Part shown: in pieces, positions 1-64,000 of the stretch
How the letters are laid out: each line of letters starts with the position of its first letter
Position numbering within the stretch: the first letter of the stretch is position 1
Source: Hyphococcus sp.
GTDB lineage: Bacteria; Pseudomonadota; Alphaproteobacteria; Caulobacterales; Parvularculaceae
Direction of reading: 5' to 3'
Assembly: GCA_028289605.1 (NCBI GenBank)
Contig: JANQON010000004.1
Coordinates: 1-64,000 of the forward strand
Length of the DNA: 64,000 nucleotides
Translations under genes and position numbers: made by a program
The notes under the pieces: model-generated
Databases searched by the model: none
What the model was told of the DNA's origin: nothing
Seen by the model: only the letters and a program-made list of their open reading frames with translations

Positions 1-160
1 GCGCTCCATGATCGGCGGTTTGAAATTGAATATACCAATCATCAAGTTGTTGTTCAGACCACCCAGTCGCGTCCACAAGAATTTTGCCTGTTTGACTAGT
101 GCAACCGGCCGCAACTAAGGCGCAAAAGGCTGAGACAATCGACACAGTCACTTTACTCAT
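1..160 (-). CDS. Lipoprotein, C-terminus beyond the window edge (candidate immunity protein)
   Basis: This gene starts at an ATG at 160 and runs off the left edge. The 53 visible codons give a signal peptide with a lipobox (LVAAGC), so the product should be a membrane-anchored periplasmic lipoprotein. The mature part contains a pattern D-x-T-x-x-G-x-S-x3-LD-x2-Y-x-FQ that is also present in the lipoprotein at 320-811, so the two look like paralogues. A broken RHS fragment lies between them. Position downstream of a toxin-type RHS gene suggests an immunity role by context; this is inference. The rest of the protein is not visible. Confidence 0.6.
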   Translation of the reverse strand, partial: MSKVTVSIVSAFCALVAAGCTSQTGKILVDATGWSEQQLDDWYIQFQTADHGA

Positions 161-182
161 TGTGTGTTCCCTCACGGCGCGA

Positions 183-325
183 TCAAGGTCGTGGGTCTTT
201 CCCGTAAAGTCCGTATCCATATTCATCAGGCGCAGTTCGTTGGGGTTTGCCCTCCAATGAATCCGTCGAACGCGTAATCCGTGACGACGCCGTTGCCGTG
301 GATCAGTTTCGTTCGCCGGCTACGA
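183..325 (-). pseudogene. Displaced RHS core fragment
   Basis: The minus-strand translation reads RRTKLIHGNGVVTDYAFDG and, after a short frame-disrupting insert, NMDTDFTGKTHDLD. Both match the RHS gene at about 3069-3200 (RRTKLTRGNGVVTDYAFDG and DMDTDFTGTTHDLD). There is no start codon and the frame is broken, so this is a non-functional remnant. It sits exactly between two related lipoprotein genes. Orphan core or tip fragments behind an intact gene are known for Rhs loci and arise by recombination that swaps the toxin tip. Confidence 0.85.
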
Positions 326-811
326 GACTATTTTTCTAGAGCGAGTGACTTCAAGGCTTCTTTTATCTAAATAAATCTTGATAGGCGTTACTGAAGCTGG
401 GCTATAGTATGTAAGGGGATCGTTTTCGAATCCAAGTTCGATAAACTCATCTACAAACTCGTCGTCATTACTTTTGATTCGCTGATAAAACGAGACGATG
501 TACTCATCGGCACTTTCTCCAAACCCAATTAAGTAATTTGACAACGGGCCATAGCCCCCAAATTTTTGATCTAATTCACTCAAATAATTGGCGGCTGCAA
601 ATATTGAAGTTAGCGTTTCTGGCGAAAACACCGATTGTATTTCGTCATCGGAATTCTCGAATTGAAACTTATAGTGCTCGTCTAAAGCAGATTGAGAATA
701 CCCTCGCTTGGTCAAATCAAGCCCGCCTCCTGACGCGCCCTGATAGGCGCACCCTGCTGATAGAAGTACGATTGACAGTATGAAGATAACTTTGAACTCA
801 TATACTTTCAT
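320..811 (-). CDS. Small lipoprotein, candidate immunity protein of the RHS locus
   Basis: A 163-residue protein from the ATG at 811, chosen because AAGGAAGG lies just upstream; an in-frame ATG at 835 precedes that ribosome binding site. The N-terminus has a positively charged start, a hydrophobic stretch and a lipobox (LLSAGC), giving an acylated periplasmic protein of about 140 residues. The body is acidic and has no recognised domain. It resembles the partial lipoprotein at 1-160. Base composition is clearly more AT-rich than most of the window, as is usual for immunity genes exchanged with toxin tips. The stop codon abuts the RHS remnant at 183-325. Immunity is inferred from position and lipidation only. 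Confidence 0.6.
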   Translation of the reverse strand: MKVYEFKVIFILSIVLLSAGCAYQGASGGGLDLTKRGYSQSALDEHYKFQFENSDDEIQSVFSPETLTSIFAAANYLSELDQKFGGYGPLSNYLIGFGESADEYIVSFYQRIKSNDDEFVDEFIELGFENDPLTYYSPASVTPIKIYLDKRSLEVTRSRKIVS

Positions 812-861
812 GTGACCTTCCTTCACAGCCTGCATTACGCTCAGTATGCATAACGCAACAG

Positions 862-1263
862 CTATCCCGCTAGGCGTCCTCGTCGATTGGAGTATTCAAT
901 GCTCTCTCCAGCCAGATAGTACTCTCGGGGCCAGGCGCCTTTTTCAACGACCTTCGTCAGTTCCTCAGGCGTGATCTCTGAGACGAACAGGACCGGACTC
1001 TTCGTCAACAGAATTGCCTCATGACTGAAATGATAGCCCTCCATAGAGTTTAGTGCATCAAAATACTTCGCTGCATTTTGAAGTTTGTGAATCTTAATGC
1101 GAAAACGAGCAGTAAACGCTTCTAGAAAATCAGAAAAGCCATCGGGATCTTGCCGGCCATAGCTCTCAAAAAGAAAAGTATCAGACTTAATCCGCGACTT
1201 TGATACGCCAAAGAACTTCGCCATGTAGGCAATTACTAGAGATGAAATGCCGTAATCCGCCAC
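862..1263 (-). CDS. DUF1493-like small protein
   Basis: A 133-residue cytoplasmic protein, probably starting at a GTG nine bases after the preceding stop, which suggests translational coupling. The pattern in its first 75 residues (V-x(3)-AYMAKFFGV, then an acidic DTFLFESYG, DPDGFSDFLEAFTARF and later YFDALN) resembles the DUF1493 acyl-carrier-protein-like family, in which a GDD-like loop precedes an EFLEAF-like helix. The phosphopantetheine serine is not evident. Codon use is AT-richer than the genome average. It lies in the cluster of small genes behind the RHS toxin gene and is a candidate immunity gene by position. The family assignment is by eye and tentative. Confidence 0.5.
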   Translation of the reverse strand: MADYGISSLVIAYMAKFFGVSKSRIKSDTFLFESYGRQDPDGFSDFLEAFTARFRIKIHKLQNAAKYFDALNSMEGYHFSHEAILLTKSPVLFVSEITPEELTKVVEKGAWPREYYLAGESIEYSNRRGRLAG

Positions 1264-1272
1264 CGGGATGCA

Positions 1273-1773
1273 TCAGTCACGGCACTTCATCTCCAAGAAT
1301 GAAGACGTGGTGGAAGAAGGATCTCGTCGTTTGCAAATTAAATCGTTCACACTCAACGAGACCTCCGTAAGGTCAAGATAAAGCAACACTCTTGGAAACT
1401 GGTTGTCCTTAGTAGCAGCGGTAACGTCAATGCCAATGCGGTTAGAGGCTGAAAAACACTCCCCTGTCACGGTTTCCGGATATAAAAAATAACCGAAAAT
1501 CTGATTGACTTCAGTGTCAATCTTCACTTCCCGACCGTTGTAGCGCGCCGAAAGCACCTGGAGCTCCGGAGGCCCGGACTCTGTGGGGCCGGTCCACCTT
1601 ATTTGAAACCCGCCAGTATACTCATCACAATCGAATCGATGGTCTGCTGTTTGGTCAGCGAAAGTTGAAGATGGGATCGGCAACGGCTCCGCGGCGCTCA
1701 AACAGCTTGATGGCAAGACGCCCAAAACCAATACGCAAATATTTCGTCGCAGGAATTGAATGAATGATGTCAT
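1273..1773 (-). CDS. Secreted hypothetical protein next to the RHS gene
   Basis: A 166-residue protein from the ATG at 1773, which has AAGGGGC about nine bases upstream. It begins 13 bases after the RHS stop, so the two are almost certainly cotranscribed. Residues 1-27 form a signal peptide; a cysteine at the end of the hydrophobic stretch (PSSCLSA) could make it a lipoprotein, but the lipobox is poor. The mature part has four further cysteines near 48, 104, 145 and 164, consistent with periplasmic disulfides. No domain is recognised. As the first gene after the toxin tip it is the strongest positional candidate for the cognate immunity protein. Confidence 0.6.
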   Translation of the reverse strand: MTSFIQFLRRNICVLVLGVLPSSCLSAAEPLPIPSSTFADQTADHRFDCDEYTGGFQIRWTGPTESGPPELQVLSARYNGREVKIDTEVNQIFGYFLYPETVTGECFSASNRIGIDVTAATKDNQFPRVLLYLDLTEVSLSVNDLICKRRDPSSTTSSFLEMKCRD

Positions 1774-1788
1774 GTAAAAAAGCCCCTT

Positions 1789-4700
1789 TTACAATGTTCT
1801 TTGGCAGTCATTTATTCCCGGGCTCGGGCCTCCTGCGAATGTATATATCAGACAAATTACTGGCGTGCCAATCAGATCAGGATTTCGTCCTGAATAAAAG
1901 AAAATCTGATCCCTAGTGTCCCGATCTGCAGGCCCACCCCAGGGAATGCCGCTTGGGTGATTGTGAATAAATCCAATGACGTCTCTATAAAGTTCGAATA
2001 ACGCCGCTTCCAGCCGCGGATTCGAGTCAATATGCGTGCCTCCTATTAAATCAGTTCGGTCAACATCTCCGGCAGCATTGAGGTAGACTACCACTCCCCA
2101 CTCAAATTGCCTTTCTTCCTCGGAAAGAGCTTCAAATTCACTTTCTGTAGAGAGAAGCAATCGATACGCTTCGTTGTAGATGTTGCCTCGGCTTGAAGCG
2201 TAATTGAATGCGCCTGCGCTTCCTCCGCATATGGATCCATTCGCAGTGTCGATACGGCTAGCGCTGCAATATCTTCTTTCCACTCTCCTGACGGGCTCAT
2301 CCTCATCGCAATCAGGCTCGTTAGACTTGCAATTCTCCGTTCCCGTCGGGTCCACAAAATTCACCGGATCCCCGCCCACATACCCATACATATTCATCCC
2401 ATCGCCATAGCCGATGGGATCGGTCTGCATGAACCGGCCAAGTTCCGGGTTATAGAACCGGGCCTTGTAGTAATAGAGCTCGACCTCTTCGATCCAGGCC
2501 TGGCCGGTATACTGGAAGCGCCCGACATTGCTGTCGCCCGGTCGTCCGTAGGCGTCGTAGGTGTTGACGTCGGTGACGGTCCCAGCGTCGTCGGCGACGG
2601 CGACGATGGAGCCGCGCTCGTCCGGGATCAGCCAGCGGCGGTCGGTGGTGTCGTCGCCCTCATACCAGACGATGGGTTCGTCGACGCCGGCGCCGTGGAC
2701 ATATTTGCGCAGGACAGTATAGCTCGCGTCGGTTTCCGCCGTCAGCCTGTCGCCGGCGTAAAAGAAACGATGCGTCGCGTGTCCTGATTTCGCAGTCCAG
2801 CGCAGGCGTCCGTCGCCGTGATAATGGAGTGTCGCGCCATTGGCGCTATGCATGAGATTGTCCGGATAATAGGCGTAGGACTTGCCGTCCCAGGACGTGA
2901 CGTTGCCGCGATCGTCATGAGAGACCGACGCGCCGCCGACGCTGGTCGCCTGGTTCAATCCGTTCATGATCGCCGACGCGTCGATGTTCCAATGATCGAG
3001 ATAAGCGAAGAGATCGTTTGACCGCACGGCCTGGGTGATCTGTCCCGCCGGGTTGTAGGAGAAGTCGAGATCGAGGTCGTGGGTAGTCCCGGTGAAGTCG
3101 GTGTCCATGTCGGTCAGGCGCGAGGCGCCGTCGAAGGCGTAGTCGGTGACGACGCCATTGCCGCGGGTGAGTTTCGTGCGCCGGCCGAGATCGTCATAGT
3201 CATACTCCGCCAATACGCCGACCCCACTGGTCGCGCCGTTCTCGCGCACCTTGGTCACCGCGCCCGCGACGTCGTAGTCATAATTGACGTAAAACCCGTC
3301 CCGATAAATCATCTTCGTCATCCTGCCGGCGACGTCATATTCATAGGACAGCGTTCGGCCGAGTTGCGTCTCAGACTTGACCCGGCCTAACGCGTCATAG
3401 GAATACACGACGCCGGTCGCGTTGTTGCCGCTGGCGGAGAGAAGCGTCAGACGTCCGAGATTGTCGTAAGTGTTGGTGCGCGTTGTCATGCCGGACGCGC
3501 TGGAGGATTTGAGCCTCTCCAGATTATCGTAAGTATAGGTATGCGTTGTTCCATACCGGTCGCGCCGGGTCGCCGCCGCCCCGGTGTCGCGATAGGTCCA
3601 TTGTTCATAGTCCGTAGATGAACTGGTCCCCGCCGCGGTCTTGGACGGATAGCGGGTCTTGGACAGGCGGTCATAGGCGTCGTACTCGTAGGTGGTTTTG
3701 TTGCCCTCGCCGTCGGTGACGGTGGAGAGCCGGCCGTTGATCGTATAGCCGCGCCAGGCGGCGTCGGCGGCGACGGAGGTTCCATAGGCGGTGATCGTTT
3801 TTACCGGCCGGTTGAGCGCGTCATAGGTGGTTTTGACGATGCGGTCCTCGCCGAAAGATCCGCTGGTCCCCAAGGAACAGGCGGCCGGCGGGGACGCGAA
3901 GACAGACGGGTTCATCCGCCGGGCGACGCAATCAACGCGGCCGCGGCTGTCATAGCTTACCTGGCCGACGCCGTAGGTCACGCCGCCGGCGGCAAACGCT
4001 TCTTTGATGGGGCGCCCGTAGGAGTCGAACGATGTTGTTGTCGACTGCAATGTTGCAAAGGAGGCGAGACTGAGGCCCGGCGTCGTGCCGACGCGCACAA
4101 GATAAGGCAGTCCGCGGCTGTTATAATATGTCCGGCTTGCGCGATGCTTGAGAGGACCGGCGCCGTCCGGGTCGACCCCGACGGTTCCGATCACCTGGCC
4201 CGCGTTGTTGTAGTAGATGCGGGTGCGGTCCGCGGTTCCGGCGAGCGGGCCGTCGGTGAGATAGACCCGGCGCTGATGATCAAAATAGAGGCGGGTCACG
4301 GATGACACGGCGTTATCGCCGGACTTTCTTTCCAGATAATAAGGAAGCCGGTCGTCGCTCGTATAGGCAAGGGCGACGACGCTTTCCGCCGCATTGCCGG
4401 AACAGGTGGAAGCGCTCGTCAGCGAACAGCGCTTCACGTATCGCAGACGCCATGCGGTTCCCGAATAGGCGGAATAGTTCTGATACGCATAAGTCGTCTG
4501 CGGCCGCGCAATCCCGCTGCCCGGCGACGGCGCCTTGACCGTCAACACCCCGCCATGGGTCGTATTGTAGGTATAATCCGTCTGTCGCCCTAACCCATCC
4601 TTGGTCCATTCCGGCTTGTTGCAGGTTTTCGCATTCGTGCACGACGACGGATAGGAGGCCTGGAACGATGTGATCGGCGAGCCGCCGCTCTTGTTGTAGT

Positions 4701-5835
4701 TTTTGACCGCCGTGACGTTACCGCGGGAGTCATACGCGTAGGTCGTGTAGTTCCCTTCCGGCGGCGTCGCCCGCGTCAGCCGTCCGTAGCTGTCATAGAG
4801 ATAGCTCGTGGTCTGGCTGAGACCGTTGGTGTCGGACGTCACGCGGTTGGTCGACGTGTCGGACACCACCGTGCGCGAGAATGAGTTCGGCCCGGAGATC
4901 GTGGTCGTTCGCGTCGAACCGACATCTGAGTAACTGTAGGTCCAGCTCGACCCGAATTTCGAGAGCGTGAGCACGCGGCCCAAACCGTCATAGGTCACCG
5001 TGACGTCGTTCGACGCCGCGCCGGGGCCTTTGTACGCCGTCACTCTGTCGGACGTATCGCGGGTGTATGTATGCACGCGGCCCGCGGCGTCGGTGATGGC
5101 GTTGCCGGAGAAGGAAAGCGACTGCCAGGTTCCCGATCCGAAGAGCGATTTGACCGTCGCGGACGTCGCCGAGTACCACGCCGCCGTGCAGAAGGAGACG
5201 CACGCATCGGTGGCGTAGTCATATTCCAGCCGGTAGCCGAGGGACGACGTCACCGTGTCCGGGCGCACATAGGTGTTGGAAACGGCGCACGGATCGCCGA
5301 ACAGCTCCAGGCACTCGATTTCAACGTCATAGGCGAAGGTCAGCGTTTCGCCGGCGGGAAAAGTGACGGTCTCCACCCGGGCCTCATTGGCCTGGACCGG
5401 CACGATGGACGCAAGGGCGCCGTCGAATTCCGCCAGCGTGCCGTCGGGCGCAGTATAGGTGAAGTCCCCGGACGCGAACTCAACGAGCGAACCGCCCTGC
5501 CCTTCGGCTGCGGTGAACACGGCGCCGGATTTGGTCCACACCGTTGTCTGTCCGAACAGCGTCACATAATAGGTCGACCCCGATGAGGTGACGCCGCCTG
5601 TCAGCGAATCGGAGAACTCAAAGCTCTGGCTTCGCGTATAGGCGATCGATCCCGGCCCCTGGCCGATGCCGATGGAGGGATAAGGCGGATAGAAAGCGCC
5701 GGTGACGAGATCGACGCCGTTGCCGTCGATGGAGGTGTGGGACGGCGGCGGCGGTTCGGACTGCGCCAGCGCGCTTGCTGCTGAAAAAAAGACAAAAAGG
5801 ATTGCGCCCGCGGCGCCCAACATCGCGCGGTTCAT
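1789..5835 (-). CDS. Exported RHS/YD-repeat protein with JAB/DUF4329-like C-terminal tip
   Basis: A 1348-residue protein. Residues 1-25 are a Sec signal peptide ending ALAQ. About residues 40-1130 hold many YD repeats (for example TYDALNRP, YEYDAYDRL), then the conserved RHS core end with YYKARFYNPELGRF and DPIGYGDG. The last 190 residues are the variable tip and are lower in GC. The tip contains EWGVVVYLN, GGTHIDSNP and FIHNHPSG followed by PADRD, resembling the JAB/JAMM metallopeptidase-like DUF4329 tips of polymorphic toxins. The HxH pair and downstream Asp are present, but the usual Ser of S-x-x-D reads Gly. AGGGAAG precedes the start. Role: probably contact-dependent or secreted toxin; this is inferred. 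Confidence 0.88.
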   Translation of the reverse strand: MNRAMLGAAGAILFVFFSAASALAQSEPPPPSHTSIDGNGVDLVTGAFYPPYPSIGIGQGPGSIAYTRSQSFEFSDSLTGGVTSSGSTYYVTLFGQTTVWTKSGAVFTAAEGQGGSLVEFASGDFTYTAPDGTLAEFDGALASIVPVQANEARVETVTFPAGETLTFAYDVEIECLELFGDPCAVSNTYVRPDTVTSSLGYRLEYDYATDACVSFCTAAWYSATSATVKSLFGSGTWQSLSFSGNAITDAAGRVHTYTRDTSDRVTAYKGPGAASNDVTVTYDGLGRVLTLSKFGSSWTYSYSDVGSTRTTTISGPNSFSRTVVSDTSTNRVTSDTNGLSQTTSYLYDSYGRLTRATPPEGNYTTYAYDSRGNVTAVKNYNKSGGSPITSFQASYPSSCTNAKTCNKPEWTKDGLGRQTDYTYNTTHGGVLTVKAPSPGSGIARPQTTYAYQNYSAYSGTAWRLRYVKRCSLTSASTCSGNAAESVVALAYTSDDRLPYYLERKSGDNAVSSVTRLYFDHQRRVYLTDGPLAGTADRTRIYYNNAGQVIGTVGVDPDGAGPLKHRASRTYYNSRGLPYLVRVGTTPGLSLASFATLQSTTTSFDSYGRPIKEAFAAGGVTYGVGQVSYDSRGRVDCVARRMNPSVFASPPAACSLGTSGSFGEDRIVKTTYDALNRPVKTITAYGTSVAADAAWRGYTINGRLSTVTDGEGNKTTYEYDAYDRLSKTRYPSKTAAGTSSSTDYEQWTYRDTGAAATRRDRYGTTHTYTYDNLERLKSSSASGMTTRTNTYDNLGRLTLLSASGNNATGVVYSYDALGRVKSETQLGRTLSYEYDVAGRMTKMIYRDGFYVNYDYDVAGAVTKVRENGATSGVGVLAEYDYDDLGRRTKLTRGNGVVTDYAFDGASRLTDMDTDFTGTTHDLDLDFSYNPAGQITQAVRSNDLFAYLDHWNIDASAIMNGLNQATSVGGASVSHDDRGNVTSWDGKSYAYYPDNLMHSANGATLHYHGDGRLRWTAKSGHATHRFFYAGDRLTAETDASYTVLRKYVHGAGVDEPIVWYEGDDTTDRRWLIPDERGSIVAVADDAGTVTDVNTYDAYGRPGDSNVGRFQYTGQAWIEEVELYYYKARFYNPELGRFMQTDPIGYGDGMNMYGYVGGDPVNFVDPTGTENCKSNEPDCDEDEPVRRVERRYCSASRIDTANGSICGGSAGAFNYASSRGNIYNEAYRLLLSTESEFEALSEEERQFEWGVVVYLNAAGDVDRTDLIGGTHIDSNPRLEAALFELYRDVIGFIHNHPSGIPWGGPADRDTRDQIFFYSGRNPDLIGTPVICLIYTFAGGPSPGINDCQRTL

Positions 5836-5902
5836 GGAGTTCTTCCCTGTTGTTACCGCCGCATCGCGCCGTCAGGATGCAACGTTACTTGCTTTCAGCC
5901 TT

Positions 5903-5934
5903 AAAAAAGACCGCCGCCTTGTCAGGGCGGCGGC
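5903..5934 (-). terminator. Rho-independent terminator overlapping the mini-YD stop codon
   Basis: On the minus strand an 8-bp GC stem (CCGCCGCC with GGCGGCGG) around a short loop is followed by TCTTTTTT. The TGA of the upstream mini-YD gene lies in the loop, so the last codons of that gene form one arm of the hairpin. It separates the mini-YD gene from the large RHS gene, which would then need its own promoter in the roughly 67 bases before its start. Confidence 0.75.
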
Positions 5935-6182
5935 AGGTTCGTCGATCCGGTGGTCTTCTCCCGCGTCCGGTTGTCCGCGTCGTCATATTCATATTCGGTG
6001 TCGACATTGGCGTTGACGGTTCCGGACCGCTCGACCTTCACGAGCCGGCCCTGGGCGTCATAGGCGTAGTCGACGGTCTCCGCCGCGACCGCGGCGGCCC
6101 CCGCCCCCAACGTCGCCCCGAGGGCCGCCGCGAACGCTGCGATGGTCGGTTGTTGAAGCCGCATGGATTGTCGAAAGCGCAT
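5922..6182 (-). CDS. Mini RHS/YD-repeat secreted protein
   Basis: An 86-residue protein from the ATG at 6182, preceded by GAGGTGA. Residues 1-34 form a signal peptide with an Ala-rich core ending AVAAE. The mature 50 residues hold a single YD unit: VDYAYDAQGRLVKVE, then TEYEYDDADNRT, ending in a Pro-rich tail. It lies 86 bases upstream of the full RHS gene, on the same strand, but a strong terminator at its stop codon separates the two. It is a short intact gene rather than debris, since signal peptide, repeat and stop are all in frame. Its function is unknown; it could bind or cap the RHS shell. Confidence 0.7.
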   Translation of the reverse strand: MRFRQSMRLQQPTIAAFAAALGATLGAGAAAVAAETVDYAYDAQGRLVKVERSGTVNANVDTEYEYDDADNRTREKTTGSTNLPPP

Positions 6183-6490
6183 AGGTCACCTCAATCACCC
6201 AATAGAAGCGCGCATCGTAGCGTTCGAAGCGTGTCGTCTCGTCGATAGCAGCCCGAACACTTTCCTCTGCTACTTCTCTCTACGCTCGCGCGCGCAGTAA
6301 ACGCCCCGTCGCGACGCAAACGTCATCGAGAGGTCAGCGTCCAATAAGGCCGAAACATTGTCAAGTTATTCGCGTGCAGTTAGGCTGCCTATTCGGTAAA
6401 GTTTTTACATCAAGCGCAAAAACCGTGTACGGATTGACAGCAATTCAAATACAGAACACTCTCTAACCGCAGTCACCAAGCGAAGACATT
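6183..6490. other. Intergenic region between divergent genes
   Basis: This 308-base stretch separates the mini-YD gene (minus) from the gene at 6491 (plus) and must hold both promoters. A TTGACA occurs at 6434-6439 on the plus strand but no convincing -10 follows at 16-18 bases. No open frame, repeat or RNA-like structure was seen. Confidence 0.4.
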
Positions 6491-6832
6491 ATGCTGATCA
6501 GTATCGCCGCTTCCCTGTTCGTGCTCGCCGCCGACCCGCCTGAAGGCGCCTTGTGCGTACAATCTGCACATGACAATGGCGACTATGTCACCTATGTGAT
6601 CCCCGCCGACCGGCTGTCGGCGTTTTCAACCAAAGCGGCCGACAAGAACCGTCGGTTCGACGTGGTCGATTGCCCCGGAGAATGGGATGCCGCGTCGACG
6701 CAAAAACTGTGCGACGCCTTTGACGGCTTCAGCGACGACCTCAAAGCGGCGATGACGGAAATCTACGCCGTTTCCCCTGATGAGATGTGCCAAGCGGCCA
6801 AGGATGTGGACCAGCTCCAGGCGAAGACGTAG
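6491..6832 (+). CDS. Small exported hypothetical protein
   Basis: A 113-residue protein with a short hydrophobic N-terminus (MLISIAASLFVLAA) that reads as a signal peptide cut before DPPEG. The mature domain has four cysteines, near residues 22, 61, 74 and 99, and an acidic C-terminal half predicted to be helical. No family is recognised. It stands alone on the plus strand between the RHS locus and the D-amino acid operon. Codon choice fits the genome (GC-rich third positions), which supports a real gene. The start could lie slightly elsewhere because no strong ribosome binding site is visible. Confidence 0.6.
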   Translation: MLISIAASLFVLAADPPEGALCVQSAHDNGDYVTYVIPADRLSAFSTKAADKNRRFDVVDCPGEWDAASTQKLCDAFDGFSDDLKAAMTEIYAVSPDEMCQAAKDVDQLQAKT

Positions 6833-7055
6833 CTGTTTCCGCCCGGGCTGCAGAGTGGGAGTGTTTGGAGGCTGAAGCTTTCGAGCGATTGCCGACCGTT
6901 AGAGCACGGCGGTAGAGGAGCGCGGCGGCAGGACTGCGCCAAAAAGCCTCGCGGCCCCTAAGACGCAATCTGGAATGTGAAGCTGTCTGGGATGCGAGGC
7001 TGTCGACGGATGTTCAACTGTTCTGCGCTGGCCTCGGCGGCTGGTCTCTGGGCTG

Positions 7056-7208
7056 TCAGGGATCTGGGCACAACTCCGGATCGGGCCCGTCGTTGCAGTC
7101 GCATAGATTTGGGAAAATATCGCACCAGTTGAACGCATACGCTTGAGATACGGACCCGACACCGAGCGCCAAAGCAAAAACGACCGCAGCGAATTTTCTT
7201 TTCTTCAT
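7056..7208 (-). CDS. Cys-rich secreted micro-peptide
   Basis: A 50-residue product from the ATG at 7208, with AGGAG eight bases upstream. Residues 1-25 are a textbook signal peptide (MKKRK, hydrophobic core, SQAYA cleavage site). The mature peptide would be only about 25 residues, starting FNWCDIFPNLCDC and ending ELCPDP, with four cysteines (spacing C-x6-C-x-C-x8-C), rich in Asp and Pro. This suggests a small disulfide-stapled acidic peptide. It lies downstream of the D-amino acid operon on the same strand but beyond a hairpin. Longer overlapping frames upstream start before the ribosome binding site and are less likely. Function unknown. Confidence 0.65.
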   Translation of the reverse strand: MKKRKFAAVVFALALGVGSVSQAYAFNWCDIFPNLCDCNDGPDPELCPDP

Positions 7209-7348
7209 AGAGCGCTCCTGTAATATGCATGTATAAAGTACAATACGCATGCATTATTATACTACTGCATTTATAGTGAATATTTTGATGGTCAAATCAT
7301 CCCGCCAAGCGGCGCCGCCTTGACTGCCTGCGAGCGCGGGAAATCCAG

Positions 7349-7370
7349 CTTGAGCGCCGATGCGCTCAAG
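7349..7370 (-). terminator. Hairpin at the end of the D-amino acid operon
   Basis: A perfect 9-bp stem, CTTGAGCGC and GCGCTCAAG, closes a 4-base loop six bases after the symporter stop codon. There is no U-tract, so it may be a weak terminator or a 3' end stabiliser. It marks the likely end of the long minus-strand operon. Confidence 0.5.
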
Positions 7371-7375
7371 ACCGC

Positions 7376-8620
7376 CTAAACCACAGGGCGCGCGTTGTAG
7401 GTTTCGGCGTCGAGCTCGTTCTCCCACTTGGCGACGGTTGTCGCCACCGCCAGGTCGCCGGTAACGTTCACCACCGTGCGCATCATGTCGAGAATTCTGT
7501 CGAAGGGGAGGATAAAGCCGACTACAATTGCTGTTTGCGCGCCGGACACCCCAATGGATTCCAGGACGGCCGCCAGCAGGAAAAGCGACGCCGACGGCAC
7601 CGACGCGGTGCCGATGGAGACAAGCGTCGTCGTTAAGCCGATGATGAGATAGTCGGAGAATGTCAGCGGCACCCCGAACGCCTGCGCCGCGAACAGCGCG
7701 ACAATGCCCACATAGAGCGCCGTTCCATCCATGTTGACCGTCGCGCCGAGGGGCAACACGGACGACCGTACCGGCGCGCCGATCCCGAGATTTTCATCGG
7801 CCGCCGCCATGGTCACCGGCAGGGTCGCGGCGCTCGACGAAGTGGAATAAGCGACAAGCTGCGGGTCGGCCGCGCCGCGAACGAACGGCATCACCGGCAA
7901 CGCCGCCAGAAAACGAATGAGCCCCCCGTGAACAATGATGATGTGAAGTGCGCAGCCCACGTAAACGGCGACCGCCAACGCGAATACGTTCAAGAGAGTT
8001 GCAGCGCCTTGCGTGCCCGCCACCCAGGCGATCAGCGCAAAGACGCCGATCGGCGCCAGTTCCATCACGAGAAAGGTGACTTTCAGCATCGCCTCGGCGC
8101 CGGCGTTAAACGCATCGCCCAGGATTTTCGCTTTTTCGCCGGCCAGCACAATACCGACGCCGAACAGAATGGCGAACACGATGATCGCCAGAATATTGCC
8201 CTCCGCCAGCGCCGCCACTGGGTTCAGGGGAATAATCGCATACAACCGCTCAAGCAGCGTCAGCGAGGGCCCGAGATCACGCGCTTCGGCGCCGGCGAGA
8301 TCGACGCCGGCGCCGGGCTGCAAAACCGCGCCCATCAAGAGCCCGATACAGATCGCCGCCGCCGTCGTGAAGAGATATAGACCGAACGCCCTAACGCCGA
8401 TGGAGCCCAGCCGCTTCGGATCGCCCATCGCGACAACGCCGGCCACCAGCGTCGTGAAAATCAACGGCACGACCAGCATCCGAATGAGCCGGACAAAAAG
8501 GTCGCCGATCCATCTAATGGAGGCAGCGCCCTCTCCCCAGATCAAGCCGACAATGACGCCGGCGATCAACGCGGCGAAAATCCGCTTCCAGAGTTTTATC
8601 GCGAACCACTTTTTTATCAT
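7376..8620 (-). CDS. Dicarboxylate/amino acid:cation symporter (DAACS family)
   Basis: A 414-residue inner membrane protein from the ATG at 8620 (MIKKWFAIKLW); AAAGGG lies upstream. It has the DAACS pattern: about eight hydrophobic segments, the RLIRMLVVPLIF segment, a serine-rich hairpin near mid-protein (YSTSSSAATLPVT) and the substrate/sodium-site helix with NMDGTALY. The family carries glutamate, aspartate, C4-dicarboxylates or small neutral amino acids with Na+ or H+. It is the last gene of the operon, 16 bases after the 80-residue gene. With a D-aminoacylase and D-amino acid dehydrogenase upstream, it most likely imports the released D-amino acid; that substrate is inferred. Confidence 0.88.
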   Translation of the reverse strand: MIKKWFAIKLWKRIFAALIAGVIVGLIWGEGAASIRWIGDLFVRLIRMLVVPLIFTTLVAGVVAMGDPKRLGSIGVRAFGLYLFTTAAAICIGLLMGAVLQPGAGVDLAGAEARDLGPSLTLLERLYAIIPLNPVAALAEGNILAIIVFAILFGVGIVLAGEKAKILGDAFNAGAEAMLKVTFLVMELAPIGVFALIAWVAGTQGAATLLNVFALAVAVYVGCALHIIIVHGGLIRFLAALPVMPFVRGAADPQLVAYSTSSSAATLPVTMAAADENLGIGAPVRSSVLPLGATVNMDGTALYVGIVALFAAQAFGVPLTFSDYLIIGLTTTLVSIGTASVPSASLFLLAAVLESIGVSGAQTAIVVGFILPFDRILDMMRTVVNVTGDLAVATTVAKWENELDAETYNARPVV

Positions 8621-8636
8621 TTGCGGCCCTTTGCGG

Positions 8637-8879
8637 TTAATCGGTTTGGTGGGGATGAACGGCGCTGACATCGCCCTCGTCGGACTGAGCGGCGCGCTCG
8701 CAGTATCGGGCTTTCATCGCCGCGAATTCCAAATAGGCTTCAATGTCATTGCACGCTAGCAGACGATCTAGATCGCGAAGCGCCAGAATCGCCAGCTCGG
8801 GTGAGCGGCGCCCGTCATCCGACTCGTTTTGGGAAGCGCTAAGCCAACAGGCTAAATTCCGGTATTTGCTGAAAACCAT
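8637..8879 (-). CDS. 80-residue hypothetical protein in the D-amino acid operon
   Basis: An 80-residue protein lying between the D-aminoacylase stop (13 bases before its start) and the symporter (16 bases after its stop). AAGGA with good spacing precedes the ATG, and codon use matches the flanking genes, so it is likely translated. There is no signal peptide. The middle (ELAILALRDLDRLLAC, then EAYLEFAAMKARYCERA) is predicted to be two amphipathic helices with three cysteines in the protein. No family is recognised. Its place inside a tight catabolic operon suggests an accessory or regulatory role. Confidence 0.6.
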   Translation of the reverse strand: MVFSKYRNLACWLSASQNESDDGRRSPELAILALRDLDRLLACNDIEAYLEFAAMKARYCERAAQSDEGDVSAVHPHQTD

Positions 8880-8891
8880 GATCCGTCCTTA

Positions 8892-10478
8892 CTATGGTTC
8901 GTCGCATTGTGCGCGCTTCAACGGCGCGCCTGCGGTTATCGGCGCGACGGTTTCGCCGTCGACTGCCAACGCGCCGTTGACAAACAGATAAACAACGCCT
9001 TCCGACATGCGACGGGGCTCCGCGAAGTCGGCTTTCTCGCCGTATGTTTCAGGATCAAAAATAACAATATCGGCGAAGAATCCTTCACGTATGTAGCCGC
9101 GTCCGCAAAGCTGAAAAACATCGGCGATGAAACCGGAACTGCGGCGTATGAATTCGCTCGGCGATAAAACGTCGCGCTCGACCACATAGCGACGATATTT
9201 TCGCGGGAAACTTCCAAATTTCCGAGGATGGCCGTCGGTGCCGTCCGAGCTTGTGGCCACCCACGGCCGTTTCATAAACGTTTCGATATCGCTCTCTTGC
9301 ATATTGAACGAGGCAACGCGCGCATCGCCCTCCAGCACGATCGCTGTTGCCGCGGCGACTGGCGTCTGGTCCCGTTCGAGCGCAATTTCTCGCAGCGTCC
9401 TGCCCACCAAGGCGTCATCTCCATCAACGATCAACAGCGCTTCGGCGCCGCCGCGTTTGCGGAGGTTCTTCTCCATTTCCGATTGCAGTCTCGATGCAAG
9501 CGCCGGATCGCGAAGCCGCGCGCGCATGTCGTCTGCGGAGCCCGCCTTGGCCCAGTTGGGAACGAGCGCATTCGAAACCCGTGTCCCTGACGCCGACCAC
9601 GGATATTGGTCGGCGCTAATGCGTTGCCCGCTGTCCTGCGCCGCCTCAATCAATTCGATCACATCTTTGCTTTGTCCCCAGACGTCTACGCCAAGCGCCT
9701 TAATGTGGGCGATATGGACCGGCGCGCCGCTCTTCCGTCCAATTTCCAGCGCCTCTTCAATCGACGCCAAGAGCCCGATGGAATAGGAACTCTCGTCGCG
9801 AATGTGGCTGTCGTAGACGCCGCCGTGTCGTGCGGCGACTTTCGACAATTCAATCAGCTCTTGGGTTTTCGCAAATGATCCCGGCGCATAGTAAAGCCCT
9901 GACGAAAGGCCCAGCGCGCCTTCCGACATCGCCTCACGGACCAGAGCGCGCATGCGATCGGGCTCCTGTTCCGTCGGCGCACGGTTCTCTCCGCCGATCA
10001 CTGACCTGCGGACGGTGTTGTGACCGACGAACAGCGCCGCATTCGTTCCGACGCCGTTCGCGGCGAGCGCCCGCAAAGTCGCCGCCGTTTCTGTCGGCCC
10101 CTCGCCGTCATTTCCGGCGAACACCGTCGTCACGCCCTGGGTCAGATAGTTGGCGTTGACGTTGTCGGCGTCGGAGAGGAGGTCCGCCAGCGCGTGGGTA
10201 TGTGGGTCAATAAAGCCAGGAGCGACAATCAGGCTTTGCGCGTCGAGCGTGGTCTCAGCGATGACGTTTTCTAGTTGTGCGTCTCCGACGAACACGATTT
10301 TATCGTCTCGTATGCCGATATCGAGTTCCGAGCCGACGTCGCCTTCCTCACCGGTAAATACAGTTCCGTTAGCAATCAGAAAGTCGACCGACAGACTGTG
10401 CGACGCTTCTTCTTTCGCACAGGCTGCGACGAGGATCGCAACGGCGAACATGTTCAGTCTTTTTGCATGCGCAATCAT
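8892..10478 (-). CDS. Lipoprotein N-acyl-D-amino-acid deacylase
   Basis: A 528-residue amidohydrolase. A lipobox (LVAAC, Cys20) makes it a periplasmic lipoprotein. Metal-site motifs are in order: DPHTHA (His93, His95), SHIRDES, HIAHIKA, and SSDGTDGHPR near the C-terminus, the pattern of D-aminoacylases. The family hydrolyses N-acyl-D-amino acids to the free D-amino acid plus a carboxylate. It starts four bases after the D-amino acid dehydrogenase stop, so the two are translationally linked. The lipid anchor is notable because characterised D-aminoacylases are usually soluble; here deacylation would occur in the periplasm, before import by the symporter. The exact acyl and amino acid specificity cannot be read from the sequence. 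Confidence 0.88.
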   Translation of the reverse strand: MIAHAKRLNMFAVAILVAACAKEEASHSLSVDFLIANGTVFTGEEGDVGSELDIGIRDDKIVFVGDAQLENVIAETTLDAQSLIVAPGFIDPHTHALADLLSDADNVNANYLTQGVTTVFAGNDGEGPTETAATLRALAANGVGTNAALFVGHNTVRRSVIGGENRAPTEQEPDRMRALVREAMSEGALGLSSGLYYAPGSFAKTQELIELSKVAARHGGVYDSHIRDESSYSIGLLASIEEALEIGRKSGAPVHIAHIKALGVDVWGQSKDVIELIEAAQDSGQRISADQYPWSASGTRVSNALVPNWAKAGSADDMRARLRDPALASRLQSEMEKNLRKRGGAEALLIVDGDDALVGRTLREIALERDQTPVAAATAIVLEGDARVASFNMQESDIETFMKRPWVATSSDGTDGHPRKFGSFPRKYRRYVVERDVLSPSEFIRRSSGFIADVFQLCGRGYIREGFFADIVIFDPETYGEKADFAEPRRMSEGVVYLFVNGALAVDGETVAPITAGAPLKRAQCDEP

Positions 10479-10482
10479 CGTC

Positions 10483-11727
10483 TTACGCCGCCTTCCGATC
10501 GAGGAGTGAATCGCGTTCGCCGAGGATCACGTCGTTTGCGATTTTTTCCGCACAGACCGCGGAAAGCGTCCAGCCGAACATGCCGTGCCCGATATTGAGG
10601 AACAGCCGATTCACTTTGGTTTCGCCGACAATCGGCAAGCTGTTTGGCGTTGACGGACGAACGCCGACCCATCTGGAAGATACATTTGAAAAATCGGCCG
10701 CACCGGGAAACGCCTCCGTCGCGCGACGCAGTAACAGATCGGTTCGCCGTTGGGCGACATCGGTTCGTTGCGCGCCGGCGTCTGCGAATCCCGCCACACG
10801 CAGGTTTTCGCCGATACGCGAGTACACCATTTTTCTCGCCAGATCGGTGATCGCAATGCTCGGCGCTCCCTCGGCCGCCGGCGCGGTAATGGAATACCCG
10901 CGGATGGGTTGAACAGGCGCAGCCACGCCCAAAGGACGGAGCAGACGCGGCGCATTCACGCCCATGCAAACGACAACTGCATCTGCGGCAACATCGCCGT
11001 CGTCGGCGGCAACGCCGTACACTTGGTTGTTGCGAGCCAGGATGGCGCGGACGGAAGTGTTCAGCAGAAAATCAACGCCGAATTGGTCGCGCGCCGCGGC
11101 GCCCAGGGAAAGGGCGAAGGTTCGCGCATCTCCAACGTCATCATTGGGGGCGTACAGCCCGCCCGCTATGGCCGAGCCCCGCCAGCAATTCAATGCAGGC
11201 TCCAACGCCAGGCAAGCCGATGTGTCCAGAGGGCGAAGCGCACGCCCCTTTTTGTACGCTTGCTCTGCGCGTGTCGCAGCCCTCTTGAAGTCGTCTTCAC
11301 TGTTGAACAGCACCAGCTTTCCCGCTTTTCGATGGGCAAACTGGACGCCCGCTTGGCGTATCACGCGCTTGAACGCCCCGTCGGAACGTTGCGCAAGTCG
11401 CGCCAAGGCTTCAGCATTCTGACGCGCGGGCCCCGGCGTGCAGTTAACGAGAAACCGGGCGCCCCAGTTGAGAAAGGCTGGATCGAAACTGAGGCCGATT
11501 TTGAAAGCCTCGTCTTTCCCGAGCAAATAGTCAGCCAGGTGACGCAGAACGCCCGGCGATCCCGTGGGAGAGGCGAAATCGTATGAAAGCTGTCCGCCAT
11601 TGGCGAAGCTCGCTTCGCCGGCGAGTTCGCTCCGCCGCTCCATAACGGTGACGTCGCATCCCCGCGACGCCAGCGCATATGCGGTCGTCACGCCGACCAC
11701 GCCCGCTCCGAGGACGACGACCCTCAT
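10483..11727 (-). CDS. dadA: D-amino acid dehydrogenase (DadA-like FAD oxidoreductase)
   Basis: A 414-residue DAO-family flavoprotein. The N-terminal GAGVVG with a following acidic residue binds FAD; ANGGQLS near residue 42 and the segment with FLNWGARFL are typical of DadA. The C-terminal region has GHGMFGWTLS, the second FAD contact. It oxidises D-amino acids to 2-oxo acids and ammonia, passing electrons to the respiratory chain from the inner face of the membrane. Length matches the family (about 415-430). It starts three bases after the M14 peptidase stop. The context, with a D-aminoacylase directly downstream, supports D-amino acid catabolism rather than glycine or sarcosine oxidation. 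Confidence 0.87.
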   Translation of the reverse strand: MRVVVLGAGVVGVTTAYALASRGCDVTVMERRSELAGEASFANGGQLSYDFASPTGSPGVLRHLADYLLGKDEAFKIGLSFDPAFLNWGARFLVNCTPGPARQNAEALARLAQRSDGAFKRVIRQAGVQFAHRKAGKLVLFNSEDDFKRAATRAEQAYKKGRALRPLDTSACLALEPALNCWRGSAIAGGLYAPNDDVGDARTFALSLGAAARDQFGVDFLLNTSVRAILARNNQVYGVAADDGDVAADAVVVCMGVNAPRLLRPLGVAAPVQPIRGYSITAPAAEGAPSIAITDLARKMVYSRIGENLRVAGFADAGAQRTDVAQRRTDLLLRRATEAFPGAADFSNVSSRWVGVRPSTPNSLPIVGETKVNRLFLNIGHGMFGWTLSAVCAEKIANDVILGERDSLLDRKAA

Positions 11728-11730
11728 TGC

Positions 11731-12933
11731 TTAGTCCGCTGGCGCCGGGCGAGCGCTGTCCTCCAGCGACGGATCGCTCGCCAGAAGCGTTTCCATCATC
11801 TCTTCGGCGAAAACAATCGCCGATGCGCGCACAAGACGCCGATCCGTCTGATCGCCCAACTCATAGGTGATGGCCGGCGCGCCGAACCGTCGGTGGATGT
11901 AGTTTTTCGACGTCGCCAATTCTGTGGTTTCGCGTTCGGCTCGTTCGAACTCAAATCCCTCGTCGAGACGTTCGCGGGCGCCGGCGATCCAAAGATCGGT
12001 AAATCTTGGAGGCGTTGTCGCAACGTTTTTGAACTGCGTGTAAAAGACATTCCGATTCGTCGAGTGGAAATCCAGCATAAGCCGAAGCTCGCTTCGCTCG
12101 TCATTGGCGATTTCATCAAGGATCTTCTTAACAGCCTGGGTCTCGGGCTGGGTGAACGGTCCCCAATCGCGGTTGAGGTCAACGCCGTTCACATTATGCC
12201 TCCAGTAGCCATGGGCGACGCCGTCAGGATTTAAGAGCGGGGCGGCGGTGATATGAAACCTCTGCCGAAAAGCGATCGCCAGCGGCGTATCGGCGAATAC
12301 TGTCTCCAGGAACGTCAGCATGGCGAATGCGCCGGTCAGCTCCGGCGGGTGTTGTCGTCCGACGAAAAGAACATGCTCTTTTTTGCCGTCGTCGTCTTCG
12401 GGCGCCGACAGGACGGCTGTCAGCGCCCGCCCCTCGACCGATTCCCCGATTACCGTGGTTTCAAACTGAGCTTCTTCGATAAGGGCGTCGATCCATTTCT
12501 GATAGGCGCCGGTTAGCAGCAGTTCCTGGCCGGCGACAATAAATGGAGAGGACTCCGTGGCTAACCGGAGGATGACTTTCTTTCCCTTGCGACGTTCTTT
12601 GACACGGTCAGGATCGACAAGCGTCCAGCGTGTGGCGTCTTCGCTGCGTTTGGGTCGGTAGCGATGCGCGGCGTCTGAATAGCGCATAACGATTTTGAGA
12701 TCGCCGGGCTGTTTTGGCGTCACGCGAAATGCGTACCACGGGCTCGGATTGATCGGCAGGTTCTCAGGGTCGATGCGAATGTGAAAACTTTTGCGCTTGG
12801 CGACGCATTCCGACATGCGCGCGCCCTCAAACTCCGCATCAAGTTTCGCCAGGTCGTTTTCGCATGCCTCAGCGGCGCCCAACATCGCCGAGAAAACGGC
12901 CAGAAACGCCAGGGACGTCAGTTTAATATTCAT
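11731..12933 (-). CDS. Exported M14-family zinc carboxypeptidase
   Basis: A 400-residue protein from the ATG at 12933, where a clean signal peptide begins (cut near AEA-CEND). An N-terminal beta-rich domain (about 45-135) precedes the peptidase domain, as in bacterial cytosolic-carboxypeptidase-like M14 proteins. Zinc ligands HPPE (His195, Glu198) and His290 (DFHST), the NPDG and LNRDW substrate motifs, and a likely catalytic Glu358 in TYELG are all visible. M14 enzymes remove C-terminal residues, and one branch cuts gamma-D-glutamyl-diaminopimelate bonds in murein peptides. In this operon it would trim imported peptides in the periplasm before deacylation. Three bases separate it from dadA. 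Confidence 0.87.
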   Translation of the reverse strand: MNIKLTSLAFLAVFSAMLGAAEACENDLAKLDAEFEGARMSECVAKRKSFHIRIDPENLPINPSPWYAFRVTPKQPGDLKIVMRYSDAAHRYRPKRSEDATRWTLVDPDRVKERRKGKKVILRLATESSPFIVAGQELLLTGAYQKWIDALIEEAQFETTVIGESVEGRALTAVLSAPEDDDGKKEHVLFVGRQHPPELTGAFAMLTFLETVFADTPLAIAFRQRFHITAAPLLNPDGVAHGYWRHNVNGVDLNRDWGPFTQPETQAVKKILDEIANDERSELRLMLDFHSTNRNVFYTQFKNVATTPPRFTDLWIAGARERLDEGFEFERAERETTELATSKNYIHRRFGAPAITYELGDQTDRRLVRASAIVFAEEMMETLLASDPSLEDSARPAPAD

Positions 12934-13016
12934 CGTCAGCCTGCGAAATATCGTGTGGGGAATTGGGCGACGCCGGACGACATAATACGCAATCGACCGG
13001 CGCCAATGGGAGTAGT

Positions 13017-16000
13017 CTAAAACGCTTTTCGTATGGATCCGTACCAATATCGGCCTCGGCTCGAATGCAGCTCTTCGTAGAATCCGGTTGCGAACTCATC
13101 GGCGAGCGGCGGCTTTTCGTCTGTGATGTTGCGCACGCCGAAACGAAGCCGCGTGTTGGATGCAAGCCCGGCGTCTTCAATCGTGTATTGCAGGTAGAGA
13201 TTGACCGACATCCATTCGTCGACGCGGAAAATTTCTCCATTGGGCCCGGTGACCGAGGTGTCGGTGACGGGACCGATATACCGGCCAAAGGCGCCGGCGC
13301 CTACGGGCCCGTACCGCCATGTGAGCCCGGCGGTGCCGCGCCACTCCGGACGACCGTTTTGCTCAACGAGGGATTCTTGGCCCGGAATGTCGACCTCATC
13401 GCTAATGGCCCCTGATGCGATCGCGGCCAGTAGATCTGCTCCGGCCGCTGACGGATCCTGGAAGAAATCGAGAAGGTGGGCGGCGTTGGCCGAGAAACTA
13501 AAATCACCGAAGCCAGTATCGAAGTCGTAGTGAAGGCCGAAATCCAAGCCCGACGCTTCACGCGGATTTAAGTTGACGTAGTCGTCGGTAACTTCGAGAA
13601 TTTCGCCCGCCGGCGTCAGCCCTGCGGCGGTGAAGAGCGCAATCGTCGCTGCGTCGGGCGCCGCGCGAACGACATTCGGATTCTCGCTTCCCTGCACGCG
13701 CAACAGGTAATCCAGTGAAATCTGGTTCTGATCCCCAAAAATGCCGACGACGTCGGTCTGTTTGATTTTCCAGTAATCAACAGTAACTGTCAGGCCGGAA
13801 CCTTCCGGTTGAAATACGGCTCCGAGCGAGAAGTTCTGATTATTCTCAGGCTGGAGATTGGGGCCGCCCGAGCGCACGCTTTCAACCGAATTGCCGTCGC
13901 AGTCGCCAGTGTCGAACGCGGTCATGTTTGCGCGCGCCGTTGCTTCGCACAAGATCCAGTCTTCGCGGCCGGTGTTGACCCGACGGATGCCGCTGGCGTT
14001 GATTTGTTCCAGGTTCGGCGCCCGAAAGCCGCGGGCGTAGGCGCCGCGGATTTGCAGCCAGGAAACGGGGTACCAAGATACGGCGACTTTCGGTTTCGCG
14101 ACCTCGCCCACGTCCGAATAGCTTTCGAAACGGGCGGCGAGCTGAAGGTCCAGCCTTTGCACGAGGGGAATGCCCATGTCCGGGCTCACGACGGGCACCG
14201 CCGTTTCGACAAAGGCGGAATAGACCGAGCGGGCGCCGTCCGTATCCGGCGTCGGGCTGGTTCCCATCACATCGCTTAGATTGGTGACGCCTGTCACGAC
14301 GTCCGTGAACGTAATCGTGCCGTCGAGACGGTCGTCGCGGTCATCAAGAAACGTCTCCCGTCGCGCTTCGACGCCAATGGCGACGCCGACGCCGCCCGCG
14401 GGAAACTCGAACAGGTCCGCATTGGAAAACTTGATGTCGCCCAGCAGGATCGACGTCTTGCTCCGCCGCGACACGTCAACCATGAAGCTGTCGATGGTCG
14501 CCGGCGAGTTAAAGCCCATATTCGGCGCATTGGTGTCCGTGACATCGCCGCCGATAAACGGGTTATAGGCGTCTGGCGACGACAACGCCAACGCCTGTTG
14601 GAAAAGCGTGTTGCTCACACGGTTCGTGACGCTTTCCGTTGTCGCCTGGGAATACAGCAATGCGCTGTCGATGTCCCAGCCGTTTCCAATATCGCCGCGA
14701 ATGCCGCCAAGAATGCGGAAACTGTCATTGTCCACATTGATTTCGCGCTGCCCGACATCGAGCGGACGCAGGTCGCGAATCTGAAGGTCCACGCCGAAAG
14801 GGTTGTAAAAATTCGACGCGGGCACCACGACGCGGTTGCTGGAAAGCATTTGCGCAGTTTCGCGCCGCCGGAAGAAGCTGGAACGATAGTAGGAAAACTC
14901 TCCGAACAGCTCCAGATCGTTGTTCAGGTCGTGATTGATGAACAAAAAGCCGTTCCCGCGTTTGGTATCGCCGATAAGGTCACGGTAGCGCGCGCGGTCC
15001 AGGCGCAGCGCGGTGTCGATCGACCCGCCGTCGTCGGCGCAGACGCCGCCCGGCAGCGCCACAAGGCATCCTGTAAACGTGTCCGGCTGAATATGAAAAT
15101 CATCGTCGCCGATCGCCGGAATGGTCCCTGCCAGCGATCGAAATTCGCCCCAGGCGGTTTGCGTCGACAAGTTCCGCAATTGCGTATCGCCTTCAAAAGG
15201 CGTTCCAACGAAGAAATCGCGCAGGTCTTCCGTTGACGAATTGAGGAGATCGGTCGCCGGCATGCCGTTTCGATTGAGGAAATTGCCGAAGAAAGAAATA
15301 TTGGTTCGGCCGTCGTTAAAAGTGTGGCCTGCTTCGATCGTAGCGGTCAGTTCGTCCAGGGACGTTCCTTCCGACGTCCCGTATTGAACGGTCCCTGTCA
15401 GCCCTTCGAAATCGTCCTTCAGAACCGTATTGATCACGCCCGCCACCGCGTCGGTGCCGTAGAGCGCCGCGGCGCCGTCCCGCAGCACTTCAACCCGTGA
15501 GATCCCGGTAACCGGAAGCGCATTGGAATTCACGGAATTCACCGGAACGAGGTTTTCAACCTGCGTGCCGGGATGCAGGACGAGGCGGCGGCCGTTCAAG
15601 AGAACAAGCGTGTTGCCGGTGCCGATGGCGCGCAGGTTGATGGAAGACACGTCGCCTTGTGCGCCGTTGACGCCGGTAAACCCGACGCCGTTGAAGGTCG
15701 CCTGACCGATTTGCGGAATGGACGCAAGCAACTCGTCGCCGCTTACCGCACCGGTAAGCGCAATTTCTTCTTCCCCCAGAACCGTCACCGGGAGCGCCCC
15801 GGCGATATCCGCGCCCTTAATCTGCGAGCCCACGACGACGATGACATCCTGGTTTTCGCTCGCGGGCGTTGAATCCTGGGCAATCGCCGCCGTCGCCGCC
15901 AGCGATGAAATCGCCGATGTAAGAAAAAAGCCTGATCGTTTGTTCCGCATGGGTTCGTTCCCTCCCGACGTGTTTTCAACTTTGCGTTGCGATACGATGA

Positions 16001-16322
16001 TCGCGCCGCTTTCCGTCAGGCCGCCCTGCAGGCTCGTACCCTCGAACATTTCGTCGAGAGCCTGTTGAAGCGAATAGGATCCCTTCAACGACTTCGTATC
16101 CACCGCCTTGACATCATCGGTTTGGAAAAGAACGGAACGCCGGCTTGAGCGAGCCAGCAGCTTCACCGCGTCTTCAGCGTTTTGCGCCGCTATGTCGAAT
16201 ACCTGCTGATCGTCCGCCGGCGCCTGCGCAAAAGCGCTGGAACCGAGAAGCAATCCGTAGATAACCGCCAACCACACTACGCACCGAAGCGCCAACCGTA
16301 TTCTTCCCAACCCTGTTGTCAT
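13017..16322 (-). CDS. TonB-dependent receptor with N-terminal STN signalling domain
   Basis: An outer membrane receptor of 1101 residues from the ATG at 16322, where a signal peptide begins (ends SSAFA). An STN domain follows (VFDIAAQNAEDAVKLLA to GAIIVSQRK), the module that contacts a FecR-type anti-sigma factor. Next comes a second, apparently complete signal peptide (MRNKRSGFF to AAIAQ), then the plug (LVLLNGRR, RDGAAALYGTDAVAGVIN) and a 22-strand-type barrel ending in Phe. The second signal peptide has its own strong ribosome binding site (see 15948-15966), so this may be an STN gene fused in frame to a complete receptor gene. It lies behind sigma and fecR and 83 bases before the peptidase, pointing to regulated uptake of a peptide substrate. 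Confidence 0.9.
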   Translation of the reverse strand: MTTGLGRIRLALRCVVWLAVIYGLLLGSSAFAQAPADDQQVFDIAAQNAEDAVKLLARSSRRSVLFQTDDVKAVDTKSLKGSYSLQQALDEMFEGTSLQGGLTESGAIIVSQRKVENTSGGNEPMRNKRSGFFLTSAISSLAATAAIAQDSTPASENQDVIVVVGSQIKGADIAGALPVTVLGEEEIALTGAVSGDELLASIPQIGQATFNGVGFTGVNGAQGDVSSINLRAIGTGNTLVLLNGRRLVLHPGTQVENLVPVNSVNSNALPVTGISRVEVLRDGAAALYGTDAVAGVINTVLKDDFEGLTGTVQYGTSEGTSLDELTATIEAGHTFNDGRTNISFFGNFLNRNGMPATDLLNSSTEDLRDFFVGTPFEGDTQLRNLSTQTAWGEFRSLAGTIPAIGDDDFHIQPDTFTGCLVALPGGVCADDGGSIDTALRLDRARYRDLIGDTKRGNGFLFINHDLNNDLELFGEFSYYRSSFFRRRETAQMLSSNRVVVPASNFYNPFGVDLQIRDLRPLDVGQREINVDNDSFRILGGIRGDIGNGWDIDSALLYSQATTESVTNRVSNTLFQQALALSSPDAYNPFIGGDVTDTNAPNMGFNSPATIDSFMVDVSRRSKTSILLGDIKFSNADLFEFPAGGVGVAIGVEARRETFLDDRDDRLDGTITFTDVVTGVTNLSDVMGTSPTPDTDGARSVYSAFVETAVPVVSPDMGIPLVQRLDLQLAARFESYSDVGEVAKPKVAVSWYPVSWLQIRGAYARGFRAPNLEQINASGIRRVNTGREDWILCEATARANMTAFDTGDCDGNSVESVRSGGPNLQPENNQNFSLGAVFQPEGSGLTVTVDYWKIKQTDVVGIFGDQNQISLDYLLRVQGSENPNVVRAAPDAATIALFTAAGLTPAGEILEVTDDYVNLNPREASGLDFGLHYDFDTGFGDFSFSANAAHLLDFFQDPSAAGADLLAAIASGAISDEVDIPGQESLVEQNGRPEWRGTAGLTWRYGPVGAGAFGRYIGPVTDTSVTGPNGEIFRVDEWMSVNLYLQYTIEDAGLASNTRLRFGVRNITDEKPPLADEFATGFYEELHSSRGRYWYGSIRKAF
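15948..15966 (-). promoter_or_regulatory. Internal ribosome binding site and start inside the TonB receptor gene
   Basis: GGGAGGG (15960-15966 on the complementary strand) stands nine bases before an in-frame ATG at 15950. That ATG begins a typical signal peptide. Initiation here would give a receptor of about 977 residues that lacks the STN domain. The site is stronger than the one visible at the upstream start. Confidence 0.6.
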
Positions 16323-16489
16323 GGCGTTCGTCGTCGCTTTGCGAGACGGCCATGTTAACCCGTCCGTGCGAGGAGAGAAAACCGCCAGTGGCGAACCGCA
16401 AAAAGTTTTTGGGAGGAGAATCTGTTGCAATTTTACGTCACCGCATCGCAACAAGGCGGCGGCTCAGGCCAAGCCGCCGCTGCTTCAGC

Positions 16490-17572
16490 TCATTCCGCTT
16501 TGGCCATTCTGAGCTGATACTTATCGTCACTCTCGCGTTCAACGACAACGCCGAGCCCCTCAAGGGCGCCAAGCAGTTGCTCAACATCGCCGGTGCGGAA
16601 GATTCCGCCGAACTTAAGTTCTTTCAGGTCGGGATCGACAATCTCGATGGATACCGGATTATGCCGCGTCAACTCCTCGATCACGTCCTCCAGCGGGGTC
16701 TCGGAAAACTCCAGAAAGCCGTCCGTCCACGACAGCTTGCGCTGTAGATCGCGCTCGGTGAGCACAGGAATATCCTGCGCCGCTGAAGCGGTCGCAATGC
16801 TCGCCAGCTCGCTCGAGGTTAGCGCTTGGCCGGCCTTAACAATCACGCGTTGCGCCGGCGGTTCTTCAACGACACGCTCCGTTGCGTCTTGCGGCGCCGT
16901 GAGATCTATGGACGAAGGCAGTTTGGAAAAGGCGACGACGCCTTCGACGACGGCGAGTTCGGTAACGGCTTCTCGCAGTCTCACCACGAACGAGGTTCCC
17001 ACCGCCTCAGCGATCGCCGTGTCCGAGTAAACCACAAAGGGTCGCTTAGGATTGGACGCGACTTCGAAGAGGGCTTCGCCGTGGATAAGCCGAACGCGAC
17101 GTTCTTCGTCATTGAAATCGACTTCAATCTGGCTATCGGTATTGAGCGATACGTCAGTGCCGTCCGCAAGGGTGATGGTGTGGTACTCGCCGACAGCCGT
17201 CTTGTAGATTTCAGGTCTTGCATTGGCGCTGAACAGCAGTGCGGAAACAATAACGCCGCCGGCAATGAATAAAGCGGCCGCCGAGGCGAGAATCGGCGCC
17301 AGAAAGCGCCCGCGTTTGCCGGAGGTTCGCAACGCATGCCCGACGCCGGCGTTTTTCTCGAGCGCCGGGGCAAGCTCGGTCAGAACCCCAAGCTGGCCTG
17401 AAAGATTAGCGATGTTGCGAATCTCGCGCCGGTGCGCCGGGCTCCGGCCCATCCACTCCCGCAGCGCCGCCAAATCGGAAGCAGATAGATTGCCGGATTC
17501 AAGCTGAGCAATCCAGGCGCACGCCTCGGACACTATTTCTTTGCTTGTTTCCATGGTCGACTGGCTATTCAT
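16490..17572 (-). CDS. FecR-family anti-sigma factor
   Basis: About 360 residues from the ATG at 17572; an upstream TTG at 17581 is also possible. The N-terminal part (AWIAQLESG, LREWMGRSPAHRREI) is the cytoplasmic sigma-binding FecR N-domain. One membrane segment follows near residue 105. The periplasmic FecR domain has VGEYHTITLADGTDVSLNTDS and GEALFEVA. The end (PLEDVIEELTRHNPVSIEI) resembles an STN-like module. It should hold the ECF sigma factor inactive and release it when the receptor reports ligand. It begins shortly after the sigma stop codon and precedes the receptor gene. Confidence 0.9.
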   Translation of the reverse strand: MNSQSTMETSKEIVSEACAWIAQLESGNLSASDLAALREWMGRSPAHRREIRNIANLSGQLGVLTELAPALEKNAGVGHALRTSGKRGRFLAPILASAAALFIAGGVIVSALLFSANARPEIYKTAVGEYHTITLADGTDVSLNTDSQIEVDFNDEERRVRLIHGEALFEVASNPKRPFVVYSDTAIAEAVGTSFVVRLREAVTELAVVEGVVAFSKLPSSIDLTAPQDATERVVEEPPAQRVIVKAGQALTSSELASIATASAAQDIPVLTERDLQRKLSWTDGFLEFSETPLEDVIEELTRHNPVSIEIVDPDLKELKFGGIFRTGDVEQLLGALEGLGVVVERESDDKYQLRMAKAE

Positions 17573-17590
17573 CAAACGCAACTTTTCACT

Positions 17591-18181
17591 TTACCGCCGT
17601 TCGGCGTCCAACCCTAAGACATTGGTTTCAGGTTGATCCGCATTCTCAGCTGTTTGCTCCCGTATCATTTCTTCCCGGCATCGCTTTAATCCAAGCGCCA
17701 CGTGTTTCTCGACCGTGCTCAATGCAATGTCGAGTTTGTCGGCGATTTCTTTGTGCGACGCTCCGTAAACATGCTTCAGCAGGAACACTCTTTGACATTG
17801 CGGCGGCAGGGTCGCCACCGCTGCGCCAAACACTTGCATCCTGGCTCTTGCGTCGACTGCGTCATCGACGGCCGGCTCATCTGATACGTACGAATCCGGG
17901 TCAAAATCATCTAGTAGGCTTGTCGTCATTTTTGCGCGCCGTTCGAGCTCGGCGCGCGCTACGTTCTTTGCAATTCCAACCAGAAACCGACGAGGTTCGT
18001 TGATTTCCGTACGTTTTTCCGCCTCCAAGGCGCGCAGGATGGTCTCCTGGGTCAGGTCGGCGATATCAATCTGGGACAACCGAAATCGGCGCAAGACGCT
18101 CGCGATCAGGCCCTTGTTGGCCTGAAAAACGGTGAAAATCCCTGCCTTGGGAGCCTTGCTCACGCGCGTCCGCCCGTCCAA
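17591..18181 (-). CDS. FecI-like ECF sigma factor
   Basis: A 196-residue sigma-70 family protein of the ECF type. Region 2 is seen in IADLTQETILRALEA and RRFLVGIAKNVARAE; region 4 in LPPQCQRVFLLKHVYGASHKEIA followed by LSTVEKHV. The start is a TTG at 18181 or a GTG at 18163; GGGCGG precedes the latter. It heads the minus-strand operon that includes FecR, the STN receptor and the D-amino acid genes, so it probably drives its own operon when the receptor binds its peptide. A terminator from the upstream receptor gene insulates it. Confidence 0.9.
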   Translation of the reverse strand: MDGRTRVSKAPKAGIFTVFQANKGLIASVLRRFRLSQIDIADLTQETILRALEAEKRTEINEPRRFLVGIAKNVARAELERRAKMTTSLLDDFDPDSYVSDEPAVDDAVDARARMQVFGAAVATLPPQCQRVFLLKHVYGASHKEIADKLDIALSTVEKHVALGLKRCREEMIREQTAENADQPETNVLGLDAERR

Positions 18182-18311
18182 CGTCTCTTAGTGCGAGCCC
18201 AACTTACTGCGTAACGCGGTCAATCCGCAAATTCGGCGGATCGGACGAACAGGCGCACAATCTGCGCACTGAGGGTTGCGCCCTCACCTTCCGCCCCGCG
18301 CAGCGGCGGCC

Positions 18312-18348
18312 AAAAAAAGGCGGGGCGCCGAAGCACCCCGCCCTTTTT
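18312..18348 (-). terminator. Rho-independent terminator of the second TonB receptor gene
   Basis: On the minus strand a GC-rich stem (GGCGGGGTGC with GCGCCCCGCC) is capped by TTCG and followed by seven T residues. It lies 23 bases after the receptor stop codon. An A-tract on the other side would allow weak bidirectional use. It isolates the sigma-fecR operon downstream. Confidence 0.85.
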
Positions 18349-18370
18349 CCGTTTACAAGCGCCTTTGACG

Positions 18371-21300
18371 CTAGAAACTCGCCGTCACGTTGACGAATGC
18401 GCGCCGTCCAAGCAAGTCGTAACCGACGCCAATCGGCACGGACCGGGCGTTCAGTGACGCGCCTACGTCTTCGTCCACTTGGGGCGGCGCTTTGTCCAAC
18501 ACGTTGTTGACGCCGACCCTGACGGTGAAGACGTCCCGCCGCCAGGCGAGAGAGGCGTCGTGATACACCGTATGGGGAACAGAGTAACACCGTTCGAAAT
18601 CGATGTTGTTGATCGGATCAAAACAGTTCAGCGGACGATCGTCGAGCTCATCGCGCTGCTTGCCGATATGGCGGGCTTGCCAGAACAGCGTGAAGTCCTC
18701 CCAGTTCACACGCGCCGTCGCCGTCGAACGCCATTTCGGTTGACCGATTTCGCCGACGTCTTCGTCGAATACCGCCGGCGCTCCCGGAAGGATCGTCAAA
18801 TCACTGATCTCCCGCGACCACGTCGTGACCGTATCGAGGGATATGTTGATGTCTTCTCCGCCAATCCGGAAATCCTGATTGTAGGAGAGGTTCATGTCGA
18901 CGCCGGACGCGTTATCTTCGGCGATATTGAACGGCGTCGCGTCAATTTCCGAGAGGAAATTGTCATTTGGATCGCGCAAGCGCCGCGTACAGAAAGGATC
19001 GTCCGGGAAATTCGATGAATCGTAGCATGAATCGACCAGGAATTGCGCCGTGGGCGTTAGCACCGACCCTTTGATTTTGATGTCCCAATAGGTAGCGCTT
19101 AACCGCAGATCAAATGCGTCCGTAAACGGCTGCTCAAAAACGATCCCGCCGGAAAACGCGAATGAGGTTTCCGGATCAAGGTTGAGATTACCCGCCCGGA
19201 AGACTTCGGCGGAGCCGGGCGTGACGCCCAAGCCAAGGGCGAACGGATCCAAGCCCTCAGCTTGACAGTTGGTGATCACGAGCTGGCTGCCGCGCAAGCG
19301 CGGGTCGTTGTCCCCGAAACCGTCGCCGTCATTGTCCGGACCGGGGTCGTAGGTGTCGGTGACGCCGTCGTTGTCGGTATCGACCTGCGCGAGCCCCGGT
19401 ACAACGCATGGGTCTGTAACGTTCTGGAATCCCGATTGCCCTTCGAGGAACAATTCGCGCAGACCCGGCGCCCGGAAAGACGAACCAACCGTCGCCTTGA
19501 GCGTCAGAAAATCAACTGGGCTGTAGCTCATCTTGCCGGAATAGGTGAAGTTCGATCCATAGAACTCGTGGTTCGTAAACCGTCCTGCGCCTTCCAGTTC
19601 GAGGTTCTGAACAAGCGGCGCGTCCTTCAACACCGGAATAAAGATCTCGCCGAACAGCTCCCAAAGGTGCACGTCGCCATTGGAGGGACGGTCGAGGAAA
19701 AAGCCCGACAACAGACCACGCGCGGCCGTATCGTCGGCTTTTGTTTCCAGAGCCGTTTCCCGCGCTTCACCGCCGAGCAGCAGTTGCATTTCGCCGCCGG
19801 GCAAGTCGAGGATTGGTCCCGTGAAAAAGCCGCCGATGATGGCCTCATCCACGAATGTATCAATCGTCCGCACACCACGCAGATAGTTGACAACGCGCGG
19901 ATCGTTGGCCCCGGTGATCCGCGGCAAAGAGCCGTCCAGCGGCGTTAGCCCAGGATCAAAGACGTTGAAGGGAATGCACTGCTCCAGAGTTTCCGTGGAC
20001 GCCAGCGGCGCGGTCGGGTTTGGTATGAGGTCCGCGCAGACAATGTTCCCATTTGCATCCGTCGTATGTTCAAGCGACTGCAGCAGTCTGTCTTCGCGGA
20101 CGCCGGTACGCTCTGAGAAGCCTTGAGAGCGCGTATAGCCCGCATAGACTTCGTATTCCCAGTCACGAAGCTTGGCGAACTCGAGGTCGCCTTTGACGCC
20201 GCCAAACATGCGATATTGGGTCAGTTCGGTTTCGTTCGTATCCTGCCATGGTTGAAACGGCCGGAACGTGAAATTCGCCGTCTGGCCAAATGCCGTGAAC
20301 GGACTAAAGAGATTGTTCGTGGTTACCTGAATATCCAGCGTTTCCGCCTGACTGCTTTCCTGACGCGACTGGCGATTGCTCAGATTAAATTCGAGGAATG
20401 CTTCACTTCCTTCAATCCAGTCACTCAAGTCGTATTTTGCTGTCGCAAAAACGTTCAGCCGCTGGAATTCCGGTATGAGCTGGTCGCCTTGGCGGATCAG
20501 GGTCGCCGGTCCGTCCAGATTGTCAAAGTCGCCGTCCCACAGCACGAAACCCGGCGTGTCGATTCCGGCCCCGTCAAGCACCGGATCAACCTGTCCCGGG
20601 CGGGCGATGAGAACGGATCCAAGCGGAAACGCCAGGAATTGTTGCGACCGCGTGCCGTCCCCAAACTGACGGCGAAGGGTCTCATTTACGCCGTCGCCGT
20701 CAAGGTCCGACGGCACAAAGTCAACCGGACCGGCGAGGCTTCGCGTACCGCCGTTTGGCAACAAGAACGCGTCGGGACCGAAATCCGTTGCGAACATCCA
20801 GTCGCGCTCGTCGCCATTCAATTCCTCGGAGTGCACATATTCCGCCGAGAATACGAAACTGCCTCGTTCGCCTGTATCGCCCACCAGGATGGAGTAGCGT
20901 TGCTCCGTGCCGGCGGAACTCTCAAACGGCGCCGTCCGGAATGCATCGAGCTGAATGCCTTCAAATTCGTCGCGCAGAATTACGTTGACCACGCCGGCCA
21001 CGGCGTCTGAACCGTAAACCGAAGAAGCGCCGTCAAGCAGGATGTCAATCCGCTGCACCATTGACGACGGCAGAATGGATGTGTCCGGAAATGATGGAGC
21101 GCCTTCGATACCTGCCGGCGAAACCCGTCGACCGTTAATCAACAGCAGCGTTCGGTCAGCCCCAAGCCCGCGTAATGAAATTGCCGATCCCCCCGGGCCA
21201 GCATTTGACACAAAGTTCGCATTGAATTGTTGGTCAAGTTGGACGCCCTGAACAACTGTAGTTGTCTGTAGTACGTCCTGGATGTCGATAAGACCGAGAT

Positions 21301-21580
21301 CGGCGATCGTCTCGCCGTCGACAGTTTGCAGAGGCGATGTCGACGTAAAGGAGTTCTTGCGAATTCGGGAGCCGGTTACGACAACCGTATCTTCTTGGTC
21401 GTCGGCAAAGTCGTCGTCTGTAGCGTCGTCAATCTCCTCGACCTGAGCCGCTGCGACAGCGACCGCGGCGACTTCCGGCGCCTGGGCGGCGAAAGCGTTG
21501 GTGGTCAACAAAAGCGCGCCGGCAATTGATGTCGAAGACAGCAACAGCAAACGGTTTTCGCGCGTCGTTTTACTAAGCAT
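18371..21580 (-). CDS. TonB-dependent receptor (large, with Ca-type DxDxDG repeats)
   Basis: A 1069-residue outer membrane receptor from the ATG at 21580, preceded by AGGGG. Signal peptide to about residue 32 (NAFAAQ), then an acidic linker, TonB-box region (DTVVVTGSRI) and plug (SISLRGLGADRTLLLINGRRV; LDGASSVYGSDAVAGVVN). No STN domain is present, so it is a transport-only type. In an extracellular loop DTDNDGVTDTYDPG and DNDGDGFGDND form thrombospondin-3-like calcium motifs. The C-terminus ends in Phe (VNVTASF). It lies upstream of the sigma-fecR operon but is separated by a terminator. Size and loop style resemble receptors for peptides or glycans; the ligand is unknown. Confidence 0.9.
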   Translation of the reverse strand: MLSKTTRENRLLLLSSTSIAGALLLTTNAFAAQAPEVAAVAVAAAQVEEIDDATDDDFADDQEDTVVVTGSRIRKNSFTSTSPLQTVDGETIADLGLIDIQDVLQTTTVVQGVQLDQQFNANFVSNAGPGGSAISLRGLGADRTLLLINGRRVSPAGIEGAPSFPDTSILPSSMVQRIDILLDGASSVYGSDAVAGVVNVILRDEFEGIQLDAFRTAPFESSAGTEQRYSILVGDTGERGSFVFSAEYVHSEELNGDERDWMFATDFGPDAFLLPNGGTRSLAGPVDFVPSDLDGDGVNETLRRQFGDGTRSQQFLAFPLGSVLIARPGQVDPVLDGAGIDTPGFVLWDGDFDNLDGPATLIRQGDQLIPEFQRLNVFATAKYDLSDWIEGSEAFLEFNLSNRQSRQESSQAETLDIQVTTNNLFSPFTAFGQTANFTFRPFQPWQDTNETELTQYRMFGGVKGDLEFAKLRDWEYEVYAGYTRSQGFSERTGVREDRLLQSLEHTTDANGNIVCADLIPNPTAPLASTETLEQCIPFNVFDPGLTPLDGSLPRITGANDPRVVNYLRGVRTIDTFVDEAIIGGFFTGPILDLPGGEMQLLLGGEARETALETKADDTAARGLLSGFFLDRPSNGDVHLWELFGEIFIPVLKDAPLVQNLELEGAGRFTNHEFYGSNFTYSGKMSYSPVDFLTLKATVGSSFRAPGLRELFLEGQSGFQNVTDPCVVPGLAQVDTDNDGVTDTYDPGPDNDGDGFGDNDPRLRGSQLVITNCQAEGLDPFALGLGVTPGSAEVFRAGNLNLDPETSFAFSGGIVFEQPFTDAFDLRLSATYWDIKIKGSVLTPTAQFLVDSCYDSSNFPDDPFCTRRLRDPNDNFLSEIDATPFNIAEDNASGVDMNLSYNQDFRIGGEDINISLDTVTTWSREISDLTILPGAPAVFDEDVGEIGQPKWRSTATARVNWEDFTLFWQARHIGKQRDELDDRPLNCFDPINNIDFERCYSVPHTVYHDASLAWRRDVFTVRVGVNNVLDKAPPQVDEDVGASLNARSVPIGVGYDLLGRRAFVNVTASF

Positions 21581-21935
21581 TGGAGCCCCTTTCAGTGTCC
21601 GGTGCGCCTTGCGTGACCCATGAGAATTCGGCGAACACGGCAGTGATCCGTGCGACGCCGGCGCAAGGCTTCGTTGACGTAGGACAGTGGGAGCGCGCCG
21701 GGTCCTCAGTGCTTGGGCGGGATCAGGCGCTCGCAAAAGTCGAATGTGCTATTTTTGTCACGCTTTCGACTACGCTCCGGCCGGCGCACTGCATCGGTCG
21801 CGTCCGCGGCGACGTTCGGAAGACTCAAAATTTAGAATACGGCCTTCGGCGAGGCGCTTTATGCCAGCGGCGAAGCATCGCCGTCTCAATACAGTGCGGC
21901 GAGAGCAGCATGTAAGCAAAGCGAATGGCGCAAAA
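21581..21935. other. Intergenic region upstream of the second TonB receptor
   Basis: These 355 bases hold the promoter of the receptor gene on the minus strand and the 3' end of the OmpA-like transcript. I found no convincing -35/-10 pair, terminator or open frame on either strand with good codon use. A 6-bp inverted pair GTCGAA/TTCGAC brackets about 20 bases near 21740-21772 and may be chance. Confidence 0.35.
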
Positions 21936-22556
21936 TCAATCGAAATGAATGGAGATTTCGGCTCGTCTGTTAAGCGGCTCGCGCACACCGTCCGCTGTGG
22001 CGCGAGCAAGCCCTGTCTCGCCGTTGCCGCGGGTAGTTATGGCGCTTGCAGCCATACCGCGATCAATCAGGTATTCGCGAACAACTTGAGCGCGCCGTTC
22101 CGACAGGGATTGATTGTAGAAATCCGCCCCAGCGGTGTCGGTGTAGCCGTCAATACTGACGCCGGTGACGATTGTCGCATCTATATCCGCAAGCCGGGCG
22201 TCGATCTCCGCCGCGGCGGCCTCTGTCAAATTCGCCTTCATCAACTCAAAATAGACAGTGAACGAAACCGCTTCCGGCGACGGCGGCGGCGGTTCCTCAA
22301 TTGGCAAGGGTTCCTGGAAGGCTTCGATAACAGGTTCGGGTTCGGGCTCCGGCTCGGGCGCCGCGACAACCGGTTCGGGCGCCGCGTCTTCTACAACGAC
22401 GTCCTGTGTTGGCTGCGGCGGTTGCTCAACCTGGCGTTCGCCGGTCCACCAGCGCCAACCGAAAAAACCGCCGATGAGAAGGAGCAGCAGCAAAAGCAAC
22501 AACAACCACGATCCGTTACGTCGGTCATCGCGATCGTCGGTGTCTTGCGTCGCCAT
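21936..22556 (-). CDS. OmpA-family peptidoglycan-binding membrane protein
   Basis: A 206-residue protein: a charged cytoplasmic start, one very hydrophobic segment (poly-Leu, about 18-32), then a Pro/Glu-rich linker (EPEPEPEP) and a C-terminal OmpA domain (about 95-206). The domain has FTVYFELMKANLT, IDGYTDTAGADFYNQSLSERRA and LNRRAEISI, with the Asp and Arg that contact diaminopimelate. It is anchored in the inner membrane by a signal anchor rather than being an outer membrane barrel. It follows the membrane protein at 22603 by 46 bases in the same direction, so the two probably act together at the cell envelope. Confidence 0.85.
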   Translation of the reverse strand: MATQDTDDRDDRRNGSWLLLLLLLLLLIGGFFGWRWWTGERQVEQPPQPTQDVVVEDAAPEPVVAAPEPEPEPEPVIEAFQEPLPIEEPPPPSPEAVSFTVYFELMKANLTEAAAAEIDARLADIDATIVTGVSIDGYTDTAGADFYNQSLSERRAQVVREYLIDRGMAASAITTRGNGETGLARATADGVREPLNRRAEISIHFD

Positions 22557-22602
22557 TGCGAGCGGTCCTTTTTGAGCGCCTCAAACTGAGGACAGCGTCA
22601 GC

Positions 22603-23460
22603 TTAGAACCAATAGCTCTTGCCGAGGCGTTGCATGAAAAGCGGCGTGTTTGAAGGCGTCATCTCTATGTTCCACTCGAGCGTCTGGCCGAGCGTCGCTT
22701 CCGCGGACTGTTCCTCGATGGCGTATCCTTCCGCTTCAAAGCGCACCCACAGACGAGCCGATTCCGAACGCGCGGGAACGCCGACATGGAATTTCAGGGT
22801 GTCGCCGTCGCGACGGACAGTTGCGCCTTCCGTCACGAGAAACAGATTGAAGGTTTCGTCCGTATCCTCGTTGTGCAGACGCCCGCGAAGCGTGCCGCGT
22901 CGAATCATGGAGGAGGGATTGCCCTTAAGACCCTCGGGAAACGTTATCTCCAAATGCACGTCATATTTTGCAGCCTCGCTGCGCGCCTGCGCTTGGATGA
23001 CGCGCGCTTCGCCGGGCTGAAAGGAAGCGTTTGACACTCTGGGCTGCAACGCCGCCTCGCGAGCGGCCTCAATCGATGACAGGTCGACCAGGTTGTCGTT
23101 GAAACCCTGAACGCCGCTGGCCAAGTTCGGCGGAGTCATTGTCAGCAGGACCGCAAGCAAACCGAAGCCTTGCGCGAATGCGCCCTGTCGGGTGAGCGGC
23201 TGAAAATAAAAAACCGAGCCGGCGCCGACCGCAGTCAGTCCGGCGATCACCATCCACAACGGGATTTCGGTGAAGCCGGCGAGAGACGCGAACTCAACCA
23301 CCCATTCGTTGATTTTGAACAGCGCCGCCGCCTCGCCTTTTTGCCGATAGTCGGCAATGATCGCGGCGATAATCCCAGTCGCCCCCGCGAGCGCCAGACC
23401 CGTCATATCCGCAAAGCCGAATTCCCCCGGCGCTTTAATGCCGCGCTTTACCCCGTACAT
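22603..23460 (-). CDS. Membrane protein of unknown function
   Basis: A 285-residue protein with three hydrophobic segments in the first 105 residues (ALAGATGIIAAIIA; IPLWMVIAGLTAVGAGSVFYF; GFGLLAVLLTM) and a beta-rich soluble domain from about 130 to 285. The soluble part has a surface-protein-like pattern (VHLEITFPEGL, RGTLRGRLHNEDT, ESARLWVRFEAEGY) that suggests an immunoglobulin-like fold, but no family is recognised. It is followed by the OmpA-like gene. A periplasmic envelope role is likely from this pairing. Confidence 0.65.
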   Translation of the reverse strand: MYGVKRGIKAPGEFGFADMTGLALAGATGIIAAIIADYRQKGEAAALFKINEWVVEFASLAGFTEIPLWMVIAGLTAVGAGSVFYFQPLTRQGAFAQGFGLLAVLLTMTPPNLASGVQGFNDNLVDLSSIEAAREAALQPRVSNASFQPGEARVIQAQARSEAAKYDVHLEITFPEGLKGNPSSMIRRGTLRGRLHNEDTDETFNLFLVTEGATVRRDGDTLKFHVGVPARSESARLWVRFEAEGYAIEEQSAEATLGQTLEWNIEMTPSNTPLFMQRLGKSYWF

Positions 23461-23558
23461 GCCTCATGCTCCTGAGATGTGACCCCGTCCGGATTTAAGC
23501 ACATATGCGCGGCGGATTTAAGCCGCATGCCGCGGCCCGGCGGAAATTTTATCCGACG

Positions 23559-24311
23559 TCATCGCTGTCGAGGCGGCGCGCCCTGAAAATCCACATCGAA
23601 GAGATGCTCCAGGCTCGTCCGTGAAAGCCCATGTTTCATATAGTCATAGGGGGTTACATTCACAGCCTTGATGAGCACGCGCTCAATCGTCAGTCCCTCG
23701 CCTTTTGCGTGTGGCGTCACGTCGACATCGATCACGTTGATGCAGCAAAGATCCTGTTCGAAGGCGTCGATGGTGGCGAGGCCGCCGCCGCAGGCCCAAC
23801 CGAGCGCGATGCGGTTTACCCCCTCATGGGCGACGACCAGCGCGGACCGCCAGTCCCGGGTTGTGAGAAGATCCTCGAGAGCCTCAACAACTCTGATTTC
23901 CGCGTCGGCGAAACGTTCGCCGCCGGGCAGAAACGACGCGCCGGGCGTCGCGGCGCCTTCAAAGCTATAGGCCAGTCTCGCCGCCAACTCTTCCCGGCTT
24001 TTGGCGCTTAGCCAGGCGCTCTTGAGCTCCTCAAGCCGCGGTTCGTCGGCAAGGTTCGGGTCTGCGCTGTGACGGGCAAGCACGATTTCAGCGGTTTGCC
24101 GGGTGCGCAGCAGCCCTGAGCAAAAAGCCGCATCGAAAGACAGCCCGGCCAGCGCGTCCGCGGCCGCAGACGCCTGTTCGCGCCCCTGTTCGGTCAGCGG
24201 CGCATTGCGCGGGTCGGTCAGTTTGGGGTCAAAATAATCGACGTGGCCGTGGCGCATGAGATAGATCCGCCGCCGTCCGGGCCTCGCCGTTTCTGGTCTA
24301 CTCGCAGGCAC
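23559..24311 (-). CDS. Histidine phosphatase family protein
   Basis: About 250 residues from a GTG at 24311 that has GGAGAAGG just upstream; the longer frame would overlap the divergent gene at 24473. The catalytic LMRHGH motif begins near residue 17, with CSGLLRTRQTAE and the second catalytic region VVAHEGVNR further on, as in the phosphoglycerate mutase-like branch 1 phosphatases. Such enzymes form a phosphohistidine and act on small phosphorylated metabolites or proteins; the substrate here is unknown. A 161-base divergent promoter region separates it from the VanY-like gene. Confidence 0.85.
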   Translation of the reverse strand: MPASRPETARPGRRRIYLMRHGHVDYFDPKLTDPRNAPLTEQGREQASAAADALAGLSFDAAFCSGLLRTRQTAEIVLARHSADPNLADEPRLEELKSAWLSAKSREELAARLAYSFEGAATPGASFLPGGERFADAEIRVVEALEDLLTTRDWRSALVVAHEGVNRIALGWACGGGLATIDAFEQDLCCINVIDVDVTPHAKGEGLTIERVLIKAVNVTPYDYMKHGLSRTSLEHLFDVDFQGAPPRQR

Positions 24312-24472
24312 CTTACCTTCTCCGCCGCTCAGCAAAAGCCGCAGGTACCGCCAAGCGGCGCAAAAGGCTACTTCGAAATCGCCATTTTCCCCGCCTCGGA
24401 GGCTCGCATCCTGGACAACCCAGTGATAGGGTAACAACCTCAAAGGGGTCTGGGTTATTTTGGAGGGGATGG

Positions 24473-26239
24473 GTGCCCGCAATGAAGTTGCGTTCGCCGT
24501 TCATGTTTTCGAGCGCTTTTGTGCTCTTGGCGATTCTATTCGCATCTTACTTCAATGTCGTCATTCGAACGGACGCGGACGCGGCTGAAGACCGGTTTCA
24601 CGCGCTTGTCGCGCTGGGCGCGCCGAGCATCGCCGCCGATCACGGCGAGCGCGCGATTTCCCTGTCGCTAAAGGCCGGCGCGGACGCAAATGACGTCGCG
24701 GCGCTGAAAGCGCAGGTCGCCGGGGCGCAGACTTTCGCCAAAAATTACAGCCGGGTTTCCGATCTGCTTCTCGACGCATTGATCACCGATTGGGGCCAGG
24801 AACTGCCTCCGACGGACAGACTCGACCTCGAAGATCAGCTGGCGCGCGCCTATTTGCATCAGGGCGATGTTGAAAAAGCCGCGGCGATTTACGCGTCATT
24901 TCTGGAACTCGCCGGCGACGCTGTGGCGCTGCCCAATGACACGCGGATTAGTCCAGTCGCCAAGCAATACGCCGCACGGCTTACGGAGGCGGGCGATGCG
25001 TTTTTACGCACTGTCAATCACGCTCAGCCGCGCGAAGTAAAAGGCGCAACGCCGGAACATATTCTTGCAAGCGCAAGTCAACTTTCCGACCTCGGCGGGT
25101 TTTACGCCACGCGGCAGGGGCATGAGTATACCGCTGCTGGACTCCTTGCTGCCGCCTATGAGGCGCGCAAGCGTGTTCTTGGCGGGGATCATCAGGATAC
25201 GGTGCAATTGACGCTCATGCTGGGCCCGCTTTATTCGCGCATGGGCCGGCTGCAGGACGCGGAAGCGTTGTATCTGGACGCTTTTCACGCACAGGAACGC
25301 GCCAAGGGCGCCAACAGTCCCGATCTGAGCCTTTACATCAAACTGCTCGCCGGGATTTATGAGCGTCAGGAGCGTTACACAGAGGCGCAGGCGCTTTATG
25401 AACATATGCGCGGTCTGTTTCGCGATGCATTCGGCGCCCAGCGCTACGCCGTTAATCGCGAACGCGACCGGCGCGAATACATTAATCGTCCAGTATCTCA
25501 GCACTTTCCGGTGGACGATACGTATTCTCCGAATGACCTTGTGTCCGCCGCCGAGTATTTCGTGCCGACGGCGAAAGGACCCAACATCGATGAAATGAAG
25601 CTGAGGCTGGCGCCGGACCACGAAGGCGACGCGCTCGAGGACAACCTCCCCGCACGCCTCGCCCAGCTGATCGCATTGTGTCGCTCAGAGTCCGGCCAAT
25701 CGATCTCGCTTCGTTCCGGGTATCGTTCGTTCAGTACGCAGCGAATACTGCACGCCAATAACGCCGACAAAGGTACGGTGACGCCGGCTGGCGTTTCGGA
25801 GCACCAAACCGGTCTCGCCGCCGACATTAATGTCAACAACCGCTTTATGCGACAGAGCGATCGCGCCTATCAGTGCTTTGAAGAGAACGCATTCCGGTTC
25901 GGCTTTATCCTCTCCTATCCGCCCGGTAACGACTATCTTCCGACTGCGGACAGCTACGAGCCGTGGCATTGGCGCTATGTCGGCATACAGACGGCGCAGC
26001 TCTACCGCGAGGCGGGTCCCTACAACATGCCTCAGGAGTTCTTGGCGGCGTTGCCGTGTTATCAGGAGCGCGCCGCAAGCGGGATATTCCCGACGGCAGG
26101 TGAAGTCGACCTCTGCCTGGAAGGCAGACACGAGCGCCTCGCAGACGCTGGCGAACCCGCCTCTGCACAACCGCAGCGGGAAAACCAGGACCCGGCCCGC
26201 ATTTTGAATGAGAGCGCTAAAGGCGTCGCCAAGCGATAA
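24473..26239 (+). CDS. TPR protein with C-terminal D-alanyl-D-alanine carboxypeptidase (VanY-like M15B) domain
   Basis: A 588-residue protein, probably starting at the GTG at 24473, six bases after GGAGG. An N-terminal hydrophobic segment is a signal peptide or anchor. The middle has TPR-like helices (LARAYLHQGDVEKAAAIY, YSRMGRLQDAEALY). The last third is an M15B peptidase: SGYRSFSTQ, SEHQTGLAADI (zinc His and Asp) and EPWHWRYVG (third ligand). It should trim D-Ala from peptidoglycan stems or similar D,D-peptides in the periplasm. TPR repeats before such a domain are unusual for VanY-type enzymes and may dock it to an envelope complex. Confidence 0.88.
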   Translation: MPAMKLRSPFMFSSAFVLLAILFASYFNVVIRTDADAAEDRFHALVALGAPSIAADHGERAISLSLKAGADANDVAALKAQVAGAQTFAKNYSRVSDLLLDALITDWGQELPPTDRLDLEDQLARAYLHQGDVEKAAAIYASFLELAGDAVALPNDTRISPVAKQYAARLTEAGDAFLRTVNHAQPREVKGATPEHILASASQLSDLGGFYATRQGHEYTAAGLLAAAYEARKRVLGGDHQDTVQLTLMLGPLYSRMGRLQDAEALYLDAFHAQERAKGANSPDLSLYIKLLAGIYERQERYTEAQALYEHMRGLFRDAFGAQRYAVNRERDRREYINRPVSQHFPVDDTYSPNDLVSAAEYFVPTAKGPNIDEMKLRLAPDHEGDALEDNLPARLAQLIALCRSESGQSISLRSGYRSFSTQRILHANNADKGTVTPAGVSEHQTGLAADINVNNRFMRQSDRAYQCFEENAFRFGFILSYPPGNDYLPTADSYEPWHWRYVGIQTAQLYREAGPYNMPQEFLAALPCYQERAASGIFPTAGEVDLCLEGRHERLADAGEPASAQPQRENQDPARILNESAKGVAKR

Positions 26240-26280
26240 ACGTCCGGTTAACAGGCGAATCATTCGGAACGAAAGAAACC

Positions 26281-27633
26281 ATGGTCGGGAATCAACGCTC
26301 GCTTCACCGCGCGCGCATCGCATGCGTATCGGGCCGCGCACGACCGGCGCGCGATCTCGTTCAGATGTGCGCCAATGTGGGATACGAGATCGCGTCATCG
26401 TCATCCGCCAGCCGCGCTGACATCGGCCTCGTTGACTTGCGGGGCGCTCATATCACGCCTCGGCGCATAGCCGCTTTGACCGACGCTCTACGTCAGAAAT
26501 CACCGGAGTCGGTAATTCTATTCCTGGTGGATGCGGCCGCGACCGAGCCCGGCGGCGGCGTTCTCCGTCGTTTTGGGGAAGTTGTTCCGATCGCGGAAAA
26601 GCTGGACCATGTCGCTGCTCGAATGCGGGAAATTCTGCGTTTGCGCAATATCGCTGAAGAGTCGGGCGAGCGCTTAAAATCCTTGTCCGCCGCCAATCGG
26701 GTTGTTGAATTCCCGACAATCGCAACGGATACGACAATGCCGCGGGCGCTGATTGTCGGATCGCCTGGGTCAGCGGCGCTGGAAACGATCAACGCGCTTG
26801 CGGACGTTTCCAGTTCATGCGTATGCGTCCTCTCCGCCGGACAGGCCATGCGCGCCCTTGACGCCGAGATTTTCGATGTCGCGATATTCCTTCCGCCCAC
26901 AGATGATGGCGGCGCCGTTCCGGCCTTGATGCGGGCGCTTAAGCGCCACAATAGATTCAATCGCACCGCGCTATTGCAAATCCGGGAAAGCGCGGACGCC
27001 ATGGCGTCGTCGGCGCGCGCCGGCGGACCGGACTTTCTGTTGCGTGAGCAAATCTCGAGCGCGCTCGGCGCAAGGGCGCAACTTGTTTCCCGGCGCGCGC
27101 GTCTGACGCGCTCGATGCGCTCATTTCTGCGGGCATGCGCCGGCGAAGGCGTTCGCGATCCTGCGTCCGGCGTTTTTACGCCGACGTTTCTGGCCCAACA
27201 CGGCGCCCGGCTTGCCGGCCGCGCCGACCAAACCGGCAGGCCGCTCTCGCTGGCCCTGGTTCATCTCGGCGTTGGCGACGCCGCCAAGGGGCGCGCCGAA
27301 AGCGGAACGCTGCGCCAGGCGGCGCGGATCATCGGCAAGGTTACCCGGGCGGAAGACATGGTATCGCGCATTTCCGCCGATGTGTTCGCCGTCCTGTGTC
27401 CGGCGACAACGGAAGCTGACGCGCAACGCATCGCGCTTCGAATAGAAGGCGTTTTGACAAATACGGCCTTTTCCCGACGTGCGGACCACAGCCCGGTCGC
27501 CCTCAACGTAACGACCGCCGCGATTGAGCGTTCCGAAGGCGTTGCGATCGCTGAAACGGTCGCTGAGGCCATGAGCCGGCTTCGTGCGACGTCTTCCGAG
27601 GCTGCGGCGGGCGTCGGTCGCGGCAAAACCTAG
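26281..27633 (+). CDS. PopA-like REC-REC-degenerate GGDEF protein
   Basis: A 450-residue cytoplasmic protein. Residues 10-100 look like a receiver domain (LVDLRG places an aspartate at 52), 130-270 like a second degenerate receiver, and 285-440 like a GGDEF domain. The active-site GGDEF reads SADVF (365-369), so diguanylate cyclase activity should be lost. The allosteric c-di-GMP site RxxD is intact as RAED (356-359) with the usual spacing. This is the architecture of Caulobacter PopA, which binds c-di-GMP and targets CtrA for proteolysis; the homology is inferred. It stands alone, convergent with mfd. Confidence 0.72.
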   Translation: MVGNQRSLHRARIACVSGRARPARDLVQMCANVGYEIASSSSASRADIGLVDLRGAHITPRRIAALTDALRQKSPESVILFLVDAAATEPGGGVLRRFGEVVPIAEKLDHVAARMREILRLRNIAEESGERLKSLSAANRVVEFPTIATDTTMPRALIVGSPGSAALETINALADVSSSCVCVLSAGQAMRALDAEIFDVAIFLPPTDDGGAVPALMRALKRHNRFNRTALLQIRESADAMASSARAGGPDFLLREQISSALGARAQLVSRRARLTRSMRSFLRACAGEGVRDPASGVFTPTFLAQHGARLAGRADQTGRPLSLALVHLGVGDAAKGRAESGTLRQAARIIGKVTRAEDMVSRISADVFAVLCPATTEADAQRIALRIEGVLTNTAFSRRADHSPVALNVTTAAIERSEGVAIAETVAEAMSRLRATSSEAAAGVGRGKT

Positions 27634-27641
27634 CGCGCCCG

Positions 27642-30600
27642 TCACCCGTCGGCGGCAATGTCCGCGATGATGCTGGCCGCGCGTCGAGCGCCTTTCAAAC
27701 GCATTTTCTCGCCGGGCCAGTCTTGGCGAAACACGACCTTCTGGTCAGGCCGGACCTTCATGTCGTAGGGCGACGACGAAATGTACTCGATCAATCCGGC
27801 GGGATTGGCGAACTGATCGTTCCGGAAACCAATCACCGCGCCCTTTGGACCTGCGTCGATTTTGGCGACACCGGCCCTTCGGCAGATCGTCTTGATAGCG
27901 ACGATTTCAAGAAGATGCTCGACCTCGGTCGGCAACGACCCAAAGCGGTCTACCAGTTCCGCCGCGAACGCATCGATTTCTTCTTCCGTGGTTACGTCGC
28001 CGAGCCGGCGATAAAGCGCCATCCGGACATCGAGATCGGCGACATAGGTGTCGGGAATCAACACCGACGTACCGATATTAATCTGCGGAGACCATGCTTC
28101 GTCTGTTGCGCCGCCTTCGCGCAATTCGGCGACGGCTTCTTCAAGCATATGCTGATAGAGTTCGACCCCGACTTCTTTGACATTGCCCGATTGTTCTTCG
28201 CCGAGAAGATTGCCGGCGCCGCGAATGTCAAGGTCGTGACTGGCAAGGGTAAATCCGGCCCCGAGCGTATCGAGCGACTGCATGACCTTAAGCCGCCGCG
28301 CCGCCCCGTCCGTGAGCTTCTTGCGCGGGCTTGTGGTTAAATACGCATAGGCCCGCTGTTTGGAGCGCCCTACCCGGCCACGCAGCTGGTAAAGCTGCGC
28401 CAGTCCGAACATGTCGGCCTTGTGGATGATCATTGTGTTCGCCGTGGGCACGTCGAGACCTGACTCAACAATGCTCGTCGACGCAAGAACATCGAATTTG
28501 CCCTCGTAGAACGCCGTCATGATGTCTTCCAGTTCGCCGGCGCTCATCTGGCCGTGGGCGATCTTGAATTTCAGCTCGGGCAAGTCTTCCCGCATGAATT
28601 CGGCGATATCGTCGAGGTCCTTGATCCGGGGCGCCACGTAAAAACTCTGACCTCCGCGATAATGTTCCCGCAGCAGGGTTTCGCGCGCGACCACGGGATC
28701 GAACGGACCGACGGTCGTGCGCACGGCAAGGCGATCGACGGGCGGTGTCGCGATCAATGAAAGATCCCGTATCCCCGACATGGCAAGCTGTAGGGTCCGC
28801 GGGATCGGCGTCGCGGTCAGGGTCAGCACATGAGTGTCGCCGCGAAACTCCTTCAACCGCTCTTTGTGTTTGACCCCGAAATGTTGCTCCTCGTCGATGA
28901 TCAAGAGGCCCAGATCGCGGAACTTAATGGTCTTGGCGAGCAACGCGTGCGTGCCGATAATAATATCGACGTCGCCCGACGCGAGGCCGTCTCGCGCCGC
29001 TTTGGCGTCGGCGGCGCCCACCATTCTCGAAAGCTGTGCGAGTTTGATCGGAAAGCCTTTGAATCGATCCTTGAAATTCTTGAAATGCTGGCGCACCAGC
29101 AGCGTCGTTGGCGCAACGACGGCGACCTGGCGCCCGGTCATCGCTGCGACAAAAGCCGCCCGCAAAGCGACTTCGGTTTTGCCGAATCCAACGTCGCCGC
29201 AAATAAGACGATCCATGGGCCGGCCTTTCGCAAGATCCTCGATGACATCCGCGATGGCGTTTTCTTGGTCCTCGGTCTCCGCAAACGGAAAACGGGCGCA
29301 AAACTCGTCATAAAGACCGTCGAGCGGCGCCATTTCTTCAGCGCTCTGCATTGCTCTTTTGGCGGCGATCTTGATGAGCTGTTCGGCGAGCATCTTGATG
29401 CGCGCGCGCATCTTGGCCTTGCGCCCCTGCCACGCCGCGCCGCCGAGCTTGTCCAACTGGGATGTGGCGTCTTCCGGGCCGAAGCGAGACAGGAGGTCGA
29501 TATTTTCAACCGGCAGGAATAGCTTGTCTCCGCCGTGATATACGAGATGGAGGCAGTCATGAGGGGCGCCTTGAACCTCAAGCGCCTTCAGGCCTTCATA
29601 CCGGGCGATGCCGTGGTCGACATGAACGACAAGGTCGCCAACCGAGAGGCTTGATGCTTCGGTTAAAAAGTTTTCAGCCCGTTTTCGTCGGGATCGCCGC
29701 ACCAGTCGATCGCCAAGGATATCCTGCTCGGAAATGAAAATCGCCTCAGCGGTTTCAAATCCCTGCTCCAGCCCCAGAACTGCTGTTGAGACGCCGTCGC
29801 TGACGGCGCGCCAGTGTTCCGCATGGTCGATGGCGGATAGACCGTGGTCGGACAGAACGCTCCGCATTCGGTCGGCCGACCCTTCAGTCCAGCAGGCGAT
29901 GACGGTCTTCCGTGCGTCATTGTCTTTGATGTGCGCGGCGACGGCGTCAAAGACGTTGACCCTTTCGCCGGCGCGCTCAGCTGCGAAGTTGCGGCCGACC
30001 TTGGCGCCGAGATCATAGGCGCGTTCGTTAGATTGCGGCGCGAAGGGGGACAGCGGGCGCAGACTTGTGTTGGCGAGGTGGGTTCGCCAGCTCTCTTCGG
30101 TCAAATAGAGCGCGTCAGGCGGCAGCGGGCGATAAGCCGGCGCAGAGAATTCAGACGCCCGCGGCTTTTGGGCCGCAGCGTCTTCGGCGCGGGCGTCGAA
30201 ATGGTCCTTAACGGCTTTGATACGTTCAGCGGCGGCTTCGTCTGCAAGGTGATCGATAAAGACCACGCCGTCCGGAATAAAATCAAACAGCGTATCAGTC
30301 TTTTCGTAGAACAGCGGCAACCAGTGCTCGGCGCCCGCATGCATGCGTCCGGCGCTGATCGCTTCGTAAAGAGGATCGTCGCCTGCGGCGCCGAATGTCT
30401 TCACAAATCCGGTACGGAACCGTGCGATCGTTTCTTCCGACAGCAGAATTTCCGAGGCCGCATTTAAGTCGAACCGTTTGAGTTGGCGCGTCGTCCGCTG
30501 AGTTTCAGCGTCAAAGGCGCGCACCGACTCCAGGCTGTCGCCGAAAAAGTCGAGACGCACCGGCTCGGCCGAGCCGGGCGGAAAGATGTCCACAAGCCCC

Positions 30601-31139
30601 CCGCGCACCGCAAACTCGCCCCGTTCCCGCACCGTTGACGAGCGCGCATACCCGTTCGCAGCGAGATATCCGGTGAGCGCTTCCATTGCCATGGTCGTCC
30701 CGGGCGAGAGCGAAAGCGCCGCGGATTCAACGACGCTGCGCGGCGGCGTGCGCTGGCTCGCCGCATTCACGGACGTGACGATAATGAGCGGGCCCTTGTC
30801 GCGATGCGACCCAATCAGCGAGAGCGCCGCCATGCGACGCGATGCGACTGCGCCGGACGGGGACACCCGGTCATAGGGCAGGCAGTCCCAGGCCGGGTAT
30901 TCCAATACGGCGATGTCCGGCGCGAAAAAGGACAGCGCCTGCATCATCGCCGCCGCGCGGGCGGCGTCGCGCGCGATGTGAACAACGATATCGCCGCGCG
31001 TACGGGCGGCGTCCGCCACCGCCATGGCGTCGGCGCCTTCCGGCGCTCCGAAAACGGGCAAGCGACCCTCCGCCCGCCACGCTGTGTCGGCGTTCACGCC
31101 GGCGGCGCCGGAAACAACATTGTTAGATGACACCTTCAT
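27642..31139 (-). CDS. mfd: Transcription-repair coupling factor Mfd
   Basis: A 1165-residue protein from the ATG at 31139. The N-terminal UvrB-like region has EYPAWDCLPYDRVSP; the RNA polymerase-interaction domain starts with VGDLVVHVDHGIARYEGL; the translocase has the Walker A segment GDVGFGKTEVALRAAF, the DEEQHFGVKHKE box and QLRGRVGRS; a C-terminal TRCF domain follows. Mfd pushes stalled RNA polymerase off damaged DNA and recruits UvrA. Longer in-frame extension upstream runs through the palindromic repeats at 31158-31286 and is not real. It is followed, in the other direction, by the PopA-like gene and preceded by sdhE. Confidence 0.96.
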   Translation of the reverse strand: MKVSSNNVVSGAAGVNADTAWRAEGRLPVFGAPEGADAMAVADAARTRGDIVVHIARDAARAAAMMQALSFFAPDIAVLEYPAWDCLPYDRVSPSGAVASRRMAALSLIGSHRDKGPLIIVTSVNAASQRTPPRSVVESAALSLSPGTTMAMEALTGYLAANGYARSSTVRERGEFAVRGGLVDIFPPGSAEPVRLDFFGDSLESVRAFDAETQRTTRQLKRFDLNAASEILLSEETIARFRTGFVKTFGAAGDDPLYEAISAGRMHAGAEHWLPLFYEKTDTLFDFIPDGVVFIDHLADEAAAERIKAVKDHFDARAEDAAAQKPRASEFSAPAYRPLPPDALYLTEESWRTHLANTSLRPLSPFAPQSNERAYDLGAKVGRNFAAERAGERVNVFDAVAAHIKDNDARKTVIACWTEGSADRMRSVLSDHGLSAIDHAEHWRAVSDGVSTAVLGLEQGFETAEAIFISEQDILGDRLVRRSRRKRAENFLTEASSLSVGDLVVHVDHGIARYEGLKALEVQGAPHDCLHLVYHGGDKLFLPVENIDLLSRFGPEDATSQLDKLGGAAWQGRKAKMRARIKMLAEQLIKIAAKRAMQSAEEMAPLDGLYDEFCARFPFAETEDQENAIADVIEDLAKGRPMDRLICGDVGFGKTEVALRAAFVAAMTGRQVAVVAPTTLLVRQHFKNFKDRFKGFPIKLAQLSRMVGAADAKAARDGLASGDVDIIIGTHALLAKTIKFRDLGLLIIDEEQHFGVKHKERLKEFRGDTHVLTLTATPIPRTLQLAMSGIRDLSLIATPPVDRLAVRTTVGPFDPVVARETLLREHYRGGQSFYVAPRIKDLDDIAEFMREDLPELKFKIAHGQMSAGELEDIMTAFYEGKFDVLASTSIVESGLDVPTANTMIIHKADMFGLAQLYQLRGRVGRSKQRAYAYLTTSPRKKLTDGAARRLKVMQSLDTLGAGFTLASHDLDIRGAGNLLGEEQSGNVKEVGVELYQHMLEEAVAELREGGATDEAWSPQINIGTSVLIPDTYVADLDVRMALYRRLGDVTTEEEIDAFAAELVDRFGSLPTEVEHLLEIVAIKTICRRAGVAKIDAGPKGAVIGFRNDQFANPAGLIEYISSSPYDMKVRPDQKVVFRQDWPGEKMRLKGARRAASIIADIAADG

Positions 31140-31157
31140 CGCCCTCTCCGCGCTTTT

Positions 31158-31286
31158 CCCGGCGAAAGCCGGGATCCAGAAAGGCGCTGAGCTGACGCCT
31201 GAAACGCAGAGCCTGGGCTTGTTGGAAAAGGACACGGCATTCTTGTTGTAACCACGAGCCGTGCTGGGCCCCGGCTTTCGCCGGGG
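31158..31286. repeat. Pair of inverted REP-like palindromes
   Basis: CCCGGCGAAAGCCGGG (31158-31173) and CCCCGGCTTTCGCCGGGG (31269-31286) lie about 95 bases apart in the gap between sdhE and mfd, in opposite orientation. Each is a short hairpin with an AAAG/CTTT loop, and the first is flanked by GATCC as in the copies near 40 kb and 54.7 kb. The arrangement is like a paired REP element of other bacteria. Confidence 0.7.
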
Positions 31287-31417
31287 AGTTCGAGTGGAGA
31301 GAATTCGCCAAAAAGCATCATGTAGGTTCAACGCGAAATGCGCGGACGCCGTTTTTGGCGGTCCGCGTTGGCAGGGATTGCGGATTTAGGGGATCACCGC
31401 CTGGGCGGCAACAGGCG

Positions 31418-31684
31418 CTATGAGTTTTGAAGGTCAAAAGACCGTAATTTATCAAACACCGGCCCCCTGACATTCGCCGGCGCTTCACGTTTGCCCGTCG
31501 CCCATTCATAAAGATCGCGGTCATTGACAGCGAGCAGCGCCTCAAACTCGTCAAGCTCGCCGTCACTCATCTCATCGAGAAAGCGCCTCGCGAACGTTCC
31601 GATCAGAATGTCGGCCTCCTTGAAACCTCGATAGTTGGCGCGATAGAGAAGCTTCTTGCGCCGCGTGTCGCGTTCGTTACCCAT
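31418..31684 (-). CDS. sdhE: Succinate dehydrogenase flavinylation factor SdhE
   Basis: An 88-residue protein of the SdhE/DUF339 family. The conserved YRANYRGFKEADILIG segment holds the RGxxE motif needed for covalent FAD attachment to the SdhA flavoprotein, and FLDEMSDGELDEFEALL is typical. Length is normal. It acts in the cytoplasm on complex II. The gene next to mfd is the standard alphaproteobacterial order. Its start overlaps the stop of the DCC-family gene by eight bases, indicating cotranslation. Confidence 0.92.
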   Translation of the reverse strand: MGNERDTRRKKLLYRANYRGFKEADILIGTFARRFLDEMSDGELDEFEALLAVNDRDLYEWATGKREAPANVRGPVFDKLRSFDLQNS

Positions 31685-32096
31685 GCCCCGCTCCAGATCT
31701 CGCCTCCGGCGCGCCGCTTTCGCCTCGACCGCGGGCCATGCGCTGCAGTCTTGGACGCACTTTCAGGAAAAGCGCATACGCGACGTCCAGCATGCGTCGG
31801 GTCCATTCGACCCTGCCCAGAGGACGCACCCAGGCGAAGACTGGAATCTGCGCATAGGCTTCGGTGAACGCGGCGGCGCCGTCGACCACGTTTCCGTCGG
31901 CGCCTCGAACGTGAAAACGCGCGAGCAGCTTTTCCCGGTCAATATCGCAAGACACAGGCGCGCCGGGATCGGCGACATTCTCAAAACGGATTCGGCCGCG
32001 ACGATCCAAGCGGCGCAGCAGCGCGATCTCACGCACGCAAAGGGGGCAGGCGCCGTCATAAAACACAGTCACTGATTGGGCAGGCGCTTGGCTCAT
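31677..32096 (-). CDS. DCC-family thiol-disulfide oxidoreductase-like protein (DUF393)
   Basis: About 139 residues from the ATG at 32096; a longer in-frame extension upstream has poor codon character. The diagnostic YDGACPLCVREI motif, with a CxxC pair, and the following RLDRRGRIRF are those of the DUF393/DCC family, which has a thioredoxin-like fold. The C-terminal region is basic. Biochemical function is uncertain for this family. It overlaps sdhE by eight bases and lies 43 bases downstream of gabT on the same strand. Confidence 0.85.
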   Translation of the reverse strand: MSQAPAQSVTVFYDGACPLCVREIALLRRLDRRGRIRFENVADPGAPVSCDIDREKLLARFHVRGADGNVVDGAAAFTEAYAQIPVFAWVRPLGRVEWTRRMLDVAYALFLKVRPRLQRMARGRGESGAPEARSGAGHG

Positions 32097-32139
32097 GAGA
32101 TTAGATACGACGGCGCGGCCCATTCGGCTCACCTGCGTC

Positions 32140-33450
32140 CTAGCCCTTGACCGCCGCTTCTGTCGCGTCCGCGAAGATATCCAAACCTTCGTTGAGTATG
32201 TCGTCGGAAACGACCAGCGGCACAAGCGACCGCAGGCATTGCGCGTAAGCGCCGGCGGTCGTCATGATCAGGCCGCGCGTGCGCGCCTCGACCAGGATTT
32301 TGGCCGCCATCTCGCCATAGGGCTTCGTTGGATCGCCGTCATGCACGAATTCGACCGCGCACATGCCGCCGACCCGGCGCACGTCGCCCATAATGTCTTT
32401 GCCGGCGCCGGCCTGGAGGTCCTTCCACCGGCTCTCGGTCTGGGCGCCGATTTCCTCAGCACGCTGGAGCAGGCCCTCCTCTTCGATGATGTCGAACACG
32501 GCGAGCGCCGCGGCGCAGGCGACAGGGTTGCCGCCATAGGTGGAGCCCATGGAACCGGGCAGAACCTTGTCCATCAGATCCGCTTTGCCCACGAGCGCGG
32601 ACAGCGGAAGGCCCGCCGCGATTGACTTAGCGACGCAGAGGAAATCCGGCTCTACGCCGGCGCGCTCGAAGGCGAAGTATTTGCCGGTCCGTCCCATGCC
32701 GGACTGGATTTCATCCGCAATCAGCATAATCCCGTGTTCGTCGCACTTTGCGCGCAAGGCTTTGAGAAACTCCGGCGGCGCCGGGTTAAAGCCTCCCTCC
32801 CCTTGGACCGGTTCGACAATCATCGCGGCGACTTCTTCTACATTGATCGCGGTCTTGAAAATATGATCGAGACAGGCGATCGAGCCCTCCGTCGATATCC
32901 CGTGATAATGATCCGGATACGGCGCATGAAAGACGGCCGGGACATACGGCCCGAAACCGACTTTGTAAGGCTTCGACTTACCCGTTAGCGTCGTGGCGAG
33001 CAGGGTCCGCCCGTGAAAGGCGCCTTGAAAGGCGATCACGCCCGGCCGGCCGGTGATCTGGCGCGCAAATTTGACGGCGTTTTCAACCGCCTCGGCGCCG
33101 GAATTGAAGAGCGCGGTTTTTTTCGGCGTATCGCCCGGCGCGAGGCGGTTTAGCGTCTCACAGACTTCGACATAGCTTTCATACTGGGCGATGCCGAAAG
33201 CGGTGTGAATAAAGTCATCCGTTTGCTTCTTGATCGCCTCAACGACTTTGGGATGTGCGTGGCCGACATTCAGAACACCGATGCCGCCGATAAAATCGAT
33301 GTACCGCTTGCCTTCAACGTCCCAGAGTTCGGCGCCCTTGGCGCGCGCGGCGTAAATCCCCGACTTTGACGGTAGGCCCGCCGGGCAAGCCGCATCGCGG
33401 CGCGCTTTCAGGCTCTCGTTGGTTGCGAATTCATTTTTGCCGTGATCCAT
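32140..33450 (-). CDS. gabT: 4-aminobutyrate aminotransferase
   Basis: A 436-residue class III PLP aminotransferase. GAGGAGG precedes the ATG. Visible motifs include DFIGGIGVLNVGH, FNSGAEAVENAVKFAR (phosphate contact), FHGRTLLATTLTG, EPVQGEGGF, IADEIQSGMGRTG (PLP aspartate) and AKSIAAGLPLSA with the Schiff-base lysine. It moves the amino group of 4-aminobutyrate to 2-oxoglutarate, giving succinate semialdehyde. No succinate-semialdehyde dehydrogenase gene lies next to it in this window. Related omega-amino acid transaminases share these motifs, so the precise substrate is likely but not proven. Confidence 0.9.
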   Translation of the reverse strand: MDHGKNEFATNESLKARRDAACPAGLPSKSGIYAARAKGAELWDVEGKRYIDFIGGIGVLNVGHAHPKVVEAIKKQTDDFIHTAFGIAQYESYVEVCETLNRLAPGDTPKKTALFNSGAEAVENAVKFARQITGRPGVIAFQGAFHGRTLLATTLTGKSKPYKVGFGPYVPAVFHAPYPDHYHGISTEGSIACLDHIFKTAINVEEVAAMIVEPVQGEGGFNPAPPEFLKALRAKCDEHGIMLIADEIQSGMGRTGKYFAFERAGVEPDFLCVAKSIAAGLPLSALVGKADLMDKVLPGSMGSTYGGNPVACAAALAVFDIIEEEGLLQRAEEIGAQTESRWKDLQAGAGKDIMGDVRRVGGMCAVEFVHDGDPTKPYGEMAAKILVEARTRGLIMTTAGAYAQCLRSLVPLVVSDDILNEGLDIFADATEAAVKG

Positions 33451-33495
33451 GCCGGGGCCTCCTCAACTCTTTTGGCCGCTCTAGCATGATCGGCG

Positions 33496-33960
33496 TTAAA
33501 GTACAGGGGGCTCGCCGTCCGGGCGGGCGGGCGCCCTATCCGACAGCATGACGACCGCGGCGACCCCGACAATGGCGTCGTAGAGAATACAGGCGAAAGC
33601 GTACCAGTCAGGCCCCGCGGCGCCGTCGATCAGCAGGTGCGCGAGATCAACGCCGCCGTGGCCGAGCACCAGCAGGCCCAGCATCCACACCCGGGCGCTG
33701 CGCAATATGGCCAGGCCCCCGAACAAAAAACCGAGGCCGAGGGCGCTTTCAATAAGAAGCGGCGACCAGTCGCTTCGCGTAATAAAGTCTGCGCCGTCCA
33801 GCTCGGCGATGGCGAACCCGACATAGATCCCGACCATGACGCATAGCTGGGCGTAGACGAATTGCGCGCGCGCCTGCGGCTGCAATATCGCCATCACGCC
33901 GACAGCGCTGAGCGCCAGCACCGCCGACGCTCCGATCAGAATGGGATAAAAGCCCTCCAT
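33496..33960 (-). CDS. Small integral membrane protein
   Basis: A 154-residue protein with four to five hydrophobic segments (ILIGASAVLALSAVGVMAIL; FVYAQLCVMVGIYVGFAI; ALGLGFLFGGLAIL; WMLGLLVLGHGGVDLAHLL; CILYDAIVGVAAVVML). A HGGVDLAHLLIDG segment between helices has two histidines and an aspartate that could bind metal or haem. No family recognised. It sits between gabT and the flagellar genes and may be independent of both. Confidence 0.6.
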   Translation of the reverse strand: MEGFYPILIGASAVLALSAVGVMAILQPQARAQFVYAQLCVMVGIYVGFAIAELDGADFITRSDWSPLLIESALGLGFLFGGLAILRSARVWMLGLLVLGHGGVDLAHLLIDGAAGPDWYAFACILYDAIVGVAAVVMLSDRAPARPDGEPPVL

Positions 33961-34041
33961 CGCGGAGGATTATACCGCCTCCGGTTCGGCGACGCCATGG
34001 CGCGCGAACCGGACAAATCGTCTTGACGGAAACTGTGCTCC

Positions 34042-34431
34042 TCAGGCCTCTTCGTCGATGACGACGCCGGAAGCGTCGCCAAGAGCGAGATTGGCGCCGT
34101 TGTCCTGAAGAAACTGCGCAAACTCCGCCGGAGGCCACTCGCGCACGATTTCGCCGGTGTCCCTGTCGATGGCGCGATACACAAAAGTCAGCGCTGATTC
34201 ATTGCGCACCACGGACAGCCGCGTGTTCGCGCCGACGGCGCGCTCGAGAATTGCGCGCACATCGGCGCGGCTTTCCGCCCGGCGCGCTTCGGCGGCCTGT
34301 GCGTCGGCGATCGCCGCCTGGGACACGCGGCGGCGCGCGTCGGCAAGCTCTCGGGTTCTTTGGGCCGGATCAAGCCCCGTTACGGCGCTTGGCGAAGAAT
34401 TCGTTCCGGTTCGTCCAACATTCGTATCCAT
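34042..34431 (-). CDS. flaG: FlaG-like flagellar protein
   Basis: About 129 residues from the ATG at 34431. The N-terminal half is polar and Ala/Arg-rich; the C-terminal half has NTRLSVVRNE, LTFVYRAIDRDTGEIVREWPP and FAQFL, the FlaG family signature (immunoglobulin-like end with a VIREIPP-like turn). FlaG proteins are associated with flagellar filament length or assembly. The gene follows flagellin on the same strand. This is the last gene of the flagellar set in the window. Confidence 0.75.
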   Translation of the reverse strand: MDTNVGRTGTNSSPSAVTGLDPAQRTRELADARRRVSQAAIADAQAAEARRAESRADVRAILERAVGANTRLSVVRNESALTFVYRAIDRDTGEIVREWPPAEFAQFLQDNGANLALGDASGVVIDEEA

Positions 34432-34509
34432 CTGGCTCCTCCCTGCCGCCGACCGCGTCATCTGACGGGGCCGGCCGCGCTAAGGAAAAACCCCTCACAC
34501 TTTAAAACT

Positions 34510-35340
34510 CTAGGCAAACAGCGCCAGGATCGCGTTCGGCGCCGCATTGGCGATCGACAGCGTCTGGATGGCGAGCTGTTGCTGAACTTGTAACGCCTGC
34601 AGTCTTGAACTCTCGCGGGCGAGGTCTGCGTCGACGAGGTTGCCGATCGAGATCTCAAGCGCGTCTGAAACCCTCGTCAGGATCGTATTCTGAAGTTCCA
34701 GAGCGTTGCCGCCCGCGCCAAGCGCGGCGATGGCGTTGCTGACATTGTCAATTGAGGTTTCTATGTCGGAAATCTCTGTTGTCGCGCCGGCGGCGGTGCC
34801 GAGGTCGGACCCGTCTCCGTCAATGGTCAGATTTGTGCCGGCGAGCGACAGGTCCTGCGCATCGACGGTGATTGTCGTCCCGCCGTCCGGGCCTGCGACC
34901 ACGGTCATATTAGGCGCACTATTGGCCAGGAGATTGCGGCCGCCGATTTCGGCAGTGTCGACGAGACGGTCAATCTGGTCGGCCAGCTCAACATACTGAT
35001 CCTGCACCAGCGTTCGCTCGGCGGCGCTGAGCGAGGCGTCAGACGCCTGAACCGCCAATGCACGCATTTCGACGAGGATATCCGAGATGGATTCAGCTGC
35101 GGCGAGCGCCACGTCAACGGTGGATACGCCGATCCGCAGGCCCTGCTGAACCGATTCAATGGAACCGAGTTCGGCGCGCTGCTTTTGCGCCAGGGAGAAA
35201 AGCGCCGGATTATCCTTGGCGCTCGAAACCTCAAGGCCCGTCGACACGCGACGCTGGGTTTCTTCAAGACGCTGAGTGACGCTTGTGAGATTCTGAAGCG
35301 CGATCAGCGCGCCGGGATTCGTATTAACGTTGTTGACCAT
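34510..35340 (-). CDS. Flagellin
   Basis: A 276-residue flagellin. The N-terminal helical D0/D1 region has NTNPGALIALQNLT and STGLEVSSAKDNPA, and the C-terminal region QQQLAIQTLSIANAAPNAILALF, the standard flagellin end. The variable centre is short and rich in Thr, Gly and Asp. Export is by the flagellar type III system, so there is no signal peptide. AAGGGGC precedes the ATG. A possible sigma-54 promoter and a leader hairpin lie upstream. Order flbT-flaF-flagellin-flaG on one strand is that of alphaproteobacterial filament genes. Confidence 0.93.
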   Translation of the reverse strand: MVNNVNTNPGALIALQNLTSVTQRLEETQRRVSTGLEVSSAKDNPALFSLAQKQRAELGSIESVQQGLRIGVSTVDVALAAAESISDILVEMRALAVQASDASLSAAERTLVQDQYVELADQIDRLVDTAEIGGRNLLANSAPNMTVVAGPDGGTTITVDAQDLSLAGTNLTIDGDGSDLGTAAGATTEISDIETSIDNVSNAIAALGAGGNALELQNTILTRVSDALEISIGNLVDADLARESSRLQALQVQQQLAIQTLSIANAAPNAILALFA

Positions 35341-35389
35341 CGATCAAGCCCCTTTCTGGGTATTAGGCGACGGCGATTTTTTCGCCCCC

Positions 35390-35408
35390 GCTCGCATGTT
35401 TTGCGAGC
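35390..35408 (-). promoter_or_regulatory. Hairpin in the flagellin mRNA leader
   Basis: GCTCGCA and TGCGAGC form a perfect 7-bp stem around a 5-base loop, 50 bases upstream of the flagellin start. In Caulobacter, FlbT binds the flagellin transcript leader and lowers its stability; flbT is encoded just upstream here, so this hairpin is a plausible FlbT target by inference. Confidence 0.4.
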
Positions 35409-35424
35409 AACCGATGAAGTTAAA

Positions 35425-35438
35425 GCAAGAGATTTGCC
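35425..35438 (-). promoter_or_regulatory. Possible sigma-54 promoter of flagellin
   Basis: Read on the minus strand the site is GGCAAATCTCTTGC: GG and GC spaced by ten bases, close to the sigma-54 consensus GGCAC-N5-TTGC with one mismatch. It would place the transcript start about 70 bases before the flagellin ATG. Sigma-54 control of flagellins is known in related bacteria. Confidence 0.45.
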
Positions 35439-35595
35439 GAAGCGAAGTTCGCTGTTATGGCGTTAACGCGCGACCCCGAAGCTCATGGAATTCGCCGTTT
35501 CGTCATTAAGGAAAACGAAACGTAAACGGAAGAAATCGTCGACAGCGGCGAAAATTGCCGGGAAAATTTTGCCCTATACGGAAAATAATGCCGAG

Positions 35596-35952
35596 CTAGC
35601 CGGAGGTCTTGCCGACAAGCCCGTCCATCATGATGCGGTTGACGTCAATGAGGGGTGCAACATCCTCTTCGCGTCTCAGCACGCGGCGCGAATGCTCCCG
35701 GACCCAGCGGGAAAGCGCGATAATGCGCGCGCGGGTGTCTTCCGGCAGTTGATTTTGCTCATTGGCGCAGTCAGACGCCAGCGCCTCCCACAGCGAGCGG
35801 TTGACGTGCAGGGCCTCGGCGACTGATTTCGCGTCGGCGCCCTCTGCAGCCGCCGCAATCAACCCCCGGGTCGATGCGGCGAAAGCGCGGTATTCCGTAT
35901 CGCGCGGGTTTTCCGCGACGCGCTGGGTTTTGGTATAGGCCTCATAGGACAT
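35596..35952 (-). CDS. flaF: Flagellar biosynthesis regulator FlaF
   Basis: A 118-residue protein from the ATG at 35952. The pattern AYTKTQRVAENPRDTEYRAFAASTRGL followed later by NRSLWEALASDC and LRREEDVAPLIDVNRIMMDGL is the FlaF family. FlaF acts as a flagellin-specific partner needed for flagellin synthesis and secretion and works opposite FlbT in alphaproteobacteria. Its start overlaps the flbT stop by about ten bases, showing translational coupling. Normal length for the family. Confidence 0.9.
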   Translation of the reverse strand: MSYEAYTKTQRVAENPRDTEYRAFAASTRGLIAAAAEGADAKSVAEALHVNRSLWEALASDCANEQNQLPEDTRARIIALSRWVREHSRRVLRREEDVAPLIDVNRIMMDGLVGKTSG

Positions 35953-36337
35953 GAGCCAACCTCGATTCTTCAAACGTCATGAGGCGCCGACATTCTAGAA
36001 GCGCCTTGTAGAAATCGCCGTTGGCGACGCAGGCGGCCAGCCTGGTGCAGACCTGAAGGGCCTCGGCGTCCGACACGGCGCCGACGAACTCCCGGAGCCG
36101 TGTCTCGTATTCCCCTTGCATTTCTTCATGCGTTTCGGGATCGAGATACATCATCATGATGGGCAGATAGATGCGCCTGGCGGGTGTCGTCGCCGCTTCC
36201 GGCTGCATGATGTCGCTTTCGCGCAGAACCCGGGCCCGGTTCTCAACGACAAAGCTCGAACGCCGGTCGCCATTGACGATCACGGCGCCGTTGATGGCGG
36301 CCCGCTCACCGGGTTTGAGTGTCAGTTTCAGCGCCAT
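35942..36337 (-). CDS. flbT: Flagellar biosynthesis repressor FlbT
   Basis: A 131-residue protein with the FlbT pattern: LKLTLKPGERAAINGAVIVNGDRR, RARVLRESDIM and RRIYLPIMMMYLD, then YETRLREFVGA and YKALLECRRLM. FlbT is a post-transcriptional regulator that binds flagellin mRNA and reduces its stability until hook assembly is complete. It overlaps flaF and lies upstream of flagellin. FlbT occurs essentially only in alphaproteobacteria and so helps place the organism. Confidence 0.93.
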   Translation of the reverse strand: MALKLTLKPGERAAINGAVIVNGDRRSSFVVENRARVLRESDIMQPEAATTPARRIYLPIMMMYLDPETHEEMQGEYETRLREFVGAVSDAEALQVCTRLAACVANGDFYKALLECRRLMTFEESRLAHVL

Positions 36338-36406
36338 TGCGTCTTTCCGGGCTAAATCGTAAACCGCTCATGGTTAAGGAAACTTTTGCAAACAGGACCG
36401 CCCACC

Positions 36407-37351
36407 ATGCGGAAATACGACGCCGTCCCCGAACTAAGCCTCATTGATTTCGTCGAAGGAGACGCAAGCGCACGCGCCGCGTTCCAGGAGGCCCTGTTTG
36501 AGGGCTTTAAATACTTCGGATTCATAATTTTGAAAGATCACGGCGTCTCGAGAGACCTTCTTCAGCAGGCGTATGATCTCAGCGCGGCCTATTTCGCATT
36601 GCCGGACGCGGAGAAGAACAAGTCCGCGGCCGGCGTGGACGGTCAACGCGGCTACACGCCTTTCGGCACCGAACACGCGAAAGACTCAGAGCATCCTGAT
36701 CTAAAGGAATTCTGGCATGTGGGCCGCGAATTCGACGCAGACTCGCCTCTCGCCAAGATCTATCCGCCGAACGTATGGCCGGACGCGCCTGCCGGATTTC
36801 GCGAGGCGTTTCTGACGCTTTATGACTCCCTCGAGGAAGCGGGCATGGTGATGCTCGAAGCGCTGTCGCCTTCCCTGGATGTAGCGCCTGACTACTTCCG
36901 GCGCATGGCGACCGACGGCAACTCCATTCTGCGCCTGCTCCATTATCCGCCGATCCCGGACGGGGCGAATCCAAACGCCGTCCGCGCCGCCGCGCATGAG
37001 GACATCAACCTTATCACCATCCTTGTCGCCGCAAACGGATCGGGCCTTGAGCTGCTGACGCGCGAGGGAGAATGGCTTCCGGTCGAGACGGATCCGGACA
37101 ATCTGATCGTCGACGCCGGGGATATGCTGGCGCGCGCAACGAATGACGTGATCCCCGCGACGACACACCGGGTCGTCAATCCCAAGGGACCCAATGTGTC
37201 GCGCTATTCGATGCCTTTCTTCATGCATCCGCACCCGGAAGCAGTGCTGACTTGTCTGAAAAGCTGCGAGGGCGACGGGGCGAAGTACCCGGATATCACC
37301 GCAGACGCTTTCCTGAAGCAGCGGTTAAAAGAAATCGGTCTCGCCAACTAG
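36407..37351 (+). CDS. 2-oxoglutarate/Fe(II)-dependent oxygenase, isopenicillin N synthase-like
   Basis: About 314 residues from the ATG at 36407. The N-terminal DIOX_N region has GFKYFGFIILKDHGVS; the C-terminal double-stranded beta helix has the iron triad His197 and Asp199 (AHEDINLIT) and His254 (TTHRVVN) plus the 2-oxoglutarate-binding R-x-S pair (SRYSMPFF). Such enzymes hydroxylate or desaturate small molecules. The substrate is unknown. The stop is three bases before the DUF4259-like gene, and a flavoprotein gene follows, so three genes form an operon. Confidence 0.88.
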   Translation: MRKYDAVPELSLIDFVEGDASARAAFQEALFEGFKYFGFIILKDHGVSRDLLQQAYDLSAAYFALPDAEKNKSAAGVDGQRGYTPFGTEHAKDSEHPDLKEFWHVGREFDADSPLAKIYPPNVWPDAPAGFREAFLTLYDSLEEAGMVMLEALSPSLDVAPDYFRRMATDGNSILRLLHYPPIPDGANPNAVRAAAHEDINLITILVAANGSGLELLTREGEWLPVETDPDNLIVDAGDMLARATNDVIPATTHRVVNPKGPNVSRYSMPFFMHPHPEAVLTCLKSCEGDGAKYPDITADAFLKQRLKEIGLAN

Positions 37352-37354
37352 ATC

Positions 37355-38278
37355 ATGGGCGCCTGGGGACACAAACTCTACGATAATGACGCCGCTAGCG
37401 ACCTGCGTGAGGAGTTTAAGGACCTGAAGCGCCTCCCCCTGGACGGCGATGCGTTGCTGGGCGTCATCGGCGACACGATCGGGATCCCCGATGAAGACGA
37501 TGAAGACGGAACGTCTTTCTGGATAGCCCTCGCCGACCTTTATTGGAAACACGGCGTCGACGGCGCCGGCGTCTTCGCCAGAGCGCGCGATATCATCGAC
37601 ACCGGCGCCGACGATCGTCTGATGGCCGATCTCGACATGTCAGACAAAGACCGGGAGAAACGGCGCAAGCACCTCGCGGAAGTTTGCGCCAAATGGGCGA
37701 GCCCGAATCCCAAGCCGACCAATCGAAACGTCTTCAAGAAACCGGAGGCGCATGCGGCAGCGCCCGGTGAGATTTACGCAATTCCCACCGAAGGCGGCAA
37801 TCCGCCCAATACCTTTTTTCCCGCCGCCTATATAGACGAAAACTTTGCGCCCGACGGCTGGGTCGCGTTTGCTGTCACCAACGTGGCGCATATCTTGGGA
37901 TACTATGCAGCAGCGCATTTTATTCGGCTTCACGTTGACGGGCCCGACAAACCGAGTTTTGAGCGCTGTCAGACAGCGCCCGTCAGCGGGGTTCGCTACT
38001 TCATGATGGAGAAGAAAGCGCCGTTGGCGCATGTCGCTGGCGTGGTGGAAATTACGAAAACAGTTTTGAAGAAAATGCGTGCAGAAAAGTTAGGGTCGGT
38101 CGCATTCTCGTGGGCGAAAGTCTGCGACCGCATCAATGGAGCGGCTGAATTTGAAACAACGCGCCGCCGCGGCAGTTTGTGCGGCCTCATGCAAGTCTAT
38201 CAGCCGATGCTTGGCGGAAAAGGCTTCATGGATTATGCGGCCCCGCTCGACATTACCGTCGCCGATCTTCTGGCATGA
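37355..38278 (+). CDS. DUF4259-like domain protein
   Basis: A 307-residue soluble protein. The N-terminus (MGAWGHKLYDNDAASDLREEF) matches the start of the DUF4259 family (MGxWGxxxFDNDxAxDF type), followed by an acidic, helical region to about 115. The C-terminal half (about 130-300) is a separate domain with no recognised family. It is tightly packed: three bases after the oxygenase stop and overlapping the next start by four bases (ATGA). Function unknown. Confidence 0.7.
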   Translation: MGAWGHKLYDNDAASDLREEFKDLKRLPLDGDALLGVIGDTIGIPDEDDEDGTSFWIALADLYWKHGVDGAGVFARARDIIDTGADDRLMADLDMSDKDREKRRKHLAEVCAKWASPNPKPTNRNVFKKPEAHAAAPGEIYAIPTEGGNPPNTFFPAAYIDENFAPDGWVAFAVTNVAHILGYYAAAHFIRLHVDGPDKPSFERCQTAPVSGVRYFMMEKKAPLAHVAGVVEITKTVLKKMRAEKLGSVAFSWAKVCDRINGAAEFETTRRRGSLCGLMQVYQPMLGGKGFMDYAAPLDITVADLLA

Positions 38279-39867
38279 CCGACGCGCTGATCATCGGCGG
38301 CGGCCATAACGGCCTGGTCTGCGCGTGTTATCTCGCCGACGCCGGGCTCGATGTTGCGATCCTGGAGCGCCGTCACATCGTCGGCGGCGCTGCGGCGACG
38401 GAAGAGTTTCATCCGGGATTTAAAAACTCAGTTGCGAGCTACACCGTCAGCCTGCTCAATCAGAAAGTCATCGACGACCTCAATCTCTATGCAAACGGCC
38501 TGGAAATCGTCGAGCGGGCTGCGCCCAATTTCTGGCCGCTGGGCGTAGCGCCCGGCGACTATTTGAAAAACTCATATGATCTCGCGGAGACCCAGAAAGA
38601 GTTCGCCCGTCATTCGGAGAAAGACGCCGCCGCCCTGCCCGCCTACTACGACGCGCTGGAAACCGCTGCGGCGGTGCTGCGCAAACTCGTCCTCGAAACG
38701 CCGCCCAACGCCGGCGGCGGTCTGCACGACGCCTGGCGGCTCATCCGCACCGGCAACCACTTTCGCAAACTGACCCTCGAGGAACAGCAGATTCTGCTCG
38801 ACCTCTTCACGAAGTCAGCCGCGGAATTTCTCACCAACTGGTTCGAGCATCCTGCGATCATCGCCGGTTTTGCGTTTGACGGCGTGGTCGGCAATTACGC
38901 CTCGCCCTACGCGCCGGGCACCGCATATGTCTTGTTGCATCACGTCTTTGGCGATATCGGCGGGCGCTCCGGCTTCTGGGGGCATGCGATCGGCGGCATG
39001 GGCGCGATCACGCAGGCGATGGCCCGCGAGGCTGAAAAACGCGGCGTGACAATCCGCACCAACGCCGCCGTCCGCAGTGTCATTATAGAAGAGCAACGCG
39101 CCGTAGGCGTTGCGCTCGAGGACGGGGAAACCCTGCGCGCCGAGATCATCGTTGCGAATGTTAACCCGAAACTCTTGTTCACGTCCCTTGTCGGCGCCGA
39201 CGATCTGGATCCGGCGTTCCGTAAGCGGATGGAGCAGTACGCCTGCGGATCCGGCACTTTCCGTATGAATGTGGCGCTGTCCGAACTTCCCGATTTCTCC
39301 TGTCTGCCGGGCAAAGAGACGGGCGCGCATCACCGTTCGGGCATCATCATCGGGCCAAGCGTCGAATATCTAGACCGCGCTTACCTGGACGCCCGGCGCG
39401 ACGGCTGGTCGCGCGAGCCAATTGTGGAGATGCTGATCCCGTCCACCGTCGACGACACGCTGGCGCCGCAGGGACAACACGTCGCCAGTCTTTTCTGCCA
39501 GCATTTCGCGCCGCATTTGCCGGAGGGGAAAAGCTGGGACGAAGCCCGCGCTGCCGCGGCCGAGACCATCATCGATACGGTGACGCGCTATGCGCCGAAT
39601 TTCCGTGCGTCGATCCTCGGCATGCAAATCCTTTCGCCGCTCGATCTCGAACGCGTGTTCGGTCTGACCGGCGGCGACATTTTTCACGGCCGCCTGTCCC
39701 TCGATCAGATGTTTTCCGCGCGGCCCGCTCTCGGATACGCCGATTACCGAACGCCGGTCGACGGGCTTTACCTGTGCGGTTCGGGGGCGCATCCCGGCGG
39801 CGGCGTCACGGGCGCGCCGGGACACAACGCCGCCCGCGAGATTTTGCGGGATGTGCGGCGGCGTTAG
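38275..39867 (+). CDS. FAD-dependent oxidoreductase, CrtI/PYROXD2-like
   Basis: About 530 residues from the ATG at 38275, overlapping the previous stop as ATGA. The N-terminus has ALIIGGGHNGLVCACYLADAG and LERRHIVGGAAATEE, the FAD-binding fingerprint of phytoene desaturase-like proteins; the C-terminus has DGLYLCGSGAHPGGGVTGAPGHNAA, the matching flavin contact. The family includes carotenoid desaturases and PYROXD2-type oxidoreductases; absence of other carotenoid genes nearby makes the latter more likely. The substrate is unknown, and the neighbouring oxygenase and DUF4259 gene suggest one small-molecule pathway. Confidence 0.88.
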   Translation: MTDALIIGGGHNGLVCACYLADAGLDVAILERRHIVGGAAATEEFHPGFKNSVASYTVSLLNQKVIDDLNLYANGLEIVERAAPNFWPLGVAPGDYLKNSYDLAETQKEFARHSEKDAAALPAYYDALETAAAVLRKLVLETPPNAGGGLHDAWRLIRTGNHFRKLTLEEQQILLDLFTKSAAEFLTNWFEHPAIIAGFAFDGVVGNYASPYAPGTAYVLLHHVFGDIGGRSGFWGHAIGGMGAITQAMAREAEKRGVTIRTNAAVRSVIIEEQRAVGVALEDGETLRAEIIVANVNPKLLFTSLVGADDLDPAFRKRMEQYACGSGTFRMNVALSELPDFSCLPGKETGAHHRSGIIIGPSVEYLDRAYLDARRDGWSREPIVEMLIPSTVDDTLAPQGQHVASLFCQHFAPHLPEGKSWDEARAAAAETIIDTVTRYAPNFRASILGMQILSPLDLERVFGLTGGDIFHGRLSLDQMFSARPALGYADYRTPVDGLYLCGSGAHPGGGVTGAPGHNAAREILRDVRRR

Positions 39868-39927
39868 TGTCTCTGGCAAGTGTGATGCTTCACTGAGCAA
39901 TATATGCGTAAGAACAAGCTTCCGGAG

Positions 39928-40093
39928 ATCCTGGCTTTCACCGGGATGAGCGGAAGACTGTATTCCCTCCGCTCATCCCGGAAGCTTCATTTTCCGACAT
40001 CTTTGATGTTGCTGAAAATGAGCGCTATCCGGGATCTAGCAACAAAACCCGACGCTGAAACGGATGGATCCCCGCTTTCGCGGGCATGAGCGG
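39928..40093. repeat. Intergenic REP-like palindromes
   Basis: Between the oxidoreductase and glutathione peroxidase genes there are two copies of GATCC-x-GCTTTC-x-GGG-x-ATGAGCGG (39928-39956 and 40068-40093) and an inverted partner (CCGCTCATCCCGG, from about 39977). They share the core and the GATGAGCGG tail with the copy at 54713-54728. The cluster fills most of the 271-base gap and appears to be a mosaic of repeat units. Confidence 0.65.
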
Positions 40094-40138
40094 GCCAAGG
40101 ATCAAGGCGAGTCAGCGTCTCGATGAAATCACTCTGCT

Positions 40139-40621
40139 CTAGCCGAACAGCTTCGCCACGTGCTTTTCGATGGCTTCCGGTTTGTCCTGCGGGCCAAAAC
40201 GCGCAACCACGTCGCCGTTCTGGTCCACGAGAAACTTCGTGAAGTTCCATTTCACGTCGCGGGTGCCGGCGAGGCCCTTTTTCTGGCCTTTCATCCACTT
40301 ATAGAGCGGATGGGCGTCAGGGCCGTTGACATCGACTTTTGCGAACATGGGAAACGTTACGTCGTAGGTCGTGGAGCAGAAATTGGCGATTTCGTCCGGG
40401 TCGCCCGGTTCCTGCGCGCCGAACTGGTTGCAGGGAAAGCCGAGAATCTCAAAACCCTGATCCTTATACTGACGGTACAACGCTTCCAGCCCCTCATATT
40501 GCGGCGTAAACCCGCATTTCGACGCCACATTCACCACCAACACGACCTTGCCCTGATAGTCGGCGAGATCCACCGCCTTGCCGTCGAGTGCGGTCGCGTC
40601 AAAATCATAGAGTTCAGCCAT
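40139..40621 (-). CDS. Glutathione peroxidase (Cys type)
   Basis: A 160-residue thioredoxin-fold protein. Cys36 in ASKCGFTPQ replaces the selenocysteine of animal enzymes; GFPCNQFGAQEPG and WNFTKFLVD supply the Gln and Trp/Asn of the catalytic tetrad. A second cysteine in GFPCN would allow the thioredoxin-using mechanism common in bacteria. It should reduce hydrogen peroxide and lipid hydroperoxides in the cytoplasm. Single-gene unit on the minus strand, divergent from the MoxR gene. Confidence 0.93.
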   Translation of the reverse strand: MAELYDFDATALDGKAVDLADYQGKVVLVVNVASKCGFTPQYEGLEALYRQYKDQGFEILGFPCNQFGAQEPGDPDEIANFCSTTYDVTFPMFAKVDVNGPDAHPLYKWMKGQKKGLAGTRDVKWNFTKFLVDQNGDVVARFGPQDKPEAIEKHVAKLFG

Positions 40622-40768
40622 GGAAGATCCTCCGATTACGCCTAGGGTGATGGGGGCTTTTCAACGGTAATTCAATGCGCCGGACGACAATTCTGCACTG
40701 CTTTCGAATATTGCAGCGCGCCATGGCCGCCGCTAGGGTTCCGCCGATGCAGCGTATGGGAGCCTCTC

Positions 40769-41617
40769 TTGGCCAAGTTTGTCGGCACAAAAGACTATAT
40801 CGCCACGGAAGACTTAAAAGTCGCCGTCAACGCCGCCGCGACGCTTGAGCGTCCGCTCCTGGTCAAGGGCGAGCCCGGGACCGGCAAAACCGTGTTGGCG
40901 ATCGAGGTTGCAAAAGCGTTGGGCGCGCCGCTCATAGAATGGCACATCAAGTCGACCACCAAGGCGCATCAAGGTCTCTACGAGTATGACGCCGTCGCTC
41001 GTCTGAGAGACGGTCAGCTTGGCGAGGAAAAAGCCAGGGACGTCAAGAATTACATCAAGCGCGGAAAGTTATGGGAGGCGTTCACCGCGGACGAACGCCC
41101 CGTCCTGCTGATCGATGAAATCGATAAAGCAGACATCGAGTTTCCGAACGACTTGCTGCAGGAACTCGATCGCATGGAATTCTTTGTTTATGAAACCGGC
41201 GAGACCGTGAAAGCGGAAAAGCGCCCGATCGTCATCATTACCTCAAACAACGAAAAGGAACTGCCGGACGCGTTCCTTCGGCGTTGCTTTTTTCACTATA
41301 TCAAATTTCCCGACGCCGAGACGATGAACGAAATCGTTGAAGTGCATTTCCCCGGAATCAAAAAGCGTCTGGTCTCGGATGCGCTTACGATCTTTTACGA
41401 AGTGCGGGACGTTCCCGGCCTGAAGAAAAAACCGTCGACCTCAGAGCTGCTCGACTGGCTGAAGCTGCTCCTTTCAGAAGACGTCCCGGAAAACGTCCTC
41501 AGCGAACGCGATCCGCGCAAGGCGATCCCGCCGCTGCACGGGGCGTTATTGAAGAACGAACAGGACGTGCACCTCTTCGAGCGCCTTGCGTTTCTGGCGC
41601 GGCGCGAAGGCAACTAA
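40769..41617 (+). CDS. MoxR-type AAA+ ATPase
   Basis: A 282-residue ATPase. The start is a TTG at 40769 with GGGAG upstream; nearby ATGs are out of frame. Walker A is GEPGTGKT, Walker B LLIDEIDKAD, and the DAFLRRCFF sensor region follows. It resembles MoxR ATPases that act as chaperones with VWA proteins, as in CO dehydrogenase maturation. The usual VWA partner is not adjacent but a CoxE-like VWA gene lies at 47106. An alpha/beta hydrolase gene follows after seven bases. Confidence 0.9.
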   Translation: MAKFVGTKDYIATEDLKVAVNAAATLERPLLVKGEPGTGKTVLAIEVAKALGAPLIEWHIKSTTKAHQGLYEYDAVARLRDGQLGEEKARDVKNYIKRGKLWEAFTADERPVLLIDEIDKADIEFPNDLLQELDRMEFFVYETGETVKAEKRPIVIITSNNEKELPDAFLRRCFFHYIKFPDAETMNEIVEVHFPGIKKRLVSDALTIFYEVRDVPGLKKKPSTSELLDWLKLLLSEDVPENVLSERDPRKAIPPLHGALLKNEQDVHLFERLAFLARREGN

Positions 41618-41623
41618 AGCGCC

Positions 41624-42481
41624 ATGCGCCGCGAGGCCAAGCGCATTCATGCGAACGGCCTCACCCATTTCGTCAGCGATACAGGGCCCATAGACGAGCC
41701 GCCCGCGATTCTCCTTCATGGGTTTCCCGAAAGCCACGCCGCGTGGGACCGAGTCGCGCCGCGTCTCGTCGAGGCCGGCTATCGCGTCATCGCACCGGAC
41801 CTGCGCGGATTCGGCGACACGGACGTGGCCGCGACGACGGCGGACTATGATTTATATACCGGCGCCGTCGAAGACGTGCTTGCGATATGCGATGCGCTGA
41901 ATGTACAGCGTGCGCATCTTGTCGGACATGACTTCGGCGCGCCGGTGGCGTGGATTTTGGCGGCGCAGTATCCGGACCGATTCATCAGCCTGACAGCGCT
42001 CTCCGCCGGGCACGTGCGCGCATTTCTCAAGGCCGACGGCGACCAGCTTCGCAAGAGTTGGTACATCCTGTTTCATCAATTGCGATGGTTCTGCGAAGCG
42101 GCCTACCGCTTCAACAACTGGGCGCTGCTGCGATGGCACTGGGCCAACCGGGAAGGCATAGATGAGATCATCGACGCTATGTCCCGGCCTGGCCGGTTGA
42201 CCGCCGGTCTCAACTGGTATCGCGCCAATATATCTCTCGCGCGCATGCTCAAGCCGCCGGCGCCCGGGACCTTCGGCGAAGAAATCGTCCGCCTCCCGAC
42301 CATGGGCGTGTGGAGCGACCAGGACCGTTATCTTGGCGAGCGACAGATGCGGCTTTCGGAACGTTTCGTCGATGCGCCGTGGCGGTTTGAGCGCCTCGCC
42401 GGCGTTTCCCATTGGATTCCGACTGAAACGCCGGACCGGTTGGCTGCGTTGTTGATTGACCACTGGAGCCGCCACGGATGA
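41624..42481 (+). CDS. Alpha/beta hydrolase, epoxide hydrolase-like
   Basis: A 285-residue hydrolase. HGFPES (32-37, oxyanion hole), PDLRGFGDT, GHDFGA with Asp103 as nucleophile, and a late histidine (SHWIP) form the epoxide hydrolase/haloalkane dehalogenase pattern. The nucleophile is Asp, not Ser. The cap region has FNNWALLRWHWAN. It is likely cytoplasmic, with no signal peptide. Expression is probably linked to the MoxR gene upstream. Substrate unknown. Confidence 0.87.
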   Translation: MRREAKRIHANGLTHFVSDTGPIDEPPAILLHGFPESHAAWDRVAPRLVEAGYRVIAPDLRGFGDTDVAATTADYDLYTGAVEDVLAICDALNVQRAHLVGHDFGAPVAWILAAQYPDRFISLTALSAGHVRAFLKADGDQLRKSWYILFHQLRWFCEAAYRFNNWALLRWHWANREGIDEIIDAMSRPGRLTAGLNWYRANISLARMLKPPAPGTFGEEIVRLPTMGVWSDQDRYLGERQMRLSERFVDAPWRFERLAGVSHWIPTETPDRLAALLIDHWSRHG

Positions 42482-42544
42482 CAGAACCCTGAAAAGCCCC
42501 TAAGCTTAAGCGGCTGTCTTGGCGTACGAGGGGTTTGCGGGGTT

Positions 42545-43528
42545 ATGGACGGATTCTGGGGCTTGTTGCCCATCTTGTTGATTTTGTTGTTTATTTTGTC
42601 CCGCCAAATCGCCGCGGGGCAGCGCCACTCCCAGCTCGTCAACGCCTTTTCCAAACTCCAGAAAAAGCGCAAAAGCCGCATCATTGCGGTCGTGCATCGC
42701 CAGGAGCCGATGGGCCTGCTTGGCATTCCCATGCTGCGCTATATCGATCTCAACGACGCGGAGGACGTGCTGGAGGCGATCCGCGCAACGCCGTCGGACA
42801 AGCCGCTGGAATTCGTAATGCACACGCCTGGCGGGCTGGTTCTCCCCGCCCTTCAGATCGCACGCGCCATCAAGGCCCATCCCGCAAAAACGACCATCTT
42901 TGTGCCCCACTACGCCATGTCCGGAGGAACATTGATTGCGCTGGCCGCGGACGAAATCGTGTTATCGGATCATGCCGTGCTCGGTCCAATCGATCCGCAG
43001 ATCGGCGGCTTGCCGGCAGCGTCCGTGTTGCGCGTCGCGCAGGAAAAGCCAATTCAGAATACGGATGATTACACGTTGGTTCTGGCCGATGTGGGCGCCA
43101 TGGCGATCACCCAGCTTCAGTCGGCGGCGCGCGAACTCCTCACGGGCACGGTGTCGGAGAATGCAGCCATCGCCATTTCCGAACAGCTGTCTTCGGGACG
43201 CTGGACCCACGACTATCCTATCCATTTCGCCGAGGCCCGCGAAATCGGCCTCAATGTTTCGCGCTCCATGCCTCAAGACATCATGGATTTGATGGCCCTC
43301 TTCCCGGACACCATTCGCCGCCAGACAGGCGTTAAATTCTTCCCTGAAGACGCCGCGCGGGCGCGCATTCGCCAACAGGAGGAAGCCGGACCACATCGCG
43401 TGACGATGACGGGCTATGCGCCGCAGGAAGGCGCGCGATCATTCAGCCTCGGGCCCTGGAATCCAAAAGAACTGCGCGAGCGAACCGGCGGTGAAGGTCG
43501 GCGAAGGGCGCCCTGGCGCGATAACTAG
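42545..43528 (+). CDS. SDH-family serine protease (ClpP/SppA-like fold), membrane anchored
   Basis: A 327-residue protein of the serine dehydrogenase proteinase family. An N-terminal hydrophobic segment (about 4-19) anchors it to the membrane. The core has FVMHTPGGLVLPA, HYAMSGGT with the nucleophile Ser126, and DHAVLGPIDPQIGG, as in SDH proteases related to SppA and ClpP. The C-terminal 60 residues are polar. It could degrade signal peptides or membrane-related proteins. No partner gene can be named from the context. Confidence 0.87.
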   Translation: MDGFWGLLPILLILLFILSRQIAAGQRHSQLVNAFSKLQKKRKSRIIAVVHRQEPMGLLGIPMLRYIDLNDAEDVLEAIRATPSDKPLEFVMHTPGGLVLPALQIARAIKAHPAKTTIFVPHYAMSGGTLIALAADEIVLSDHAVLGPIDPQIGGLPAASVLRVAQEKPIQNTDDYTLVLADVGAMAITQLQSAARELLTGTVSENAAIAISEQLSSGRWTHDYPIHFAEAREIGLNVSRSMPQDIMDLMALFPDTIRRQTGVKFFPEDAARARIRQQEEAGPHRVTMTGYAPQEGARSFSLGPWNPKELRERTGGEGRRRAPWRDN

Positions 43529-43607
43529 GCTCCAGACTCATTTACCAGTAGCTGACGAGGCGGCGAGCCGATAAACAAAAGCGGCGGTTGCGCAAGCCGT
43601 ATAGCAG

Positions 43608-44033
43608 CTACGGTGTTTTGAAGAATTGCTCCGGATCGCCGGCGTCCAAGCCTTCAAGCTCACCGCAAAGACGCCAACCCGATTTCTCCAGCAATGCACG
43701 CATTGCGACATTGGACCGGTTGGTGGAGGTCCAAACCTCCCGCCGTCCCTGGCTGTTGAACGAAAGTAATTTCAATCCCAAGCCGCGCCTCCTGGCGCCT
43801 GGGTCAACGATGAGCAATGAAATAAATGGCTGCTCAAAGAAGTATTGATGATCGAGACAGCAAAACGCTCGAATCTCGTTGTCTAGAGTCGCCACGCTCA
43901 GGCCGCCGCGCGCGGCCACGGAAGAGATGTACCCAGATCGCTCGTCCGAACCGATCACCATCTCGTCTATTGCAATCGCGCGATCGATGTCGGCCTGTTC
44001 CGTCGCCCGTCGCGTTATCAACACACCATCCAC
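43608..44033 (-). CDS. GNAT-family N-acetyltransferase
   Basis: A 141-residue protein, starting at a GTG at 44033. The acetyl-CoA-binding motif is visible as LLIVDPGARRRGLGLKLL (R-x-x-G-x-G/A pattern), followed by VWTSTNRSNVAMRALLEKSGW. This is a typical small GNAT. The substrate is not predictable. It is transcribed toward the SDH gene (convergent) and stands 54 bases from the lipoprotein gene that follows on the same strand. Confidence 0.85.
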   Translation of the reverse strand: MDGVLITRRATEQADIDRAIAIDEMVIGSDERSGYISSVAARGGLSVATLDNEIRAFCCLDHQYFFEQPFISLLIVDPGARRRGLGLKLLSFNSQGRREVWTSTNRSNVAMRALLEKSGWRLCGELEGLDAGDPEQFFKTP

Positions 44034-44087
44034 AATTCGTCGGGACCGGACCCTATCATAATTGCCCAGCGGTTTAGCCCGGCAGCG

Positions 44088-44897
44088 TTAAAGGCGCGAC
44101 GCAACGCGCTCAATCTGAGATGAGGCGGCGTGCAGCGTTTCAGCAGCGCCTTCCGTCGATTCAACGACCAGTCCGTCAAATGAGGCCAAAGACAGATCGA
44201 TCTGTTCGTGCGCGACTGCGATCGCTTCGCCGGCGTTGATGTCGTTCGTCTCCTGCTCCGCCAGCATCTCCCGCGCGGCTACCAGAAATCCGTATGCGTC
44301 CTGATACTCGTGCGGTTCAATGACGGCGCCGGCTTCGTTGACCCCGATTGCAAATTCTTCTGCTGCGGTTTCAACCATCGCCGAGACGGCGTACAGCGTC
44401 GTTTTAACGTCGGGGCTCGGCTCGTTGCGCCGAATCGCAGAAATGGTTTCTTCGTAGACGGGTTCGACGTCTCGGCCCTGTTCGGCAGCCCCTGCAAGTT
44501 CGGATAACTGATCGGCGAATCCGGTCTGGCCGCGCGCATCAAAAGCCGGTGCGACGTCAGCGTAGAGTTCGCTTTCGGGGTGCTTAACGTGGGTCATGGC
44601 CATCTCGACTGAACCAGCCCGATAAAGCTCGATAAAGGCTGCCAGATGCCCGCGCATCAATCCAAGACGGTACAGATATTCGACGTCGTCGTTCACCGGA
44701 TCGCCGGAGCGGGGCGTTTCCACAACCGCCGCCGGTTCTTGGGCGTCGATAACGTCAGCCTCTGCCTCAACGTCAATTACGATTTCCGCTTCCGCGTCTT
44801 GTTCGTCCGCGTTTTCGCCGCCGCAGGCGACCAGCGCCAGGCCGCCCAAAGCCGACGCGATACCCCGTGCGACCATCCCCATGTCCCGAGATTCCAT
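44088..44897 (-). CDS. Lipoprotein of unknown function
   Basis: A 269-residue protein. The lipobox LALVACGG gives an acylated Cys near residue 25. An acidic linker (about 27-62) leads to a helical domain from 68 to 269 with repeated Ala/Glu-rich segments; it may be a periplasmic helical bundle, and may bind metal or a small ligand, but no family is recognised. It is divergent from the DGPF gene cluster and could be unrelated. An 8-bp inverted repeat lies in the intervening 200 bases. Confidence 0.7.
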   Translation of the reverse strand: MESRDMGMVARGIASALGGLALVACGGENADEQDAEAEIVIDVEAEADVIDAQEPAAVVETPRSGDPVNDDVEYLYRLGLMRGHLAAFIELYRAGSVEMAMTHVKHPESELYADVAPAFDARGQTGFADQLSELAGAAEQGRDVEPVYEETISAIRRNEPSPDVKTTLYAVSAMVETAAEEFAIGVNEAGAVIEPHEYQDAYGFLVAAREMLAEQETNDINAGEAIAVAHEQIDLSLASFDGLVVESTEGAAETLHAASSQIERVASRL

Positions 44898-45017
44898 TTT
44901 TCTTAGCCTTCCCGTCCGGTGCTGTCATGATATTGGAGTATTGGTCCCATGCAATGTGAATTTTTCGCCTGGGGACCAAGAAATGTTGCGGAAAAATGCG
45001 ACTATATCTCAGCAATT

Positions 45018-45044
45018 TGTCGATTTTTACCTGCTGCCCGCGTC
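45018..45044 (+). promoter_or_regulatory. Candidate ECF42-type promoter
   Basis: TGTCGA (45018-45023) is followed after 17 bases by CGTC (45041-45044), about 58 bases before the start of the first DGPF gene. The published ECF42 promoter consensus, as I recall it, has TGTCGA at -35 and CGA/TC at -10. The ECF42-like sigma gene lies at the end of the same operon, so this fits autoregulation. Confidence 0.6.
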
Positions 45045-45101
45045 GTCTTGATGACGCGCCGATGCGGCGGCGCCTGTTAGAACGGGAAATTGGAGGAGCA
45101 A

Positions 45102-45467
45102 ATGAAGATGCTGTTGTTGGCGTATGAAGCGCCGGAAGATTTCGCCCTGCGCGAGAACAAGCAAAAGTTCGAATCCTATATGGGCGAGTGGTACGCCTAT
45201 TCCGAGGAAATGCGCAAGGCGGGGGTGACCCAGGACGGCGCTGCGCTTGAACCGCCGCATACGGCCACTGTCGTTTCAGTCCGAAACGGCGAGCGTCTGG
45301 TCGAGGACGGTCCTTATCCGGACGGAAAGGAACAACTCGGCGGTTTTTTTCTGATTGACGCCGACGACATCAAAAGCGGCGCCGCGTGGGCGGCGAAATG
45401 CCCTGCAGCGAAAACCGGTTTTGTTGATGTTCGCGTTGTCCCAAGTCTGGAGGATCACGCAAAATGA
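45102..45467 (+). CDS. YCII/DGPF-domain protein (first copy)
   Basis: A 121-residue protein from the ATG at 45102, which follows GGAGGAG. The DGPF-type segment reads VEDGPYPDGKEQLGGFFLID, with a YCII ferredoxin-like fold expected. Such proteins are encoded with ECF42-type sigma factors. The role is uncertain; oxidative stress and resistance functions have been discussed. It overlaps the second copy by four bases (ATGA) and is followed by the sigma factor. Confidence 0.88.
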   Translation: MKMLLLAYEAPEDFALRENKQKFESYMGEWYAYSEEMRKAGVTQDGAALEPPHTATVVSVRNGERLVEDGPYPDGKEQLGGFFLIDADDIKSGAAWAAKCPAAKTGFVDVRVVPSLEDHAK

Positions 45468-45805
45468 AGTATCTGTTTTTGCTATATGGGGACGAGAACG
45501 CGTGGGACGCGAAATCCTCATCGGAAAAAGAGGCCGTAATCGGCGCCTATGTCGCCTACTCCGATGCACTCAGAAAAGCCGACGTTCTTGTCGCCGGCGA
45601 ACCGCTTGACCATTCGCGCAACGGCGCCCGCGTTCGAACAGGTTCGGTTGAGGACGGCCCCTTTGCCGATGGAAAAGAACAGCTAGGCGGTTTCTACATG
45701 ATCGATGCGGACAATCTCGACGAAGCGCTGGACTGGGCTGCGCGCTGTCCGGCCGCCGCTGACGGTCATGTTGAGGTGCGCCCCGTCTGGAACATTGGGG
45801 GTTAA
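45464..45805 (+). CDS. YCII/DGPF-domain protein (second copy)
   Basis: A 113-residue YCII-like protein with VEDGPFADGKEQLGGFYMID, the classical DGPF motif. It is paralogous to the gene just upstream, with which it overlaps by four bases. A gap of three bases leads to the sigma factor, so all three are translated from one transcript. Tandem DGPF genes before an ECF42 sigma factor are a known arrangement. Confidence 0.9.
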   Translation: MKYLFLLYGDENAWDAKSSSEKEAVIGAYVAYSDALRKADVLVAGEPLDHSRNGARVRTGSVEDGPFADGKEQLGGFYMIDADNLDEALDWAARCPAAADGHVEVRPVWNIGG

Positions 45806-45808
45806 GGA

Positions 45809-47035
45809 ATGACTGATGCGCGGGCGATTGCCGATGAGACCGCCCGCGCGTCGTACGGTCGCCTTCTGGCCTGGCTCGCGGCGCGCACGCGCGACGTCGC
45901 CGCCGCTGAAGATGCGCTTGCCGACGCCTTTCGGGCGGCGCTCGAAAACTGGCCCAAGACCGGGACGCCGGCCTCGCCCGAGGCCTGGCTCCTGACGACA
46001 GCGAAGCGCAAGCTGATCGATGAAGCGCGGCGAAGCCAAACCCGCGCCGGCGGCGCGCCAACCCTCGCGCTCGCCGCTGAAGAGGCTGAAGCCGCCCTGC
46101 GCGAGGAAAAGGAATTCCCTGACGAGCGATTAAAGCTGTTGTTCATATGCGCGCATCCGGCGATCGACCCGTCCATACGCACGCCCTTAATGCTGCAAAC
46201 CGTCCTGGGTCTTGATGCGGAACGGATCGCCTCTGCGTTTCTCGTTGCGCCGGCGGCCATGGCGCAACGTCTGGTCCGGGCAAAAAGAAAAATACGGGAC
46301 GCGGGTATTCCGTTTGAAACGCCGCCGAAAGACGATCTTACAGGCCGGCTCGCATCGGTGCTTGAGGCCATCTACGCCGCCTATACGGCCGGGTGGGACT
46401 CTCAAGAAGGCGGTGAAACGCAAGGCGGCGGTCTTTCCAAAGAAGCCATTTTTCTGGCCCGGCTTATCGCGTCCATGGCGCCGGAAACGGCCGAAGCGTG
46501 GGGACTGCTTGCGCTCACGCTGCACGCCGAAGCAAGGCGCGCCGCGCGCGTCGAAAACGAGGGTTACGTTTCGCTCGCCGATCAGAACACTGACTTATGG
46601 GATCGCCAATATATCGTTGAGGCGGAAACCGCCCTCGCCCGAGCGTGGCGCGCAGGCGGCATCGGGCGCTTTCAGATTGAAGCCGCCATCCAATCCGCCC
46701 ACGCCGCCGCCCGTCTGCAGGGACGCGATACAAGCGGCGACATCATCGTCCTTTACCAGCGTCTGATGGAACTGGCGCCGTCGATCGGGGCGGCTGTCGG
46801 TTACGCCGGCGCCCTCGCCGCCGGCGATCGACCGGATGAAGGCTTGCGCGTCTTGGACGAGATCGATCCCAAAAGGGTAGATCGCTACCAGAGTTATTGG
46901 GCGGTGCGCGCCCATTGCTGCGCACTGCTGACCATGCGCGACCAGGCGGCGGACGCCTATCGCCGGGCGATCGGCCTCAGTGAAAATCCCGGCATGAGGG
47001 CTTTTCTTCAGAAGCGCCTCGCGGCGGTGGAGTGA
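45809..47035 (+). CDS. ECF42-like sigma factor with C-terminal TPR extension
   Basis: A 408-residue protein. The N-terminal 170 residues are ECF regions 2 and 4 (AAAEDALADAFRAALENWP; AWLLTTAKRKLIDEAR; FICAHPAIDPSIRTPLMLQTVLGL). The remaining 230 residues are the helical extension typical of ECF42 sigma factors (LLALTLHAEARRAARV, YVSLADQNTDLWD, then TPR-like repeats). The extension is needed for activity in the characterised member. It ends the operon with two DGPF proteins, and no anti-sigma factor is encoded. The stop is followed by 70 bases to the VWA gene. Confidence 0.9.
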   Translation: MTDARAIADETARASYGRLLAWLAARTRDVAAAEDALADAFRAALENWPKTGTPASPEAWLLTTAKRKLIDEARRSQTRAGGAPTLALAAEEAEAALREEKEFPDERLKLLFICAHPAIDPSIRTPLMLQTVLGLDAERIASAFLVAPAAMAQRLVRAKRKIRDAGIPFETPPKDDLTGRLASVLEAIYAAYTAGWDSQEGGETQGGGLSKEAIFLARLIASMAPETAEAWGLLALTLHAEARRAARVENEGYVSLADQNTDLWDRQYIVEAETALARAWRAGGIGRFQIEAAIQSAHAAARLQGRDTSGDIIVLYQRLMELAPSIGAAVGYAGALAAGDRPDEGLRVLDEIDPKRVDRYQSYWAVRAHCCALLTMRDQAADAYRRAIGLSENPGMRAFLQKRLAAVE

Positions 47036-47105
47036 GCTGGACGCGCCGCCGCCGCAGCTGCGTCCGCTGCTCGCATGGGCCGCCGGCATCGGCTATGCTG
47101 GGCGC

Positions 47106-48281
47106 ATGTTCACCAAGTTTTTTCATGAGCTGAAAGCGGCCGGGCTTCCGGTTTCTCTTCGCGAATACCTGACCCTGATGCAGGCGATGGACGCTGATCT
47201 CGCCAACCGGGACGTTGAAGATTTTTATTATCTCTCGCGGTCGTCGCTGGTGAAGGATGAACGCAACCTCGATAAGTTCGACCGCGTTTTCGCCCATGTT
47301 TTCAAGGGCGTTCAAAGCGTCGCCGACGGGGTCAATGCGGAAATCCCCGAAGAATGGTTGAAGCTCCTGACGGAGCGCTATTTCACCGAGGAAGAAAAAC
47401 AACAGATTGAGGCGCTCGGCGGCTGGGACAAACTGATGGAGACGCTGAAAAAGCGTCTCGAGGAACAGCAGAAGCGTCATCAGGGCGGCAACAAGTGGAT
47501 CGGAACCGGCGGTACGTCGCCCTACGGATCCGGCGGCTATAACCCGGAAGGCGTCCGCATTGGCAATGAGGGAAAGCGCCAGGGGCGCGCGGTCAAAGTC
47601 TGGGAAAAACGCGAATACAAAAACCTCGACGACAATGTCGAGCTCGGTACCCGGAACATTAAAGTGGCGTTACGGCGGTTGCGCCGCTTTGCACGGCAAG
47701 GGGCCCCGGACGAGTTCGATCTTGACGGCACCATCGATGCCACGGCGCGCGCCGGCTATCTTGATATTAAGATGCGACCGGAACGGCGCAATACGATCAA
47801 GGTACTGATCTTTTTTGATATTGGCGGTTCGATGGACCCGTTCATCAAGCTTTCTGAAGAGCTGTTCTCCGCCGCCCGTTCCGAATTCAAGCATATGGAG
47901 TACTTCTACTTCCACAACTGCTTGTATGACTTTGTCTGGCGGGACAACAAGCGCCGGTGGACGGAGAAGATGCCCACCTGGGACGTTCTCCACAAATTTC
48001 CGCACGACTACAAAGTCATCTTTGTCGGCGACGCGTCGATGTCTCCCTACGAAATCACGGTGCCGGGCGGGTCTGTCGAATACTTCAACGAAGAAGCCGG
48101 CGCGATCTGGCTCCAACGCGTCACCAACATTTACGAAAGCGTTGTCTGGCTAAATCCGATCAAGCAGGTCAGCTGGGACTATACCCCGTCGACCGGTTTG
48201 ATCCGAGAGCTGATCGGTGACCGGATGTTCCCGCTTACGCTATCGGGAATTGAAGGCGCCATGGCGGAGTTGAAACGCTAG
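47106..48281 (+). CDS. VWA domain protein, CoxE-like
   Basis: A 391-residue protein. The first 150 residues are helical and charged; a VWA domain from about 230 has FFDIGGSMDP, an MIDAS-type D-x-x-G-S motif, and IFVGDASMSPYEITVPGG. It resembles the VWA protein that works with a MoxR ATPase in CO dehydrogenase cluster insertion or similar metal-centre maturation. The matching MoxR gene is 5.5 kb upstream at 40769. Its stop codon overlaps the stop of the convergent Hpt gene. Confidence 0.88.
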   Translation: MFTKFFHELKAAGLPVSLREYLTLMQAMDADLANRDVEDFYYLSRSSLVKDERNLDKFDRVFAHVFKGVQSVADGVNAEIPEEWLKLLTERYFTEEEKQQIEALGGWDKLMETLKKRLEEQQKRHQGGNKWIGTGGTSPYGSGGYNPEGVRIGNEGKRQGRAVKVWEKREYKNLDDNVELGTRNIKVALRRLRRFARQGAPDEFDLDGTIDATARAGYLDIKMRPERRNTIKVLIFFDIGGSMDPFIKLSEELFSAARSEFKHMEYFYFHNCLYDFVWRDNKRRWTEKMPTWDVLHKFPHDYKVIFVGDASMSPYEITVPGGSVEYFNEEAGAIWLQRVTNIYESVVWLNPIKQVSWDYTPSTGLIRELIGDRMFPLTLSGIEGAMAELKR

Positions 48282-48613
48282 GCGGCGTCGGCGCAGACGC
48301 GTTCGGCCTCGGAAACGGCTTCGCTGATTTTGTTTCGGATTGAGACGAGAATCGCCGCCCGCTTTTCTTCTTTGCCGGCGATAGCGCCGATCATGTCTTC
48401 GGCTTCTTCGCAGAGGTCGCCAAGCGCCCAGGCGCCGACGCCGCGGGAGGCGCCCTTCAGGGCGTGGGCCGTATTGCGCCATGCTTCATCGCTCGCCGCA
48501 TCGGCGAACTGGGTGTCGAGCGTCCGCGCTTGCTCGACAAAAATCGACAGGATTTCAGCGCGCAGGCCGGTGTCGCCGGATACGTATTTCTCCAGATGGT
48601 CAAGATCGATCAT
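48278..48613 (-). CDS. Histidine-containing phosphotransfer (Hpt) domain protein
   Basis: A 111-residue four-helix protein. The phosphorelay histidine is His50 in AHALKGASRGVGA, the standard Hpt motif, with the acidic helix LGDLCEEAEDMIG following. Such proteins relay phosphate between a hybrid kinase and a response regulator. No kinase is encoded nearby, so it is an orphan. It is smaller than a ChpT-type dimer. Its stop shares bases with that of the VWA gene on the other strand. Confidence 0.88.
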   Translation of the reverse strand: MIDLDHLEKYVSGDTGLRAEILSIFVEQARTLDTQFADAASDEAWRNTAHALKGASRGVGAWALGDLCEEAEDMIGAIAGKEEKRAAILVSIRNKISEAVSEAERVCADAA

Positions 48614-48730
48614 GGCGTTTCAGTCCGTTGATACTCACACGCAACGGTTGCGCATGTTCTGTCTACCGGTCGATTCGCTTCAATTGAGTTAAAATTTTAT
48701 TGGCTTTGGTTAATAAGAACTTAAACGTAA

Positions 48731-48758
48731 GGGGTTGCATGATTTTGCCCGCAACCCC
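48731..48758 (-). terminator. Hairpin downstream of pectate lyase
   Basis: GGGGTTGC and GCAACCCC pair over 8 bp around a 12-base loop, 57 bases after the pectate lyase stop (minus strand). Only a weak T-rich tail follows, so the terminator call is tentative. Confidence 0.4.
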
Positions 48759-48814
48759 GTATCATCGCAGCTTAGTTTTATTTATAAATATCAACGGGTT
48801 CGATTGCACGCTTG

Positions 48815-49885
48815 CTAGTAAGCTAATTCCAGCGGCTCGTCTTTCCAACCAGCAAGGTCGCGAATGCGTTGCTCCCAAACTGAAGCGGAGTTCCTCAACT
48901 TACGAATGTGATAGGGATAGGCGTAGAAAGGGTCATTCACCCCGCTTGGGTTTTCGGTCGCCGGAATTGATCCATCAATGAGGTTGTCTTCAAGCCTTAC
49001 AAATCCAGGCGCGGTTCCATTTCCCGTTTCACTAACCTGATTGCCAACACGAAATACATTTTCCTCGATCCACGCTTCCGCACCGTCTCTTGAATCAACC
49101 GCTAATGAAAAATTCTTGTAGACATTGTTGAAAACATGAACGCGCGATTTCGTCGCCAAGGGCTGCCTAGAAAAGGTATCCTCAAATACATTTTCGTAGA
49201 TCGAAACCTGAAGGTTATCTGTCGGGTCATTCACATTGCCCAAAAGCATCACCTTACGATGATCTGAGATGTGGTTATTGGAAATCGTAACTTTATTCGG
49301 CGCGCCGGACACGTTAGTGATGTCGATCACCCCGTCCCCACACTCTGAAAATGTGTTCTGGCTTATCCAGATAAGCCGGAGATCGCCCCATCCGGTGATG
49401 CAGTCGCCCAGGCTGTTGTCATACTCATTCTGCGTCATGATTAAATTATGAATAATTACATTTTCTGCATTACCGAGAAAGAAGATGCCCGTGCCGTCGC
49501 CGACGATTCTAACTTTGGCGCCTCTACCATCAATTGTTGTATTGCTCTCAATACGTAATGGATCATTGGCGGCGACGTTGATCGTTGCAGGCGTGAGATA
49601 TGAAGAATCAAACACTGCAGCATCAAAAACGATCCACCGAGCGCCGCTCAGTTCTTCAACGCCGTATCTAAGACTGCCCTGTATTGGCGTCTGGCCATCA
49701 GAATAGTCAGATAAAGTGGTAACCGTGTACAATTGCCCCCCGCGGCCGCCGGTTGTGCCTTGCGCGTATCCGCGCAGATCGTTCAGCATACTGCTATACT
49801 GAACCGTCTGAGTCTGCGCTGAAGCGAGGCCGCCCATCATGGTAAAAATTAAAATAGCTGTAGTAATAGTATTGAAGATACGCAT
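48815..49885 (-). CDS. Secreted pectate lyase, PL1-like
   Basis: A 356-residue secreted enzyme with a clean signal peptide (cut near LASAQ). A parallel beta-helix is suggested by repeated motifs: TTIDGRGAKVRIVG, NVIIHNLIMT, KVTISNNHISDHRKVMLLG and VHVFNNVYKN. The DGVIDITNVSG segment and SDH match PL1 pectate lyases (vWiDH-type). It should cleave polygalacturonate by beta-elimination outside the cell. The gene is clearly AT-richer than its neighbours, with many AT-ending codons, suggesting horizontal acquisition. No TonB receptor or pectin genes lie next to it. AGGA precedes the ATG. Confidence 0.82.
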   Translation of the reverse strand: MRIFNTITTAILIFTMMGGLASAQTQTVQYSSMLNDLRGYAQGTTGGRGGQLYTVTTLSDYSDGQTPIQGSLRYGVEELSGARWIVFDAAVFDSSYLTPATINVAANDPLRIESNTTIDGRGAKVRIVGDGTGIFFLGNAENVIIHNLIMTQNEYDNSLGDCITGWGDLRLIWISQNTFSECGDGVIDITNVSGAPNKVTISNNHISDHRKVMLLGNVNDPTDNLQVSIYENVFEDTFSRQPLATKSRVHVFNNVYKNFSLAVDSRDGAEAWIEENVFRVGNQVSETGNGTAPGFVRLEDNLIDGSIPATENPSGVNDPFYAYPYHIRKLRNSASVWEQRIRDLAGWKDEPLELAY

Positions 49886-50171
49886 ACTAAATCCTATTCC
49901 AATAAAGTTTTCGAATAGTATTTAAATTACAGAAGCAAGTATGAAATGTAAATTGACGATTTTGTAAGGCCGAAGCACGGCTCATTGGCGGACGCATGTT
50001 CATGCTGGGCTACCTGTCTGGCGGTGACGAGTTAATCGATTGGGCCAGACTGTTAGGAGCCGGCACACGAATAAGCGCAACCGAACCCGCTCCAGTAGGC
50101 AATCAGAACCTTAAACTAGGCAGAGGTTTGCAAACACCGCGTATTGATCGAACGACAAGAAGCCCGCTACC

Positions 50172-50705
50172 CTAGTTTCCGTCGTCCTGCGGCTCTTCTT
50201 CAATCGTCTCGTCTGTTGCATCGTTGGTGCTCCCATCGCTGGGATTCTCGACCGCGTCCTCAGCAGCCTCCTGAACGTCGTCAATGACGTCCTCAGCAGC
50301 TTCCTGGACGTCGTCAACGACGTCTTCGGCCGCCGTTGCGGCGTCGTCCGCCATGTCCATAACGGCGCCGTCAACGGCCTGATCGACGGTGTCCGGCGCT
50401 CCCATGGCCTCATCCTGAATTGCGCGCAGGTCCTCGGCGGCGACATCCGGAACGGCGTCAGGCATGTCGTCGTCCGCCGGGGCGGCGTCGTCCGCTGCGG
50501 CATCGTCGACTGCGGGATCGTCGACAGGCGCTTCTTCGCCGTCGATCAGGTCGCCGGCGGCGTCCGCCGCATTTTCAACCGTATCGCCGACCGCCTCCGC
50601 CGCATCGCCGATCGCATCTGCAACAGCCTCTTCCCGATTGGTGAGTTTCGACAGACCGATAATGACGGCAAGCGCCACCGAAATAATCAGCAGTAGCCTG
50701 AACAT
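50172..50705 (-). CDS. Membrane-anchored, extremely acidic low-complexity protein
   Basis: A 177-residue protein. Residues 1-19 form a hydrophobic signal anchor (MFRLLLIISVALAVIIGL). The rest is Asp/Glu/Ala-rich and almost without aromatic residues, with an 11-residue unit (AAEDVVDDVQE type) repeated three times in imperfect form. No catalytic domain. It may be a periplasmic ion-binding or spacer protein. Low-complexity proteins are prone to mis-prediction, but a single long frame with an anchor and good codon use supports it. Confidence 0.65.
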   Translation of the reverse strand: MFRLLLIISVALAVIIGLSKLTNREEAVADAIGDAAEAVGDTVENAADAAGDLIDGEEAPVDDPAVDDAAADDAAPADDDMPDAVPDVAAEDLRAIQDEAMGAPDTVDQAVDGAVMDMADDAATAAEDVVDDVQEAAEDVIDDVQEAAEDAVENPSDGSTNDATDETIEEEPQDDGN

Positions 50706-50923
50706 AACTGGACCCCTTCCTTACACGCCCGAATTTGGCGCACCCAGTCCGGCGCCAAACAGCCCGTTCATATCCTTTTTCCCCATTTGCGACAATGCCT
50801 TGAAACGCCCCTGCCGGCGCAAAGACCGGCTTTTTCAATGCGATAGCCTTGTAGGCGGCGTGCGAGCAGCCTAAACGGGGGTCTTTCGAATCCTTTCAGC
50901 GTCGCAAATCGGGGAAACGGGAC

Positions 50924-52384
50924 ATGACGGAAGGCGTTGTATTTCTCGGCAAAGGCGATTCGCCGCAGCATTTACAACTGAAATACGCCAATCGTCACGG
51001 CCTCATATCAGGGGCCACGGGCACCGGCAAAACAGTGACGCTGCAGATCATCGCCGAGGGACTGTCAGCCGCAGGCGTGCCGGTCTTTGTCGCGGACGTC
51101 AAAGGCGACTTATCCGGCGTTTCCCAGCCTGTGAAGATGAAGGACTTTTTGACCGCGCGCGCCGAAACCATTGGCCTCGACCCCTATGAGCCGAAGGGGT
51201 TTCCAGTGCGCTTCTGGGATCTGTTCGGCGAACAGGGGCACCCGATCCGGGCGACGGTTACGGAGATGGGCCCGCTCCTCTTGGCGCGCCTGCTCGGCCT
51301 TAACGACACCCAGGAAGGCATTCTCACCCTTGCCTTTCGCCTGGCCGACGATGAGGGCCTGTTGCTGCTCGATTTGAAAGATCTTCGCGCGCTGCTCGTT
51401 GAAGTCGCCAACCGCCGCAAGGAACTCTCCGCGGAATATGGTCATGTCTCGACCGCGAGCGTCGGGGCGATCCAGCGTCGTTTGCTGGCGCTGGAGGAGC
51501 AAGGCGCGGAACACTTCTTCGGAGAACCGGCGCTTGAGATCGAGCAGTTTCTCGACCGCACCGACGACGGCGCCGGCGTTATCAATGTTCTTGCGGCGGA
51601 TAAACTGATGCAGACGCCGAAGCTCTACGCAACATTTCTGCTGTGGATGCTTTCGGAGCTCTTTGAGGAACTGCCCGAGATCGGCGATCCGGACAAACCG
51701 CGGCTCGTTTTCTTTTTTGATGAAGCCCATTTGCTTTTCGACGAGGCGCCGAAAGCGCTTTTGGAGAAGGTCGAACAGGTGGTCCGCCTCATCCGCTCAA
51801 AAGGGGTCGGTGTCTTTTTCGTGACCCAGAACCCGCTCGACGTGCCCGACTCGGTGTCGAGCCAACTCGGCAATCGCATCCAGCACGCGCTGCGCGCTTA
51901 TACGCCGCGCGAACGTAAGGTCGTCAAAGCTGCGGCGGACACGTTTCGCCCCAATCCTGAATTTAAAACACTCGACGTCATCACCGAGCTCGGCATCGGC
52001 GAGGCCCTGGTGTCGACCCTTGTCGCTAAAGGCAAGCCGGGCGTGGTTCAGCGCACGCTCATTCGTCCGCCGTCCTCGCGCATGGGCCCCGTTACAAAAA
52101 CGGAACGCAAGAGCATCCTTGCCCAGTCCGATGTGGGCGCGAAATACGATGAGCCCGTAGACAGGGAATCCGCCTACGAAATATTGCAGGAGCGCGCCGA
52201 ACGTCGCGCCCAAGAAGCTGAAGAAGCACGCGCCCAGGAACAGCGCCGGAAGGCAACCAAAGCGCGCGCGCCGAGACGTCGATCGAACCGGCAGAGCGTC
52301 GGCGAGGCGGCCATGAAAACAGCGGCCCGCACCCTCGCCAAGGAGTTGGTCCGCGGCCTTCTCGGCTCCCTGCGCCGCCGCTGA
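50924..52384 (+). CDS. HerA-like ATPase, DUF853 family
   Basis: A 486-residue ATPase. Walker A is GATGTGKT at 30-37; Walker B is in [16 protein letters not shown]; the segment ending [12 protein letters not shown] is typical of HerA/FtsK-type pumps. The family, DUF853, is known as helicase HerA-like. A charged C-terminal extension ([14 protein letters not shown]-type, then Arg-rich) could bind DNA. It is the first gene of a unit, three bases before the CPBP protease. No NurA nuclease is nearby, so the partner is unknown. Confidence 0.9.
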
Positions 52385-52387
52385 TCC

Positions 52388-53005
52388 ATGAGCGACGCCC
52401 CGGAAGACCAACCGAAAACGTTCTTCCTCGCGCTCGCCGGCACGGCAATGCTTGGGGTCATCGCCTATATTCTGTCCCTGCCGCTGCAAACCCCGCTTGG
52501 GACGCAGTTTGAATGGTCCCTCGCCGATGCTGCAATCGGCGCCGTCGCGACCGCGCCGCCGGCGGCGTTTCTCTGGTGGTTTATGAAAACCGACCTGCCC
52601 GCCCTTGCGGAGTTTCGCCGCGCGCAGACGGAGTTTTTCGCCAATATCGGGTTTGAGTTCACGCCGCCTCGGATCATGATCATGGCGCTGTTCGCCGGCG
52701 TTTTCGAAGAAGCCCTGTTTCGCGGCGTGATCCAGACCGCGTTCGCGTCTGTTACGCCGACCGCCATCGCCATTATTCTCGCCGCCGCCCTCTTTGGCGT
52801 CGTGCATTGGCGCACATGGCTGTACGCACTCATCGCCGGCCTGTTGGGGGCCTGGCTGGGCGCGCTCTTTGCGCTCACCGGAAATCTCCTGACGCCGATG
52901 ATAACCCACGCGCTTTATGACGTGGTCGCGTTTTTTGTGACCGTCCGGGCGATTAACGATTGGAGAGCCGATAAAATGCGCGCGCGCGACACTACCGGGA
53001 ATTAA
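52388..53005 (+). CDS. CPBP-family intramembrane metalloprotease
   Basis: A 205-residue membrane protein. The CPBP motifs are present: FEEALFRGVI with Glu107, Glu108 and Arg112, FGVVHW, and ITHALYDV. Several hydrophobic segments place them in the membrane. The family includes CAAX-type proteases and bacteriocin immunity proteins. It starts three bases after the HerA-like gene and is probably cotranscribed with it. Confidence 0.9.
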   Translation: MSDAPEDQPKTFFLALAGTAMLGVIAYILSLPLQTPLGTQFEWSLADAAIGAVATAPPAAFLWWFMKTDLPALAEFRRAQTEFFANIGFEFTPPRIMIMALFAGVFEEALFRGVIQTAFASVTPTAIAIILAAALFGVVHWRTWLYALIAGLLGAWLGALFALTGNLLTPMITHALYDVVAFFVTVRAINDWRADKMRARDTTGN

Positions 53006-53034
53006 CGCTCGGCCGCGACATAATCGATCGCACC

Positions 53035-54585
53035 ATGGTAGCATTATCGCGCCGTCCGGAGTCGATCCTCGTGACCTGTAATCGTTTGCTGATCGCCGCT
53101 TGTCTCAGCGCCCTCGCCGCGTGTTCGGAAGAAACCCCGCCGCCGCCGCCCGGCAACGTCGCGCCGGTCTTTTCATCTGCGGCGACGGCCAATGCGGCGG
53201 AAGACTCCGCCGGCGCCGTCTATACGGCGACAGCGACTGACGCGGACGGCGACGCCATATCGTTTTCCATCGCCGGGGGCGCTGACGCGTCCCTCTTCGC
53301 CATCACCAATGACGGCGCGCTGTCCTTTTCCGACGCGCCGAATTTTGAGCGGCCTCGGGACGCAGGCCGCGACAATGTCTATGACGTCACCATCCGCGCC
53401 AGCGACAGCTTCGCGCAGAGCGTCGATCTCGCTTTGCAGCTGACGGTCACCGATCTCGACAACGAACCCTATCAACTGACGCGCGTGGCGACCGGCGTCG
53501 CGGCGCCGCTGTTCCTCATTGGCCGGCCCGGCGAGAATGATGTGTTCATTGCGGAACGCGAAGGCGTCATCCGCCTTTTCGATCCGGCAACCGGCGTCGT
53601 CGGCGCGACCCCGTTTCTGGACATTTCGGCTGATGTCGGGACGGCTGGTGAAGGCGGTCTTCTCGGGCTTGCCCCGGCGCCGGACTATGAGACGAGCGGT
53701 GAATTCTATGTCCACATCACCAATAATGTGGGCGACACGGAAATACGGCGCTATACGCGCTTCACATTTGCGCCCAACGCGGCGGATCCGGCAAGCGAAG
53801 AGCTCATCCTCACCGTCGCGCAGCCCGCGGACAACCACAATGGCGGCTGGATCGGTTTCGGCGCCGACAATCTTCTCTACATCGCTCTTGGCGACGGCGG
53901 CGGTTCTGGAGATCCCTTTAACAACGGCCAGGACAACAACACGCTTCTCGGCGCCATCCTCAGGATCGATCCGACAACGGACGGCTTTCCCACCAATGCG
54001 TCTCGCAATTATGCGATACCGCCGGGCAATCCGTTTGCATCCAGTTCGGGCGCCGATGAGATATGGGCGTTCGGATTGCGAAATCCTTATCGGTCGAGCT
54101 TCGATCGCGACACGGGCGATCTCTATATCGGTGATGTCGGACAAGGCGACATCGAGGAAATTGATCTTGTGCCGGACGGCGACAATAGCGGGCTCAACTT
54201 CGGCTGGCCCCGGCGCGAGGGTACCCAGCGCGAGCAGGGATCGGATTCACCGAACTTCACCAATCCCGTGACCGAATACGCCCATGGAAGCGGTCCCCGC
54301 GAGGGTAATTCCGTGAACGGCGGTTACGTCTATCGCGGTCCCATCGCTGCGCTTCAGGGACGGTATTTCTTTTCCGATTTCATCTCGAACAATGTCTGGT
54401 CGATCCCGGTATCGGAGTTCAGTCAGGGCGACACGATTTCGTCGGACGACTTCATCATCGAAACCGACGTGTTGACCCCCGACGCAGGCGCCCTCGACAG
54501 CATGGTCGGCTTCGGCGAAGACAATGACGGCAATCTTTATATTTTGACGATTGGCGGCGATATTTTCCGGATTGATCCGGCTTGA
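53035..54585 (+). CDS. Lipoprotein PQQ-type sugar dehydrogenase with N-terminal cadherin-like domain
   Basis: A 516-residue protein. A lipobox (LAACSE) near residue 29 makes it a lipoprotein. A Pro-rich stretch leads to a cadherin-like domain (about 45-145; TATDADGDAISFSIAGG). A six-bladed propeller (about 155-516) resembles soluble glucose dehydrogenase/Hedgehog-interacting-like PQQ proteins: GGLLGLAPAPDY, DNHNGGWIGFG (His-x-Asn type catalytic area), EIWAFGLRNPYRSSFD and GYVYRGP. It probably oxidises sugars or aldoses with PQQ in the periplasm. PQQ synthesis genes are not in this window. Confidence 0.85.
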   Translation: MVALSRRPESILVTCNRLLIAACLSALAACSEETPPPPPGNVAPVFSSAATANAAEDSAGAVYTATATDADGDAISFSIAGGADASLFAITNDGALSFSDAPNFERPRDAGRDNVYDVTIRASDSFAQSVDLALQLTVTDLDNEPYQLTRVATGVAAPLFLIGRPGENDVFIAEREGVIRLFDPATGVVGATPFLDISADVGTAGEGGLLGLAPAPDYETSGEFYVHITNNVGDTEIRRYTRFTFAPNAADPASEELILTVAQPADNHNGGWIGFGADNLLYIALGDGGGSGDPFNNGQDNNTLLGAILRIDPTTDGFPTNASRNYAIPPGNPFASSSGADEIWAFGLRNPYRSSFDRDTGDLYIGDVGQGDIEEIDLVPDGDNSGLNFGWPRREGTQREQGSDSPNFTNPVTEYAHGSGPREGNSVNGGYVYRGPIAALQGRYFFSDFISNNVWSIPVSEFSQGDTISSDDFIIETDVLTPDAGALDSMVGFGEDNDGNLYILTIGGDIFRIDPA

Positions 54586-54712
54586 GGCCGAACTGGAAAC
54601 ACTCCCGCTCTTTCCGGCGCCCGCGCGCGAAGGCGCGCTAATTTAAGAAAGATGGCATTCGCGATCGGGCCGGAATCTCTTTAAGCTTGCGCCGTAGCAT
54701 GTTGCAGGAGAT

Positions 54713-54728
54713 CCCGACTTTCGTCGGG
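54713..54728. repeat. REP-like palindrome
   Basis: CCCGACTTTCGTCGGG, a 6-bp stem with a TTTC-type loop, is preceded by GAT and followed by ATGAGCGG. The same core and tail occur at 39928-40093, so this is another copy of the intergenic family. It lies in the 202-base gap between the sugar dehydrogenase and NUDIX genes. Confidence 0.65.
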
Positions 54729-54787
54729 ATGAGCGGCGTCACTGTTTACCGGTTAAGGTTTCCGCAACACGGCGCGCATCAGAGAAC

Positions 54788-55570
54788 CTAACTCCGAAAC
54801 GCCGTCTCAAGCGACTCCTCGGTCACCGGATAACCCATGTCGTCCGGAATGGTGAGAACAACGCCGTGTTCGCGCTCGGCGATTTCCGGAATAATTGTGT
54901 CAATCCGTCGGCGCGCCGCGAAATCAATCACGGCGTCTGCGTTGTCGCTCACCCCAAGCAACTCGACATTGCGCCGCGTCGGATAGATCATTTTCCGCTT
55001 GCCATTATCGCAGTCGTTAAGCGCCGCATTCGGAGATGTCCAAATAACTTCAGTCGCTTCGTTACCGTCTTCGCGCGCTTCTTGCGCGGCCGGCGCCTTC
55101 GCCGCAAAAAACCAAGTGTGATATCGCCGATGAGACGCGCCCGCGGGCGGCTCCCAGCGGGCGTAGAGGCAAAGCGCGTCCAGGGCGAGACGCAATCCCT
55201 GCTCGCGCGCAAGCTCCAAAAACAAGGCGTCATCCCCTTCGACGCGCGCGCGCCAATCCTGCAGCATCGCAACCGCATCGCCGGAGAGCATCTCGTCGTC
55301 CCTTCGCGCCAACAAAATGCCCGCTTCCTCGAACGCCTCGCGGATTGATGCGATCCGCGCCGGCGCTTCTTCGGCCGGAAACGATCCGAACCCGTCGCAA
55401 TGCTCGGCCCATCCATCATGACTGTCGCCGGGATCGATGCGGCCGCCTGGAAAGACAAGAGCGCCGCCTGCAAAAGGCGTATCGGCGTGGCGCTCGATCA
55501 TCAGGACTTCCAATGAGGGCTCATCACGCAAGATCAAAATTGTTGCGGCGGGAATAGGAGCGTCAGTCAA
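54788..55570 (-). CDS. NUDIX hydrolase
   Basis: A 260-residue protein, starting at a TTG at 55570 that overlaps the stop of the membrane gene upstream by eight bases. VFPGGRIDPGDS opens the NUDIX box and REAFEEAG closes it, with about 30 extra residues between, as in NUDT19-like or coenzyme A-type hydrolases. It should hydrolyse nucleoside diphosphate-linked compounds. The C-terminal half is not a recognised domain. Confidence 0.85.
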   Translation of the reverse strand: MTDAPIPAATILILRDEPSLEVLMIERHADTPFAGGALVFPGGRIDPGDSHDGWAEHCDGFGSFPAEEAPARIASIREAFEEAGILLARRDDEMLSGDAVAMLQDWRARVEGDDALFLELAREQGLRLALDALCLYARWEPPAGASHRRYHTWFFAAKAPAAQEAREDGNEATEVIWTSPNAALNDCDNGKRKMIYPTRRNVELLGVSDNADAVIDFAARRRIDTIIPEIAEREHGVVLTIPDDMGYPVTEESLETAFRS

Positions 55571-55955
55571 AGAGCGTTTCTTTCGAGGGCGGCTGCGGAA
55601 ATGCGGATTTCGCCTTCAATAGCCAGACCGCAAGCCAGCCGCCAGCGCCGGTTGCAGCCGCTGATGCGGGCCACAGCCAGAGCGGCAGCGAAAAGGTCAT
55701 GAGTGTGATGCCCGCAGCAAAGAAGATGGTTCCCGCGCCGAGCCAACCCAGCGGCGCCCAGCGCCGTCCGATCGCCAGCGCCAGCGCCGCCGCGGTAAAA
55801 GCGCCGACGCCCCAGCCGATTACGAGGCCGGCCTGTTCGGCGCTGGTGACCGCCTCGCCCGGCGCGGCGCCCCCGCCAACTGCGCCTTCAACGAACTTCG
55901 CGATGGCAAGCCCGGCGATAGTGGCGACAATGACGGCGAAGAGATTGCGGAGCAT
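55563..55955 (-). CDS. Small membrane protein
   Basis: About 130 residues from the ATG at 55955. Four hydrophobic segments are visible (LFAVIVATIAGLAIAKFV; GLVIGWGVGAFTAAALALAI; GWLGAGTIFFAAGITLMTF; WLWPASAAATGAGGWLAVWL). No family recognised. The gene lies between purL-bolA (22 bases upstream) and the NUDIX gene, which overlaps its stop. In many alphaproteobacteria a glutaredoxin gene follows bolA; here this protein is in its place. Confidence 0.65.
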   Translation of the reverse strand: MLRNLFAVIVATIAGLAIAKFVEGAVGGGAAPGEAVTSAEQAGLVIGWGVGAFTAAALALAIGRRWAPLGWLGAGTIFFAAGITLMTFSLPLWLWPASAAATGAGGWLAVWLLKAKSAFPQPPSKETLFD

Positions 55956-55977
55956 GGGCTTCAGGCCTTGCGGCTGC

Positions 55978-56211
55978 TCATTCCCGCGCCTCTGTCTCCA
56001 ACGCCAGCGCATGCAGTTCCCCGCCCATGCGGCCTTTCAATGCTCTGTACACCAATTGATGCTGCTGGACGCGGGTCTTGCCGTTGAACGCCGATGAGAC
56101 GATCCGGGCGCGATAATGGTCGCCGTCGCCGGCGAGGTCTTCGATCTCAATCTCAGCGTCCGGCATGGCTTCCAGGATCATGGATTTGATGTCGTCGGCG
56201 GCCATCGGCAT
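55978..56211 (-). CDS. Possible internal BolA-family product
   Basis: If translation starts at the ATG at 56211 (or 56205), the product is a 77-residue BolA/IbaG-type protein, the normal free size. GAAGGAA lies six bases upstream of that ATG. BolA-like proteins bind iron-sulfur clusters together with monothiol glutaredoxins. The same bases are in frame with PurL, so both a free BolA and a fusion could be produced. Which is made cannot be told from the sequence. Confidence 0.55.
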
Positions 56212-58710
56212 GGGCTGTTCCTTCGCTATGTCGGCATTCATGTAGTCTCTGAGACGGGACTCAAAAAGATCAGACAAATCAAGCAGCGCGATCACATCCG
56301 TCCCGTCAAGGATTACGTCAGGGCCGCCGAACCGGCCAAGGCGCGAGGCCTGGACGCCGGCCATCGCCGCCTTGAGCAGCAGCGTATCGGCGGCGGCGGG
56401 CGCGGCGGCGACGAGATAGCGTCCCTGATCTTCGCCAAACCAGAACGCCGCCTTGCGTTGTTTCACCGGCGTGGCGAGGTTAAGCCCGCGGCCCGCGGCG
56501 AGGGCCATCTCGGCGGCGGCAACGAGCAACCCGCCGTCGGACACATCGTGACACGCCGTCACCAGACCCTCATCAATCAGCTTGCGAACAAGCTCCCCGT
56601 TCTTGCGTTCCGCTTCAAGATCGACCGGCGGCGGCGCGCCCTCGACAACGCCAAACAAGTCGCGCAGGTAAATCGACTGCCCGAGCCAGCCCCTGGTGAC
56701 GCCGATGGCGATCAGCTCTTCGCCGGCCTCGGCTCCCCCGACGCGCACGGCTTTGGTGGCGTCTTCGATGACGCCGACGCCGCCGATGGCCGGGGTCGGC
56801 GGAATCGCCTGGCCGTTGGTCTCGTTATAGAGTGACACGTTGCCGGAAACGACCGGATAGGAAAGCGTTTCACACGCTTCCGCAACGCCTTCGATCGCGC
56901 CGACAAACTGGGCCATGATGTCAGGACGTTCGGGATTGCCGAAATTGAGACAATTGGTGATCGCAAGCGGCGCTGCGCCGACTGCGCAGATGTTGCGATA
57001 AGTTTCGGCGACCGCCTGTTTCCCGCCCATATGCGGATCGGCCTGCACATAGCGGGGGGTAACGTCAGTGGAAATCGCCAGGGCGCGATTTGTTCCGTGT
57101 ACGCGCACCACGGCCGCATCGCCGCCCGGCGTGATCACCGTGTCGCCCATGACCGTGTGATCATATTGTTCCCAGATCCAGCGCCGCGAGCAGAGATCGG
57201 GCTGTTCCATCAGGGTTGCGAGCGCAGTGATCATCGTATCGCCGCCGGGATTTTCCGCGAGATCGACGTCTTCCTCTCGGGTTTCGATGTCGGCCGCGGC
57301 GACCACGCCCGCCTCTTTCAGGTTCTCCGCCGCTTCGCGCACGGTGTCGAAAACGCCGCCGCCGGCGGTCAGGCGCGCATATATGTGCGCCTCGCCCGGC
57401 ATCGCCGACCAGCCGGCGCCGTCCACGCCGTCAAGGGAAACGATCCGGTCGGAAACGAGCGCGCCGGCGATCTGCTCGCATTCTTCCTGGGACTTCTCCG
57501 GCGCCTTCAGCGCAATCCGCACCTCACGTACGGTGACGGACGGATCTTCCAACGGCGCAGGCGCACTTGGCGCCGCAAAAGGGCGGTCGTAGTTTGGCGC
57601 ATCGTCCGCGAGCGGCTTAACCGGCATATCGGCGACCGTTTCGCCTTTGTGCTTGATAACGAGCCTGCCGTCTCTCGTCGTTTCGCCGATGACGGCGAAA
57701 TCAACGCCCCATTTTTCAAAGATCGCCCGCGCCTCGTCTTCTTTGGCGGGCTGTAGCACCATGAGCATGCGTTCCTGGGATTCAGACAGCATCATCTCAT
57801 AGGCCGTCATGCCCTCTTCGCGCTGAGGCACCTGATCGAGGTTGAGCACAAAACCGCCGCCGCCCTTGGCGGCCATTTCAACCGATGACGAGGTCAGGCC
57901 TGCTGCGCCCATGTCCTGGATTGCGATGACCGCATCGGTCGCCATAAGTTCAAGACACGCCTCCAGCAGCAATTTCTCCGTAAACGGATCGCCAACCTGA
58001 ACGGTGGGGCGTTTTTCTTCGGAAGCGTCGTCAAACTCCGCCGACGCCATGGTGGCGCCGTGAATGCCGTCGCGTCCCGTCTTGGACCCCACATAGACGA
58101 CAGGATTTCCCTCGCCCCGTGCGGCCGAATAGAAAATGCGGCCTTTACCGACAATGCCGACGGTCATGGCGTTGACGAGGATATTGCCGTTATACCCGGC
58201 GTCGAAGTTTGTCTCGCCGCCGACGGTGGGCACGCCCATGCAATTGCCGTAACCGCCGATGCCGGCGACGACGCCGGATACGAGATGACGGGTTTTGGGA
58301 TGATCCCAGTCGCCAAAGCGCAGTGCGTTCATATTGGCGACGGGACGGGCGCCCATGGTGAAGACGTCGCGCATAATCCCGCCGACCCCGGTCGCGGCGC
58401 CCTGATAGGGCTCAATAAAGGACGGGTGGTTGTGGCTCTCCATCTTGAAGACCGCCGCCAGTCCCTCCCCGATATCGATCACCCCGGCGTTCTCGCCGGG
58501 CCCCTGGATCACCCAGGGCGCCGACGTCGGCAGTTTTTTCAGATGCCGCCGGGACGACTTGTAGGAACAGTGCTCCGACCACATGACGGAAAAAATCCCC
58601 AGCTCGACGAGATTCGGCTCGCTGCCCATGTGGTCTTTAATGCGGTCGTACTCGTCAGGCTTGAGGCCGTGCTCAGCGACGATTTCAGGGGTAATCTCGG
58701 TCATTGCCAT
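55978..58710 (-). CDS. purL: PurL-BolA fusion: phosphoribosylformylglycinamidine synthase with an extra internal domain and a C-terminal BolA domain
   Basis: A 910-residue frame. Residues 1-388 and about 493-820 are PurL ([49 protein letters not shown]); PurL makes the amidine in purine synthesis. Usual alphaproteobacterial PurL is near 740 residues. Two additions explain the excess: an insert of about 100 residues (388-494), and a C-terminal BolA/IbaG-like domain of 77 residues beginning near residue 834 ([16 protein letters not shown] and [10 protein letters not shown]). There is no stop codon between PurL and BolA; an internal start with AAGGA upstream exists at 56211. In relatives purL and bolA are separate adjacent genes, so fusion by stop loss is likely. 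Confidence 0.9.
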
Positions 58711-58781
58711 CCGGTTTCTTAACCGCGCCTTCTTAGGCTAGGCCGTAGTCTCGCGCAAACCGCAAATCATTGGGATTCTCC

Positions 58782-59231
58782 ATGAAAAGCGCCAAGCAGA
58801 AACGAGAAGAAATCCGTCAGCAGCGGGCCCGCCGCGCCGTCAAAAAAGACAAGCGGATCCGGAAGGAGCTCGTCGAGCACCGAAAGGCGATCCTCGCCCG
58901 CGCGATCAAGGGAAGAGCCGGCGAAAAGGAACCCTTGAGCCTCGCTCCGGTGAATTACGATCTTCTGGCGGAGCGCCGGAGCTACTCAACGCCCGATTTC
59001 ATTGAGCGCGGTTATTACGAGGACCGCCCGTTCACCTGCCGCGACTGCGGCAAAAAGGAGATCTGGCGCGCGACCCAGCAAAAATGGTGGTACGAGACCG
59101 CCAAGGGCGAATGGGAAACGACAGCCGTCCGATGCCGTTCCTGCCGAAGAAAAGAACGCGAACGCAAGGCGCAAGCGCGCGCCAGCTCGGAACGCGGCCT
59201 TGCGGCAAAATCAAAGAGCGTCGGCGTTTGA
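58782..59231 (+). CDS. Zinc-ribbon domain protein
   Basis: About 149 residues from the ATG at 58782. The first 55 residues are highly basic and helical (KREEIRQQRARRAVKKDKRIRKEL). A zinc ribbon follows: FTCRDCGKKE and VRCRSCRRKER, two CxxC pairs with a WWYETAKGEWETT segment between. This is the pattern of the probable zinc-ribbon family found in bacterial genomes with unknown function; nucleic acid binding is plausible. It is divergent from purL. Confidence 0.82.
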   Translation: MKSAKQKREEIRQQRARRAVKKDKRIRKELVEHRKAILARAIKGRAGEKEPLSLAPVNYDLLAERRSYSTPDFIERGYYEDRPFTCRDCGKKEIWRATQQKWWYETAKGEWETTAVRCRSCRRKERERKAQARASSERGLAAKSKSVGV

Positions 59232-59798
59232 TGTTGGCTCGCGTTTGCTGCGCGGCAATCCGATCATGATGACGGCGAGCGCGCCAATCTCGACCACCCA
59301 GTTGAGTTTGAAGCCGAGCACGCTGTTGTTGATGAAGGCGTCCATATGATGAAAGCCGGCGGCTCTGCTGACAACGAACACCAACAACAAAGCCACGCCG
59401 GCCAAGGTCACCCACAGATCCCGCGCGTGCTTGCCGACCATCGCAACGGCGCCGGCGAAGGCCGCAAGCCCCGTGACGCCGACCATGGCGATGAACACTG
59501 TCTGCACCGCCCGGCGTCCTTCATACCAACCTTGCGCTTGAGCGAGGCACCGCCCCGCGGCCGTGAGCGCCGACTGAAGATCGAGCTGCTTATTGACGGC
59601 GAGCGCCAGCAGTAAAACCGACAATCCGATCCAGAAGGCGTTCGGTCCGGCCGGCGGATTCGCTGATTGCGAACCGGCGCCGCGCACCTGGCGAAAGGTC
59701 GCCGCCGCCGCCGCAAGGTAGACCAGGACGGTCAGCCAGCCGACAAATGTCGGGTCGCCGATGCCCGGACTCCATCGCGCCGCAATGCACTCAACCAT
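59211..59798 (-). CDS. Integral membrane protein of unknown function
   Basis: About 195 residues from the ATG at 59798; an upstream GTG at 59864 would overlap the next gene by 49 bases. Four to five hydrophobic segments (TFVGWLTVLVYLAAAAATF; NAFWIGLSVLLLALAV; TVFIAMVGVTGLAAFAG; LWVTLAGVALLLVFVV; LNWVVEIGALAVIMIG). Residues LNKQLDLQ and AGFHHMDAF lie in loops. No family recognised. Its 3' end overlaps the zinc-ribbon gene by 21 bases on the opposite strand. Confidence 0.65.
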   Translation of the reverse strand: MVECIAARWSPGIGDPTFVGWLTVLVYLAAAAATFRQVRGAGSQSANPPAGPNAFWIGLSVLLLALAVNKQLDLQSALTAAGRCLAQAQGWYEGRRAVQTVFIAMVGVTGLAAFAGAVAMVGKHARDLWVTLAGVALLLVFVVSRAAGFHHMDAFINNSVLGFKLNWVVEIGALAVIMIGLPRSKREPTSNADAL

Positions 59799-59815
59799 AG
59801 AAACGAAAATGCGGG

Positions 59816-60739
59816 CTATGTGTTGCGATAAAGATAATCCTCCGGAAGGCCGAGGCGCAGACACGCCTGAACCGCGGGACTGGACCGCAAGAGATAGCGC
59901 TCGGCGCGGCGAGCCATGCGTTCCACCACCGTGCGCTCAAGGGGGCGCAGGCCATAGCGAGGGCCGAGTCCAAGCGCCGAACGAATATCGGTCGGCACAA
60001 TGTCGATGGCGGCCCTGACCAACGTACGCTGGGCGAAATGCGCGGGCGGCGGAAATGCCGGCGCGGTGCGCATGATATCGCGAAACTCAAATACGATGTC
60101 GCTGCCTTCCAGCAGCGGCGCCCGCTCGGCGAACATTTTGCGTTGGTCGCTGAGAGACGACGGCGCGCCGACGGCGCCGTACAGCGCCGCCGCTTCGCCG
60201 CCCTCATTATAGTACAGATCGCGGTCTTTATCCGTCAGCGGCGCCGCATAGGCGCTGTAGGCTTCCAGAAATCCGAAAGCCGCCGTCGCCTGAACCCAGT
60301 TCAAGAGGTCCGGATCATTGGCCCGATAAGGCGCGCCCGAGGGAGTCACGCCGATAACCCGCTCATGCATGCGATTGACGTTGGCGATCATTTTCGTCGC
60401 CGCCTCGCGGGTTCCGTAAACCGTAATCATGGCGGCGATACCTGTGCGCTTGAGGCGCAAAACCGGATCGACGCGAAAGTTGGAATGCTCCCACACGCCG
60501 GCGCGTACGCACGGGTCCGCAAATTCCATAAAGACCGCGGCGACGCCGCCGATAAAGAGCGTGACGGGATTTTTGAAGATGCGCCACGAGACGGAGTCGG
60601 CTCCGACGAAGGACGGCGCGCCGGCGGGTTTGGAAAAGTCCGGCGCCTTGATGCGCGGATCGCTCAGGAAATCGCGCGCCGCGGCGTCCAACCGGGCCTC
60701 AGCGATATCGTGAAGGTTGGAGCGCAAACTCGCCAGCAT
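59816..60739 (-). CDS. Oxygenase MpaB-like protein (DUF2236)
   Basis: About 307 residues from the ATG at 60739. Signature elements of DUF2236 are FIGGVAAVFMEFADPCVRAGVWEHS, RLKRTGIAAMITVYGT and LLNWVQATAAFGFLEAYSAY, with conserved Arg/His positions thought to hold haem in latex-clearing and MpaB-type oxygenases. It is likely cytoplasmic or membrane-associated. The C-terminal Arg-rich part is typical. The following membrane protein on the same strand may be cotranscribed. Confidence 0.82.
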   Translation of the reverse strand: MLASLRSNLHDIAEARLDAAARDFLSDPRIKAPDFSKPAGAPSFVGADSVSWRIFKNPVTLFIGGVAAVFMEFADPCVRAGVWEHSNFRVDPVLRLKRTGIAAMITVYGTREAATKMIANVNRMHERVIGVTPSGAPYRANDPDLLNWVQATAAFGFLEAYSAYAAPLTDKDRDLYYNEGGEAAALYGAVGAPSSLSDQRKMFAERAPLLEGSDIVFEFRDIMRTAPAFPPPAHFAQRTLVRAAIDIVPTDIRSALGLGPRYGLRPLERTVVERMARRAERYLLRSSPAVQACLRLGLPEDYLYRNT

Positions 60740-60911
60740 CCGTCTACTTTCTTTGGTTTCAGTCGCGTTGTTAAGGGCCAATCGAAGCAAAAGGATGACC
60801 GTTTCACGGCATGTCGCGGCCATTCACAATTCCGGCAGGCGCAGGGCGCACTCATTGCCGCTCAGCCGAAAACAGTTCAAGAAACCGGATCTTTGAAGCA
60901 CCGGGGCGCAC

Positions 60912-61961
60912 ATGAACATCCAAAACAACGTCAAGGACTATTACGGCAAGAAGCTGCAATCATCAGACGATCTTCTGACCGACGCATGCTGCACCCTGGA
61001 GGAAACGCCGGAATGGCTGCGCCCGCTTCTGGCGAACATCCATCCTGACGTGACGGCCCGCTATTACGGCTGCGGCCTGATAGCGCCGCTGGCGCTCGAA
61101 GGCGCACGCATCCTGGATCTCGGATCAGGTTCGGGACGCGACGCCTATGCGCTCGCGCAGCTCGCCGGACCGACCGGCCGCGTTGTCGGCGTCGATATGA
61201 CGCCGGAGCAGCTTGACGTCGCCCGCGGTGCGCTGGACTGGCATGCGGACCGGTTCGGTTTTGCTAACGTTGAGTTCATGGAAGGCGATATAGAAAACCT
61301 CGGCGCTCTCGATCTTGAGCCAGCGAGTTTTGACGTTATCGTCTCCAATTGCGTCATCAACCTCGTCGCCGACAAGGAAGCCGTGTTCCGCGCCGCGCAT
61401 TCTCTGCTCAAGCCCGGCGGCGAGTTCTATTTCTCGGACGTCTACGCGGATCGCCGATTGCCGGACGATTTGCGCGCTGATCCGATTGCGCAGGGCGAGT
61501 GTCTCGGCGGCGCTCTTTACTGGAACGATTTTCTGGCCATCGCCGGCCGCGCCGGTTTTGCCGACCCGCGGCTTGTTACGGACCGGCCGCTCACGATCAA
61601 CAATCCCGACCTCAGGAGCAAACTGGCGCCGGCGCAATTCCATGCCGCAACCTATCGCCTTTTTCGCATCGACGGTCTTGAAACCGCATGCGAGGACTAT
61701 GGACAGGCGGTCGTTTATAAAGGCGGGCTTGCGAATGCAGAACGGGTTTTTTCCCTGGACAATCACCACGCTATCGAACAGGGGCGCGTCTTCGCAGTCT
61801 GCGGCAACACCTACCGTATGCTGAATGAATCGCGTTTTGCGCCCTGGTTCGATTTTCTGGGCGACGGCGCCGTTCACTACGGCATCTTCCCCGGATGCGG
61901 AACGCAGTCGCCGTTCGGTCAGGCCTCGCCGCAAACCGCCATCAGCGGGGCCTGCTGCTAG
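60912..61961 (+). CDS. arsM: ArsM-like SAM-dependent methyltransferase
   Basis: A 349-residue class I methyltransferase. The SAM site is ILDLGSGSGRDAYALA, with VGVDMTPEQ next. The four cysteine positions of ArsM-type enzymes appear: Cys26/27 (TDACC), Cys54 (YYGCG), Cys147 (SNCVINL) and Cys197 (GECLGGAL). ArsM methylates trivalent arsenic to volatile species. The last 60 residues end in a Cys pair (SGACC). No arsenate reductase, pump or ArsR gene is adjacent. Close relatives may act on other metalloids. Confidence 0.85.
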   Translation: MNIQNNVKDYYGKKLQSSDDLLTDACCTLEETPEWLRPLLANIHPDVTARYYGCGLIAPLALEGARILDLGSGSGRDAYALAQLAGPTGRVVGVDMTPEQLDVARGALDWHADRFGFANVEFMEGDIENLGALDLEPASFDVIVSNCVINLVADKEAVFRAAHSLLKPGGEFYFSDVYADRRLPDDLRADPIAQGECLGGALYWNDFLAIAGRAGFADPRLVTDRPLTINNPDLRSKLAPAQFHAATYRLFRIDGLETACEDYGQAVVYKGGLANAERVFSLDNHHAIEQGRVFAVCGNTYRMLNESRFAPWFDFLGDGAVHYGIFPGCGTQSPFGQASPQTAISGACC

Positions 61962-61965
61962 GGCG

Positions 61966-62763
61966 TTATCCGCCCCCGCAACCGCCGCCGCAGCCTGAGC
62001 AGCCGCCATCGCCGTCAGCGTCGCCCTTGCCCGATTTACCCCCGGCGGCTCCGGCTCCCGCACCGCCGCCGCCGTCTCCGGCGCCTTTGTCGCGACGGCC
62101 GCGCCGACCTTTGCCGAACGCCATCAGAATCAACATGATGACAACAGCCACAATGCCGAAGCCGATGACGGGGTTGTTGTTGAAGGCATCGATAATCCCC
62201 GACGCGCCGCCTGTGATGTCCTGCGCCGCGACGCTCGCCATCAGGGTCGTCACGCCGGCGGCGGCTCCGGCCCCGACGAAAACGCGCCTTTTCGACACGA
62301 CGAACTCGCGCCGCCGATTGACCCGCTGCATAAACGGGGCGTCGCCGAACCGGATATGCGCGGGCGGCCAAATATCGGCCGGCGCCGCGGCGCCGAAAAT
62401 TCTTTCGTAGGACGCCAGCGTCCGGGCGTAGTTGTCAGCGTAACGCGCACGCTCCCCGGCTCCCCCCGCCGTCGGGTTATGGTGCAACGGCGCCCCGAGC
62501 GCTTCTGTGAAAACGCCCCAGTAATGGCGCGTAAAGGTCAGATGCAGGTGCCAGGCCTGATCAACTTCATCTGAGGGCGTTACTTCATGCCCAGACGTCA
62601 TCGCGAGATAGGCGAAGCGTCGATACTCTTCGATCACGCGGGCCGCGAACGACCGGGACCATCCATTGTCCCGCGCCAGCCGGGCGGTGAAATCGAACGC
62701 CGCGTCGGGATCATCAAACGCGACGGTCGACAGGCTTTTCCAAAGAAGATCGTTTGGCGCCAT
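61966..62763 (-). CDS. GRDP-like domain protein with Gly/Cys-rich tail
   Basis: A 265-residue protein. About residues 1-110 have the pattern EYRRFAYLAMTSG and EVDQAWHLHLTFTRHYW, matching the glycine-rich domain protein (GRDP, PF07173-type) signature VDxxWHxH, where the His pair could bind metal. A hydrophobic region (about 165-220) gives two membrane segments; a Gly-rich tail ends in CSGCGGGCGGG with three cysteines. TIGR04222-type membrane proteins share this kind of tail. It is convergent with arsM, and a palindrome lies 38 bases upstream of its start. Confidence 0.7.
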   Translation of the reverse strand: MAPNDLLWKSLSTVAFDDPDAAFDFTARLARDNGWSRSFAARVIEEYRRFAYLAMTSGHEVTPSDEVDQAWHLHLTFTRHYWGVFTEALGAPLHHNPTAGGAGERARYADNYARTLASYERIFGAAAPADIWPPAHIRFGDAPFMQRVNRRREFVVSKRRVFVGAGAAAGVTTLMASVAAQDITGGASGIIDAFNNNPVIGFGIVAVVIMLILMAFGKGRRGRRDKGAGDGGGGAGAGAAGGKSGKGDADGDGGCSGCGGGCGGG

Positions 62764-62800
62764 GAGAGTCTCCCAGTGAAAGCGAAAAGGGCGAATCGGT

Positions 62801-62820
62801 ATGTAAAGGTACCTTTACAT
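62801..62820. promoter_or_regulatory. 20-bp perfect palindrome, candidate operator
   Basis: ATGTAAAGGTACCTTTACAT is identical on both strands. It lies 38 bases before the GRDP-like start and 53 bases after the LysM-like gene stop. A TTGACG is found at 62827-62832 on the minus strand, so the palindrome would fall in the promoter spacer. Size and symmetry suit a TetR- or MerR-type repressor site. No regulator gene is adjacent. Confidence 0.6.
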
Positions 62821-62872
62821 GCGCGACGTCAACGGTCAATATGGCGGATAGAACCTTACGAAAGAAAGGTAA

Positions 62873-63994
62873 TTACTGGCCGCCCCAGGGCTCGGCGTAG
62901 ACCGCGTGGCTGACGATCAGCGTCTTGCCCGCGCCGCATGCCCCCGGCGAAGCGCCGGCGACGCCCCAAGCCGTGACATGTTTGCCAATCAGGCTGCTGG
63001 CCCCAGGCGCAGCGGCGAGCGCCCAGCGCTCTCCATTCTCACCGCGCAGCAATAAGCACCCGTTCTTTTCTCCGACGACATCGCCGCTGAGCGAAATTTT
63101 GGTGGGCGCGTTGTCAGTCTTTGGATTGATGTTGTTGTAGTCGGGCAAGCGGTAGGTGCTTGTCGTCGGCGCCGTAATGTCGGTGGGCGCGCGCGTCGGC
63201 AGGTTATAATGCGCTGCAGGCACTCCCGGCGTAAGCGGCACGCTGTCAGCGGCGCTGGTGATCAGCGTACAATCAAATCCGCCCCCTGCGAGTGGCTCAA
63301 CTTCGACGAACGTATTGGTTGGGGTTGATACGATTTTTCTCACCTTGCGAACCTCGCCGCCGCGTTGCTCGCGCAGCATGGAGCACGCGATCAGCTCGGC
63401 TTCCGGCTTGGCGCTCCGAGCGCTCAGCCTGTTGGCGGGCGCGGCGATGGTCGGCACGCCGGCGCTGTGAATGCGCGCAGCGGAGCGTTGTTGAAAGCTC
63501 AGGCGATCGGCGGCGTAGGATCGTGCGCCGCCGCCAGTGGCTTCGCGCAGCCAAACGGGATCGGAGGATGCTAGCTGAAGGTCGCTCACCCGGGCCCGGG
63601 TGGAGACCCGTGCGCCGTAATCGCGCGCTATCGCTGCGCCGTCGCCGCCGGACAGGCCGTGATCATCGGTAAGTTGCGCATACGAGGCGTCATCGTCCGG
63701 AGACGACTCGGTCGCCGAAACCGACGGCGCGCCGGATGATGCATAGTCTTCCAATTCATCGGGGATCGCCAAATAGGCGCCCGGCGTCACGCTGGCCGGA
63801 TTCACCCCGGGATTAGCCTCGCGAAGGGCGGAGAAATCGACATTGCAGCGCCGCGCCACTTCCCGAAGCGTCGTTTCAGCGTCAATGCCGAGCGCGCCCC
63901 CGCAACGTCCGCTGGCTTGAGCCGCGCTCGCCGTGAGCGCCGCAAACACCACGCCGGCGACGCCGGCGACCCTTAATTGTTGTCGAAGTCCCAT
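62873..63994 (-). CDS. Secreted protein with LysM-like domain
   Basis: A 373-residue secreted protein; signal peptide to about 27 (ASAAQA). Residues 32-80 form a LysM-like domain (ETTLREVARRCNVDFSALREANP, ending VTPGAYLAIP), which binds N-acetylglucosamine chains. The middle region is polar and low complexity; the C-terminal 80 residues (ISLSGDVVGEKNGCLLLRGENG) are beta-rich with conserved cysteines, similar to DUF5818-type ends. It may tether to peptidoglycan. The start at 63994 lies six bases from the window edge and may therefore be preceded by other genes. Confidence 0.75.
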   Translation of the reverse strand: MGLRQQLRVAGVAGVVFAALTASAAQASGRCGGALGIDAETTLREVARRCNVDFSALREANPGVNPASVTPGAYLAIPDELEDYASSGAPSVSATESSPDDDASYAQLTDDHGLSGGDGAAIARDYGARVSTRARVSDLQLASSDPVWLREATGGGARSYAADRLSFQQRSAARIHSAGVPTIAAPANRLSARSAKPEAELIACSMLREQRGGEVRKVRKIVSTPTNTFVEVEPLAGGGFDCTLITSAADSVPLTPGVPAAHYNLPTRAPTDITAPTTSTYRLPDYNNINPKTDNAPTKISLSGDVVGEKNGCLLLRGENGERWALAAAPGASSLIGKHVTAWGVAGASPGACGAGKTLIVSHAVYAEPWGGQ

Positions 63995-64000
63995 AACTAC

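Follow-up and report, generated by a model that had tools for sequence, protein, structure and literature searches.

The window analysed here, a 64,000-nucleotide stretch of Hyphococcus sp. (GenBank assembly GCA_028289605.1, contig JANQON010000004.1), carries a run of eight genes whose products range from an ECF sigma factor to a symporter of the SDF family (Table 1). The initial annotation had placed eight genes on the minus strand here, and its account of gene content and strand was borne out, as was its observation that the last five are separated by 3–17 bases: from FecI to SDF the intergenic gaps are, in order, 18, 167, 83, 3, 4, 12 and 16 bases, the final four running from M14 to SDF.

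Table 1. Features of the eight-gene unit and its borders in the window.
Feature	Position	Strand	Evidence or content
Eight-gene unit	18181-7376	-	FecI, FecR, TonB receptor, M14, DadA, D-aminoacylase-like lipoprotein, 80-aa ORF, SDF symporter
Intrinsic terminator, 5' border mark	18310..18352	-	-32.1 kcal/mol, z -5.85, T7 tail
ECF sigma factor, FecI type	17591..18181	-	Pfam Sigma70_r2/r4_2; NCBIfam TIGR02937
FecR-type anti-sigma/sensor	16490..17572	-	Start ATG 17572; Pfam FecR 3.4e-22, DUF4880, FecR_C
22-nt non-coding block, candidate regulatory site upstream of receptor gene	16342..16363	-	Conservation
TonB-dependent receptor, N-terminal STN-like domain, 1101 aa	13017..16322	-	Start ATG 16322; Pfam
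M14 metallo-carboxypeptidase, signal-peptide-like N-terminus, 400 aa	11731..12933	-	Start ATG 12933; Pfam Peptidase_M14 2e-15
FAD-dependent D-amino acid dehydrogenase, DadA-like, 414 aa	10483..11727	-	Pfam DAO; NCBIfam NF001933
D-aminoacylase / N-acyl-D-Glu deacylase-like protein, lipobox, 528 aa	8892..10478	-	Residues, structure matches
80-aa ORF, doubtful gene	8637..8879	-	No Pfam family
SDF/DAACS symporter, 414 aa	7376..8620	-	Pfam SDF 1.2e-115; ORF open from 8671
Hairpin directly past symporter stop	7349..7370	-	z -2.25, no T-run

The border signs proposed earlier held in part. The terminator upstream is a strong fold, belonging to the 3' side of the upstream neighbour gene; the downstream hairpin folds but lacks a T-run. 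A generic terminator scan, which returned 20 sites against a mean of 21.7 in shuffled sequences and missed the upstream hairpin, was set aside. FecI may start at TTG 18181 or at an in-frame GTG near 18163, and the symporter start was taken as ATG 8620, which fits the relative L034. Within the unit, the 80-aa ORF may not be a gene, since it returned only its own match below E 0.05 in 62 genomes of the family and is missing from L034, the closest relative, where deacylase and symporter genes lie 16 bases apart; its translation matched no Pfam family.

Computational tools supplied the protein families, the order of the genes, the residues and linkages that are conserved, and the genes that accompany the locus in relatives. 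The census comprised 61 loci, picked by a match to the M14 protein and related to each other: an M14-only scan of the genome collection gave two named loci, both from Marinicaulis MAGs, and the others came from genome search. L041, with only a weak paralog (24%), was excluded; L074 and L164 share one genome (G156), as do L072 and L118 (G288). Linkage of receptor and catabolic genes in relatives had been set as a check on the initial annotation, and it was found for the peptidase, with the TonB receptor and M14 genes linked in 54 of the 61 loci, but far less often for the rest, DadA, deacylase and SDF standing together in only ten (with a shortened gene in two of these, DadA in L034 and the deacylase in L069). 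The deacylase is missing from 47 of the 61 loci and DadA from 50. In type C loci a lyase and a DASS transporter take their place, which may mean that M14 enzymes of this family handle several different acidic compounds. Conversely, the M14 locus holds 13 of the 15 deacylases with at least 49% identity found across 40 M14-bearing genomes, a set that omits the genomes of L101–L117 (unless shared) and three of the four in one family (G473, G568, G644); the other six of 21 deacylase-like matches, at 33–42% identity, fall outside the locus (three in G967, one each in G020, G031 and G984). This conservation across relatives places the linkage beyond chance, and supports the earlier view of one unit for the import and use of D-amino-acid compounds.

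The M14 catalytic set (H195, E198, N254, R255, H290 and E358) is present in 52/52 members and R245 in 51/52; these counts leave out L039, L040, L067, L078, L103, L106, L110, L117 and L142, where the frame was not picked or was interrupted, or the match was too short or weak. The predicted structure (pLDDT 89) lies nearest to 4b6z and to the deglutamylase CCP5. The CCP/M14D carboxypeptidases (4b6z, 4a37 and CCP5 8v3p, the last solved with Glu analogues) are the best structural and profile matches, with the same plan of an N-terminal domain and an M14 catalytic domain; unlike them, the window protein has a signal-peptide-like N-terminus. It also bears a DFHST motif and the invariant K343, both missing in common paralogs: K343 occurs in 52/52 members and in none of 21 scorable paralogs, which have C, N, T or A there (a twenty-second is gapped at this position). 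K343 is the putative counterpart of specificity residue 255, and a lysine at this predicted specificity position, invariant in members and absent from paralogs, suggests a preference for acidic C-terminal residues. The available text of a carboxypeptidase O paper (PMC6214572) yielded no passage on the specificity residue.

In sequence the deacylase is closest, among solved structures, to D-aminoacylase (1rjp/1m7j), and it scores 189.1 bits against NCBIfam NF006560, below the cut-off of 340. It has in common with BbDam (3gip) and 1m7j the fold, the metal His and Asp ligands and the Lys/Tyr/Arg that hold the alpha-carboxylate, and its metal and catalytic residues H93, H95, H225, H258 and D412 are kept in 10/10 aligned sequences. 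It departs from both in its lipobox, in a specificity loop that cannot be aligned at the equivalent of BbDam Arg295, the gamma-carboxylate binder to which that enzyme owes its D-Glu specificity (R300, N308 and K311 lie nearby and are variable), and in Asp124, which replaces the metal-binding Cys in all ten aligned deacylases and also in L137, L143, L147 and L166. In known D-aminoacylase groups, according to the accessible part of PMC12017989, metal ligands are strictly conserved.

The symporter aligns with the aspartate transporter 9bgz, with a common motif DMxRTxxNVTGD, and D395, R398 and N402 are invariant in 10/10. By its binding residues it appears to be of the acidic amino acid type, D395 and R398 presumably binding the amino group and the side-chain carboxylate (roles as in GltPh). 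DadA scores 380.2 bits against NF001933, where the cut-off is 383; its counterpart in L034 lacks some 192 internal codons but reads as one uninterrupted frame of 220 aa.

Genes for an ECF sigma factor and FecR adjoin the receptor gene. FecI scores 77 bits on the ECF superfamily model TIGR02937 (cut-off 42.9), with the FecI equivalog models under their cut-offs, and has homologs at 62–87% in six Parvularculaceae loci. The receptor matches TonB_dep_Rec (3.3e-30) and Plug (9e-15) in Pfam, and its STN match (1.6e-5; 25.0 bits, under the gathering threshold of 28.4) sits in an N-terminal extension common to five relatives. An ECF sigma factor, FecR and an STN-bearing receptor in one cluster recall FecI–FecR–FecA, with the difference that the window set stands before genes for peptide and amino-acid catabolism. 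Control by FecI, FecR and STN, as first proposed, fits the gene trio in the window, given a weak STN match, but is not supported as a general rule, with LysR or TetR elsewhere: FecR is present in 16/61 loci only, FecI and FecR accompany DadA, deacylase and SDF in the window and L034 alone (and the deacylase alone in L035 too), and the other eight loci with those three genes have a LysR gene instead. The 22-nt block is near-identical in 6/6 aligned fecR–receptor gaps (L039 falls outside the alignment) and has a single exact copy in window and genome, other sites having three mismatches; in these six loci the region ahead of fecI shows no comparable block. The conserved candidate control element is located between fecR and the receptor gene, and not before fecI.

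D-glutamate is found in peptidoglycan and in poly-gamma-glutamate. A DgcN–DgcA pathway for its catabolism, without receptor or peptidase, was reportedly described by Yu and colleagues in 2023. Both genes adjoin the locus in two distant families, in L147 and L148 (with GltS) and beside the SDF gene in L164/L074 (same order as the window organism), as neighbours on other strands or in other units and not in one operon. The likeness to the window is one of D-Glu disposal; the window genome differs in having DadA in the locus and no match to the DgcN family (DUF1611, PF07755). A DgcN-family gene occurs in 0/11 genomes with DadA in the locus versus 11/29 others, a contrast whose Fisher test was devised after the data had been seen; binomial figures, which take no account of how the genomes are related, were set aside. 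Gamma-glutamyltransferase is found in 5/61 loci: it follows M14 in L079 and L082, where L065 has the deacylase, and in L148 (762-base gap) it takes the place of the deacylase of L147. Only 3 of 56 such genes in 28 genomes lie in or near the locus. PGA_cap occurs in 6 of 28 genomes, in the locus in five of those six, and also in L143, L147 and L148. It is not specific: across the phylum it is present in 78/398 genomes (69 above cut-off), and among the 14 phylum genomes with this M14 only five have it, three of them in the locus. The L147 PGA_cap and L164 DgcN–DgcA genes lie beyond the census limit of 9.5 kb or the locus cut. At the window locus PGA_cap, gamma-glutamyltransferase and DgcN are all absent; the genome carries a single PGA_cap gene and three for gamma-glutamyltransferase, all of them on other contigs.

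The M14 and symporter residues that suggest acidic substrates, together with DgcN–DgcA, gamma-glutamyltransferase and PGA_cap in relatives, speak for a D-Glu polymer. A gamma-glutamyl polymer fits the relatives' neighbourhoods better than the acylated D-residues in general of the earlier proposal, which is narrowed accordingly. We tentatively read the unit, with confidence just short of even, as an operon for the TonB-dependent use of D-glutamyl oligomers joined by gamma linkages, probably pieces of poly-gamma-glutamate, the end product of the pathway most likely being D-glutamate. Substrate, stereochemistry, enzyme location and signalling are here our inferences. Ligand on the STN receptor would act through FecR on the ECF sigma factor, stepping up transcription that begins closely ahead of the receptor gene; the oligomer would pass through the outer membrane by way of the receptor, and the exported M14 enzyme would cut off C-terminal acidic residues. 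The lipid-anchored deacylase would then cleave the amide that still joins D-Glu to a gamma-glutamyl (or other acyl) group, free Glu would enter by the SDF symporter, and DadA would oxidise D-Glu to 2-oxoglutarate inside the cell. This reading is weakened by the lack of PGA_cap, gamma-glutamyltransferase and DgcN in the window locus, by a deacylase without the Cys ligand and with no clear equivalent of the BbDam Arg, by the codons missing from L034 DadA, by the many loci that lack deacylase or DadA, by the wide occurrence of PGA_cap and the few gamma-glutamyltransferase genes near the locus, and by the epimerase score of the L164 DgcA.

Peptidoglycan peptide scavenging is the main rival, though an unlikely one. 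Muropeptides or stem peptides, among the ligands first proposed, would be imported, M14 would cut gamma-D-Glu from diaminopimelate and the deacylase L-Ala from D-Glu, with the symporter and DadA acting on D-Glu (and D-Ala). The window's own catabolic genes fit this equally well, N-acyl-D-Glu deacylases accept L-Xaa-D-Glu dipeptides, and in L068 the SDF gene is separated from the second M14 gene by one for a Beta-lactamase2 protein, of which L035 has a homolog. On the L-Ala-D/L-Glu epimerase model (cut-off 343), moreover, DgcA scores 350.7 in L164 and 318 in L148, but the DgcA model outscores it both times, each protein being paired with DgcN. It is hard to see what the gamma-glutamyltransferase and PGA_cap of relatives would do with an L-Ala-capped peptide, and no amidase, LD-carboxypeptidase or amino-sugar gene appeared among 30 Pfam-scanned proteins, a minority of the neighbours.

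Scavenging of other gamma-glutamyl compounds, such as folate-type polyglutamate or gamma-glutamyl dipeptides, with D-Glu one product among several, would suit the five loci with gamma-glutamyltransferase and the CCP5 match, but is improbable: DgcN–DgcA, and DadA beside a D-aminoacylase-like enzyme, indicate D-Glu over L-Glu, and PGA_cap is linked. DadA-type enzymes are usually broad. Broad scavenging of N-acyl-D-amino acids or lipopeptides, also raised earlier, could draw on that breadth and on 1rjp/1m7j as best solved match, described in section 10 of PMC12017989 as suited to hydrophobic D-amino acids, yet it is the least probable reading, with transporter and M14 residues indicating acidic substrates and D-Glu partner genes in relatives. 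A lasso-peptide-type island, also considered, was set aside.

Extending the polyglutamate reading, it is possible, though we would sooner doubt than accept it, that we have here the first polyglutamate utilisation locus of a Gram-negative bacterium, built on the receptor and a dedicated, acidic-specific M14. In it the D-aminoacylase-like lipoprotein with its Asp metal ligand would stand in for gamma-glutamyltransferase in splitting gamma-Glu-D-Glu, and either DadA or DgcN–DgcA would remove the D-Glu. Type C loci would then form a related system directed at a different acidic compound, its last components being a lyase that is exported and a transporter for dicarboxylates. Among the matches listed from open-licence literature, none names a Gram-negative TonB import system for D-glutamate-containing peptides. 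PghP, a Bacillus phage gamma-PGA hydrolase, is placed by PMC4497714 among the zinc metallopeptidases, as a relative of carboxypeptidase A; likened by description alone, it acts on the same kind of polymer as the proposed substrate but, unlike the window set, involves no TonB receptor. If true, the polyglutamate reading would provide a genetic marker, valid across two classes of the phylum, for the use of D-glutamyl peptides, assign a function to a receptor–peptidase family and add new glutamyl-chain-trimming enzymes. D-amino acids are counted in slow-turning marine organic matter in the available portion of PMC12363236, which also treats D-Glu catabolism by DgcN–DgcA.

The operon is a real, conserved functional unit. 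All eight minus-strand ORFs claimed by the initial annotation were found between 18181 and 7376 of the window, in a genome of 4.29 Mb in 19 contigs, with families assigned by Pfam and NCBIfam to all but the 80-aa ORF (see table). From FecI to the SDF symporter the genes are separated by 18, 167, 83, 3, 4, 12 and 16 bases. Of the proposed borders, the strong terminator upstream of fecI stands, while the hairpin downstream of the symporter is present but lacks a T-run. Immediately upstream of the operon is a further ORF, 1121 codons long, which stops before the terminator; its weak match (28%) to the operon's receptor suggests a separate receptor.

Features of the window and of related loci
Feature	Locus	Coordinates	Strand	Assignment
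ECF sigma gene (fecI)	window		minus	Pfam, NCBIfam
FecR gene	window		minus	Pfam, NCBIfam
TonB receptor	window	13017-16322	minus	plug, barrel, weak STN (Pfam/NCBIfam)
M14 peptidase	window		minus	Pfam, NCBIfam
DAO/DadA	window		minus	Pfam, NCBIfam
Amidohydrolase, D-aminoacylase kind (deacylase)	window		minus	Pfam, NCBIfam
80-aa ORF	window		minus	no family in Pfam scan
SDF symporter	window		minus	Pfam, NCBIfam
Upstream 1121-codon ORF	window	18371-21736
Short DadA	L034	11204-11863
Beta-lactamase2-family gene	L068	3945-4976
Beta-lactamase2-family homolog	L035	11437-12450
DgcA, DgcN and D-aminoacylase-like gene (genome G967)	L165	7084-16253

M14 was found at ≥55% identity in 7/62 genomes of the window's family, including its own (one of the seven, G001, has internal stops), and at E 1e-30 in 44/299 genomes of the order. 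A profile built from 24 members matched, at E 1e-40, 7/385 genomes of the class and 14/398 of the phylum; seven of those 14 belong to one family of another class, f191, which we infer to be gammaproteobacterial. Neighbourhoods were examined for 60 loci plus the window, counting partners within 9.5 kb. The receptor accompanied M14 in 54 of the 61 loci, so their claimed linkage is kept in relatives. Linkage of the full catabolic set held in part: DadA, deacylase and SDF occurred individually in 11, 14 and 12 loci and jointly in 10 (window, L034, L065, L066, L068–L072 and L137). Even among these, the L034 DadA is a single open frame of 220 aa missing ~192 middle codons, through either deletion or assembly error, and the L069 deacylase is a fragment. 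Deacylases at ≥49% identity numbered 15 in 40 M14-bearing genomes, 13 of them inside the M14 locus; that of G686 shares a contig with M14 at a distance of 25 kb, and that of G937 adjoins another receptor on a different contig. The receptor–M14 pair also occurs in small genomes (1.3–1.4 Mb) of one family of the class (L138–L141).

Loci fell into four types: A (LysR, receptor, DadA, M14, deacylase, SDF and, in some, PGA_cap), B (PGA_cap, receptor, M14 and another, large M14), C (receptor, a protein that matched no Pfam family, DASS, TetR, a fumarase-superfamily lyase and M14) and D (FecR, in some FecI, receptor and M14). The window combines types D and A, and types A and C are adjacent in L137. 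Comparison of these types identifies the receptor–M14 pair as the core and the regulators as exchanged. FecI/FecR occur in seven of the eight loci of the window's family (window, L034–L039; the eighth, L040, is type C), with LysR or TetR in other loci; FecI/FecR control is not general. Across the census, FecR was counted in 16/61 loci, FecI in 8, LysR in 18, TetR in 10, DASS in 12 and the lyase in 10.

Type C loci (L040, L067, L080, L081, L083, L084, L105, L114–L116 and L137) share the pair with the other types and are perhaps a sister system. Their lyase has a lipobox-like start in L067, L080, L081 and L083 and a signal-like start in L084, L114, L115 and L137; L105 lacks the lyase, and L137 has LysR and no TetR. 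A second M14 protein of about 860–920 aa lies near the pair in L068 and L073–L076, and in L068 a Beta-lactamase2-family gene, with a homolog in L035, sits between it and SDF.

Several observations bear on the end product. GltS, DgcN and DgcA, all above NCBIfam cut-offs, lie beside the pair in L148, and the same Pfam families in L147; in both loci the receptor is encoded on the other strand. G156, a genome of the window's order (L074/L164), holds M14, receptor, deacylase, second M14, LysR, SDF, DgcA and DgcN within ~13 kb, spread over both strands; its DgcA scores 427.9 (cut-off 400) and also exceeds the L-Ala-D/L-Glu epimerase cut-off (350.7 versus 343), and its DgcN, whose gene start is lost at the contig end, reaches 436 against 480. 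DgcN-family genes were found in 0/11 genomes with DadA in the locus versus 11/29 others (one-sided Fisher 0.015, in a test chosen post hoc that ignores relatedness). The symporter aligns with an aspartate transporter over most of its length and keeps the acidic-substrate residues in 10/10 sequences, including a second SDF subfamily at 31–34% identity. In M14, K343 is invariant (52/52 members) and is C, N, T or A in 21/21 scorable paralogs. Counting 15 back from the catalytic Glu, we take it to be residue 255 of carboxypeptidase A, which sets side-chain specificity; the basic residue suggests a preference for acidic C-terminal residues. The DgcN–DgcA neighbours, the lack of DgcN-family genes in genomes with DadA in the locus, the symporter residues and K343 together argue for D-glutamate, and PMC6131576 reports raised dadA expression during growth on D-glutamate. 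Separately, G967 has, outside its M14 locus, a D-aminoacylase-like gene that retains the usual metal Cys, with DgcA and DgcN ~6 kb from it.

The deacylase begins with a lipobox-like motif (LVAAC) and has the D-aminoacylase fold. Every His and Asp ligand is in place, as are the alpha-carboxylate-holding Lys, Tyr and Arg. Asp replaces the metal Cys, however, in 10/10 aligned sequences and in L137, L143, L147 and L166. The more distant homolog of L165 has the Cys; the motif was not seen in the homologs of L167 and L169. Passages of PMC12017989 describe the metal ligands as strictly conserved among known groups, and attribute the D-Glu specificity of the N-acyl-D-glutamate deacylase BbDam to Arg295, for which no equivalent position was found in our alignment. 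With the other ligands kept and Asp in place of Cys, the enzyme may work like a D-aminoacylase but is no standard member of that group.

A gamma-linked polymer as source is suggested by one slot after M14. With a 4-base overlap, it holds gamma-glutamyltransferase in L079 and L082 and the deacylase in L065, L066 and L070–L072; L147 and L148 are otherwise alike, with deacylase in the former and transferase, 762 bases on, in the latter. As the two enzymes are unrelated, sharing a slot suggests that both act on one type of bond, that between gamma-glutamyl and D-Glu. PGA_cap was present in 6/28 genomes, within the M14 locus in five and outside it in the sixth, the window's. In the census, PGA_cap, gamma-glutamyltransferase and GltS accompanied 7, 5 and 3 of the 61 loci. 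Against the polymer, only three of 56 gamma-glutamyltransferase genes in those 28 genomes lie in or near the locus; PGA_cap, whose function is poorly known, occurs in 78/398 phylum genomes and in 5/14 of those bearing M14 (three in the locus); and the window's own locus has neither gene. A TonB receptor with catabolic genes is of an already known general kind. No comparable system was found in the open-licence literature searched, and the proposed assignment of gamma-linked D-glutamate as substrate is, to our knowledge, new.

The operon may be self-regulated. A 22-nt block is nearly identical in all six aligned fecR–receptor gaps of the window's family, with no other close copy in the window's genome, and no comparable block precedes fecI in the same loci (2 invariant of 243 columns); a dedicated regulatory site is thus more likely to lie before the receptor gene than before fecI. 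In the window and L034–L038, the signal-peptide-like stretch that follows STN in the receptor aligns with signal peptides of receptors that lack STN. It looks as though a complete receptor precursor had gained an STN module at its front, leaving a fusion scar.
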